Source: an uncultured Clostridia bacterium (lineage in GTDB: Bacteria; Bacillota; Clostridia; Christensenellales; Borkfalkiaceae). Taken from it: 35,973 bases of DNA. Location: the NCBI GenBank assembly GCA_930989535.1, contig CAKNLK010000022.1, positions 1 to 35,973 on the forward strand, read 5' to 3'. Position 1 is the stretch's first letter; every line of letters starts with the position of its first letter. A model generated the notes under the pieces. That model did no database searches. It worked only from the letters and a program-made list of their open reading frames with translations, and was not told the origin of the DNA. A program made the position numbers and the translations under genes. Shown here piece by piece: positions 1-35,973 of this stretch.

Positions 1-47
1 TGATAAAAACATCACATCAGTATTTATCAAAGTGTCCATAAAAATAT

Positions 48-1270
48 GTGACAGTTTACAAATTAGACCGGTTCTCCCGCAACAAGTTCGAATCGGTCGT
101 CAACCGCAGGAAGCTTGCCGACAACGGTGTGAAACTTTTATCCGCCATGGAGAACATTCCCGACTCCCCCGAGGGAATCATTCTCGAATCGCTTTTGGAG
201 GGCATGAACCAATACTTTTCCGCAGAGTTGTCGCAAAAGGTGTGCCGCGGCAAACGGGAAACTCGGCTCAAGGGGAACTTTCAGGGCGGGCCCGTGCCTT
301 ACGGGTATAAGACCGAGGGAAGAAAACTCGTCATCGACGAAGACGAGGCGGAGGCCGTGCGCTTTATCTTCGACCAATCTTCCAAAGGCGTATTCGTGCA
401 TAACATCATTCAGGCTCTGTGACCGGGAAGGGAATACTCAATAAGGGAAAACCCTTTGCATTGAATACCGTCTACAGAATACTCCAAAACGAAAAATACA
501 CGGGAAAATATTGTTTCAAAGAGGAGGTTTCGGAGAATATGTATCCGCAGATAATTCCGGAAGAACTGTACGAAAAGGTGCGCGCCATATCGGAGAAGAA
601 CAAGCGCGGCAAACGTAGCATCAAGACAGTATACCTGCTCCGGGATAAAATGATATGCGGCTACTGCGGCATGCCCGTCGTCGCGGAGAGCAATACCGGA
701 AAGAAAAGAGAGCCGGACAGGTTCTACTACAAATGCAAAGGCAGGAAGAGAAAACTCAACGATTGCAGGAAAGCGTCCGTAAGGAAAGAAAAGCTGGAGC
801 AAATCGTTCTGGATACCATAATGAACCGGCTGACGGATAAAGGCTTTATGGATAAATTCGTACAGGACGTGCTTGCGGAGCAGGAGAAACGCAGCAGAGA
901 GCGCTCCTCCCTGCAAACCCTGTTAAAGGAACAGCGGCAGAACGAAACAACGCTCAATAATATCCTGTCCGCGATTGAGAAAGGCGTAGTCAACAACACC
1001 ACGCAAAAGCGTATGAAGGAGTTGGAGGAGCGGCAGGAGGAACTCGAGCGGCTTATCCTCATAGAGCGCAGCAAGCAGTCCGCATACTATTCCGAATCGC
1101 AGATACGGGAATATTATGAACAGGTATTGCAGGCGGAGCCGCAGACGCTTATCAATTTCCTCATTAAACAGATTATCCTGTACGACGATAAAATCGAAAT
1201 ATATTTCAATACCCCTACAACAGGCCCCGACAATGTTCGGGGCTTTCTCTTTTGCCGACTTTTCCTATGA
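48..1270 (+). pseudogene. Large serine recombinase, broken by frameshift and N-terminal loss
   Basis: Two neighbouring frames together spell a transposon/phage-type large serine recombinase, which would cut and rejoin DNA at attachment sites. The first frame opens at VYKLDRFSRN, the conserved stretch late in the resolvase catalytic domain, runs through the recombinase-domain motif PVPYGYK and stops at 420-422. The second frame picks up at about 419 with NKGKPFALNTVYRILQNEKY, then a zinc-ribbon-like segment (CGYCG, later KCKG and a Cys) and a long charged coiled coil. Loss of one base near 418-420 explains the break. The catalytic serine, expected about 60 residues before the opening motif, is absent: the same frame has a stop at 39-41, although the window edge is close. 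The C-terminal reading frame also runs through a terminator hairpin, so the natural stop may be lost. Seen: the motifs and frames. Inferred: an inactive remnant of an integrative element. Confidence 0.85.
1224..1253 (+). terminator. Intrinsic terminator inside the end of the recombinase frame
   Basis: GCCCCGA at 1224-1230 pairs perfectly with TCGGGGC at 1237-1243 around a 6-base loop and is followed by TTTCTCTTTT. It lies within the last codons of the broken recombinase. Confidence 0.75.
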
Positions 1271-1382
1271 TAAGCATACTCTCCGAATTTTGCTTTTTCG
1301 GGAGGCTATGGTAGCATAGTTCCTCGCGCAAGTCAACGTCCGAAAAATCGTTGCCGAAAACTTCCATATTAAAGAAAAGTTT

Positions 1383-1412
1383 GAGCCGAGCATTCCATTG
1401 CTCGGCTCTTTT
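1383..1412 (+). terminator. Strong intrinsic terminator
   Basis: GAGCCGAGCA (1383-1392) and TGCTCGGCTC (1399-1408) form a perfect 10-bp stem with a 6-base loop, followed by TTTT. It separates the recombinase remnant from the next gene. Between it and 1553 I see only a weak possible promoter (TTGACT at 1466, GATACT at 1491, spacing 19). Confidence 0.85.
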
Positions 1413-1569
1413 GCTATGCTTACAAAGTTTTGATTTATATCCACGCAACGATTTTTCTTTCCCCGTTGACTTCCGCAGAATGACTCAAAAGATACTTCCT
1501 TCCACCGTCCTATGCACCTTCGCCTTTTGCCCGAAAAAGGCAAAATCAAATTCGGAGGTGTATCTGAAA

Positions 1570-2238
1570 ATGGAAATGTTGGTAACGAAGTTCTCGAAAG
1601 GAAAGTACAAAAATGAGCTGGAATTGTTCTCCGAGCCTATCTCTGCCGGGAACGTAAAGCTCATGGGTGAGATGATCGCATTGCAGGCATTGCGTACCGT
1701 GAAAAAGTACGATATGAAAATCGCGGACAAACTCTATATCGGTTTAATCAAAGACCTGCACCACATGGGAGAAATAGACTATATCGTGTCGGACGGTTAC
1801 GATTGCGCACAGACAGCTATGTGCTTCCTGTATCGGTTTCTCGGAAGAACGGTTCACGAAATTTACGGGAAAGATAAAAAGGGAAAAGAAATTACCATTA
1901 AACTTGCGTGCTACCGGGAAGTAGACCGCTTTATTGACACTCTGCGCAACAGACCCGACAGCCATAAACAGGTCGAATACATAGACTTTACGGATTATAA
2001 GGCTCTGCCTATGGACCCCGTGAACTGCTTCGAGAAAGAACAGACCGATTACAGCAAATACGACGAACTTGTAGCGGCGTTACGGTTATCCGCTCTGGAA
2101 CTCGCCATCCTAAATTGCTATATGAACGGTATGCGGCAAGCCGAAGTGTGCGCGGAACTGGGAATCGGCAGAGGTACTATCAATCACAGGAAAGCGAGTA
2201 TCCGACAAAGGTACTATTCCCTGTACGGCGAACTCTGA
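1570..2238 (+). CDS. Sigma-70-like helix-turn-helix protein of an integrative element
   Basis: This 222-residue protein resembles the small sigma-factor-like regulators carried by integrative conjugative elements of gut Clostridia. The middle part (about residues 60-125) is a helical, region-2-like segment. The last 50 residues read as a region-4-type helix-turn-helix: LSALELAILNCYMNGMRQAE followed by CAELGIGRGTINHRKASIRQ. The open frame extends further upstream, but the start at 1570 is preferred because GGAGGTG lies 9 bases before it and the upstream residues look non-coding. It follows the broken recombinase on the same strand, as in mobile elements, and is followed by its own terminator. 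Likely role is control of the element's genes; a promoter target cannot be read from the sequence. Family assignment is fairly sure, function is inferred. Confidence 0.75.
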   Translation: MEMLVTKFSKGKYKNELELFSEPISAGNVKLMGEMIALQALRTVKKYDMKIADKLYIGLIKDLHHMGEIDYIVSDGYDCAQTAMCFLYRFLGRTVHEIYGKDKKGKEITIKLACYREVDRFIDTLRNRPDSHKQVEYIDFTDYKALPMDPVNCFEKEQTDYSKYDELVAALRLSALELAILNCYMNGMRQAEVCAELGIGRGTINHRKASIRQRYYSLYGEL

Positions 2239-2264
2239 TATGCCGTTTAACTTCATACAAACGT

Positions 2265-2297
2265 AAAGGCAGCCGCTTATACAGTGACTGCCTTTTT
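2265..2297 (+). terminator. Intrinsic terminator of the sigma-like gene
   Basis: AAAGGCAG (2265-2272) pairs with CTGCCTTT (2288-2295), ending in a run of six T. It sits 27 bases after the stop codon. Confidence 0.8.
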
Positions 2298-2433
2298 TCA
2301 TGTGTAACCCGAACACCCCGGCTCCGCATTGTTTTTATATCGTTGACTCTACGCTGTTTTCAATCACTAAATATTGCAACTTTTCGCCTTTCCTCCCGCT
2401 ATAGAGGCTATCGATTTACGTTACCCGTACCTT
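2298..2433. other. Non-coding junction sequence
   Basis: No convincing gene, promoter or hairpin is visible here. It joins the integrative-element remnant to the truncated structured repeat that follows, so the right end of the inserted DNA may lie near 2430. Confidence 0.4.
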
Positions 2434-2663
2434 TGCTTACGGGAAGAGAGTGAAGCCGCCCGATTACAAAATATGTGTGCTCTTAAAAATCGGGCGGCGA
2501 GAGAGAAACCGCCGTCAGGCGCAATAGTGCCGTGCGGCGGTGTCTTTCTCAAAATCACGGCTTTTTGTTTTATAATCGCCATAGGCGATTGCGGTGCGCT
2601 CGTTTTCGCCATTGCAAGCAAGTGAAAGCCTCGCACACCTTCAGCTTAAAACTTTTTTCGTGA
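2434..2663 (+). repeat. Structured intergenic repeat, copy 1 (5'-truncated)
   Basis: Homology to the other copies starts at GCTTACGGGAAGA (compare 19217 onward), so the first hairpin is missing. Present are the long central stem, GCCGCCCGAT (2455-2464) with ATCGGGCGGC (2489-2498), around a 24-base loop containing ATATGTGTGC. Next is the GAG...CTC stem (2499-2550) with its A-G mismatch and one G-U pair. The right arm of the final hairpin follows, with loop TCAGCT, then AAAACTTTTTTCGTGA up to 2663. About 70 unrelated bases separate the two arms of that last hairpin. It ends 2 bases before the stop codon of the convergent PocR/AraC gene. Confidence 0.75.
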
Positions 2664-2665
2664 AA

Positions 2666-3928
2666 CTAGTTCTGCATCAGCGACTTCCTGTACTTTGCAG
2701 GCGTGACGCCGACGTACTTTTTAAAGATTTTGATGAAGTAATTGCCGTCGTTATAGCCGACCTCTTCGGCGGTCTTGTCGACGGAGGAGCCCTCCATGAG
2801 CAGCTTTTTCGCCGCCTCCAACCGCACGCGCGTCAGATAATCGCTGAACGTGGTGCCCATTTCGTTGCGGAAGAGGTGGCTCAGGTAACAGGAGCTCACG
2901 AACACATTCTGCGCGAGCGATTCCAAATCGAGATTGTCGCTGTAATTTGCGTTGATGTAGCGAATGGCGGCGGCGAGGTGCGCGCTGGACACCCGCTTGC
3001 TGCGGCTTTCGTACACGGCGGCGATAAAGTTTTCCATGATTTCGATGGTGCTCGCGCACAAATCCTGAAAATCGATGTTGTCCAATAACAGCCGCGAACT
3101 CTTTTTGACGATATCGGTCAGCGCCGAAGTCGGCGCGCCCGCCTCGACCGCACTGCGCGAGAGGAATGCCGAAAACTCGTACAGTTTCGCCTTGATAATC
3201 TCCAAATCGCCGCTGGCATAGGAGAAAATTTCGTTCAAAAAGCGGTTGATGATGCCGCGCGCGCCCGTCTTATCCCCCAGCTGCACGTAGGCGATTAGCT
3301 CCTTTTCGAGCTCCGTGGGGTACTTGTTGTAACAGGGCTGCGACTCTTTGAGCTGCATTTCGCGCTGAATACGCAGCCGCTCGAGGTTCATGCGAGAAAT
3401 TTCCAGCCGCTGCTCGAGGTATTTGCGCTCTTCGCCAGCCATGTACTCGACCAATACGCGCAGCATTTCGGAAATGCTCGTCATCACCTCGCAATCCACC
3501 TGCCGCACCGAATCGATTGCGCCCTGGTCGACGGAAACGCCCATGCTCAGGCATCTATCGCGCATTTCGGCATAAAAATATTCGTCCTTTTCCCACAGCA
3601 CGACGGGGCCGGTGGTGATATACGCCACGGCCTGCCCGTCGATGCGCACGGCGGCGATGCACATAACCAGGCCGCACGGCGTTTCGTATATGTAGCTGGA
3701 TTTGAGCTCGTCCGCCTTGCGGCCGCTCTGCTCGATTTTTTCCCGGCAGACGCAGGAGCCGCGCATCGTTTCGCACAGCGAACGCTCGCCGCGCACGCTC
3801 AGCTGCTCGGAGCCGCTCAAATCGTAGAGCGAAACGTCCAGCCCGCTCGTTTTAGAATAATTTTTGAACAGCTTTTCGAGTTCCCGAAAATTCAGAATCT
3901 CGCGAAGGTTCACATTTTTGATGTTCAT
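2666..3928 (-). CDS. PocR-domain AraC-family transcriptional regulator
   Basis: A 420-residue regulator. The N-terminal third (about residues 10-175) matches the PocR sensory domain: a helix with LFKNYSKTSGLDVSLYDLSG, a Cys-containing stretch (SCVCREK) and the segment GLVMCIAAVRIDGQAVAYIT. The last 100 residues are a double helix-turn-helix of the AraC type (AAIRYINANYSDNLDLESLA, then YFIKIFKKYVGVTPAKYRKS). PocR-type regulators in other bacteria sense small molecules and control B12-linked catabolism. Here the gene follows a corrinoid protein and its activator, so control of that module is likely; the ligand is unknown. The frame is open to 4015, but the start is placed at 3928 because GGGAG precedes it and the promoter at 3994-4022 lies inside the longer frame. 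Confidence 0.85.
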   Translation of the reverse strand: MNIKNVNLREILNFRELEKLFKNYSKTSGLDVSLYDLSGSEQLSVRGERSLCETMRGSCVCREKIEQSGRKADELKSSYIYETPCGLVMCIAAVRIDGQAVAYITTGPVVLWEKDEYFYAEMRDRCLSMGVSVDQGAIDSVRQVDCEVMTSISEMLRVLVEYMAGEERKYLEQRLEISRMNLERLRIQREMQLKESQPCYNKYPTELEKELIAYVQLGDKTGARGIINRFLNEIFSYASGDLEIIKAKLYEFSAFLSRSAVEAGAPTSALTDIVKKSSRLLLDNIDFQDLCASTIEIMENFIAAVYESRSKRVSSAHLAAAIRYINANYSDNLDLESLAQNVFVSSCYLSHLFRNEMGTTFSDYLTRVRLEAAKKLLMEGSSVDKTAEEVGYNDGNYFIKIFKKYVGVTPAKYRKSLMQN

Positions 3929-3993
3929 CTTTCTCCCGAAAGCGCCCGCCGCAGATGCGCGGGGCGCCCTTTCGCTTTTCCTTGCTCGAGTAT

Positions 3994-4022
3994 AGTATAA
4001 ACCATTTTTCCGCATTTTGCAA
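3994..4022 (-). promoter_or_regulatory. Promoter of the PocR/AraC gene
   Basis: Read on the minus strand: TTGCAA (4017-4022), 17 bases, TATACT (3994-3999). It predicts an untranslated leader of about 60 bases and rules out the longer start at 4015. Confidence 0.75.
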
Positions 4023-4035
4023 GGGATAAATTTTG

Positions 4036-4108
4036 CGGGGGAAAACCGCTCGGGTTTCCCCTAAATCTCACGGAAAAAAGTTTTAACAGCTTAAAACTTT
4101 TTTCGTGA
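4036..4108 (+). repeat. Structured intergenic repeat, partial unit (last two hairpins)
   Basis: A GGGGAAAACC/GGGTTTCCCC hairpin (about 4037-4061) is followed by the terminal hairpin. Its arms start with TCACGGAAAAAAG (4068) and end with CTTTTTTCGTGA (4108), and its loop is ACAGCT. It is nearly identical to the terminal hairpin at 4254-4295 and lies just upstream of the PocR/AraC promoter. Confidence 0.7.
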
Positions 4109-4110
4109 AC

Positions 4111-4295
4111 CAAATAATTACTGCGCGTTTGAGAACCGCGCTTCTCAAAAAGCGCCCCCAATTTGTCGCATACTTGCGACCTGAGCGGGTGAATGCCGCG
4201 CGCGTAATATGGTGTGCCCTTAAATCGCGCGCGGCAGAGGGCAGAGTCCTCAACTCACGGAAAAAAGTTTTATCAGCTTAAAACTTTTTTCGTGA
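4111..4295 (+). repeat. Structured intergenic repeat, copy 2 (complete)
   Basis: Order of parts: TTGAGAA-CCGCGC-TTCTCAA hairpin inside a GCGC/GCGC stem (about 4122-4154); GTCGCA-TACT-TGCGAC hairpin; GGGTGAA; a perfect 11-bp stem TGCCGCGCGCG (4194-4204) with CGCGCGCGGCA (4226-4236) around a loop containing TAATATGGTGTGCCC; a short GAGG...CCTC hairpin; and the terminal hairpin 4254-4295 with loop TCAGCT. It ends 2 bases from the stop codon of the minus-strand corrinoid activator gene. Confidence 0.85.
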
Positions 4296-4297
4296 AC

Positions 4298-5743
4298 TTA
4301 GAAGTTCATATTTTCAATATACGCGTCCATAAACTCTGCATCGGCGGAGAGGTCGATATACTCCGTTTCCGCGGCGAGCTTTATCGCGCGTTCGAGGGCG
4401 GCGCGGCTGAGCATGCACATACGCGTGCCCGCGAGCGCCGCATTGCCGATAACCCGCTGATGCTCCGCGCCTTCGGCGGGCAAAAGCCCCGTCCTGCGCG
4501 CGTTTTCGCCGTCGAGATAGAACCCCAGCCCGCCCGCGATGTACAGCGTCCGCTCCGCCAAATTCAGCCCCGCGCGCTCCGCCAGAATACGGATGCCCGC
4601 ACAGATGGCGCTCTTAGCCAGCTGGTAATTGCGCACGTCTTTCTGCGATATGTATACGCCGCCGCCGATTGTGAATTGATCGCCCTCCTCAAAGGCGCCC
4701 GTCTCGTCGATTGCGCCGGACTCGCACATCACGGCGAGCGCGTCGACCAGGCCCGCGCCGCAGATGCCGCGAGGCTCGCCGCCGCCGATGGTCGTATACT
4801 CGATTTTGCCGCCGTTCAGCCGCACGCTGTCGATGGCGCCCGCAACGCCGCCCGTGCCGCACTCGATATTCGCGCCCTCGAAGCAGGGCCCCGCCGCGGT
4901 GGAAGTGCACACGAATTTTCCGCCCGCGCTGGCGAGCATTTCTCCGTTGGTGCCGATATCGACGAGCAGGGCGTCCTCCCTGTCCAGCCCCGCCGCGACG
5001 GCACCCGCGACGATATCCGCGCCCACATACGCGGAGACGGAGGGCAGAAGCTGCACCTCGCCCGCGGGCAGCCCCAGCTCCCCGCCGGGCATGGAGCGGA
5101 ATTCGGTGAATACGGGGGTAAAGGGATAGCGCCCGATGCCGGATACGTCTTCCCCGCACAAAAGGTGCAGCATGGTCGTGTTGCCGCACACGGTGATTTT
5201 TTTCAGCGCGGGAATGGAAAATTCGCGCAGGAAGCGGGACGCCGTTTCCGCGATTTGCCCGCGCACTGCCTCCGCCAGCCGCTCCCCGTTGCCCGCCTCC
5301 GCGCTCATGATGCGCGAAATTACGTCGGCGCCGAAGGACGCCTGGCGGTTGAGCTCGGCGTGTTTTTTGAGTATCTTTCCGCTCTTTAAATCGCAGAGGG
5401 CGTAGGCGACGGTGGTCGTGCCGATATCGACGGCGATGCCGAACCCCTCTTCGCCGTCGCACTCGACGCGTTCCTCGGCGGACTCGGTCAGACCGCCGCC
5501 GACATATTCGCCCGCGCGGACGATAAGCCCCTCCTCCGCGCTCGTTTTGCACGCGAGCACTTCCCGCTCTTCCTCGCCGAAGGAACCGCCGCACACATGC
5601 ACCTTGCATTTGCCGCAGGTGCCTCTGCCGCCGCAGCCGGCGGGAATATTCAGCCCCGCCGCCTGCAATACGGCGAGCAGATTTTCGCCCGCCCTGCACT
5701 CCGTTGTAAATTCCCGTTCGCCCGTACGAATCGTAATACGCAT
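4298..5743 (-). CDS. Reductive activator of corrinoid protein (RACo-like, DUF4445)
   Basis: A 481-residue protein with a plant-type [2Fe-2S] ferredoxin domain at the N-terminus (Cys37, Cys43, Cys46, Cys65, the C-x5-C-x2-C spacing). An ASKHA-type ATPase core follows, with phosphate-binding segments GIAVDIGTTTVAYAL near residue 101 and LLVDIGTNGEMLA further on. Family members spend ATP to reduce inactive Co(II) corrinoid proteins back to Co(I) so that methyl transfer can resume. It is shorter than the roughly 600 residues of typical members. It lies 97 bases downstream of a corrinoid protein gene, its obvious partner, and upstream of a PocR-type regulator. GGGAG precedes the start at 5743 by about 9 bases. 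Family identity is solid; pairing with the neighbouring corrinoid protein is inferred. Confidence 0.9.
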   Translation of the reverse strand: MRITIRTGEREFTTECRAGENLLAVLQAAGLNIPAGCGGRGTCGKCKVHVCGGSFGEEEREVLACKTSAEEGLIVRAGEYVGGGLTESAEERVECDGEEGFGIAVDIGTTTVAYALCDLKSGKILKKHAELNRQASFGADVISRIMSAEAGNGERLAEAVRGQIAETASRFLREFSIPALKKITVCGNTTMLHLLCGEDVSGIGRYPFTPVFTEFRSMPGGELGLPAGEVQLLPSVSAYVGADIVAGAVAAGLDREDALLVDIGTNGEMLASAGGKFVCTSTAAGPCFEGANIECGTGGVAGAIDSVRLNGGKIEYTTIGGGEPRGICGAGLVDALAVMCESGAIDETGAFEEGDQFTIGGGVYISQKDVRNYQLAKSAICAGIRILAERAGLNLAERTLYIAGGLGFYLDGENARRTGLLPAEGAEHQRVIGNAALAGTRMCMLSRAALERAIKLAAETEYIDLSADAEFMDAYIENMNF

Positions 5744-5787
5744 AAATTATTCTCCCGGCATGCTTCGATTTTGCCGCAAATAGAACA

Positions 5788-5822
5788 AAAAAGACAGTGC
5801 GGAACAGCGCTGCCTTTTTTTC
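5788..5822. terminator. Hairpin flanked by A and T runs between corrinoid and activator genes
   Basis: GACAGTGC and GCGCTGCC form an imperfect 8-bp stem (about 5793-5813) with a run of A on one side and of T on the other. On the minus strand it ends in TTTTTT and could partly terminate transcription after the corrinoid gene, lowering expression of the activator. No clear separate promoter for the activator is visible in the gap. Confidence 0.6.
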
Positions 5823-5840
5823 CTTTCGGGTTTGTTTGGA

Positions 5841-6473
5841 TTACGCGAAATAGGAACGCGCCTTTTCCGCCGCGCTCGCCGCGTCCGGCGTATACGCGTC
5901 CGCGCCGATTTCGTCCGCAAACGCCTGCGTTACCGGAGCGCCGCCAATCATAACTTTCACCTTGTCGCGCAGGCCGGCAGCCTTGAGCGCGTCGATGATA
6001 TCCTTCTGGTACATCATCGTGGTGGTGAGCAGAGCGGAGAGGCAGACGATGTCCGCATCGTTTTCCTTGACCGCTTCCACGACCTTCTCCGCCGTGCAGT
6101 CGACACCGAGGTCGACGACCTTGATGCCCGTGCCCTCAATCATCATCTTGACGAGGTTTTTGCCGATGTCGTGCAAATCGCCCTTGACCGTGCAGATGAC
6201 CGCCGTGCCAATCGGCTCCACGCCCGAATCCGCCAGAGCGGGTTTCAGAATCGCCAGAGCCGCGTTCATGGCGCGCGCCGCAATCAAAACTTCGGGGACG
6301 AAGATTTCGTTGTTCTTGAACTTCGTGCCGACGATGCCCATGCCCGCAATCAATCCCTCGTTGAGGATATCCTTCGGGTTTACCCCCGCGGCCAGCTCTT
6401 CGGTAACGAGCGCCGCCAAATCTTTCGCCTTGCCGCGCTGCAAAAGCGCGGAAATTTCTTCAAACCTTGCCAT
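5841..6473 (-). CDS. Methyltransferase cognate corrinoid (B12-binding) protein
   Basis: A 210-residue protein with the two-domain layout of corrinoid proteins. Residues 1-85 form the helical cap domain (GLIAGMGIVGTKFKNNEIFV). A Rossmann-type B12 domain follows with the base-off motif D99-x-H101-x-x-G104 (KGDLHDIGKN) and later GGAPVTQAFADEIGADAY. His101 should be the lower cobalt ligand. Such proteins carry a methyl group between a substrate-specific methyltransferase and an acceptor such as tetrahydrofolate. Length and sequence fit the group serving methylamine, methoxy or betaine methyltransferases, and the exact substrate cannot be read from it. AGGAGG lies about 8 bases before the start at 6473. 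The activator lies downstream, but no methyltransferase gene is in the window. Confidence 0.92.
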   Translation of the reverse strand: MARFEEISALLQRGKAKDLAALVTEELAAGVNPKDILNEGLIAGMGIVGTKFKNNEIFVPEVLIAARAMNAALAILKPALADSGVEPIGTAVICTVKGDLHDIGKNLVKMMIEGTGIKVVDLGVDCTAEKVVEAVKENDADIVCLSALLTTTMMYQKDIIDALKAAGLRDKVKVMIGGAPVTQAFADEIGADAYTPDAASAAEKARSYFA

Positions 6474-6575
6474 AAATAACTTCCTCCTGTCCCTTGCGGA
6501 TACTCCTGTATTTATTACTGAATAGGAAAAATAACGCGACGGGTTTTTGCACGCCGTTTCGCCTTATTCCGTTAT

Positions 6576-6584
6576 AGTATAGCA
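6576..6584 (-). promoter_or_regulatory. Extended -10 promoter of the corrinoid operon
   Basis: On the minus strand TGC-TATACT (6584 to 6576) is an extended -10 element. The -35 region is poor, which fits a promoter needing an activator; the PocR/AraC protein encoded nearby is a candidate. The leader is about 100 bases. Confidence 0.5.
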
Positions 6585-6686
6585 CACAGCCCCGCAGAAT
6601 GAAAGCGATTTATTTGTTAAAAAGGGGTAATTTTTTGCTTTGCGAAACCTTCACCTGCCCGAAAAAAGGGTAATATTTTGCGAAAT

Positions 6687-7181
6687 TCAGCTGCGGACGG
6701 CGCACTCGTAAAAATAGTCGTCCATCGCATAGCCGCCGCCGATATCCGTGACGCCTTCGCCCGTGCGCGCGAACCCGAACTTTTCGTACGCGCGAATCGC
6801 CCGCGCGTTGCCCTTGTTGACGGTGAGGTATACCGCCTTCAGCCCCAGCCGGCGCGCATCCTCCGCCACAATCGCGAGCGCGCGCTGCCCCAAGCCCTGC
6901 CCGCGCAAATCCGCGCCTAGGTACAGCTTGGAGAGGAACAGCTTTTCCCGCTCCGGCCTGAGCGCGCAATAGCCGGCCTTGCGCCCGCCGAGCATGATGC
7001 GGAAATATATATAGTTTTCCCGCTCCGTCTGCTCGCGCAGCGCGGGCGCGCTCTGAAATTTTTCCAGCATGTACTCCACCTGCCCCGCACCGAGCAATGC
7101 GTCGTACGCCGAATGCCAAAGCGCGGCAATCTCCTCCGCCAGCGCGCCGAACTCCTCGGGCGGCACGGCGGCAAGCTTCAT
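6687..7181 (-). CDS. GNAT-family N-acetyltransferase
   Basis: A 164-residue GNAT protein that would move an acetyl group from acetyl-CoA to an amine or an N-terminus. The acetyl-CoA-binding motif is visible as LGADLRGQGLGQRALAIVAE, after the strand KLFLSKLYL. It is followed by AVYLTVNKGNARAIRAYEKF, the typical end of the fold. The substrate is unknown. The reading frame is open to 7262, but the strong promoter at 7234-7262 overlaps that region, so the start at 7181 (GGAGGAG just before it) is the first usable one. It is monocistronic as far as can be seen. Confidence 0.85.
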   Translation of the reverse strand: MKLAAVPPEEFGALAEEIAALWHSAYDALLGAGQVEYMLEKFQSAPALREQTERENYIYFRIMLGGRKAGYCALRPEREKLFLSKLYLGADLRGQGLGQRALAIVAEDARRLGLKAVYLTVNKGNARAIRAYEKFGFARTGEGVTDIGGGYAMDDYFYECAVRS

Positions 7182-7233
7182 CTCCTCCACGGCTTCCTCC
7201 TCCGGGCGTTTCCGCCCCTGCCAATTCAACGAC

Positions 7234-7262
7234 ATTGTAAACCTTTCCGCGGAAAATGTCAA
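7234..7262 (-). promoter_or_regulatory. Consensus promoter of the acetyltransferase gene
   Basis: On the minus strand TTGACA (7257-7262), 17 bases, TACAAT (7234-7239). The -10 overlaps an in-frame ATG, showing that translation must begin downstream, at 7181. Confidence 0.8.
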
Positions 7263-7360
7263 CCGCGCCGGCGGGCGCCGCGGCGGAAAAAATGCGCCGT
7301 TCGGACTTCAAACGACAAAATATCCCGCCCTTTTTAAACATTTTTGCGCGGACAAGCAAA

Positions 7361-7366
7361 TATAAT
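7361..7366 (+). promoter_or_regulatory. Possible -10 element of the PRC-barrel gene
   Basis: TATAAT lies 35 bases before the start codon at 7401 in an AT-rich stretch. No good -35 sequence is visible at the right distance. Confidence 0.4.
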
Positions 7367-7400
7367 ATAACGATTCAATCCAATTTTGCGAGGGGACAGT

Positions 7401-8261
7401 ATGCGAGAATATGTGAGCGACTACATCGGCATGCCGCTGTTAACGCGCGGCGGCGAGCGAATCGGCTACGTGAAAAACGTGCAGACGGACAAAAATCTGA
7501 CGCGCGTGCGCAATTTAGAATGCTGCGACGAGGAGGAAGAGGAATTCATCCTCCCCCTTTCGGCGATAGCGAGCTTCGGCGAGGGCGCGACCGTCGTCAA
7601 GAGCCCGGCGGCGAAGGGGTGCAAAAACTGCCTGCCCGCCCCCATCGGCAGGGAGGCGTACTCCACGGAGGGCGCGCCGCTCGGGCATGTGCGCGACTTC
7701 GGGCGGGAGGGCGCGCTGCTCCGGACGCTCGTGCTTTCGGACGGGCGGGAAATCGACGCCGCGCGGATAGCGGGCGTGACGGATACCGTGCTCGTCGATT
7801 TGTCGGAAGATTTTGTGCCCAAGCCCGTGGCGAGGGCGAAGCGAAAGGAGAAAAGCCCCTGTCAAGACGCGGAGCACGCCTGCCGTGCGAACGCGGACTG
7901 CAGGGCGGACTCCCCTGCCGGGCAGAGCGCGGGCGGGCAATCCGCTTCGGCGGACGGCGCGGAGGAGGTTTTGACCGTGCGGGCGGCGTTTTCCCCCTCC
8001 CGCGACGCGGAGAGCGAAATCGCGGCGGACGCGGCGGAGACGGACACGGAGAGCAAAGCGCCGGCGCGGAAAGCGGCGGGGCGCGGACTGCTGACGGGGA
8101 AAATTCTGCCGCAGGACTTGCTCGACGCGCGCGGCAATGTTCTGGCGCGGGCGGGGACGGCGGTCAGCGCCGACGTGATACGCACCGCCATGCGGCACGA
8201 CAAACTGTTCGAGCTGACACTGCTGTGCTGCTGTGCATCCCCCTTCGGGATATGGAGATAG
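7401..8261 (+). CDS. PRC-barrel domain protein with low-complexity linker
   Basis: A 286-residue predicted cytoplasmic protein. The first 140 residues hold two PRC-barrel-like repeats. The first begins YIGMPLLTRGGERIGYVKNV; the second begins IGREAYSTEGAPLGHVRDFG after a CKNC pair. An Ala/Ser/Glu-rich, Cys-containing linker of about 90 residues follows. The last 60 residues contain LTGKILPQDLLDARGNVLAR, then AGTAVSADVI, a small beta-hairpin-like module recalling repeats in RNA polymerase beta-prime; that resemblance is only an impression. PRC barrels often act as adaptor or RNA/protein-binding folds, and the partner is unknown. The start at 7401 has AGGGG 5 bases upstream. It ends before a shared terminator. 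Confidence 0.75.
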   Translation: MREYVSDYIGMPLLTRGGERIGYVKNVQTDKNLTRVRNLECCDEEEEEFILPLSAIASFGEGATVVKSPAAKGCKNCLPAPIGREAYSTEGAPLGHVRDFGREGALLRTLVLSDGREIDAARIAGVTDTVLVDLSEDFVPKPVARAKRKEKSPCQDAEHACRANADCRADSPAGQSAGGQSASADGAEEVLTVRAAFSPSRDAESEIAADAAETDTESKAPARKAAGRGLLTGKILPQDLLDARGNVLARAGTAVSADVIRTAMRHDKLFELTLLCCCASPFGIWR

Positions 8262-8275
8262 CCAAAAAAACGGCA

Positions 8276-8319
8276 ACGAGCCGGGCGGGAAGCAGACGCT
8301 TCCCGCCCGGCTCGTTTTC
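8276..8319. terminator. Strong bidirectional terminator
   Basis: A perfect 18-bp stem: ACGAGCCGGGCGGGAAGC (8276-8293) with its complement at 8298-8315, a 4-base loop, TTTT on the plus side and a T-rich stretch after a short gap on the minus side. It serves the two convergent genes. Confidence 0.9.
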
Positions 8320-8341
8320 TGCAAAACGGTCGCCGATTTTG

Positions 8342-9496
8342 TTACCCGTTCAAAAAGCGGAACAGGAAATACAGCCCGACGATGACGGCGATACCGAGCA
8401 CTACGAGCCCCGTAACTTTGAGCGGCGAGACGGGCGCCTTGCCCGTTACGACGCCGTTGACGCCGTTCACGAAAAAGTTATACAGCTTTTTGCGCCAGCT
8501 GCAGTGCCCGACGTACACGGGGATGAGCAGGTATTTATATGTAATATCGCTGCAGCGCATGGAAATGTGGAAAGACTGCACAACGTCGTACGAATATCCG
8601 CTGAGAATGGCGGCGCGCAGCCTGCCGCGCATGATGTCCTTCGCCTCTTCCCAACAGGTAAGCCCGTCTTTGGTGTACTGCGAGGCGGCGTAACCGCTCA
8701 GATATTCCTGCGTGTATTCGCGGCTCTGGTTCGTATCGAAGGAGCGGAGTTTGGAAAGGGAGGCTTCGTCGATTTTTTCGGAGGCGGAGACGAGCACATC
8801 GTCGAACGCCATGGAGTAGTTGCCGCGCACGGTAAAATAGCGTACGCGCCGCGTGGTCACGGTGCGGCCGTTGACGCGGCGGGTGGTATAATAGTACCGC
8901 CCCAGCGTGGCGACGTACGCCGAATCGGCGTTCGAATCGAAGGAAAAAGCGGGCACGTACACCCCCGCCAGCTTATCCGGCTTGGCGCTCTTGCGGAACT
9001 TGCCCGGCGCGAGCGAGCGCTTGCGCGCCCACTTGCGGACGGCCTCGCCCGCCTGCTCGCGCGCCACGCGGAAGGGAACGACGGCGTTGGGTTTCAGGCC
9101 CGAAAGCTCGTCGGTCGCCACGATGTTGCTCGTGCCGCAGAAGGGGCAGGTCTTTACGATTTCGCCCTTGCCCAAAACCTCGCGCGCGCCGCAGTTTTCG
9201 CAGCGAAACACGTGTGTTTCCGCGCCCCACGAGTTATCCTCTCGCATCAACCGCTCGAAATCCTGTTCCGCCGCGCTCTTGGAATCGATGTCCGTCGTAG
9301 TGCCGCAGTGCTCGCAATACAGCTTGCCGCTCTCCGAATCGTACACCATATTCGCGCCGCAGGCGGGGCATTTGGTGACGGAGGTGGTATTTTCCACTTC
9401 TTCCGCCATATCCCCCTGCTCTGCGGGCACTGCCTGCGCGGCACTCGCCGCGCTTTCCTCGTCAAAGCCGAACAAATCGTCCGAACGATCGCTCAT
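8342..9496 (-). CDS. Double zinc-ribbon protein with C-terminal membrane anchor
   Basis: A 384-residue protein of the TFIIB-type zinc-ribbon group common in Clostridia. Two ribbons are clear: Cys43/Cys46 with Cys61/Cys64, and Cys99/Cys102 with Cys117/Cys120. A central domain (about 125-345) rich in aromatic and Arg residues follows, including YYYTTRRVNGRTVTTRRVRY. A single hydrophobic helix near residues 358-380 (VTGLVVLGIAVIVGLYFLF) ends the protein, suggesting a tail anchor with the ribbons in the cytoplasm. The function of the family is not established. GGGAG lies about 9 bases before the start, and a consensus promoter lies upstream. Family identity is good; its role is unknown. Confidence 0.85.
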   Translation of the reverse strand: MSDRSDDLFGFDEESAASAAQAVPAEQGDMAEEVENTTSVTKCPACGANMVYDSESGKLYCEHCGTTTDIDSKSAAEQDFERLMREDNSWGAETHVFRCENCGAREVLGKGEIVKTCPFCGTSNIVATDELSGLKPNAVVPFRVAREQAGEAVRKWARKRSLAPGKFRKSAKPDKLAGVYVPAFSFDSNADSAYVATLGRYYYTTRRVNGRTVTTRRVRYFTVRGNYSMAFDDVLVSASEKIDEASLSKLRSFDTNQSREYTQEYLSGYAASQYTKDGLTCWEEAKDIMRGRLRAAILSGYSYDVVQSFHISMRCSDITYKYLLIPVYVGHCSWRKKLYNFFVNGVNGVVTGKAPVSPLKVTGLVVLGIAVIVGLYFLFRFLNG

Positions 9497-9528
9497 TTCT
9501 CTTTCTCCCTATAACGATTTCTTGTTTT

Positions 9529-9558
9529 ATTATAGCATTCTTTCCGCAAAATTGTCAA
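9529..9558 (-). promoter_or_regulatory. Promoter of the zinc-ribbon gene
   Basis: On the minus strand TTGACA (9553-9558), 18 bases ending in TGC, TATAAT (9529-9534): both boxes are perfect matches. Confidence 0.85.
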
Positions 9559-9630
9559 GGACGGCATACAAAAAAGCACCGCAAAACTGTAAACGGCGGT
9601 CTGCGCCGCGGAACGGCTGAAAAAGCACGG

Positions 9631-9662
9631 CAAAAGAGCGCGGCTTTCTCGCCGCGCTCTTT
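9631..9662 (-). terminator. Intrinsic terminator after the membrane protein gene
   Basis: AGAGCGCGGC (9635-9644) and GCCGCGCTCT (9651-9660) form a perfect stem; read on the minus strand it is followed by TTTT. It lies just past the stop codon at 9671. Confidence 0.8.
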
Positions 9663-9670
9663 CCGCATTT

Positions 9671-10345
9671 TTATAAATCGTATTTTGCCATCATCTTCAA
9701 AAGGGAAGCGAGGATGTCGTTGAGGGCATCCGCCTCGGCGGCGGAAAGCTCCGTTTTGGCGCGGTATACGCGCAATAAGTCCTCCATCTTCTGCGATTCG
9801 AGGCGGTCGCCCGCACCGAGCGGCATCTCCTTGAGCCGTTCCAAAACCGAAAAGATATGTTCGAGCCGCACGTCTTTATCCACATACACCCGCGCGCCGT
9901 CCGAAAAGCAGCGCACCTTCTGCGGGCGGGGCGGAGCGCTCTCGGGAGCAGGCGCGGAAACGAACTCCTCCTCTTCCGCCGCGGCGGGAAGGCGGGGCTT
10001 CTTTTTCTCCTTTTCCCGCTTTTGCGCGGGAACGAGGCAAACGGCGCCGTACAAGAGGAGGTAAAAGACCTTCGCGCAGAGGAACAGGGCGAGCACGGGC
10101 GCGGCGTCCTGCAAGTCGCCGCGGCACAGGTACAGCGCGAGCAACAGGAACAGGCATAAATCCCCTTCGATCAGATACCAGACGCGGCTTCTTTTGCGCA
10201 GTTTTCCTATGCACAACAGAAGCGGAAAATAGACGGCGAAGGAGGCGAGCGGCAAGAGCAATAAAATCAAAACGGTTATATCGCAGAACAGCCCGCCCGC
10301 ATCGCCGAAAAACCCGACGATTTTGCCGAAAATTTGCAGAGACAT
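9671..10345 (-). CDS. Unrecognised membrane protein, three helices and acidic linker
   Basis: I do not recognise this 224-residue protein. Three hydrophobic segments are visible in the first 115 residues: VLILLLLPLASFAVYFPLLL, CLFLLLALYL and LALFLCAKVFYLLLYGAVCL. A basic stretch (KREKEKKKPR), an acidic and proline-rich linker, and a charged helical C-terminal part with regular Leu spacing follow. That layout suggests an integral membrane protein with a cytoplasmic tail that could form a coiled coil. The start at 10345 is preferred over longer starts because a G-rich site (GGGGGTG) precedes it and a TATAAT box lies at 10398-10403. It is monocistronic, bounded by a terminator and a structured repeat. 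Confidence 0.7.
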   Translation of the reverse strand: MSLQIFGKIVGFFGDAGGLFCDITVLILLLLPLASFAVYFPLLLCIGKLRKRSRVWYLIEGDLCLFLLLALYLCRGDLQDAAPVLALFLCAKVFYLLLYGAVCLVPAQKREKEKKKPRLPAAAEEEEFVSAPAPESAPPRPQKVRCFSDGARVYVDKDVRLEHIFSVLERLKEMPLGAGDRLESQKMEDLLRVYRAKTELSAAEADALNDILASLLKMMAKYDL

Positions 10346-10397
10346 AACGCACCCCCGAAAAAAGGCCGCGGCAGACACATTCTGCCGCGATACATCC

Positions 10398-10403
10398 ATT
10401 ATA
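10398..10403 (-). promoter_or_regulatory. Probable -10 element of the membrane protein gene
   Basis: A perfect TATAAT on the minus strand, 52 bases before the chosen start. The -35 region is not recognisable. Confidence 0.45.
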
Positions 10404-10500
10404 GCCGAATTTTGGGCATTTTTCGGGGGATATTCCCGCAATTTCCGTCGTTTTTTGCCGAAAGCGAAAGTTTTTGCTTGCTCTTTTTTGTGAGCATGCG

Positions 10501-10847
10501 GGTTTTAATTTTTAACAATCAAATGCGCGTCCGAAAACCGCGCTTTTCGGAAAGCGTACCCAATTTGCCGTATACCTGCGGCTTTTGCGGAAAGAGTGAA
10601 TTTGCGCGATAAAAATAATCCATCGCGCAAGCAAAACCGCGCTTTTGCGCGGCGCAACCCTATTTGCCGAAAGGCTTTTGCAGGAAAGGTGAATGCGGCG
10701 CGCATACTATGGCGTGCCCCGAAAAGGCGCGCCGCAGAGGAAAACTCCGAACGCAAAAAGGCGTACCGAATCGGTACGCCTTTTCCGTTGGGGTTGTCCT
10801 CAAACTCACGAAATTTTGTTTCAACAGCTTGAAACAAAATTTGTGAA
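10501..10847 (+). repeat. Structured intergenic repeat, copy 3 (tandem front units)
   Basis: It begins GGTTTTAATTTTTAACAATC. Two front units follow in tandem: TCCGAAAA-CCGCGC-TTTTCGGA (10530-10551) and GCAAAA-CCGCGC-TTTTGC (10631-10648). The first is followed by a small hairpin with a U-G pair and by TTGCGCGAT/ATCGCGCAA (10602-10630). The second is followed by GCC-GAAA-GGC (10666-10675) and GGAAAGGTGAA. A perfect 10-bp stem, 10694-10703 with 10727-10736, has a loop containing TATGGCGTGCCCC. A long GAGGA...TCCTC stem (10737-10801) contains a perfect inner palindrome. The terminal hairpin 10805-10847 has loop ACAGCT. The addA stop codon lies inside this last hairpin. Confidence 0.85.
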
Positions 10848-13800
10848 CACTTGTATCTCAAACTCCCTCAAAATATTGACGATATACGCCGTGACCTTTT
10901 CCACGCCGGGCAGGCGCTTTGCCGCCGCCGCGTAAATTTTTAACTGCGGCGTATACGTCTGCACGAGCTGCTCCTCCCCGTGCGAGGAATACTTGTAATC
11001 GACGATGATGCACTCGTTGCCGCGCACCGCCATCAGGTCGATGACGCCCTGCACGAGCAGCTCGTCCTGCGCGTCCGTTTCCAGCACCTCGCAGGCGGGC
11101 GCGCACAGCAGGAACTCCCGCTCCCGCCACAGCGTAAAGCCTTGCAGCCGCGCGAATACGGGCATGCGCAGAATGCGCTCCATCCGCCCCAAATCCAGCG
11201 GCGAATCCTTTCCGCCGAGCAGAGCATACAGCCGCGCCGCTTCCCCTTTGGGTGGCGCGGAAAAGTCGGCACGTTCCAAAAATGCGTGGTACGCCGTGCC
11301 CGTTTCCGCGTCGGCGGGGCCGCTGTAAAACTCGCCCGCCGCCCGCTCGCTCGCCCGCTCCTCCTCGGGCAGAAGCTGCTCGGCAAGCTGTTTTTCCCGC
11401 TCCTGCAACACGGCGGAAGCGGAGGTTTTGACGGGCAGGCGCAGGCTGCTTTCGAAGGGATACGGCCGCTCGTACTGCGCCAGAACCGCCGCCTTTGCCT
11501 CCCCGTCCGCATCGTCCGCCGACAGAACGCGGGGCGCGGGCGGTGTAAGTTCGCCGCCGAATACGGGCGAATACAAATCGCGGAATTTTTCAAAATCGAC
11601 GAAATCGGCAAAGCAGGACGCGTCGGCGAGGTTCGCGGCATCGAAGGGGCGCTCCTCCTCGAACACGAGGTGCAAACAGCTCTTGGCGCGGGTGAGCGCG
11701 ACGTAGAAGAGACGCATTTCGTCCTCCGCGCGCTTGCGGCGCAGGCGCGCGCGCACGACCGCGCGCAGGATGGTTTCCTCCGCCGTATAGTTTTGCAGGT
11801 CGTACGCGGGCGGCGCGAAGCCCCACTCGTCGTCGAACAGGATGCCGCGCATATCCTCGGCGCTGAAGCGGCCGTTCAGCCCCGCGACGATGACCACGGG
11901 GAATTCCAGCCCCTTGGAGGCGTGCATGGTCATCACGCGCACGGCGTTTTCGCCGCCGCTCTCCGAAAAGCCGACCTTATACCCGCCGTTTTTGAGCCTG
12001 TCCAAAAATTCGGGAACGCTCAGTTCGCCCGCCTCCGCCATGAAGCGGCGCAGTCGCCGCACCCGCTCCTCGCCGCACGGCAGGGACAGGAGGGTGAGCT
12101 CCATTCCCGTTTCCGCGAGGATGACCGCCATCACCTCCGCCGCGCTCTTGACGGTGCACAGCAGGCGGAAATGCTCGGCGCGGGCGCGGAAAGCCTGCAG
12201 CTTTTCCGCGAGGGCGTCGCCGTTTTTTTCGTACGCGGCGCAGGCGGCGGAGAAGGAATCATCCTGTTTTGCGGCGAGGCGGATATTCGCCAGCTCCTCG
12301 TCCGTGACGCCGCCCATGTCGCTTTTCAGCGCGGCGGCGAGCGGAATATCCTGCGCGCCGTTGTCGAGATACTGCAGCACGGCGAGCATCGTCTTTACCT
12401 CGGGATAGTCGCACACGTTGACCTCGGCGGAGGCGGCGACGGGGATGCCGCGGCGGACGAGCTCGCCCACGATGCGCCCCGCCTTTTCCGTCTTTCCGCG
12501 GGTGAGCACGACGATGTCGCCGAAGCCCATTTTTCGCTCTTCGCCCGACGAGGGGTCGGGGCGGCTTCTGCCGACTTCGGAGAGTACGATGTTCGCAATC
12601 AGCGCGCCCTCGGCGTACTCCTCGTCCTCCTGCAAACCGAGCCGCGCGGCGACCGAATATACGCCCCGCTCGGCGCGCTCCGCCTCCTCCTTTTCGGGCA
12701 CGAACTCGAAGCGCACCTCGCCCCCCGCCTGCGCCGCGCTGCCCGCCTGCATCATCGAGGTGGCAGCGTAATCGACCGAGCCGACCTCCTCCGTCATCGC
12801 CGCAGAGAAGAGGGTGTTGACGGTATCGAGGATGTTTTTACAGCTGCGGAAATTGCCGTTCAGGGTGAGCGCCCGCCCATCCTTTGCCAGCCGCGCGTAC
12901 TTTTCGGCGAAGAAGCCCGCGCTGCACCCGCGGAAGCCGTAGATGGACTGCTTCGCGTCGCCGACCATGAACACGTTTTCGCCCGCGACGAGGGACAAAA
13001 TGCGCTCCTGCGCGGGGTTAACGTCCTGATATTCGTCGACAAAGACGTGCGTATAGCGGCCGCGCACCTCCTCGCACACGGACGAGATGTTCAGAAGTTC
13101 CAGGCACTTGTGCTCCAAGTCGGAAAAGTCCAGAGCGCCCGCCCGCCGCTTGAGCGCCGCGTATGTATCCGAAAATTCCGAAATCAATTCGCACAGCGCC
13201 GCCGCGACCTCGCCCGAGGCGCAGAACGCACCCTCTTCCTCCTCCCGCGTGCGAAAGGCGGACAGGCTCTTTTTGACGGCGTCGACGTCGTCCTTGAGGG
13301 AAGCGAGGCGTGCGTCCAGCTCCAGCGCCGCCGCGTCGCCCGCGTTTTTCAGCTTGGTGTTGGGCGGCTTATTGATGAGCTTGACGTCGCGCACGAGCGC
13401 CGCGGCGTCGAACACGTTCCCTGCGGCGAGCACGTCGTCGGCAAACAGCTGGCGGGCGGCGAGGTAAGCGGCGTGCTTATCGCCGAACGTGCCCGCCTCG
13501 ATGTACGGCGCGCACTCCCGCTCCAGCGCGGCGCACTTCTCCTTTAACCGCCGCGCGTGCCGCGCGGCAGGCTCGAACGCCTCCTCCGCCAGCCGCGCGA
13601 AATGCGCCCCGTCGTAGCGGGAAGGGAGTTCCTGCAAAAAGCCTTTGAAGTCGGCGCGCACAATCGCCTTTTCGTACGATTTTTGCAATACGTCGGCAAG
13701 TTTTCCGAACCCTCTGCCCCCCGCGAATACCCTGCACAGCAGGGCGAACTTTTCCGATTTTTCGGTAAGAAGTTTGTCGAAAGTGAGGGAGACGGCGCGG

Positions 13801-14213
13801 GTTTTGAGCTTTTCCGCCTCCGCATCGTCGGCGACGCGGAAATTGCCGTCGATATCCGCCTCGTAAAAATAGCGGCGGATGACGTTGGAGCAGAAGGAGT
13901 GCAGGGTGCAGATATCCGCCGTGCCGATTTCCGAAAGCTGGGCCTTGAGACGGGCGCGCACAGCCTCGTCCTGCTCCTGCCCGATGCGGGCGAAGATGGC
14001 CGAGCGGAGGCGCTCCTTCATCTCCGCGGCGGCAGCTTTCGTAAACGTGACCGCGAGGACGGACGACACGTCTGCCCTGCCCGAGAGGATGAGGGAGATG
14101 ATTTTTTCAATCATTACGAATGTTTTGCCGCTGCCGGCGGACGCGGAGACGAGCACCTCGCCCGCCGCGTCGATGGCGGCCTGCTGTTCCGCCGTAGGTC
14201 TGCGCGCGCTCAT
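10821..14213 (-). CDS. addA: ATP-dependent helicase/nuclease AddA
   Basis: The 1130-residue AddA subunit of the AddAB enzyme, which processes double-strand DNA ends for recombination in the cytoplasm. A UvrD-type helicase core is clear: Walker A ASAGSGKT near residue 25, VLAVTFTKAAAAEMKERL, VFVDEYQDVNPAQERIL, MVGDAKQSIYGFRG, and near the end of the core VMTMHASKGLEFPVVIVAGL and RLFYVALTRAKSCLHLVFEE. The C-terminal RecB-type nuclease domain shows GVIDLMAV and IIVDYKYSSH. Length is close to the usual 1200. The start at 14213 overlaps the addB stop as ATGA, with a GGAGGGGAG site, so the two are translationally coupled. The frame is open further upstream, but that part is antisense to nothing useful and overlaps addB. 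The last eight residues are encoded by a repeat hairpin (see findings). Confidence 0.95.
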   Translation of the reverse strand: MSARRPTAEQQAAIDAAGEVLVSASAGSGKTFVMIEKIISLILSGRADVSSVLAVTFTKAAAAEMKERLRSAIFARIGQEQDEAVRARLKAQLSEIGTADICTLHSFCSNVIRRYFYEADIDGNFRVADDAEAEKLKTRAVSLTFDKLLTEKSEKFALLCRVFAGGRGFGKLADVLQKSYEKAIVRADFKGFLQELPSRYDGAHFARLAEEAFEPAARHARRLKEKCAALERECAPYIEAGTFGDKHAAYLAARQLFADDVLAAGNVFDAAALVRDVKLINKPPNTKLKNAGDAAALELDARLASLKDDVDAVKKSLSAFRTREEEEGAFCASGEVAAALCELISEFSDTYAALKRRAGALDFSDLEHKCLELLNISSVCEEVRGRYTHVFVDEYQDVNPAQERILSLVAGENVFMVGDAKQSIYGFRGCSAGFFAEKYARLAKDGRALTLNGNFRSCKNILDTVNTLFSAAMTEEVGSVDYAATSMMQAGSAAQAGGEVRFEFVPEKEEAERAERGVYSVAARLGLQEDEEYAEGALIANIVLSEVGRSRPDPSSGEERKMGFGDIVVLTRGKTEKAGRIVGELVRRGIPVAASAEVNVCDYPEVKTMLAVLQYLDNGAQDIPLAAALKSDMGGVTDEELANIRLAAKQDDSFSAACAAYEKNGDALAEKLQAFRARAEHFRLLCTVKSAAEVMAVILAETGMELTLLSLPCGEERVRRLRRFMAEAGELSVPEFLDRLKNGGYKVGFSESGGENAVRVMTMHASKGLEFPVVIVAGLNGRFSAEDMRGILFDDEWGFAPPAYDLQNYTAEETILRAVVRARLRRKRAEDEMRLFYVALTRAKSCLHLVFEEERPFDAANLADASCFADFVDFEKFRDLYSPVFGGELTPPAPRVLSADDADGEAKAAVLAQYERPYPFESSLRLPVKTSASAVLQEREKQLAEQLLPEEERASERAAGEFYSGPADAETGTAYHAFLERADFSAPPKGEAARLYALLGGKDSPLDLGRMERILRMPVFARLQGFTLWREREFLLCAPACEVLETDAQDELLVQGVIDLMAVRGNECIIVDYKYSSHGEEQLVQTYTPQLKIYAAAAKRLPGVEKVTAYIVNILREFEIQVFTNFVSSC

Positions 14214-17200
14214 AAATCTCCCCTCCTTTTTTTGACGATGTTCACGATTTCTTCGCCCGTTACCTTCTTTTCCGAGCGGGGCGGCGCGGAAACGTCGTGC
14301 CCGCACATGCCGCCGTAGGGGCAGAAGTCGCACGCGCCGCGGTAGGGCGACGCGGCGATGCAGCCCGCCTCCGTCTCCTTGGCGCAGCTCTGCGCCGCCA
14401 GCACCGAATAGGCGATGAACGCCTCGAAATCTTCCCCCTCCAGCGCCTTTTTGCGCTTGTTTTGGTAATACGCGTCGATAAAGCGGCTCTTCTGCCCCGG
14501 CTCTACGCTTCGGTCGCTCATCTTGACGACAACGTCGTCGCCGACGGTGAAACCCTGCATGCGGAAGGGACTGTCGGTATCGGGCGAGGTGAAAGCGAGG
14601 CGGGCGGGGAAATAGTAGGCGCCCGCGGGCCTGCCCCCCTTCGCCGCCGCCGAAAGGTATAATTCCAGCTGCAATTTGCGCCCCGTGTAGTAGTTTTCCG
14701 CGCTCACGTCGAAGGATCCCGTCTTGTAATCGACGACGCGCGCGTACTCGCCGCACCTGTCCACGCGGTCGATTTTGCCCGCAAGGGAAATTTTGCGCTC
14801 GCCCGAGAGGAGGGCGATGCCGCGGAAAGGCGAGCCGGGGTAGCCGAACGTCTGCTCGGCGGCGGCGACGGTGAAGTCGGAGCCGTCAATCTGCTCGAAC
14901 ACGTTTTTGCCGACGACGGCCGCCTCGTTTTCGAGCGCGGACGCGGAATACTCCCCTTCCGCCGTGTCCTTTAAATAGCAGTACGGCGGCTTTTCGAGAA
15001 GCGCGCGCGCCGTTTCGCGCACGAACTCCTCGCAGTTGCCCGCGTTGAGCGAGGGCATATTGTCGGCGAGCCTGCGAAGCACCTCGTGCATAAAGTTGCC
15101 TGTATCGGTGACGCGCACGCTCTGCTCCTCCCGCTCCTGCAGCCCCAGCCCCCGCTCGGCAAAGTTGCGGTACGGGCAGTTGAAGTACCCCTCGATAAAG
15201 GTGGGCGAAACGGTGTGCTTGCCGCGGAAGGCCAGTTCCGCCGCGTTCGGGATAAAGTTTTTGTCCTTTTCGGCGGGGAACAGGAGCGCATCGGGCGCGG
15301 CGCCCCGCGCGCGCAATGCCGCCAGCAGGCCCGCGTGCGCGGAAAAATCCCCCCTGCCGCGGCGGTAGGAATCCGCCCGCGCCAGCAGTTCGCGCACGGC
15401 GGGGATATGCTCGCTCGAGAGGCTCGAAAGGTAGCGGATATAGGCTGTGCGGTCGGTTTTTTCCGAGCGCTCAAGCGCGGCGCGGGTAAGCGCCGCAAGG
15501 GGCTTTCCGCTCTGCGCGCACAGGCAGGCGCGCGCCTCGTCGACGAGTTCGCTCTTTTTGCACTCCTCGCCCCCGCGCGCGAGCGGATAGGACAGATACA
15601 GTTTTTCGGCGAACGAGCACAGCGCCAGCGCCGCGTTCTCCCGTGCGCGGGCGTTGACTTCGCGGATTTTCGGGCTGATTTCCACCTGCAGCGAGCGCAG
15701 GCGGTCGATGTCCTTGTCCGAGATGAGCGCGGTGTCCGCGCCCGCGGGCGGCACGTCGGCAGTCAGCCCCGCCGCGAACACGATTTTGCAGGCGCGCTGT
15801 TTGCTTTCGGTGAGATTGCCGACGAACACCGCGTCGGCATACTGCGGGATGAGGGAGACCTCGAGGGCGTTCAGCGCCTCGGCGAGGGAGGCGGAAAATT
15901 CCTCCGCCCGCCGCCTTTCCCCGCCCGCGAGCTCCTCCGCCTCGCCCAACACGCGAAGGATGCCGTCCAGGCCGCGCAGCATGAACTCCCGCTCGGCGAA
16001 CATGCCCGCCTCTTCCAATTTTTGGGCGAGAGCTTCCTGCGTCTTTTCGCACTCGAACAAATCGAACAGCCGCCGCGCGAGGCGGCAGTATTCGGCGCAG
16101 AGCATGGCGGGCTTCGCCCCCTCGAAGGGCGCGAGGAACCGCCCGCGCATGGCTTCCAGCACCAGCGGCTCGGCGTTTACGTCTTTCCCGCCCCGCTTCG
16201 CCGCGCCGTCGTTTTGCGGATATTTTATCGGCCGCTTTACCCCGCCGCGGAAGTTCGCGTATTTCAGAAGATAGTTGCGGTAAGCTTCGCACGAGCCGCG
16301 CTCGCCGAAGAACGGGTTGCCGATAAAGGCGTCCGCATCGGCGGAATCGAACCCCTCGGAGATGAGCGCGAAGTAGCGGAGCAGGAATTTTGCGAGCGGG
16401 TGCGCGGCAAGGCTGCGCTTTGCGTCCGCATAATAGGGTATTTTGTACTCGGAAAAGAGCTTTTCCAGCCCGACGGAATACCCCGCCGCGTCGGGGGGCA
16501 GAAACAGCGCGATATCCCGCCAGCGCGCGCCGCGGGAAACTTCGCTCTTTATCATCGCCGCGATGAAGGAGAGCTCGTCCGTCTCGTCCGCCGCCTCGAA
16601 GATATGTACGTTTGCGCAGGGCAGCGGCGCGCCGCGCACGGGGTCGTACAGCCCGCGGCGGAGCGCCTCCGCCGCCGCACACGCGCGCGAGGGCAGGGCG
16701 ACGCGCTCGCACTGCGCGCCCGCCCGGCGGCAGTACTTTTCGAAGGCGTTTGCCGCCTCGTTCGTGTACAGTTCCTCCTCCCCGCCGATGAATACGCCCG
16801 TCACCGTTTTGGCGAGCCTGAGCGCCGCGAAGATGCCCTCCGCCGCCTGCCGGGTGAAGGAAGTGAACCCCGCAAACACGATGTTCGCGCCCGCGGCGTT
16901 CCCCTCCTCCATCGCGGCGGGCAGCCCCGCCAGAACGCCGCTCTCGTCGACATACCCCGTATCCAGAAAGGCAAGGTAATCGCGGTAGACGAGGGAGATA
17001 TCCGCCAGCTTTTCGGAAAGAAGCCTGTCCGCGCCTGCACGCGCCTCGTCGAGCATTTCGGGGGTGACGAGGGCGGCGCGCAGCTGGGCGATGGTCTCGT
17101 ACAGCCTGCCCGCGCAGGCGGAAGGGTTTTTGCCGAAGCATTTCAGCTCCCCCGCCCGCCGCGCGGCGATGGCGCCGACGACGAGCACGGAGCCCTGCTT

Positions 17201-17416
17201 GGAGAGCGCCTTTCTGCCCCCCGCGCCGCGCAGAAAGCGGGCGAAGGTGGCGACGGAAGTATCGAACGCGGCGCCCTGGGCGCGCGCGACGGCGCGCTCC
17301 GCCTCCAAGGTGAGCCTGTCTTCGCAGAATATGAGGTTGCGCTCCCCGCGCGGAAGTCCCGCCAGATAATCCATGAGTTCCGTGATGGAAGGAGCGATAA
17401 TAATTTTGACCTGCAT
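14210..17416 (-). CDS. addB: AddB subunit of the ATP-dependent nuclease, Walker-less
   Basis: The 1068-residue partner of AddA. The C-terminal nuclease domain has GKIDRVDRCGEYARVVDYKT. The iron-sulfur ligands match the AddB pattern: one Cys in GYFNCPYRNF and three in ACDFCPYGGMC (C-x2-C-x5-C). The N-terminus, where Bacillus AddB has a Walker A loop, begins MQVKIIIAPSITELMDYLAG and contains no GxxGxGK, so ATP binding here is probably lost, as in RexB-like proteins. The start at 17416 has AGAGGA about 7 bases upstream. It is the first gene of the addB-addA operon. It is called AddB rather than RexB because the Fe-S cysteines are kept; the distinction is not certain. Confidence 0.9.
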   Translation of the reverse strand: MQVKIIIAPSITELMDYLAGLPRGERNLIFCEDRLTLEAERAVARAQGAAFDTSVATFARFLRGAGGRKALSKQGSVLVVGAIAARRAGELKCFGKNPSACAGRLYETIAQLRAALVTPEMLDEARAGADRLLSEKLADISLVYRDYLAFLDTGYVDESGVLAGLPAAMEEGNAAGANIVFAGFTSFTRQAAEGIFAALRLAKTVTGVFIGGEEELYTNEAANAFEKYCRRAGAQCERVALPSRACAAAEALRRGLYDPVRGAPLPCANVHIFEAADETDELSFIAAMIKSEVSRGARWRDIALFLPPDAAGYSVGLEKLFSEYKIPYYADAKRSLAAHPLAKFLLRYFALISEGFDSADADAFIGNPFFGERGSCEAYRNYLLKYANFRGGVKRPIKYPQNDGAAKRGGKDVNAEPLVLEAMRGRFLAPFEGAKPAMLCAEYCRLARRLFDLFECEKTQEALAQKLEEAGMFAEREFMLRGLDGILRVLGEAEELAGGERRRAEEFSASLAEALNALEVSLIPQYADAVFVGNLTESKQRACKIVFAAGLTADVPPAGADTALISDKDIDRLRSLQVEISPKIREVNARARENAALALCSFAEKLYLSYPLARGGEECKKSELVDEARACLCAQSGKPLAALTRAALERSEKTDRTAYIRYLSSLSSEHIPAVRELLARADSYRRGRGDFSAHAGLLAALRARGAAPDALLFPAEKDKNFIPNAAELAFRGKHTVSPTFIEGYFNCPYRNFAERGLGLQEREEQSVRVTDTGNFMHEVLRRLADNMPSLNAGNCEEFVRETARALLEKPPYCYLKDTAEGEYSASALENEAAVVGKNVFEQIDGSDFTVAAAEQTFGYPGSPFRGIALLSGERKISLAGKIDRVDRCGEYARVVDYKTGSFDVSAENYYTGRKLQLELYLSAAAKGGRPAGAYYFPARLAFTSPDTDSPFRMQGFTVGDDVVVKMSDRSVEPGQKSRFIDAYYQNKRKKALEGEDFEAFIAYSVLAAQSCAKETEAGCIAASPYRGACDFCPYGGMCGHDVSAPPRSEKKVTGEEIVNIVKKRRGDL

Positions 17417-17486
17417 GAGCTTGTCCTCTCGCGCCGATATGCGCTTTTGCGGCAAAACTTTTCAAACAAAAGTTCGCCTTTCAATA

Positions 17487-17516
17487 AGTATACCACATTT
17501 GCGCGGGGAATGTATA
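17487..17516 (-). promoter_or_regulatory. Probable addBA promoter
   Basis: On the minus strand TGG-TATACT (17495 to 17487) gives an extended -10. TATACA 18 bases upstream matches four of six -35 bases. Confidence 0.55.
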
Positions 17517-17558
17517 ATACATTTTTGCGATTTTCAACTGTTTTTCACCCGTTTTGTT

Positions 17559-17587
17559 TTTACAAATCGCGCAATTTATGGTATACT
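17559..17587 (+). promoter_or_regulatory. Promoter of the lipoprotein gene
   Basis: TTTACA (17559-17564), 17 bases, TATACT (17582-17587), with TGG just before the -10. It is divergent from the addBA promoter. Confidence 0.75.
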
Positions 17588-17644
17588 GTATTTTGCAGAC
17601 AATTTTTCCTTCTGCGCAATCTTAAAAAAATCGGAGAATACCGA

Positions 17645-18832
17645 ATGAAAAAATTCTTTGCGGCGGCGGCGCTGGCAACGGCGGCCCTTCTGCTGTTTAC
17701 CGGCTGTTCCGCACAAATCACCGCCGACATTTCCTCGGGTTGGTTTACCGACCCCGCGACCGCTTTCGAGAGCACCTTCTACGAATCGCTCGACTATACC
17801 GTGGGCTTTAACAACTCTGCTTCGAACACCACCGGCCTGACCATCGACGTCGATTCTAAAAACAGTTCCTATAACATCACGACGAAGGCGCTCTCCAATT
17901 ACACCGTGCCCGGCACGAACATCCAATACTCGAACGTGTATTATCTGAAATCCACGCTGACGGTGAGCGCGACGTACCGCTTCGTCCACGACGGCGAAAC
18001 GCTTGAATGGTCGTTCGGCGGCACGCACGACACCGACGCTGCCAACGAGGATTTCGCGCCCGAAGACGCCGATTCCGTCGTAATGGAGGTTTGGTTCACC
18101 TCCGCAAACAGTACTGCGGCAGGCACGCAGGAAACATGCCCTGCATACAGCCCCATCCGCAGCGTACAGACGGTGCGCTCGCACGGCTCTTCCGCCTCCG
18201 TCATCGACGGCAATAAAATGTTCATGTCCATGTACGACTTCAGCATAACCATCGACTACAACCGGACATGCCAAAACGCGACCGCCGCTTATACCGATAA
18301 CTTCGCCGATTTGACGGACGAGGAGCGCGCTGCGAACGAATATGTGCGCAAAGCCCCCACCCTCTTCCCCGACAGCCGCGACTTGAAAGATTTGCAAAAG
18401 AATTATACCTGCGTGGACAACGCACAGCTTTTATTCATCGCCCGCGGGCTGGCGATGAATACCGACACCTCGCATACCCTGACGGTGGTAAGCGGCGTAG
18501 CGAACAATTACCCCGCCACCCAAAGCATCTCGTGCAGCGAGCTCGTCAACAGCCACGCGAATTTTACGATGGTAAATGCGGACGGGAGTGAAAGCGTCTA
18601 TGACGACAATAAAGAAGAAATCCCCGTTGCGCGCATGAGGTTTGCCTTGGCAAACACCGGATCGAACATCGGCGAGAACACAACTGTGACGTATGCACAG
18701 CGCACAGCGAGCGGAGCGAACACCAACCGCTGCCTGCCCCTGCACATCGAAACGCCCTACGGCTGGAATATCGGCAACTACGAATACACGCTGGAAAAAG
18801 CAACCTACCAGGCCCCCGCCGAACAGGCTTGA
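17645..18832 (+). CDS. Predicted lipoprotein of unknown function
   Basis: A 395-residue protein with a clear lipoprotein signal: two lysines, a hydrophobic stretch and the lipobox FTGC with Cys21, so it should be lipid-anchored on the outer face of the membrane. The mature part is rich in Ser, Thr, Asn and Asp, with alternating beta-strand-like segments (for example VYYLKSTLTVSATYRFVHDG). I recognise no catalytic motif or named domain. The start at 17645 has GGAG 8 bases upstream and a good promoter 60 bases upstream. It is a single gene with its own terminator, on the opposite strand from addBA. It may be a ligand-binding or adhesive surface protein; this is only a guess from composition. 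Confidence 0.8.
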   Translation: MKKFFAAAALATAALLLFTGCSAQITADISSGWFTDPATAFESTFYESLDYTVGFNNSASNTTGLTIDVDSKNSSYNITTKALSNYTVPGTNIQYSNVYYLKSTLTVSATYRFVHDGETLEWSFGGTHDTDAANEDFAPEDADSVVMEVWFTSANSTAAGTQETCPAYSPIRSVQTVRSHGSSASVIDGNKMFMSMYDFSITIDYNRTCQNATAAYTDNFADLTDEERAANEYVRKAPTLFPDSRDLKDLQKNYTCVDNAQLLFIARGLAMNTDTSHTLTVVSGVANNYPATQSISCSELVNSHANFTMVNADGSESVYDDNKEEIPVARMRFALANTGSNIGENTTVTYAQRTASGANTNRCLPLHIETPYGWNIGNYEYTLEKATYQAPAEQA

Positions 18833-18852
18833 ACAAAACGAAAAACAAAGCG

Positions 18853-18884
18853 GCGCCCCCGAAAAATTTCGGGGGCGCGTTTTT
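18853..18884 (+). terminator. Terminator of the lipoprotein gene
   Basis: GCGCCCCCGA and TCGGGGGCGC (18853-18878) form a perfect 10-bp stem followed by GTTTTT, 20 bases past the stop codon. Confidence 0.9.
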
Positions 18885-18891
18885 ATTGCCT

Positions 18892-19033
18892 TTATTCACG
18901 AAAATCTCACTGCGCTTTTGCGGCTGCGCACGAGGCCTAGTTCTCGCAATACCCTAACGGGTATCGCTCGCTTCCGCCTCGGCTCCGCCGCCTTTGTTCA
19001 CGAAAATCTCGCTTCACTGCGATTTTCCGTGAG
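18892..19033 (-). repeat. Direct repeats and a reversed terminal-type hairpin
   Basis: TTCACGAAAATCTC occurs near 18895 and again at 18997, about 100 bases apart. From the second copy a hairpin forms with GATTTTCCGTGA (18998-19033). Its outer sequence CTCACGG...CGTGAA, read on the minus strand, is that of the terminal hairpins of the structured repeat family, but in the opposite orientation. A small ATACCC/GGGTAT hairpin lies between the repeats. No gene is visible. Confidence 0.5.
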
Positions 19034-19038
19034 TCTGT

Positions 19039-19438
19039 GGTTTTATATTTTAATAATCGAATGCGCGTTTGAGAACCGCGCTTCTCAAAAAGCGCACCTA
19101 AGTTGCCGCACTCATACGGCTTTTGCAGGAAAAGTGAACGCGGCACTTAAAATAATTACTCGCGCAAGCAAAACGACGCTTTTGGAAAAGCGCACCCGAA
19201 TTGCCGCATACTTGCGGCTTACGGGAAGATGGTGAATTTTTAGTAATCACTTGAAAAAGGCAAAACCGCGCTTTTGCCTTTTTCCCCCGATTTGCCGAAA
19301 GGCTCACGGAAGGGGTGAAAACGCCGCGCATAATTATGGCGTGCCCCAAAAAAGCGCGGCGTTGAGGGGAAAACCGCTCGGGTTTCCCCTCAAAATCGCA
19401 CAATTTCGCAGCCGTCAGCTCGGCGAGAAATTGGCGAG
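19039..19438 (+). repeat. Structured intergenic repeat, copy 4 (three front units)
   Basis: It begins GGTTTTATATTTTAATAATC. Three front hairpins follow in tandem: TTGAGAA-CCGCGC-TTCTCAA (about 19069-19088), CAAAA-CGACGC-TTTTG (about 19169-19184) and a 12-bp version AAAAAGGCAAAA-CCGCGC with its complement (about 19255-19284). Each is followed by a CCG-type hairpin and a G(G/A)(T/A)GTGAA-like stretch. The central stem is a perfect 10 bp (19320-19329 with 19354-19363) around a loop with TTATGGCGTGCCCC. Then come GAGGGGAAA...TTTCCCCTC and the terminal hairpin with loop TCAGCT. It ends a few bases from the asnB stop codon. Confidence 0.85.
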
Positions 19439-19442
19439 CTAT

Positions 19443-21026
19443 TTACTTCCCGCTATCCCCGTAGTTCGCCAATACGCGGGCGCTGGGGTCGTTTACGTTG
19501 CAGCCCGCCCAGCTCTTGTTCGGCATCCAGAAATCCTTGACCATTTCCGCCTGGCCGGGGTAGTACTTTTCAAAAATTTCCCGATACAAGAGGCTCTCCT
19601 TCGTAAACGGTTTGGCATGGTAGGCGTACTTTTCGGCGATTTCCTGCCAATCTTCGCCGTACCGCCCTTCGGCGTATTCCTTTAAATCGTCGACCATGGA
19701 ATGCCCGACCGCGTCGGAGAACGCCGCCTTTTCGCGATACAGGATATCGTGCGGGAGCCAATCCCCCTCGAAGGCGCGGCGCAGCAGGTACTTGCCCTTG
19801 CCGTACCTGTTCAGCTTCAATTCGGGGTCGATGCTCATGACGTAGCGCACGAAATCGAGGTCGCCGAAGGGCACGCGCGCCTCCATCGAGTGGACGGAGA
19901 TGCAGCGGTCGGCGCGCAACACGTCGTACATGTGCAGTTCGCGCACCCGCTTTTGCGATTCCCGCTGAAATTCCGCCGCGGATGGCGCAAAATCGGTGTA
20001 CTTGTAGCCGAACAGCTCGTCGGAAATTTCGCCCGTCAAAAGCACGCGCACATCCGTCGTCTGATGAATGGCGCGGCACAAAAGGTACATGCCCATGGAC
20101 GCGCGGATGGTGGTGATGTCGTAGGTGGCGAGCGCCGCGATGACCTCTTCGAGGGAGGAAAGCACCTCCCCGCGCGTCATGTAAATTTCGTGGTGTTCGG
20201 AGCCGATGTAGTCCGCAACCTCGCGGGCGTACTTTAAGTCGATGGCGTCCTTGTCCATGCCGATGGCGAAAGTTTGGATGGGCTTTTTGAGCATCCTCTG
20301 CCCGATGGAACAGACGAGCGAACTGTCCAGCCCGCCCGAGAGGAGAAAGCCGAGGGGCGCGTCGCTGTCCAGCCGCTTTTCCACGCCCGCAATCAGCTTT
20401 TCGCGGATGTTTCTGCAGATTTCGTCTAAACTCCCGCGGGTGTACTCCTTGACGGCGGCGATGTCGCAATAGCTGCGGAACTTGCCGTTTTTGTAGTATT
20501 TGCCGGGCGGGAATGGGTAAATTTCGCCGTAAACCAACCCCTCGAGGTTTTTCGGCTCGCTCGCGAAGACGATGGCGCCGTTCTCCAGATACCCGTAGTA
20601 GAGCGGCCGGATGCCGATGGGGTCGCGCGCGGCGATGTACTCGCCCGTTTCGCCGTCGTACAGCACGAGCGCGAACTCCGCGTCGAGCATTCTGAACATG
20701 CCCGTGCCGTGCTCGGCGTACAGCGGGAGCAGGATTTCACAGTCGCTCTCCGAATGGAAGGCGTACCCCCTTTGCTCCAATTCTTTTTTCAGCGGGCGGA
20801 AGCCGTAAATTTCGCCGTTGCAGACGAGGCGGTTTTTACCCATCCAGAAGGGCTGCATCCCCTCCGCGTTCAGCCCCATGATGGCGAGGCGGTGGAAGCC
20901 CATCCAGCCCGAGGGCGTCTCTTCCAGCGCGGTCATGTCCGGCCCGCGCGAAACCGTTCTGTAAAAGCAGCGCCGCATGCGCTCCTGATCCACGTCCTTG
21001 CTCGTACAGCAGAAGATCGAACACAT
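19443..21026 (-). CDS. asnB: Asparagine synthase (glutamine-hydrolysing)
   Basis: A 527-residue AsnB, making asparagine from aspartate with glutamine as nitrogen donor and ATP cleaved to AMP. The catalytic Cys2 follows the start Met (MCSIFCC), so the start at 21026 is well fixed, with AGGAG 9 bases before it. The glutaminase half shows GFHRLAIMGLN and LVCNGEIYGF. The synthetase half has the ATP-pyrophosphatase loop FLLSGGLDSSLVCSIG and LLTGEISDELFGYKY. Length is close to Escherichia coli AsnB (554). It is the last gene of the long glt-antar-dapF-pyrG-dapL run, 22 bases after dapL, and ends next to a structured repeat. Confidence 0.95.
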   Translation of the reverse strand: MCSIFCCTSKDVDQERMRRCFYRTVSRGPDMTALEETPSGWMGFHRLAIMGLNAEGMQPFWMGKNRLVCNGEIYGFRPLKKELEQRGYAFHSESDCEILLPLYAEHGTGMFRMLDAEFALVLYDGETGEYIAARDPIGIRPLYYGYLENGAIVFASEPKNLEGLVYGEIYPFPPGKYYKNGKFRSYCDIAAVKEYTRGSLDEICRNIREKLIAGVEKRLDSDAPLGFLLSGGLDSSLVCSIGQRMLKKPIQTFAIGMDKDAIDLKYAREVADYIGSEHHEIYMTRGEVLSSLEEVIAALATYDITTIRASMGMYLLCRAIHQTTDVRVLLTGEISDELFGYKYTDFAPSAAEFQRESQKRVRELHMYDVLRADRCISVHSMEARVPFGDLDFVRYVMSIDPELKLNRYGKGKYLLRRAFEGDWLPHDILYREKAAFSDAVGHSMVDDLKEYAEGRYGEDWQEIAEKYAYHAKPFTKESLLYREIFEKYYPGQAEMVKDFWMPNKSWAGCNVNDPSARVLANYGDSGK

Positions 21027-21048
21027 TTTTTTGCTCTCCTGTGATGCT

Positions 21049-22230
21049 CTAACCGAATAATTCCTGCAATTTTTTGCACGCCTTTTGCACCGTCGCCCCG
21101 TCCGCAAAGGCGGTGAGGCGGAAGTACCCTTCCCCGTTTCTGCCGAACCCGCCGCCCGGCGTGCCGACTACGCCGGCTCTTTCCAAAAGATAGTCGAAAA
21201 AAGCAAAGCTGTCGGAAAACCCGGGGCATTTCAGCCACACGTAGGGCGAATTTTTGCCGCCCGTATACCAGATTTTCAGCCCGTCGAGCGCCGCGCAGAT
21301 GGTTTTTGCGTTCGCGCGGTAGGCGGAAATATTTTGCCGTATCTGCTCCAACCCCGCCGACGAAAAGGCCGCCGCCGCGCCTCTTTGCACGATGTAGCTG
21401 ACGCCGTTGAACTTGGTCGTCTGCCGCCGCAGCCACATTCGGTGCAGGTTCATCCCCTCCCGCTCGAGCGCGAAGGGCACCACCGTGTAGCCGCACCGCG
21501 TGCCCGTAAAGCCCGCCGTTTTGGAGAAGGAACAGAATTCAATGGCGCACTCCCTTGCACCCTCCACCTCGTAGATGCTGCGCGCGAGCCCCGCTTCGGA
21601 TACGAAGCTCTCGTACGCGGCGTCGTACAAAATCACCGCGCCCCGCCTGTTCGCATACTCCACCCAAGCGCGGAGCTGCTTGACGGAGTACGCCGCACCC
21701 GTGGGGTTGTTGGGCGAGCAGATATAGATGATATCCGCCTCGATGTTCTCGTCGGGCATGGGCAAAAAGCCGTTTTGCTCATTCGCCGCGGCAAATACGA
21801 TTTTGCGCCCCGCCATCGTGTTCGTATCGACGTACACGGGATACACGGGGTCGGGGATAAGCACGGTATTTTCCGCTCCGAACAGGTCGAGGACGTTCCC
21901 CAAATCGCTCTTCGCGCCGTCGGACACGAATATCTCGTCCGCGTCCAAAAAAACGCCGAACGTCTTGTAATAATCGCGTATCGCCTCGCGCAGGAAGGGA
22001 TATCCCTGCTCGGGGCCGTAGCCGCGGAAGGTCGCCTTTTCCCCCTGCTCGCGCGCGGCCTCCTCCATTGCCGAAACGACAGCGGGCGCGAGGGGGAGGG
22101 TTACGTCGCCGATGCCCATTTTCAGAATTTCGCGTTCGGGGTACTTTGAAGCGAACGCCGCGACCTTGCGGGCGATATCCGAAAAGAGATAGCTCTCCTT
22201 CAAATTGCGGTAGTTTTGGTTGATTTTCAT
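21049..22230 (-). CDS. dapL: LL-diaminopimelate aminotransferase
   Basis: A 393-residue fold-type I PLP enzyme converting tetrahydrodipicolinate directly to LL-diaminopimelate with glutamate as amino donor, for lysine and cell-wall synthesis. DapL marks include the N-terminal [53 protein letters not shown] and the PLP lysine in [15 protein letters not shown]. The start ATG overlaps the pyrG stop as ATGA. DapF, the next enzyme in the pathway, is encoded two genes upstream in the same operon, which supports the assignment over other aminotransferases. Confidence 0.93.
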
Positions 22231-23849
22231 GCCTGTTTGCCCCCTTTGGCGGGTTTTTGTACCCCGTTCAGTGCCGCGCGGACGAACTCGCGGAAGAGCG
22301 GGTGCGCCGCGTTGGGGCGGGACTTGAATTCGGGGTGGAACTGCACCCCCACGAAAAAGCGGTTGTTCGGGATTTCCACCGCCTCGACGAGGCGGCCGTC
22401 GGGCGAGGTGCCCGAAAGAACCATGCCCGCCCCCTCGAACGCTTCGCGGTAGTCGTTGTTGAACTCGAAGCGGTGGCGGTGCCGCTCGGAGATGAGCGCC
22501 TTTCCGTAGGCCGCGAACAGCCTCGTCCCCTCCCGCACTTTGCAGGGGTACGCGCCCAAACGCATGGTGCCGCCCATCTTTACGCCCAGTTGGTCGGGCA
22601 TGATATCGATGACGCTGTGCGCGCCCGCGGGGGAAAATTCGGAGGAGTCGGCGTCGGGAATGTTCAATACGTTCCGCGCAAACTCGATGACCGCCGTCTG
22701 CATCCCCAGGCAGATGCCGAGGTAGGGCACGTCGTTTTCCCGCGCGTACTTCGCTGCGGCGATTTTACCCTCGATGCCGCGGCCGCCGAAGCCGCCCGGC
22801 ACCAGGATGCCGTCCGCCCCCTGCAGAGCGCGCGGCGCATTTTCGGGGGTGAGTTCCTCGCTGTCTACCCAGTCGATTTCCACCTTCGCGCCGTTTTCAA
22901 AGCCGGCGTGCGTGAGCGCCTCGGCGACGGACAGGTACGCGTCGTGCAGCTGCACGTACTTGCCGACGAGGGCGATGCGCACGTTCTTTTCGCACGACTT
23001 TGCGCGGCGGAGCATCGCGTTCCAGTCGGAGAGGTCGATTTCGCGGGGAGAAAGCCCCAGCTTGCGGCAGACGATGGCGGAGAGGTTCTCCCCTTCCAGC
23101 ATAACGGGCGCCTCGTACAGGAGGGGCAGGGTGCGGTTTTCGATGACGCAGTCGCTCTCCACGTTGCAGAACATGGCGATCTTCTTTTTGATGTCGTCGG
23201 GCAGGGGCGCATCGACGCGGGCGACGATGATGTCGGGCACGATGCCCATGCCCTGCAATTCCTTGACGGAGTGCTGGGTGGGCTTGGACTTGAACTCGCA
23301 CGAGCCGGAGATGTACGGCACGAGGGTGACGTGGATGAAGCAGCAGTTCTCCCTGCCCTGCTCCATCGACACCTGGCGGATGGCCTCGATGAAGGGCTGG
23401 CTCTCGATATCGCCGATGGTGCCGCCGATTTCGGTGATGACGATATCCGCGTTGTTGTGCGCGCCCACGCTGTAAATGAACGACTTGATCTCCCCCGTGA
23501 TGTGCGGGATGACCTGCACCGTCTGCCCCAGATACTCGCCGTTGCGCTCCTTGTTGAGAACGTTCCAGTACACCTTGCCCGTGGTGAGGTTGGAAAACTT
23601 ATTGAGGTTTTCGTCGATGAACCGCTCGTAGTGGCCCAGGTCGAGATCGGTTTCGGCGCCGTCGTCGGTGACGAACACCTCGCCGTGCTGGTACGGGCTC
23701 ATGGTGCCGGGGTCGATGTTGATGTACGGGTCGAGCTTCTGCGAGGCGACCTTGTAGCCGCGCGCTTTGAGCAGCCTGCCCAGGCTTGCCGCTGTGATGC
23801 CCTTGCCCAGCCCCGAAACGACGCCGCCCGTTACAAAGATATATTTCAT
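22227..23849 (-). CDS. pyrG: CTP synthase
   Basis: A 540-residue CTP synthase, aminating UTP to CTP with ATP and glutamine. The synthetase half begins [20 protein letters not shown] and has [15 protein letters not shown] and [14 protein letters not shown]. The class I glutaminase half has the nucleophile in YLGICLGMQ and [15 protein letters not shown]. Full length for the family. The start at 23849 overlaps the dapF stop as ATGA, with AGGTGG a few bases upstream; its own stop overlaps the dapL start in the same way. It is one of three glutamine-using enzymes in the operon. Confidence 0.97.
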
Positions 23850-24679
23850 AATTCCACCTCTCCCGTAAATACGATTTTCGCCTCGCCCGTCATAAAGACC
23901 GTGTCGCCAACGTTGATCGTGAGCGTTCCGCCGCGCAGCCGCACCTCGATATCCTCGCCGCGCGGGAATATCCCCTGTGCCACCGCCGCGGCCGCCGCCG
24001 CGCACGCGCCCGTGCCGCAGGCCAGCGTTTCGCCGCTGCCCCGCTCCCATACCCGCATTTTTAAGGTGCGTTCCCCGATTTTTTGCACAAATTCGGTGTT
24101 TATGCGCTCGGGGAAGACGGGCGCGTTTTCAAACAGCGGGCCGATTTGCGGAAGGTCGAGCGAGTCGGGGTTTTCGAACACCACGCAGTGCGGGTTGCCC
24201 ATGGAAACGCAGGTGATGCGGTGCGTTTCACCCGCGATTTGCACGGGATAGTCAATAATTTGCCGCGCGGGCAGGAGAACGGGAACCTTTTCCGCCTCGA
24301 ACACCGCCGCGCCCATATCCACCCGCACGCGGGGAACGATGCCGTTTTCGGGGTACAGTTTGAGCTTTTTGACGCCGCTCAGCGTTTCGATGGAGAGCGC
24401 TTCCCTTCTCGCCGCGCCGCACTCGTACAGGTATTTGCCCACGCAGCGGATAGCGTTGCCGCACATCTTCCCCTCGCTGCCGTCCGCGTTGAACATGCGC
24501 ATCTTCGCGTCAGCGATATCACTCGGGCAGATGAGCACGATTCCGTCGCCGCCGATGCCCTTGTGCCTGTCGGACAGGCGCACCGCCAACGCCTCGGGCG
24601 AGGCGAGCGGCTCGTGCAGGCAGTCGAAATAGATATAGTCGTTGCCCGCGCCCTCCATTTTGATGAATTTCCGTTTCAT
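23846..24679 (-). CDS. dapF: Diaminopimelate epimerase
   Basis: A 277-residue DapF, turning LL- into meso-diaminopimelate. The two catalytic cysteines sit in their usual contexts: [10 protein letters not shown] in the first half and [10 protein letters not shown] in the second. The N-terminus [13 protein letters not shown] and [10 protein letters not shown] are also typical. The start at 24679 has AGGAGAG about 7 bases upstream. It follows the ANTAR gene by 25 bases with no terminator between, so it appears to be co-transcribed with the glutamate synthase genes. Confidence 0.95.
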
Positions 24680-24704
24680 TTCGCTCTCTCCTATGCAAAT
24701 TCGC

Positions 24705-25226
24705 TTACGATTCGTACGTCTTTAAAATATCCAGCGCGACCTCGCGGCGGGATACGCGCCTGTCCATCGCCTGCTTTTCGATAAAGCGGTGGGCGTCCTT
24801 CTCCGTCATGCCGAGGTACTGTATCAATGCGCACTTGGCGCGGTCGATGAGTTTGAAGTCGCTGAGCGCCGCCTTCAGCCGCTCGTTCTCCCCCTCCAAG
24901 GCGTGCAGGCGGGCGCGCATTTCCAGCGCAAAGGCGAGCGTCTGCAGCAACACGGCGGCAGAAACGGGGCTCGGCAGATGCACCGCGCCCAAGCCTGCGG
25001 GCGGCTGTACCCCCACGCACAGCACGGCGGCGCCGCTCTTTGCCTGCTCCTCCGCCGCGCTTTGCACCGCTTCCGCACAGAGGGGCGGGAGGAGAATCGC
25101 CGCGTCTATGTCTTTCGCGCGCTCCGAAACATATTCCCGCGCGGCGCGGGCGGCATAGCCGTGTTCGTTTAAGAGCGCGCACACCTTTTTCGCCGCGCCG
25201 CCGCACGCAAGCACCCGCGCGGCCAT
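24705..25226 (-). CDS. ANTAR-domain RNA-binding antitermination regulator
   Basis: A 173-residue protein whose last 55 residues form an ANTAR domain: LKAALSDFKLIDRAKCALIQ then YLGMTEKDAHRFIEKQAMDR, with the conserved Ala and aromatic spacing. ANTAR proteins bind paired hexaloop hairpins in leader RNAs and prevent termination. The first 110 residues look like a worn-down receiver domain: helices and strands are present (ARVLACGG, AAILLPPL, GAAVLCVGV) but the phospho-acceptor aspartate environment is not convincing, so control may not be by phosphorylation. The coiled-coil linker ALEGENERLK is typical. The start at 25226 is 1 base after the preceding stop. The glnA leader carries a likely target. 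Domain call strong; target inferred. Confidence 0.88.
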   Translation of the reverse strand: MAARVLACGGAAKKVCALLNEHGYAARAAREYVSERAKDIDAAILLPPLCAEAVQSAAEEQAKSGAAVLCVGVQPPAGLGAVHLPSPVSAAVLLQTLAFALEMRARLHALEGENERLKAALSDFKLIDRAKCALIQYLGMTEKDAHRFIEKQAMDRRVSRREVALDILKTYES

Positions 25227-25227
25227 A

Positions 25228-25947
25228 TCAGTTGACCGTGTACATCTGGCGGTACGGGTTGTCGCTGTTCGGGGTGAGGCGGAAATAGGACGCATTCACA
25301 AAGGCACCCTCTTCCTGCCCGAACTCCCTGCACCACTCGCGCACCAACTCCGCCGCGTCCTCGGGGAGACGTTCGATTTTTTCGGCGCGCACCTGTGCGG
25401 GGAGCTTTGTCGGAATTTGCCCGCAGCGCAGGTAAATTTCGCCGCCGTGCATACCCGTGCCGCAGAAATTGCCGATAATCGGCTTGCCGTCGGTATGGTT
25501 CCCGAGCACGACGATGGTGCCGCCCGCCTGGTACTCGCCGAGAAAGCTCCCCGTTCTGCCGCCGATGACGATGGCGGGCTTGTTCTCTTTGTACGCCTTC
25601 ATGTGGATGCCGCAGCGATAGCCTGCGTCCCCGCGGATGAAGATTTTTCCGCCGCGCATGGCGTAACCGGTGGCGTCGCCCGCGCTGCCGCCGACGACGA
25701 TTTGCCCGCCGTTCATCGTGTCGCCCGTCGCCTCCTGCACGTTGCCGTATACGCGGATGCGCGCGCCGTTGAGGTAGGCGCCCAAAGCGTTGCCGGGCGT
25801 GCCGCCGACGGCGATCTCCTTATCCGCAAGCCCCGTGCCGATGTAGCGCTGGCCCACGCAGTTGGCGATGTATATATCCTTTTCTTCGCAGGCGCGCACC
25901 CGCTCGTTAAGTTCGGCAAAGTGCATGCCGCTCGCATCGATTTTCAT
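25228..25947 (-). CDS. Glutamate synthase GXGXG-domain subunit (GltB3 type)
   Basis: A 239-residue stand-alone version of the C-terminal beta-helix domain of glutamate synthase. Repeated Gly-rich turns are obvious: VGGTPGNALGAYLNGARIRV, NGGQIVVGGSAGDATGYAMR and FCGTGMHGGEIYLRC. In bacterial enzymes this domain is fused to the FMN domain. The separate form is typical of the archaeal-type split enzyme, where it holds the two catalytic domains together. It starts 2 bases after the oxidoreductase gene and is followed almost at once by the ANTAR gene. Confidence 0.92.
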   Translation of the reverse strand: MKIDASGMHFAELNERVRACEEKDIYIANCVGQRYIGTGLADKEIAVGGTPGNALGAYLNGARIRVYGNVQEATGDTMNGGQIVVGGSAGDATGYAMRGGKIFIRGDAGYRCGIHMKAYKENKPAIVIGGRTGSFLGEYQAGGTIVVLGNHTDGKPIIGNFCGTGMHGGEIYLRCGQIPTKLPAQVRAEKIERLPEDAAELVREWCREFGQEEGAFVNASYFRLTPNSDNPYRQMYTVN

Positions 25948-25949
25948 AC

Positions 25950-27179
25950 CTATACCTCCCGCGCGAGCATCCTCTCGCGCGCCGCCTGCGGGAACGCCGC
26001 CAGATTCGGCGCGCCCTCCAGCGATTTGAAATCCACCTCGGACAGGGGCGTTTTATTGCGGACGAGCGAAGTGTAGATGCCCGCCCGCTCGGGCGAATTG
26101 ACGAGGATAAAACCCTTCAGAACGCCGTCCTTGCAGAAAAATTTGCGGTACACGTTCCCTTCCGCCTGCACGAAACTCTCGCCTTCATAGGTGCCCGCCG
26201 TGAGGACGTGCGAGCCGAAAAAGCCGATGGCGTTGAGGGGCATCGCGTTGGCAAACGCCGCTTCCCCGCCCGCCATGTTGACGCCCGCGGTATACCCCTG
26301 CCGATAGGCGTTGGGCAGGAGCGCGAGCACCTTGCGCACGCCTGAAGTGATGTCGAAGCTCTCCGCGCAGTCGCCAGCCGCGTACACGTTTTGCAAAGAC
26401 GTCTGCTGTTTTTCGTCCGTGACGATGCCGCGGCTCACCTCGCCGCCCGCATCCTTAACGAGCTCGGTATTCGGGCGCACGCCCACCGCGACGACGAGGA
26501 TATCGAAGGGAATCTCCTTCCCGCTCTTTAAATGCGCGGTGTTGCCTTCGAACTTTGCGACGCTGTCGGAGAGATAGAATTTTGCGCCCTTTCCCTCCAG
26601 TTCGCGGCGGACGACGGCCGCGCCCGCGTCGTCTAAAATGCTGGGCAGAATGCGCCCCGCCATATCCACCACGGACACCGACTTCACCCGTTCCAAGATG
26701 CCCTCGAGGCATTTCAGCCCGATGAGCCCCGCGCCGATGATCAGCACATTTTTCCGCTTGGAGAGAACTTTTTCGAGGGAGAGCGCGTCCTGCAAGGTCA
26801 TAAAGTTGAATTTATTCTTTACGCCCCCGATGCCCTCCATGGGCGGCTCGAAGGGGCGCGAACCCGTTGCTACGAGCAGTTTGTCGTAGGGAATCTCTTC
26901 ACCGCCCCGTAGCACGACCTTTTGCGCGGCGGCATCGATTTTTTCGGCGCGAACGCCGAGCAGGGCGCGCACCTTATTCTTTTCATAGAAGTCGGCGGGG
27001 CGGTAGAGCATACGATGCCTGTCCGTCGCGCCCAACAGATAATAGGATATGAGCGGGCGGCCGTAGGCTGCAAACGGCTCGTCGGAAATAATCGTGATTT
27101 CCCCGTCCGCATCGACGCTGCGGATACCCTCGACGCAGGCGATGCCCGCCGCCGAATTTCCGATAATGACGTATTTCAT
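25950..27179 (-). CDS. FAD-dependent NAD(P)H oxidoreductase of the glutamate synthase cluster
   Basis: A 409-residue pyridine-nucleotide disulfide-type oxidoreductase without the redox disulfide. Two dinucleotide-binding motifs are visible: the FAD site at the N-terminus (VIIGNSAAGIACVEG) and the NAD(P) site NVLIIGAGLIGLKCLEGI near residue 145, plus the FAD-binding VYAAGDCAESFD. It probably passes electrons from NAD(P)H through the adjacent ferredoxin-like subunit to glutamate synthase, since it lies between those genes. It starts directly after the ferredoxin gene's stop codon. Substrate preference (NADH or NADPH) cannot be told. Confidence 0.88.
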   Translation of the reverse strand: MKYVIIGNSAAGIACVEGIRSVDADGEITIISDEPFAAYGRPLISYYLLGATDRHRMLYRPADFYEKNKVRALLGVRAEKIDAAAQKVVLRGGEEIPYDKLLVATGSRPFEPPMEGIGGVKNKFNFMTLQDALSLEKVLSKRKNVLIIGAGLIGLKCLEGILERVKSVSVVDMAGRILPSILDDAGAAVVRRELEGKGAKFYLSDSVAKFEGNTAHLKSGKEIPFDILVVAVGVRPNTELVKDAGGEVSRGIVTDEKQQTSLQNVYAAGDCAESFDITSGVRKVLALLPNAYRQGYTAGVNMAGGEAAFANAMPLNAIGFFGSHVLTAGTYEGESFVQAEGNVYRKFFCKDGVLKGFILVNSPERAGIYTSLVRNKTPLSEVDFKSLEGAPNLAAFPQAARERMLAREV

Positions 27180-27614
27180 CTATCTCTCCTCATACACGAT
27201 GGCGTTGTTCGGGCAGTGCTTTACGCAGTTCGGCTCGCCGCACAGGTTGTCGGTGCAAAGCTGGCACTTCATGGCGGCGTGGCCGCTCGGCGCGGGCATG
27301 ACCGCCCCGTACGGGCAGACCAGAACGCAGGTGAGGCACCCGACGCACTTGTTTTGGTCGATGCGCACCACGCCGTCCTCCCCCTTCGAGAGGGCGCCCG
27401 AGATACAGCTCTGCACGCAGATTGCATCCTTGCAGTGGCGGCAGTTGACGGCAAAGTGCACCTCGCCGCTGTCCTCCACCCTGATTTTGGGATGAATGGT
27501 TTTGCCCTTGAGCGCCTTGACCATGTCGGTCAGCCCCGAGTTCGCGAAGGCGCATTCGTATTCGCAGAGGTGGCAGCCGAGGCACCATTTTTCGTTGACG
27601 TATATGCGTTTCAT
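27180..27614 (-). CDS. Polyferredoxin-like 4Fe-4S electron-transfer subunit
   Basis: A 144-residue iron-sulfur protein with a DmsB/HycB-like cysteine ladder: CLGCHLCEYEC, CRHCKDAICVQSC, CVGCLTCVLVCPYG and CQLCTDNLCGEPNCVKHC. That is enough Cys for up to four clusters. It should shuttle electrons between the NAD(P)H oxidoreductase encoded next and the glutamate synthase core encoded before it. The start at 27614 has GGGAGG upstream, and the gap to the preceding gene is 15 bases. Confidence 0.88.
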   Translation of the reverse strand: MKRIYVNEKWCLGCHLCEYECAFANSGLTDMVKALKGKTIHPKIRVEDSGEVHFAVNCRHCKDAICVQSCISGALSKGEDGVVRIDQNKCVGCLTCVLVCPYGAVMPAPSGHAAMKCQLCTDNLCGEPNCVKHCPNNAIVYEER

Positions 27615-27629
27615 GAATATTCCTCCCGC

Positions 27630-29138
27630 CTACATGGACTCGCCCGCGTACTTGATACCGAGGAGATTCAGCTCGGTGTCCGTCAGCCCTATGCCGCGCA
27701 GCATGAGCCTATTGCCGCGCAGCGCCTCGATGGAGTTGATGCCCATGCCGCCCATCATCTCCTGAATTTCGTGGTTCCACGCCGTGACGAGATTGACGAG
27801 CCGCTTGTACCCGATATCGGGGTTGAGCCGCTTTACGAGGTCGGGCCGCTGGGTGGCGATGCCCCAGTTGCATTTGCCCTCGTGGCAGCTGCGGCAGAGG
27901 TGGCAACCGAGCGCCAACAGCGCCGCCGTGCCGATATAGCAGGCGTCCGCGCCCAGCGCGATGGCCTTGATTACGTCTGCACTCGAGCGGATGGAGCCGC
28001 CGACGAGGATGGAAACCTCGTCGCGGATGCCCTCGTCGCGCAGCCGCTGATCGATTTGGGCGAGCGCGAGCTCGATGGGGATGCCCACGTTGTCGCGGAT
28101 GCGGGTGGGCGCCGCGCCCGTGCCGCCGCGGTAGCCGTCGATGGCGATGATATCCGCGCCGCTGCGCGCGATGCCGCTGGCGATCGCCGCCGCGTTGTGC
28201 ACCGCCGCGATTTTGACGATGACGGGCTTTTTGTATTCCGTCGCTTCCTTTAAGGAGTACACGAGCTGGCGCAAATCCTCAATCGAATAGATATCGTGGT
28301 GCGGCGCGGGGGAGATGGCGTCCACTCCCTGCGGAATCATGCGCGTTTCGGACACGTCCGCCGAAATTTTCGCGCCCGGCAGGTGCCCGCCGATGCCCGG
28401 CTTTGCGCCCTGCCCCATCTTGATTTCAATGGCCGCGGCGCTCTCCAGATAGTCCTTGAACACGCCGAAGCGGCCGCTCGCTACCTGCACGATGGTGTTT
28501 TTGCCGTATTTGTAGAAATCCTTGTGCAGGCCGCCCTCGCCCGTGTTGTAGTAGGTGCCCAGCTCCTCCGCCGCCCGCGCGAGCGATTCGTGCGCGTTGT
28601 AACTGATGGAGCCGTAGCTCATCGCCGAAAACAGGACGGGAACCTTGAGTTTGAGCTGGGGCGCGAGGGTGTTTTTGAGTTTCCCCTGTTCGTCCCGCTC
28701 GATCTTCGCGGCGCGCTTGCCGAGGTACAGCTGCGTTTCCATCGGCTCGCGTAAGGGATCGATGGGCGGGTTTGTGACCTGCGAGGCGTTGACGAGCATC
28801 CTGTCCCAATAGACGGGGTACGGCTTGGGGTTGCCCATCGAGGAGAGGAGCACCCCGCCCGTGTTTGCCTGCTTGTAGACCTCGTTGATGGTCTGATTGT
28901 CCCAGTTGGCGTTGATTTTATAGGTATCGTCCGACTTGACGATCTTCAAAGCGTGCGTCGGGCAGAGGCAGACGCAGCGGTGGCAGTTGACGCACTTGGA
29001 ATCGTCCGCCTTCATTTTTCCCGTTTCGGAGTCGAAGGAATGCACGAGGTTGGCGCACTGCCGCTCGCACACGCGGCAGGCGATGCACTTATCGGAATTG
29101 CGGATAACCTCGTATTCCGGCTGTATGTACATATTCAT
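27630..29138 (-). CDS. Glutamate synthase FMN subunit with ferredoxin domain (GltB2 type)
   Basis: A 502-residue catalytic subunit making glutamate from 2-oxoglutarate and ammonia. The N-terminus holds two 4Fe-4S motifs (CIACRVCERQC and CVNCHRCVCLCP), a hallmark of the archaeal-type enzyme. The FMN barrel follows: VPVLFSAMSYGSISYNAHES, MGQGAKPGIGGHLPGAKI, and IIAIDGYRGGTGAAPT, ending with the 3Fe-4S cysteines in GCHLCRSCHEGKCNWG. The start overlaps the stop of the amidotransferase gene (ATGA), so the two halves of the enzyme are made in step. Ammonia is presumably supplied by that amidotransferase. Confidence 0.95.
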   Translation of the reverse strand: MNMYIQPEYEVIRNSDKCIACRVCERQCANLVHSFDSETGKMKADDSKCVNCHRCVCLCPTHALKIVKSDDTYKINANWDNQTINEVYKQANTGGVLLSSMGNPKPYPVYWDRMLVNASQVTNPPIDPLREPMETQLYLGKRAAKIERDEQGKLKNTLAPQLKLKVPVLFSAMSYGSISYNAHESLARAAEELGTYYNTGEGGLHKDFYKYGKNTIVQVASGRFGVFKDYLESAAAIEIKMGQGAKPGIGGHLPGAKISADVSETRMIPQGVDAISPAPHHDIYSIEDLRQLVYSLKEATEYKKPVIVKIAAVHNAAAIASGIARSGADIIAIDGYRGGTGAAPTRIRDNVGIPIELALAQIDQRLRDEGIRDEVSILVGGSIRSSADVIKAIALGADACYIGTAALLALGCHLCRSCHEGKCNWGIATQRPDLVKRLNPDIGYKRLVNLVTAWNHEIQEMMGGMGINSIEALRGNRLMLRGIGLTDTELNLLGIKYAGESM

Positions 29139-30238
29139 CGCGCAAGCCCTCCCTTGCCGTACAGTTCAAAGACGACCGCCTCGCCGCCCGCAGGCGACCA
29201 GACGCGGTCGAGATTCGGCTCGATCTTGCGTATCGCGCTCTCCTCGCTGGAAATGTACGCCCTGTCCCCTTTCTCCGCGCACACCATCGAGCGCAGTTTG
29301 AGCCGGTCGCCCAGCGCCATCAAGCCGCCCGTGTAGCCCAAAATGATGGAAAACGGCCCCGTTACGAGCAGCGAGGGGAACATGCGGCGCAGCAGCGTTT
29401 CCTGCTCTTTCGCCTCCTCCCCTTTATCGGCGATGGTCGACCAGAAGGACGCGGCGAGCACGTGCGCCGTCTCTTCGAGCGTCAGCCCGCGGCGGCGCAC
29501 AAGGTAATCGATGATGTAGGTGATGACCTCGGTATCCGTCTGCAGGGTGCATTTGTAGCCGAACATTTCGATGTAGCGGCGGTTGGCGTCGTACGAGGAA
29601 ATTTCGCCGTTGTGCACGACGGAAAAATCCAACAGCCCGAAGGGGTGCGCGCCGCCCCACCAGCCGGGGGTGTTCGTGGGGTAGCGGCCGTGGCAGGTCC
29701 AGGCGTAACCCTCGTATTCCTCCAGGCGGTAAAAGCGGCCGATGTCCTCGGGGTAGCCCACCCCCTTGAAGATGCCCATGTTCTTGCCGGACGAAAAGAC
29801 GTACGCGCCCGCAATCTCCGCATTGATGCGGTTGACGCACCGCGCCACATACTCGCGCTCGTCGAGGTGGCTGTTCGCGAGTTTCTGCGGCAGCGGCGCG
29901 AGAAAGTAGCGGAAGATGAGCGGCTCGTCGGTCACGGACGGGAGCTTGCGCGTCTGTATCTCGGAGGAATAGACGATTTCAAAGTGCCGGCGAATGAACG
30001 CCTCCGCGCCCTCCTGCGCCTCCTTTTTGTCGTAAAAGAGGTGGAAAGCGTAAAAATCCTTGTAGTGCGGGTAGATGCCGTAGCCCGCGAACCCGCCGCC
30101 CAGGCCGTTGGAGCGGTCGTGCATGACGGAAATCGCCTCGATCATCCCCTCGCCCGTCATGCCCCTGCCGCTGCGGTCGATGACGCCCGTGACCGCGCAG
30201 CCGGACGGATCCCTGAATTGTCCTTCTTTCGGAAGCAT
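29135..30238 (-). CDS. Glutamate synthase class II amidotransferase subunit (GltB1 type)
   Basis: A 367-residue stand-alone glutaminase domain. The probable nucleophile is Cys14 in PSGCAVTGVIDRSG, so the short leader peptide should be cut off to expose it, as in class II amidotransferases. Other marks: YPTNTPGWWGGAHPFGLLDF and VVHNGEISSYDANRRYIEMF, then TLQTDTEVITYIIDYLVRR. It would release ammonia from glutamine for the FMN subunit. The frame is open to 30322, but the promoter at 30281-30310 lies there, so the start is 30238, with GGGAG about 10 bases upstream. It is the first gene of the ten-gene run. Confidence 0.9.
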   Translation of the reverse strand: MLPKEGQFRDPSGCAVTGVIDRSGRGMTGEGMIEAISVMHDRSNGLGGGFAGYGIYPHYKDFYAFHLFYDKKEAQEGAEAFIRRHFEIVYSSEIQTRKLPSVTDEPLIFRYFLAPLPQKLANSHLDEREYVARCVNRINAEIAGAYVFSSGKNMGIFKGVGYPEDIGRFYRLEEYEGYAWTCHGRYPTNTPGWWGGAHPFGLLDFSVVHNGEISSYDANRRYIEMFGYKCTLQTDTEVITYIIDYLVRRRGLTLEETAHVLAASFWSTIADKGEEAKEQETLLRRMFPSLLVTGPFSIILGYTGGLMALGDRLKLRSMVCAEKGDRAYISSEESAIRKIEPNLDRVWSPAGGEAVVFELYGKGGLAR

Positions 30239-30280
30239 AGTTTTTGCTCTCCCTGCGTAAAAATTTTCAATAACGCGTTT

Positions 30281-30310
30281 ATTATAATCTTGCATGCGCT
30301 TTGCCGTCAA
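30281..30310 (-). promoter_or_regulatory. Promoter of the glutamate synthase-ANTAR-asnB operon
   Basis: On the minus strand TTGACG (30305-30310), 18 bases, TATAAT (30281-30286). The leader is only about 35 bases and has no terminator, unlike glnA. Confidence 0.8.
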
Positions 30311-30480
30311 GCAGGCGGGCAAAATTCGTTTTTTCGCTATTTTGAATGGAAAATATAAGTAAAACTATCGTTTAGCGCCGCTGATACCCCCTATAAGCGC
30401 AGATTATGTAAAAATACTTACTATGCGTATATTTAATATTTTTTGTATTGCGCGCGACGGTTTTTTGTAAAAACGCAGAA
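30311..30480. other. AT-rich intergenic segment without a gene
   Basis: An unusually AT-rich stretch for this window, with an AGCGC...AGCGC... style inverted pair near 30373-30401 and many T and A runs. No coding sequence is visible. It may hold regulatory sites for the glutamate synthase promoter or a small RNA ending at the hairpin at 30481. Confidence 0.4.
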
Positions 30481-30518
30481 GTGCGCCCCGCCGAACCCGG
30501 CGAGGCGCACCCCTTTTT
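30481..30518. terminator. Strong hairpin with T-run on the plus side
   Basis: GTGCGCC (30481-30487) and GGCGCAC (30504-30510) with an inner GCCG/CGGC stem, followed on the plus strand by CCCTTTTTAT. On the minus strand the T-tract is less direct (TTCTGCGTTTTT). It may end amt transcription or an unseen plus-strand transcript. Confidence 0.6.
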
Positions 30519-30550
30519 ATGAGAGAGCAAGTGTAAGCATTTTAGTTATT

Positions 30551-30615
30551 CACGAAAACCTCGGGTTTCCCCTCTCGGCGTTTCGCAGGCGACAGCTCGC
30601 CAAGAAATGCCGAAA
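30551..30615 (+). repeat. Structured intergenic repeat, copy 5 (3' part only)
   Basis: A fragment with AAAACC-TCG-GGTTTCCCCTC is followed by the terminal hairpin, CTCGGCGTTTCGCAGGCG-ACAGCT-CGCC then AAGAAATGCCG. It is almost the same hairpin as in copy 6 but with one G-U pair replacing A-U. It ends 8 bases from the amt stop codon. The front hairpins and central stem are absent. Confidence 0.65.
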
Positions 30616-30623
30616 CTCCTTTT

Positions 30624-32342
30624 CTACTCGTCCTGCAGCGCGTCGTAGCCGCTCTCGCCCGTGCGGACGCGGACAACGTCTTCCACGTCGTAGACGAAGA
30701 TCTTGCCGTCGCCGATGTGCCCGGTGTACAGCGCCTTGCGCGCCGCCGCAACGACTTCATCGACGGGGACTTTGCTTACGACCACTTCGACCTTGACCTT
30801 GGGCAGGAGATCCATATCCACCTTGACGCCGCGGTAGTATTCGCTCGCACCCTTCTGCACGCCGCAGCCGAGCACCTGCGTGACCGTAAGCCCCGTGACG
30901 CCGATGGCGCCGAGCGCTTGCTTCAAATCTTCAAACTTGGACTGCTTGGTCAGGATGACCACCTTGGAGAGCTTTGCCCCCGCCTCGCTGCTCTCCCTGA
31001 CGGCGGGCACGGTGGTATCGACCACGGTGACGCCCGCAGGCTCCGCCGGGGTAAACCCTTCGGGATCAATCATCTCTGCCGCAAGAGGCGCGGCCACAAA
31101 ATCGGCATAGGCGCTGGGCAGACCGTGTTCGTGTTTATCCAGCCCTTCGATCTCCTCGATGCGCGAGGCGCGGATGCCGCAGGTGTGTTTGAGGATCTGG
31201 AACAGGGCGACCATGCAGACGATTGTCCACGCCGCGATGCAGACGATGCCGAGCAGCTGCACGGCAAGCTGTGAAAAGTTCCCCGTATAGAACAGCCCCG
31301 TGCTCGTGGAGAACAGCCCGCAGGCGATGGTACCCCACAGCCCGTTCGCACCGTGTACGGCAATCGCGCCGACGGGGTCGTCGATGTGCAGCTTTTTGTC
31401 GATGACTTCGACCGCGACGTCGACGAGAATGCCCGCGATCAGGCCGATGAAGAACGCGCCGACCACATCGACCACCGCGCAGCCCGCCGTAACGGCGACA
31501 AGGCCTGCGAGGGAGCCGTTGAGCGTCATGGAAACGTCCGGCTTTTTGTTTTTGATCCAGGTATAGACCATTGTGGAGATGGTCGACGTTGCGGTGGCGA
31601 CGGTGGTGACGACGAGGATCTGTGCGAGCTGCGCCACATCCGAAGCGGCCGCGCCGTTGAAGCCGTACCAGCAGAACCAGAGGATGAACACGCCGAGCGC
31701 GCCGACGGTGAGGTTATGTCCCGGAATGGCGCGGACGTATACCGCTTTTTTGCGCTCGAGGGTGGGTTTGCCGTCCTTATCGAGGTACTTTCCCCAGCGC
31801 GGGCCGAGGATGAGCGCGCCGATGAAGGAAGAGATGCCGCCGACCATGTGGATGAGCGAAGAGCCGGCGAAATCGATGTAGGTCACGCCCAGGATTTCCT
31901 GCGTGAGCCAGCCGCCGCCCCACACCCAGTGCGCTTCGATGGGATAGACGACTGCGCTGATGACGAGGGAATAGATGCAGTAGGAAAGGAACTTCGTGCG
32001 TTCCGCCATGGCGCCCGAAACGATGGTTGCGGTGGTGGCGCAGAACACGAGGTTAAAGAAGAAAGTCGACCAGTCGTAGTTCGCAAAGTCGGTGAACACG
32101 CCGAGGTTGGGGATGCCGACGAGGCCGAAGAGAGCGTCCTCTCCCATCAAAAGCCCGGCGCCGAGCAGTACGAAAACGATGGTGCCGAGGCAGAAGTCGA
32201 GCAGGTTTTTCATGATGATGTTGCCCGCGTTTTTGGCACGGGTGAATCCCGTTTCCACCATGGCAAAGCCTGCCTGCATGAACCAGACGAGGATAGCGCC
32301 GATCAGGAACCAGACGCCCGTCGAGCCGAATATGCCGTCCAT
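30624..32342 (-). CDS. amt: Ammonium transporter fused to a PII signalling domain
   Basis: A 572-residue fusion. Residues 1 to about 410 form an Amt channel of eleven membrane helices; the conserved motifs include AGSSLIHMVGG and AVHGANGLWGTIACG, the latter with a pore histidine. After a linker, the last 110 residues are a complete PII (GlnB/GlnK) domain: VVILTKQSKFEDLKQALGAI, a T-loop with GASEYYRG, and the ending GDGKIFVYDVEDVVRVRTGE. Free PII proteins plug Amt pores when nitrogen is plentiful; here the plug would be tethered. The start at 32342 has GGAGG 9 bases upstream. Neighbours are glnA upstream and glutamate synthase downstream. Amt-PII fusions are known in Clostridia. Confidence 0.95.
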   Translation of the reverse strand: MDGIFGSTGVWFLIGAILVWFMQAGFAMVETGFTRAKNAGNIIMKNLLDFCLGTIVFVLLGAGLLMGEDALFGLVGIPNLGVFTDFANYDWSTFFFNLVFCATTATIVSGAMAERTKFLSYCIYSLVISAVVYPIEAHWVWGGGWLTQEILGVTYIDFAGSSLIHMVGGISSFIGALILGPRWGKYLDKDGKPTLERKKAVYVRAIPGHNLTVGALGVFILWFCWYGFNGAAASDVAQLAQILVVTTVATATSTISTMVYTWIKNKKPDVSMTLNGSLAGLVAVTAGCAVVDVVGAFFIGLIAGILVDVAVEVIDKKLHIDDPVGAIAVHGANGLWGTIACGLFSTSTGLFYTGNFSQLAVQLLGIVCIAAWTIVCMVALFQILKHTCGIRASRIEEIEGLDKHEHGLPSAYADFVAAPLAAEMIDPEGFTPAEPAGVTVVDTTVPAVRESSEAGAKLSKVVILTKQSKFEDLKQALGAIGVTGLTVTQVLGCGVQKGASEYYRGVKVDMDLLPKVKVEVVVSKVPVDEVVAAARKALYTGHIGDGKIFVYDVEDVVRVRTGESGYDALQDE

Positions 32343-32373
32343 AAGAAATACCTCCGAAATTTGTTGACGAATT

Positions 32374-32402
32374 TTTATACGGTTTTATATTTAAATAATT
32401 AA
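32374..32402 (-). promoter_or_regulatory. Weak candidate promoter of amt
   Basis: On the minus strand TATAAA (32374-32379) with a poor -35 (TTAATT) 17 bases upstream. It overlaps the left end of the structured repeat, so the repeat may have contributed this AT-rich sequence. Confidence 0.3.
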
Positions 32403-32625
32403 ATGCGCGTTCCAAAACGACGCTTTTGGATAAGCGCACTCAATTTGTCGCATACCTGCGGCTTTTGCAGGAAAGGTGAAGCCGCGCGATTTTATAATAT
32501 GCGTGCGCCTATTTATCGCGCGGCGAGGAAAACTCCGAACGCCGCGCCGCTTACAAAACGGCGCGCGTTGGGGTTGTCCTCAACTCTCGGCATTTCGCAG
32601 GCGACAGCTCGCCGAGAAATGCGAG
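32381..32625 (+). repeat. Structured intergenic repeat, copy 6 (complete)
   Basis: It begins GGTTTTATATTTAAATAATT. Then TCCAAAA-CGACGC-TTTTGGA (32411-32430) inside GCGC/GCGC; GTCGCA-TACC-TGCGGC (32447-32462) with one U-G pair; GGAAAGGTGAA; and a 10-bp stem, 32481-32490 with 32515-32524, around a 24-base loop with AATATGCGTGC. The GAGGA...TCCTC stem (32525-32581) carries a GC-rich inner hairpin. The terminal hairpin 32586-32625 has loop ACAGCT and a purine internal loop. It ends 5 bases from the glnA stop codon. Confidence 0.88.
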
Positions 32626-32630
32626 AATTG

Positions 32631-34718
<2,088 letters not shown>

Positions 34719-34745
34719 AACTTTGTCCTCCTCATAAAAACTGCA

Positions 34746-34839
34746 AAACAAAAAGGCGCCGCGGCGAAGCTCCCCGCACGGGAACCCCGATCCGCAACGC
34801 CTTTGTTGCCTTGAATATTTTTTCCGCTTCGGAATTTAT
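34746..34839 (-). promoter_or_regulatory. glnA leader with terminator and ANTAR-type antiterminator
   Basis: Minus-strand RNA. A long stem, AAAGGCGTTGCGG (34804-34792) with CCGCGGCGCCTTT (34764-34752), including two U-G pairs, is followed by TTGTTTT: an intrinsic terminator before the glnA start. Its left arm overlaps a competing hairpin, GCAAC-AAAGGC-GTTGC (34809-34794), whose hexaloop has A at position 1 and G at position 4, the ANTAR-target rule. A second hairpin, TTCC-GAAGC-GGAA (34834-34822), lies 12 bases upstream, where the first ANTAR hairpin should be, but its loop does not fit the rule. An ANTAR protein is encoded at 24705-25226. Confidence 0.65.
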
Positions 34840-34845
34840 GCCACG

Positions 34846-34875
34846 ATTATAGTACCCGAAACCCGCTTTTGTCAA
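34846..34875 (-). promoter_or_regulatory. glnA promoter
   Basis: On the minus strand TTGACA (34870-34875), 18 bases, TATAAT (34846-34851). The transcript should start near 34839, giving a leader of about 120 bases. Confidence 0.88.
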
Positions 34876-35017
34876 TCAAACGGCGGAAATTCGTTTTATC
34901 ACGAAATTTTATACCCGCTATTAACAAGGCTGAACAAACGCCGCTCCGCCCGCATACCCGCCCCCGATGCCCCGACGGCGCGCCTTTGGCGGCGCAATGC
35001 AATCGATCATATATCGA
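34876..35017. other. Intergenic segment with no recognised feature
   Basis: Between the glnA promoter and the cysS terminator I see a GC-rich stretch with a few short inverted repeats (for example GGCGCGCC near 34979) but no gene and no clear promoter. Confidence 0.4.
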
Positions 35018-35053
35018 GGGCGGGGCGCTCTTCGGAGCGCCCCGCCCGATTTT
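35018..35053. terminator. Strong hairpin terminator after cysS
   Basis: GGGCGGGGCGCTC-TTCG-GAGCGCCCCGCCC (35018-35047) is a perfect 13-bp stem with a 4-base loop. The T-run is better on the plus strand (GATTTTT) than on the minus strand. It lies about 30 bases past the cysS stop codon. Confidence 0.75.
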
Positions 35054-35077
35054 TCGGCAATGCTTTCATGCGGTTGC

Positions 35078-35973
35078 CTATCCGATTTTATACGTCGTTC
35101 CGCCCGGCGTATCGACGAGCGTTACGCCCTTTTCCGCGAGGTATGCGCGGATGCGGTCTGCCTCGGCGTAGTTTTTCGCCTTTTTGGCGGCGGCGCGCTC
35201 GGCGATGAGCTTTTCGATTTCCGCCGCGTCGATTCCGGCGGCGGGCTCCGCCTTCTCCTCCGCTTTCAATAAATCGAGGGAGAGAACCTTGTCGAAATCG
35301 TTCAAAAGCGCGCGCTTTGCCGCGCCGCTCAAATCCTTCGCCTTCAGAACGTCGTACACGGCGGTGACGGCGAGGGAGGTGTTCAAATCGTTTTCGAGAG
35401 CTTCGCGGAATGCCTTTTTATAGGGCGCGCAGGCGGCCTCGTCGATTGCGCCGTCCTCGGGGAGGGCGAGCGCGCGCGCCTTCAATTTGCGGAAGGCGAC
35501 GGCGGCGTTTTCGAAGGTGTCCTCCGAATACACGAGCGACTTGCGGTAGTGCGACAGCAGGCAGAAGAAGCGGTATTCCATGGGAGAATGCCCCTCCTCC
35601 TCCAGCTTTTTGAGGGTGAGGAAGCCGCCCGAGGATTTGCTCATCTTGCCGCCCGCGGTATTCAGGTGCAGAACGTGGAACCAATGGCGGCACCACTCAT
35701 GCCCCAGAAACGCCTCGCTCTGCGCGATTTCGTTGGTGTGGTGCGGGAAGACGTTGTCGATACCGCCGCAGTGGATATCGACGTATTCGCCGAGGTATTT
35801 CATCGCGATGCACGAACATTCGATGTGCCAGCCGGGGTAGCCGACGCCCCACGGACTGTCCCATTTGAGCGCCTGGTCTTCGAACTTGGACTTGGTGAAC
35901 CACAGCACGAAATCGTTTTTGTTGCGCTTGTTTTCGTCCTCGTCCACCCCCTCGCGCACGCCGACTTCGAGGT
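35078..35973 (-). CDS. cysS: Cysteinyl-tRNA synthetase, C-terminal part (5' end outside window)
   Basis: The last 298 or so residues of CysRS, which charges tRNA-Cys in the cytoplasm. Visible marks: WGVGYPGWHIECSCIAMKYL and HCGGIDNVFPHHTNEIAQSE, which hold zinc-binding and active-site residues; the KMSKS loop as GGKMSKSSGGFLTL; and the helical anticodon-binding end with a final KAKNYAEADRIRAYLAEKGV and VTLVDTPGGTTYKIG. The frame continues past the right edge of the window, so the class I HIGH motif is not seen. The gene's own promoter is also outside the window. Confidence 0.95.
   Translation of the reverse strand, partial: LEVGVREGVDEDENKRNKNDFVLWFTKSKFEDQALKWDSPWGVGYPGWHIECSCIAMKYLGEYVDIHCGGIDNVFPHHTNEIAQSEAFLGHEWCRHWFHVLHLNTAGGKMSKSSGGFLTLKKLEEEGHSPMEYRFFCLLSHYRKSLVYSEDTFENAAVAFRKLKARALALPEDGAIDEAACAPYKKAFREALENDLNTSLAVTAVYDVLKAKDLSGAAKRALLNDFDKVLSLDLLKAEEKAEPAAGIDAAEIEKLIAERAAAKKAKNYAEADRIRAYLAEKGVTLVDTPGGTTYKIG

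Follow-up and report, generated by a model that had tools for sequence, protein, structure and literature searches.

The dispersed, covarying hairpin repeats of this contig from an uncultured Clostridia bacterium are confirmed, and each repeat is one arm of a larger, mirror-symmetric element. We believe, with somewhat better than even confidence, that these elements are old, patchily distributed, non-autonomous and probably mobile palindromic sequences of the REPIN/BOX kind, in which the shape of the hairpins is inherited; rather than any known RNA, they seem to be a family of small DNA elements, so far undescribed, that jump or once jumped. The repeats had been noticed in a sequence-only reading of the window, by which we mean the whole stretch of 35,973 nucleotides that was analysed (contig C22 of the 2.12-Mb, 36-contig draft genome G000, 92% complete), and the interpretation given there is partly supported.

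Detection of the repeats in the window

We aligned 12 copies, including window positions 32404-32524, and wrote their fold by hand, yielding the covariance model R1; of two earlier seed searches for more copies, one had given none and the other 13. R1 produced 185 matches in 88 chosen loci (E <= 0.01), six of them in the window (2385-2498, 4122-4235, 10524-10631, 19062-19164, 19259-19363 and 32404-32524). All copies listed in the sequence-only reading were found (Table 1), and the five central stems quoted there are present and pair as quoted. Its description of single copies had to be amended: the number of internal modules varies, with one, two (10501) or three (19039) A/B units in window copies, the last hairpin of the copy at 2434 is interrupted, and the partial copies at 4036-4108 and 30551-30615, which are indeed present, are both D-E remnants. 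The window copies are single arms or remnants, of which one (19039) keeps an E'-type hairpin on its left. Folding the 222 nt at 32404-32625 gave z = -5.3 for the + strand and -4.8 for the - strand, in both cases better than all 200 shuffles.

Table 1. Copies of the repeat in the window and parts of the copy at 32381
Feature	Position	Strand	Remarks
Copy	2385..2663	+	A/B degraded, C and D intact, E split by additional sequence; 2 nt separate its end from a stop codon on the opposite strand (2666)
D-E remnant	4036..4110	+	E at 4068-4108
Half-element	4111..4297	+	core 4122-4235, E 4255-4295; adjoins an opposite-strand stop codon (4298)
Half-element	10501..10848	+	A/B unit present twice; E (10806-10846) runs into the 3' end of a putative AddA-like helicase-nuclease frame on the opposite strand (10821-14756) and contains its stop codon (10821)
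E'-type hairpin	18998..19032	-	left end of the 19039 copy, the other element terminus
Half-element	19039..19438	+	three A/B units; C ends at 19363, D 19364-19391 (by reading), E 19396-19437
Remnant	30551..30615	+	E with part of D, followed by the tail of another E-type hairpin; internally deleted copy between the amt stop codon and the native terminator
AT-rich end	32381..32403	+	half of the palindromic centre of a two-armed element, by comparison with 33 head-to-head centres
Hairpin A	32404..32438	+	GCGC/GCGC foot, 7-bp stem, hexaloop CGACGC
Module B	32438..32480	+	GTCGCA/TGCGGC hairpin, then GCAGGAAAGGTGAA
Hairpin C	32481..32524	+	10-bp stem GCCGCGCGAT/ATCGCGCGGC, loop with TATGCGTGC
Hairpin D	32525..32581	+	GAGG...CCTC
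Terminal hairpin E	32585..32626	+	TCTC[G]...GAGA, loop ACAGCT; the glutamine synthetase III gene on the opposite strand has its stop codon (32631) 4 nt further on

Another structured module, F (CTCGCAATACCC...GGGTATT...CCGCCTT), is often found ahead of the E'-type hairpin; at window positions 18916-19035 it appears inserted in one. By eye, a second structured repeat of ~130 nt lies within the loop of hairpin C, at a similar place in several copies and species (L022, L025, L030 (G000), L278, L281 and L107), and in some copies the foot of C is still paired around this insert.

Architecture of the two-armed element

The full plan of the element is E'D'C'B'A'-[centre of ~22 nt, ATTATTTAAATAAT]-ABCDE. 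We searched for neighbouring arms among 203 matches in 107 loci (the best 150 of the 185 matches of the first search, 49 later ones and 4 more of the first search added by hand, a few places being present in two loci) and found 33 head-to-head pairs, every one with a spacer of 20-26 nt (exactly 22 nt in 19 of the 33) and with a palindromic, AT-rich centre. The same matches included 2 tail-to-tail arrangements less than 400 nt apart and 40 same-strand neighbour pairs at most 300 nt apart. The pair count rests on covariance-model matches, a regular expression for head-to-head elements having given just 2. What had been taken for an AT-rich left end is therefore half of a palindromic centre, and what had been described as the whole unit is half of an element.

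Complete elements (E'D'C'B'A'-centre-ABCDE) measure ~380-460 bp and a shortened form (E'-centre-ABCDE), whose left side is an E'-type hairpin alone, ~250-290 bp; both carry the same type of terminal hairpin at each end, in inverted orientation. Distances between inverted E'/E ends fell mainly into two classes in the loci analysed (246-294 and 379-463 bp); longer pairings form a tail that reaches 1562 bp. These ends are mostly GTTCAC...GTGAAC, so that terminal inverted repeats are present, and the stem past the foot is variable. The stems of the two arms of one element, compared by eye, are usually unlike each other, and the arms thus do not pair together along their length. Many copies in G000 are single arms.

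The terminal hairpin E typically consists of a 4-bp foot, a bulged G, a 13-bp stem of freely variable sequence and a (T/A)CAGCT loop; the loop had been recognised from the sequence alone and the conserved bulge overlooked. A strict search of 199 arms yielded 45 distinct strong E hairpins (71 arms gave none, 64 weak ones and 19 duplicates), of which 42 have a one-base bulge in the 5' arm after the foot (38 G, 3 A, 1 T); the foot is 4 bp long in 40 of these 42, and the inner stem mostly 13 bp. Counting with fixed geometry gave 79 distinct E hairpins with a 5' bulge (G in 60, A in 12), versus 13 without a bulge and 20 with the bulge on the other arm, and the loop in this set is mostly TCAGCT (40) or ACAGCT (18). 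Since the 5'-bulge geometry was favoured for each inner length tried (11-15 bp), the 13-bp length rests on the strict search and on reading of the sequences. The feet TCAC and TCTC accompany a bulged G and TCGC a bulged A, and one subtype has a 7-bp inner stem followed by an internal loop. Among copies of other genera, read individually, L145 and L146 retain the 4-bp foot, bulged G and 13-bp stem, and L149 has an E without the bulge. The feet of 181 E-type hairpins read CCYYAAAM on the 5' side and A(C/T) on the 3' side, and sequence conservation fades 2-3 nt past E.

Pairing and covariation of the stems

For the pairing statistics we used the best 150 of the 185 R1 matches, 149 of them distinct (alignment A3). 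In these 149 copies, 93.9% of 4327 cells pair, versus 71.0 ± 0.4% in shuffles and 35.7-50.0% in slid controls; 914 cells are changed on both sides, versus 264 ± 14 in shuffles, and the covariation score is 0.498, versus 0.136 in shuffles and 0.06-0.08 in slid controls. The cells cannot be counted as independent events, since the copies are related, the loci were chosen by likeness to those of the window, and the alignment follows the model. For 47 more distant matches, from other genera, the figures are similar: 93.3% of cells pair, 311 are changed on both sides and the score is 0.534. The pairing is not due to chance, and the covariation proposed from the few window copies persists with more of them.

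Stem evolution between close copies and between species

We collected 99 module pairs with at most 5 differences, each sequence being used once. Differences per unpaired site amounted to 0.131 (A), 0.090 (B) and 0.106 (C), single-sided stem changes to 0.009 (A), 0.015 (B) and 0.022 (C), and compensated changes per pair to 0.011 (A), 0.020 (B) and 0.000 (C). Per site, unpaired positions of near-identical copies thus change ~5-14 times faster than stem sites change on one side, which places pairing under constraint in the short term rather than under simple neutral repair, and which bears out the earlier view of a selected structure as opposed to decay. Over the long term, the stem pairs look near saturation. 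The stems transmit complementarity rather than sequence, and the loops, joiners, stem geometry and terminal bulged G are kept.

Orthologous copies of different species differ by the replacement of complete hairpins as blocks. Of the sites shared by G000 and G017, that at 10501 has nearly identical B-C-D modules and another paired allele of hairpin A; that at 2434 nearly preserves C-D, with differences in A, B and E; and that at 4036-4295 preserves the arrangement, with stems that differ. Further cases of such exchange were seen. The perfect pairing of differing stems reported in the sequence-only reading stands, with the amendment that part of the variation is block replacement and not stepwise compensation. 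Alleles of hairpin A combine almost freely with those of hairpin C (mutual information 2.54 versus 2.42 ± 0.05 in shuffles), with a weak link remaining, as 39 of 2000 shuffles reach the observed value. Unpaired cells make up 2.55% in 58 head-to-head arms versus 3.79% in 137 other arms (permutation 0.03), a comparison that mixes species and two alignments; within G000 alone the values are 2.65% (12 head-to-head arms) versus 4.57% (51 others).

Replication template switching could perfect inverted repeats without selection, leaving neutral palindromes, and would be in keeping with the nearly pure Watson-Crick stems and with the multi-base replacement of both stem arms together. Such switching is described as making stems in RNA genes in the accessible part of one report (PMC8794818) and is proposed for hairworm mitochondria in excerpts of another (PMC6649704). 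We would expect it, however, to give compensated changes at about the rate of unpaired sites, and the compensated rates given above stand against 0.09-0.13 at unpaired sites; the fixed position of the bulge and the conserved loops would also be left unexplained. Neutral palindrome repair is thus disfavoured, and we give it very little credence as an account of the family; template switching may be a source of new stem alleles.

Distribution across genomes

Using the copy at 32381 as a query, we obtained 58 BLAST matches in G000. Of 61 genomes searched by BLAST, 34 contain the repeat; all of these are among the 37 genomes of its own genus, G000 being one of them, whereas the 24 genomes of other families gave no match. 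R1 detected it in 13 of 200 genomes of the order, from families f1, f6 and f14, namely its own genome, eight from two other genera of the family and four from f6 and f14, with more than one match in 10 of the 13. A second model (R2, 56 sequences), run with stricter filters and E <= 1e-4, found it in 4 of 391 genomes of the class, all from its own family f1. The search of the genome and its relatives that had been proposed for the repeat returned many matches in G000, in the genus and in a few other genera of the order. Sequence-pattern matches in named records point to close relatives in Candidatus Borkfalkia faecavium (DXEW01) and uncultured Clostridia (CAJFFD01), the lineage belonging to the Christensenellales, and two of 16 genome-contig pattern matches lay in unrelated phyla (L063, L066). 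Phage and plasmid collections gave no match to one 245-nt query, nor did viral contigs to one exact 21-nt pattern. We saw no recent burst in G000, where the closest of the other copies shares 82% identity along its whole length and one 80-nt piece is 98% identical. Contigs of G012, G017 and G026 end within copies, and the copy numbers are therefore probably underestimates.

Placement relative to genes

Both neighbouring genes were called for 100 of 150 copies, using a codon-usage script on short flanks with codon usage taken from the window only, so that the following counts are rough: 17 copies lie between convergent and 2 between divergent genes, and in tandem placements E lies beside the stop codon in 54 and the other way in 27. 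The space on the promoter side is avoided, and there is a two-to-one preference in orientation. For 63 copies in G000, the gene on the E side is on the opposite strand in 44 and on the same strand in 19. Of the 7 E ends in the window, 6 are next to or within the 3' end of a gene on the opposite strand.

These placements are what might be expected if the repeats were transcription terminators or 3'-end signals of the adjoining genes. No conserved T run follows E, however, in the feet and flanks of 181 E-type hairpins, copies also lie between the predicted hslV and hslU genes (L149), and the native terminator of amt, a hairpin with a T-rich end, persists downstream of the element in all three species that carry one there. 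We consider a terminator role highly improbable.

Presence and absence after the ammonium transporter gene

Element material follows the amt stop codon in 3 of 28 species (G000, G017 and G035), in each case between the stop codon and the native terminator, which is recognisable downstream. It consists of E'D'C'B'A' and a second E' in G035, of E'D'C'B'A'-centre-hairpin in G017 and, read by eye, of the internally deleted remnant in G000. Covariance-model cores were found at this place in G017 and G035 only, and a finder for E, applied up to 700 nt from the amt stop (less in two loci), likewise returned only these two species, missing the decayed remnant of G000. Several hundred bases further downstream, past the terminator, cores occur in G032 (two) and G008 (one weak). 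Upstream of amt, where G000 has its copy at 32381-32625, a core was found among the other species in G021 only. A junction between G000 and G017 coincides with a rearrangement. The ammonium transporter (window 30624-32342) carries a fused P-II domain, and its neighbour is glutamine synthetase III. On contig C118 of G017 (L106), an element marks the point where the gene ending at window position 18768 meets the ammonium transporter gene, a rearrangement at repeats that involves window positions 18768-19443 and 30540-30627.

Wobble pairs, strand preference and RNA families

As controls from the same organisms we used 30 SRP RNAs (a match in 31 of 37 genomes, 30 loci returned), with a fold computed from the SRP alignment itself, and 31 tRNAs. 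The SRP RNAs have 14.0% wobble and 0.4% A-C pairs; the tRNAs have 6.8% wobble and zero A-C, with 0 mismatches in 652 cells, which may reflect the way ARAGORN draws stems. The repeat core has 2.3% wobble and 2.8% A-C (1.4% and 1.2% without the weak helix B-out), the distant-genera set 2.7% and 1.9%, and hairpin E 3.4% wobble. G-T versus A-C counts are 18:3 in A (foot and stem), 12:24 in B (mostly one allele), 24:17 in C and 45:6 in E, the last ratio being helped by a filter that counted G-T as paired. The G-T excess in A and E favours the + strand as the folded strand, and between close copies nearly every single-sided change in hairpin A creates or removes a G-T pair. Wobble is independent of the direction of the flanking genes (9 GT/14 AC versus 10 GT/12 AC). 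We also considered GC-to-CG flips as a marker of non-RNA stems and rejected it, flips being 35% of pair-type differences in the repeat, a similar 29% in tRNAs and 3.6% in SRP RNA; scarce wobble and weak overall strand asymmetry remain as the evidence.

The window and 19 further loci gave no match of the repeat to Rfam 15 at gathering scores, the only matches being 3 tRNA genes and 1 SRP RNA gene elsewhere in two of the loci, and relaxed thresholds on 5 loci gave nothing better than E = 0.07. The earlier statement that no known RNA family was recognised in the repeat thus agrees with the database.

The main rival to the mobile-repeat reading, which we nevertheless hold to be rather unlikely, is a functional structured RNA or UTR family, with arms transcribed outward from the AT-rich centre as a bidirectional promoter or reached by mRNA read-through, and with a fold that is bound by a protein or shields the mRNA. 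The strong covariation, the short-term constraint on pairing, the conserved loops and bulged G, a fold that beats all shuffles on both strands, the + strand preference of A and E together with the G-T changes in A, and the bias towards gene 3' ends would all fit such a function. Against it stand the scarcity of wobble relative to both controls, the help that the E ratio receives from its filter, the slight preference in C and reversed one in B, wobble that does not track the flanking genes, the 25 of 28 species that lack the element after amt, and the absence of a match in Rfam. Hairpins A and E leave room for a folded + strand, as RNA or single-stranded DNA, in a repeat that is unlike an ordinary RNA gene; the hint of RNA in the sequence-only reading is not established, with 1.4-3.4% wobble that does not follow the direction of transcription.

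Comparison with known mobile repeats

REPINs, as far as they are described in the accessible text of PMC3116915 and PMC8266576, are numerous intergenic inverted pairs of hairpins in which compensatory changes are common and single copies look pair-derived, some REP groups having an irregularity in the hairpin stem. Like REPINs and BIMEs, the repeat is an inverted doublet of bulged hairpins with many intergenic copies. Unlike them, it is ~250-460 bp long (the doublet spacings in P. fluorescens are 71 and 110 bp), has up to ten hairpins, an AT-rich centre and almost free stem sequence, and has neither a GTAG/CGTC tag nor a RAYT found beside its copies.

We searched for mobilising enzymes by domain. 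Y1 transposase (PF01797) occurs in 18 of 41 genomes, with 4 matches in G000, and was not found in several repeat-rich drafts (for instance G001, G003, G009, G016 and G020); none of the 10 tnpA loci tested, 9 of them from the own genus, contained a repeat core. Reverse transcriptase (PF00078) occurs in 6 of 41 genomes and 2 of the 25 genus members searched, and was not found in G000. Both enzymes were rejected as the mobilising enzyme since their distribution does not fit. In G000, locus L156 (contig C19) has an IS200-type tnpA with nearby CCACCGGCTATGCCGGTGG-like palindromes, which are unlike the hairpins of the repeat. We found no transposition event and no cognate enzyme among those searched, Y1 transposase and reverse transcriptase; the flanks of inverted E'/E ends gave no clear target-site duplication, the empty sites being strongly diverged.

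That these are true REPINs, moved by RAYT/TnpA-REP or an IS200-type Y1 transposase, would account for numerous intergenic, inverted pairs of bulged hairpins with singles seemingly derived from pairs, as in the available portion of PMC3116915, and for the PF01797 matches in G000. The defining features already fail: neither a GTAG nor a CGTC tag stands at the feet of E in 181 hairpins, PF01797 was not found in several drafts rich in repeats, and the tnpA loci lack a nearby core, the one examined in G000 having different ends. We regard true REPINs as very unlikely.

BOX elements of Streptococcus pneumoniae, in the part of PMC3049150 available to us, are composite, with a middle module variable in number and a predicted RNA fold, are nested with other repeats and are judged probably parasitic. 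By this description the repeat resembles BOX in plan, being modular with a variable count of internal modules; it differs in taxon and size, in the mirroring of its modules about a centre and in the replacement of stems as blocks. Like MITEs, the repeat is short, non-coding and dispersed, with inverted ends and an AT-rich centre; unlike them, its ends are hairpins of unconserved stem sequence, and no clear target-site duplication or related insertion sequence was seen in the loci scanned. Among bacterial intergenic repeats, the bcr1 family reportedly has a shared secondary structure. The same is described for the SLS stem-loop families in excerpts of PMC2267715, and the paired five-hairpin arms of our repeat set it apart from SLS and bcr1 so far as these descriptions go. 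We found no published description of the repeat in the open-access part of the literature that we searched.

Proposed mode of spread and significance

Within the reading of the repeats as probably mobile palindromic elements, we infer transposition, which by analogy with REPIN/RAYT might be carried out by a trans-acting recombinase or transposase that reads the folded single strand of the terminal hairpins. Pairing would be kept because unpaired copies would fail to spread, and modules could be traded between copies by recombination in the conserved joiners. A more specific version, which we put forward tentatively and think unlikely in its entirety, is a mobile element inherited by shape: a mirror chain of ten hairpins, interchangeable between copies, with no fixed stem sequence in termini or body, in which a putative recombinase would recognise the folded single strand by its bulged G, ~13-bp stem and CAGCT loop.

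We would call the repeat a new variant among small palindromic mobile repeats. If this is true, it would be a DNA repeat family that conserves hairpin geometry over sequence and is maintained across genera, its copies offering natural replicates for the evolution of paired arms, whether stepwise, by block exchange or by template switching. It also cautions that strong covariation is by itself no proof of a functional RNA, and it would point to a candidate shape-reading enzyme in a poorly known gut lineage.
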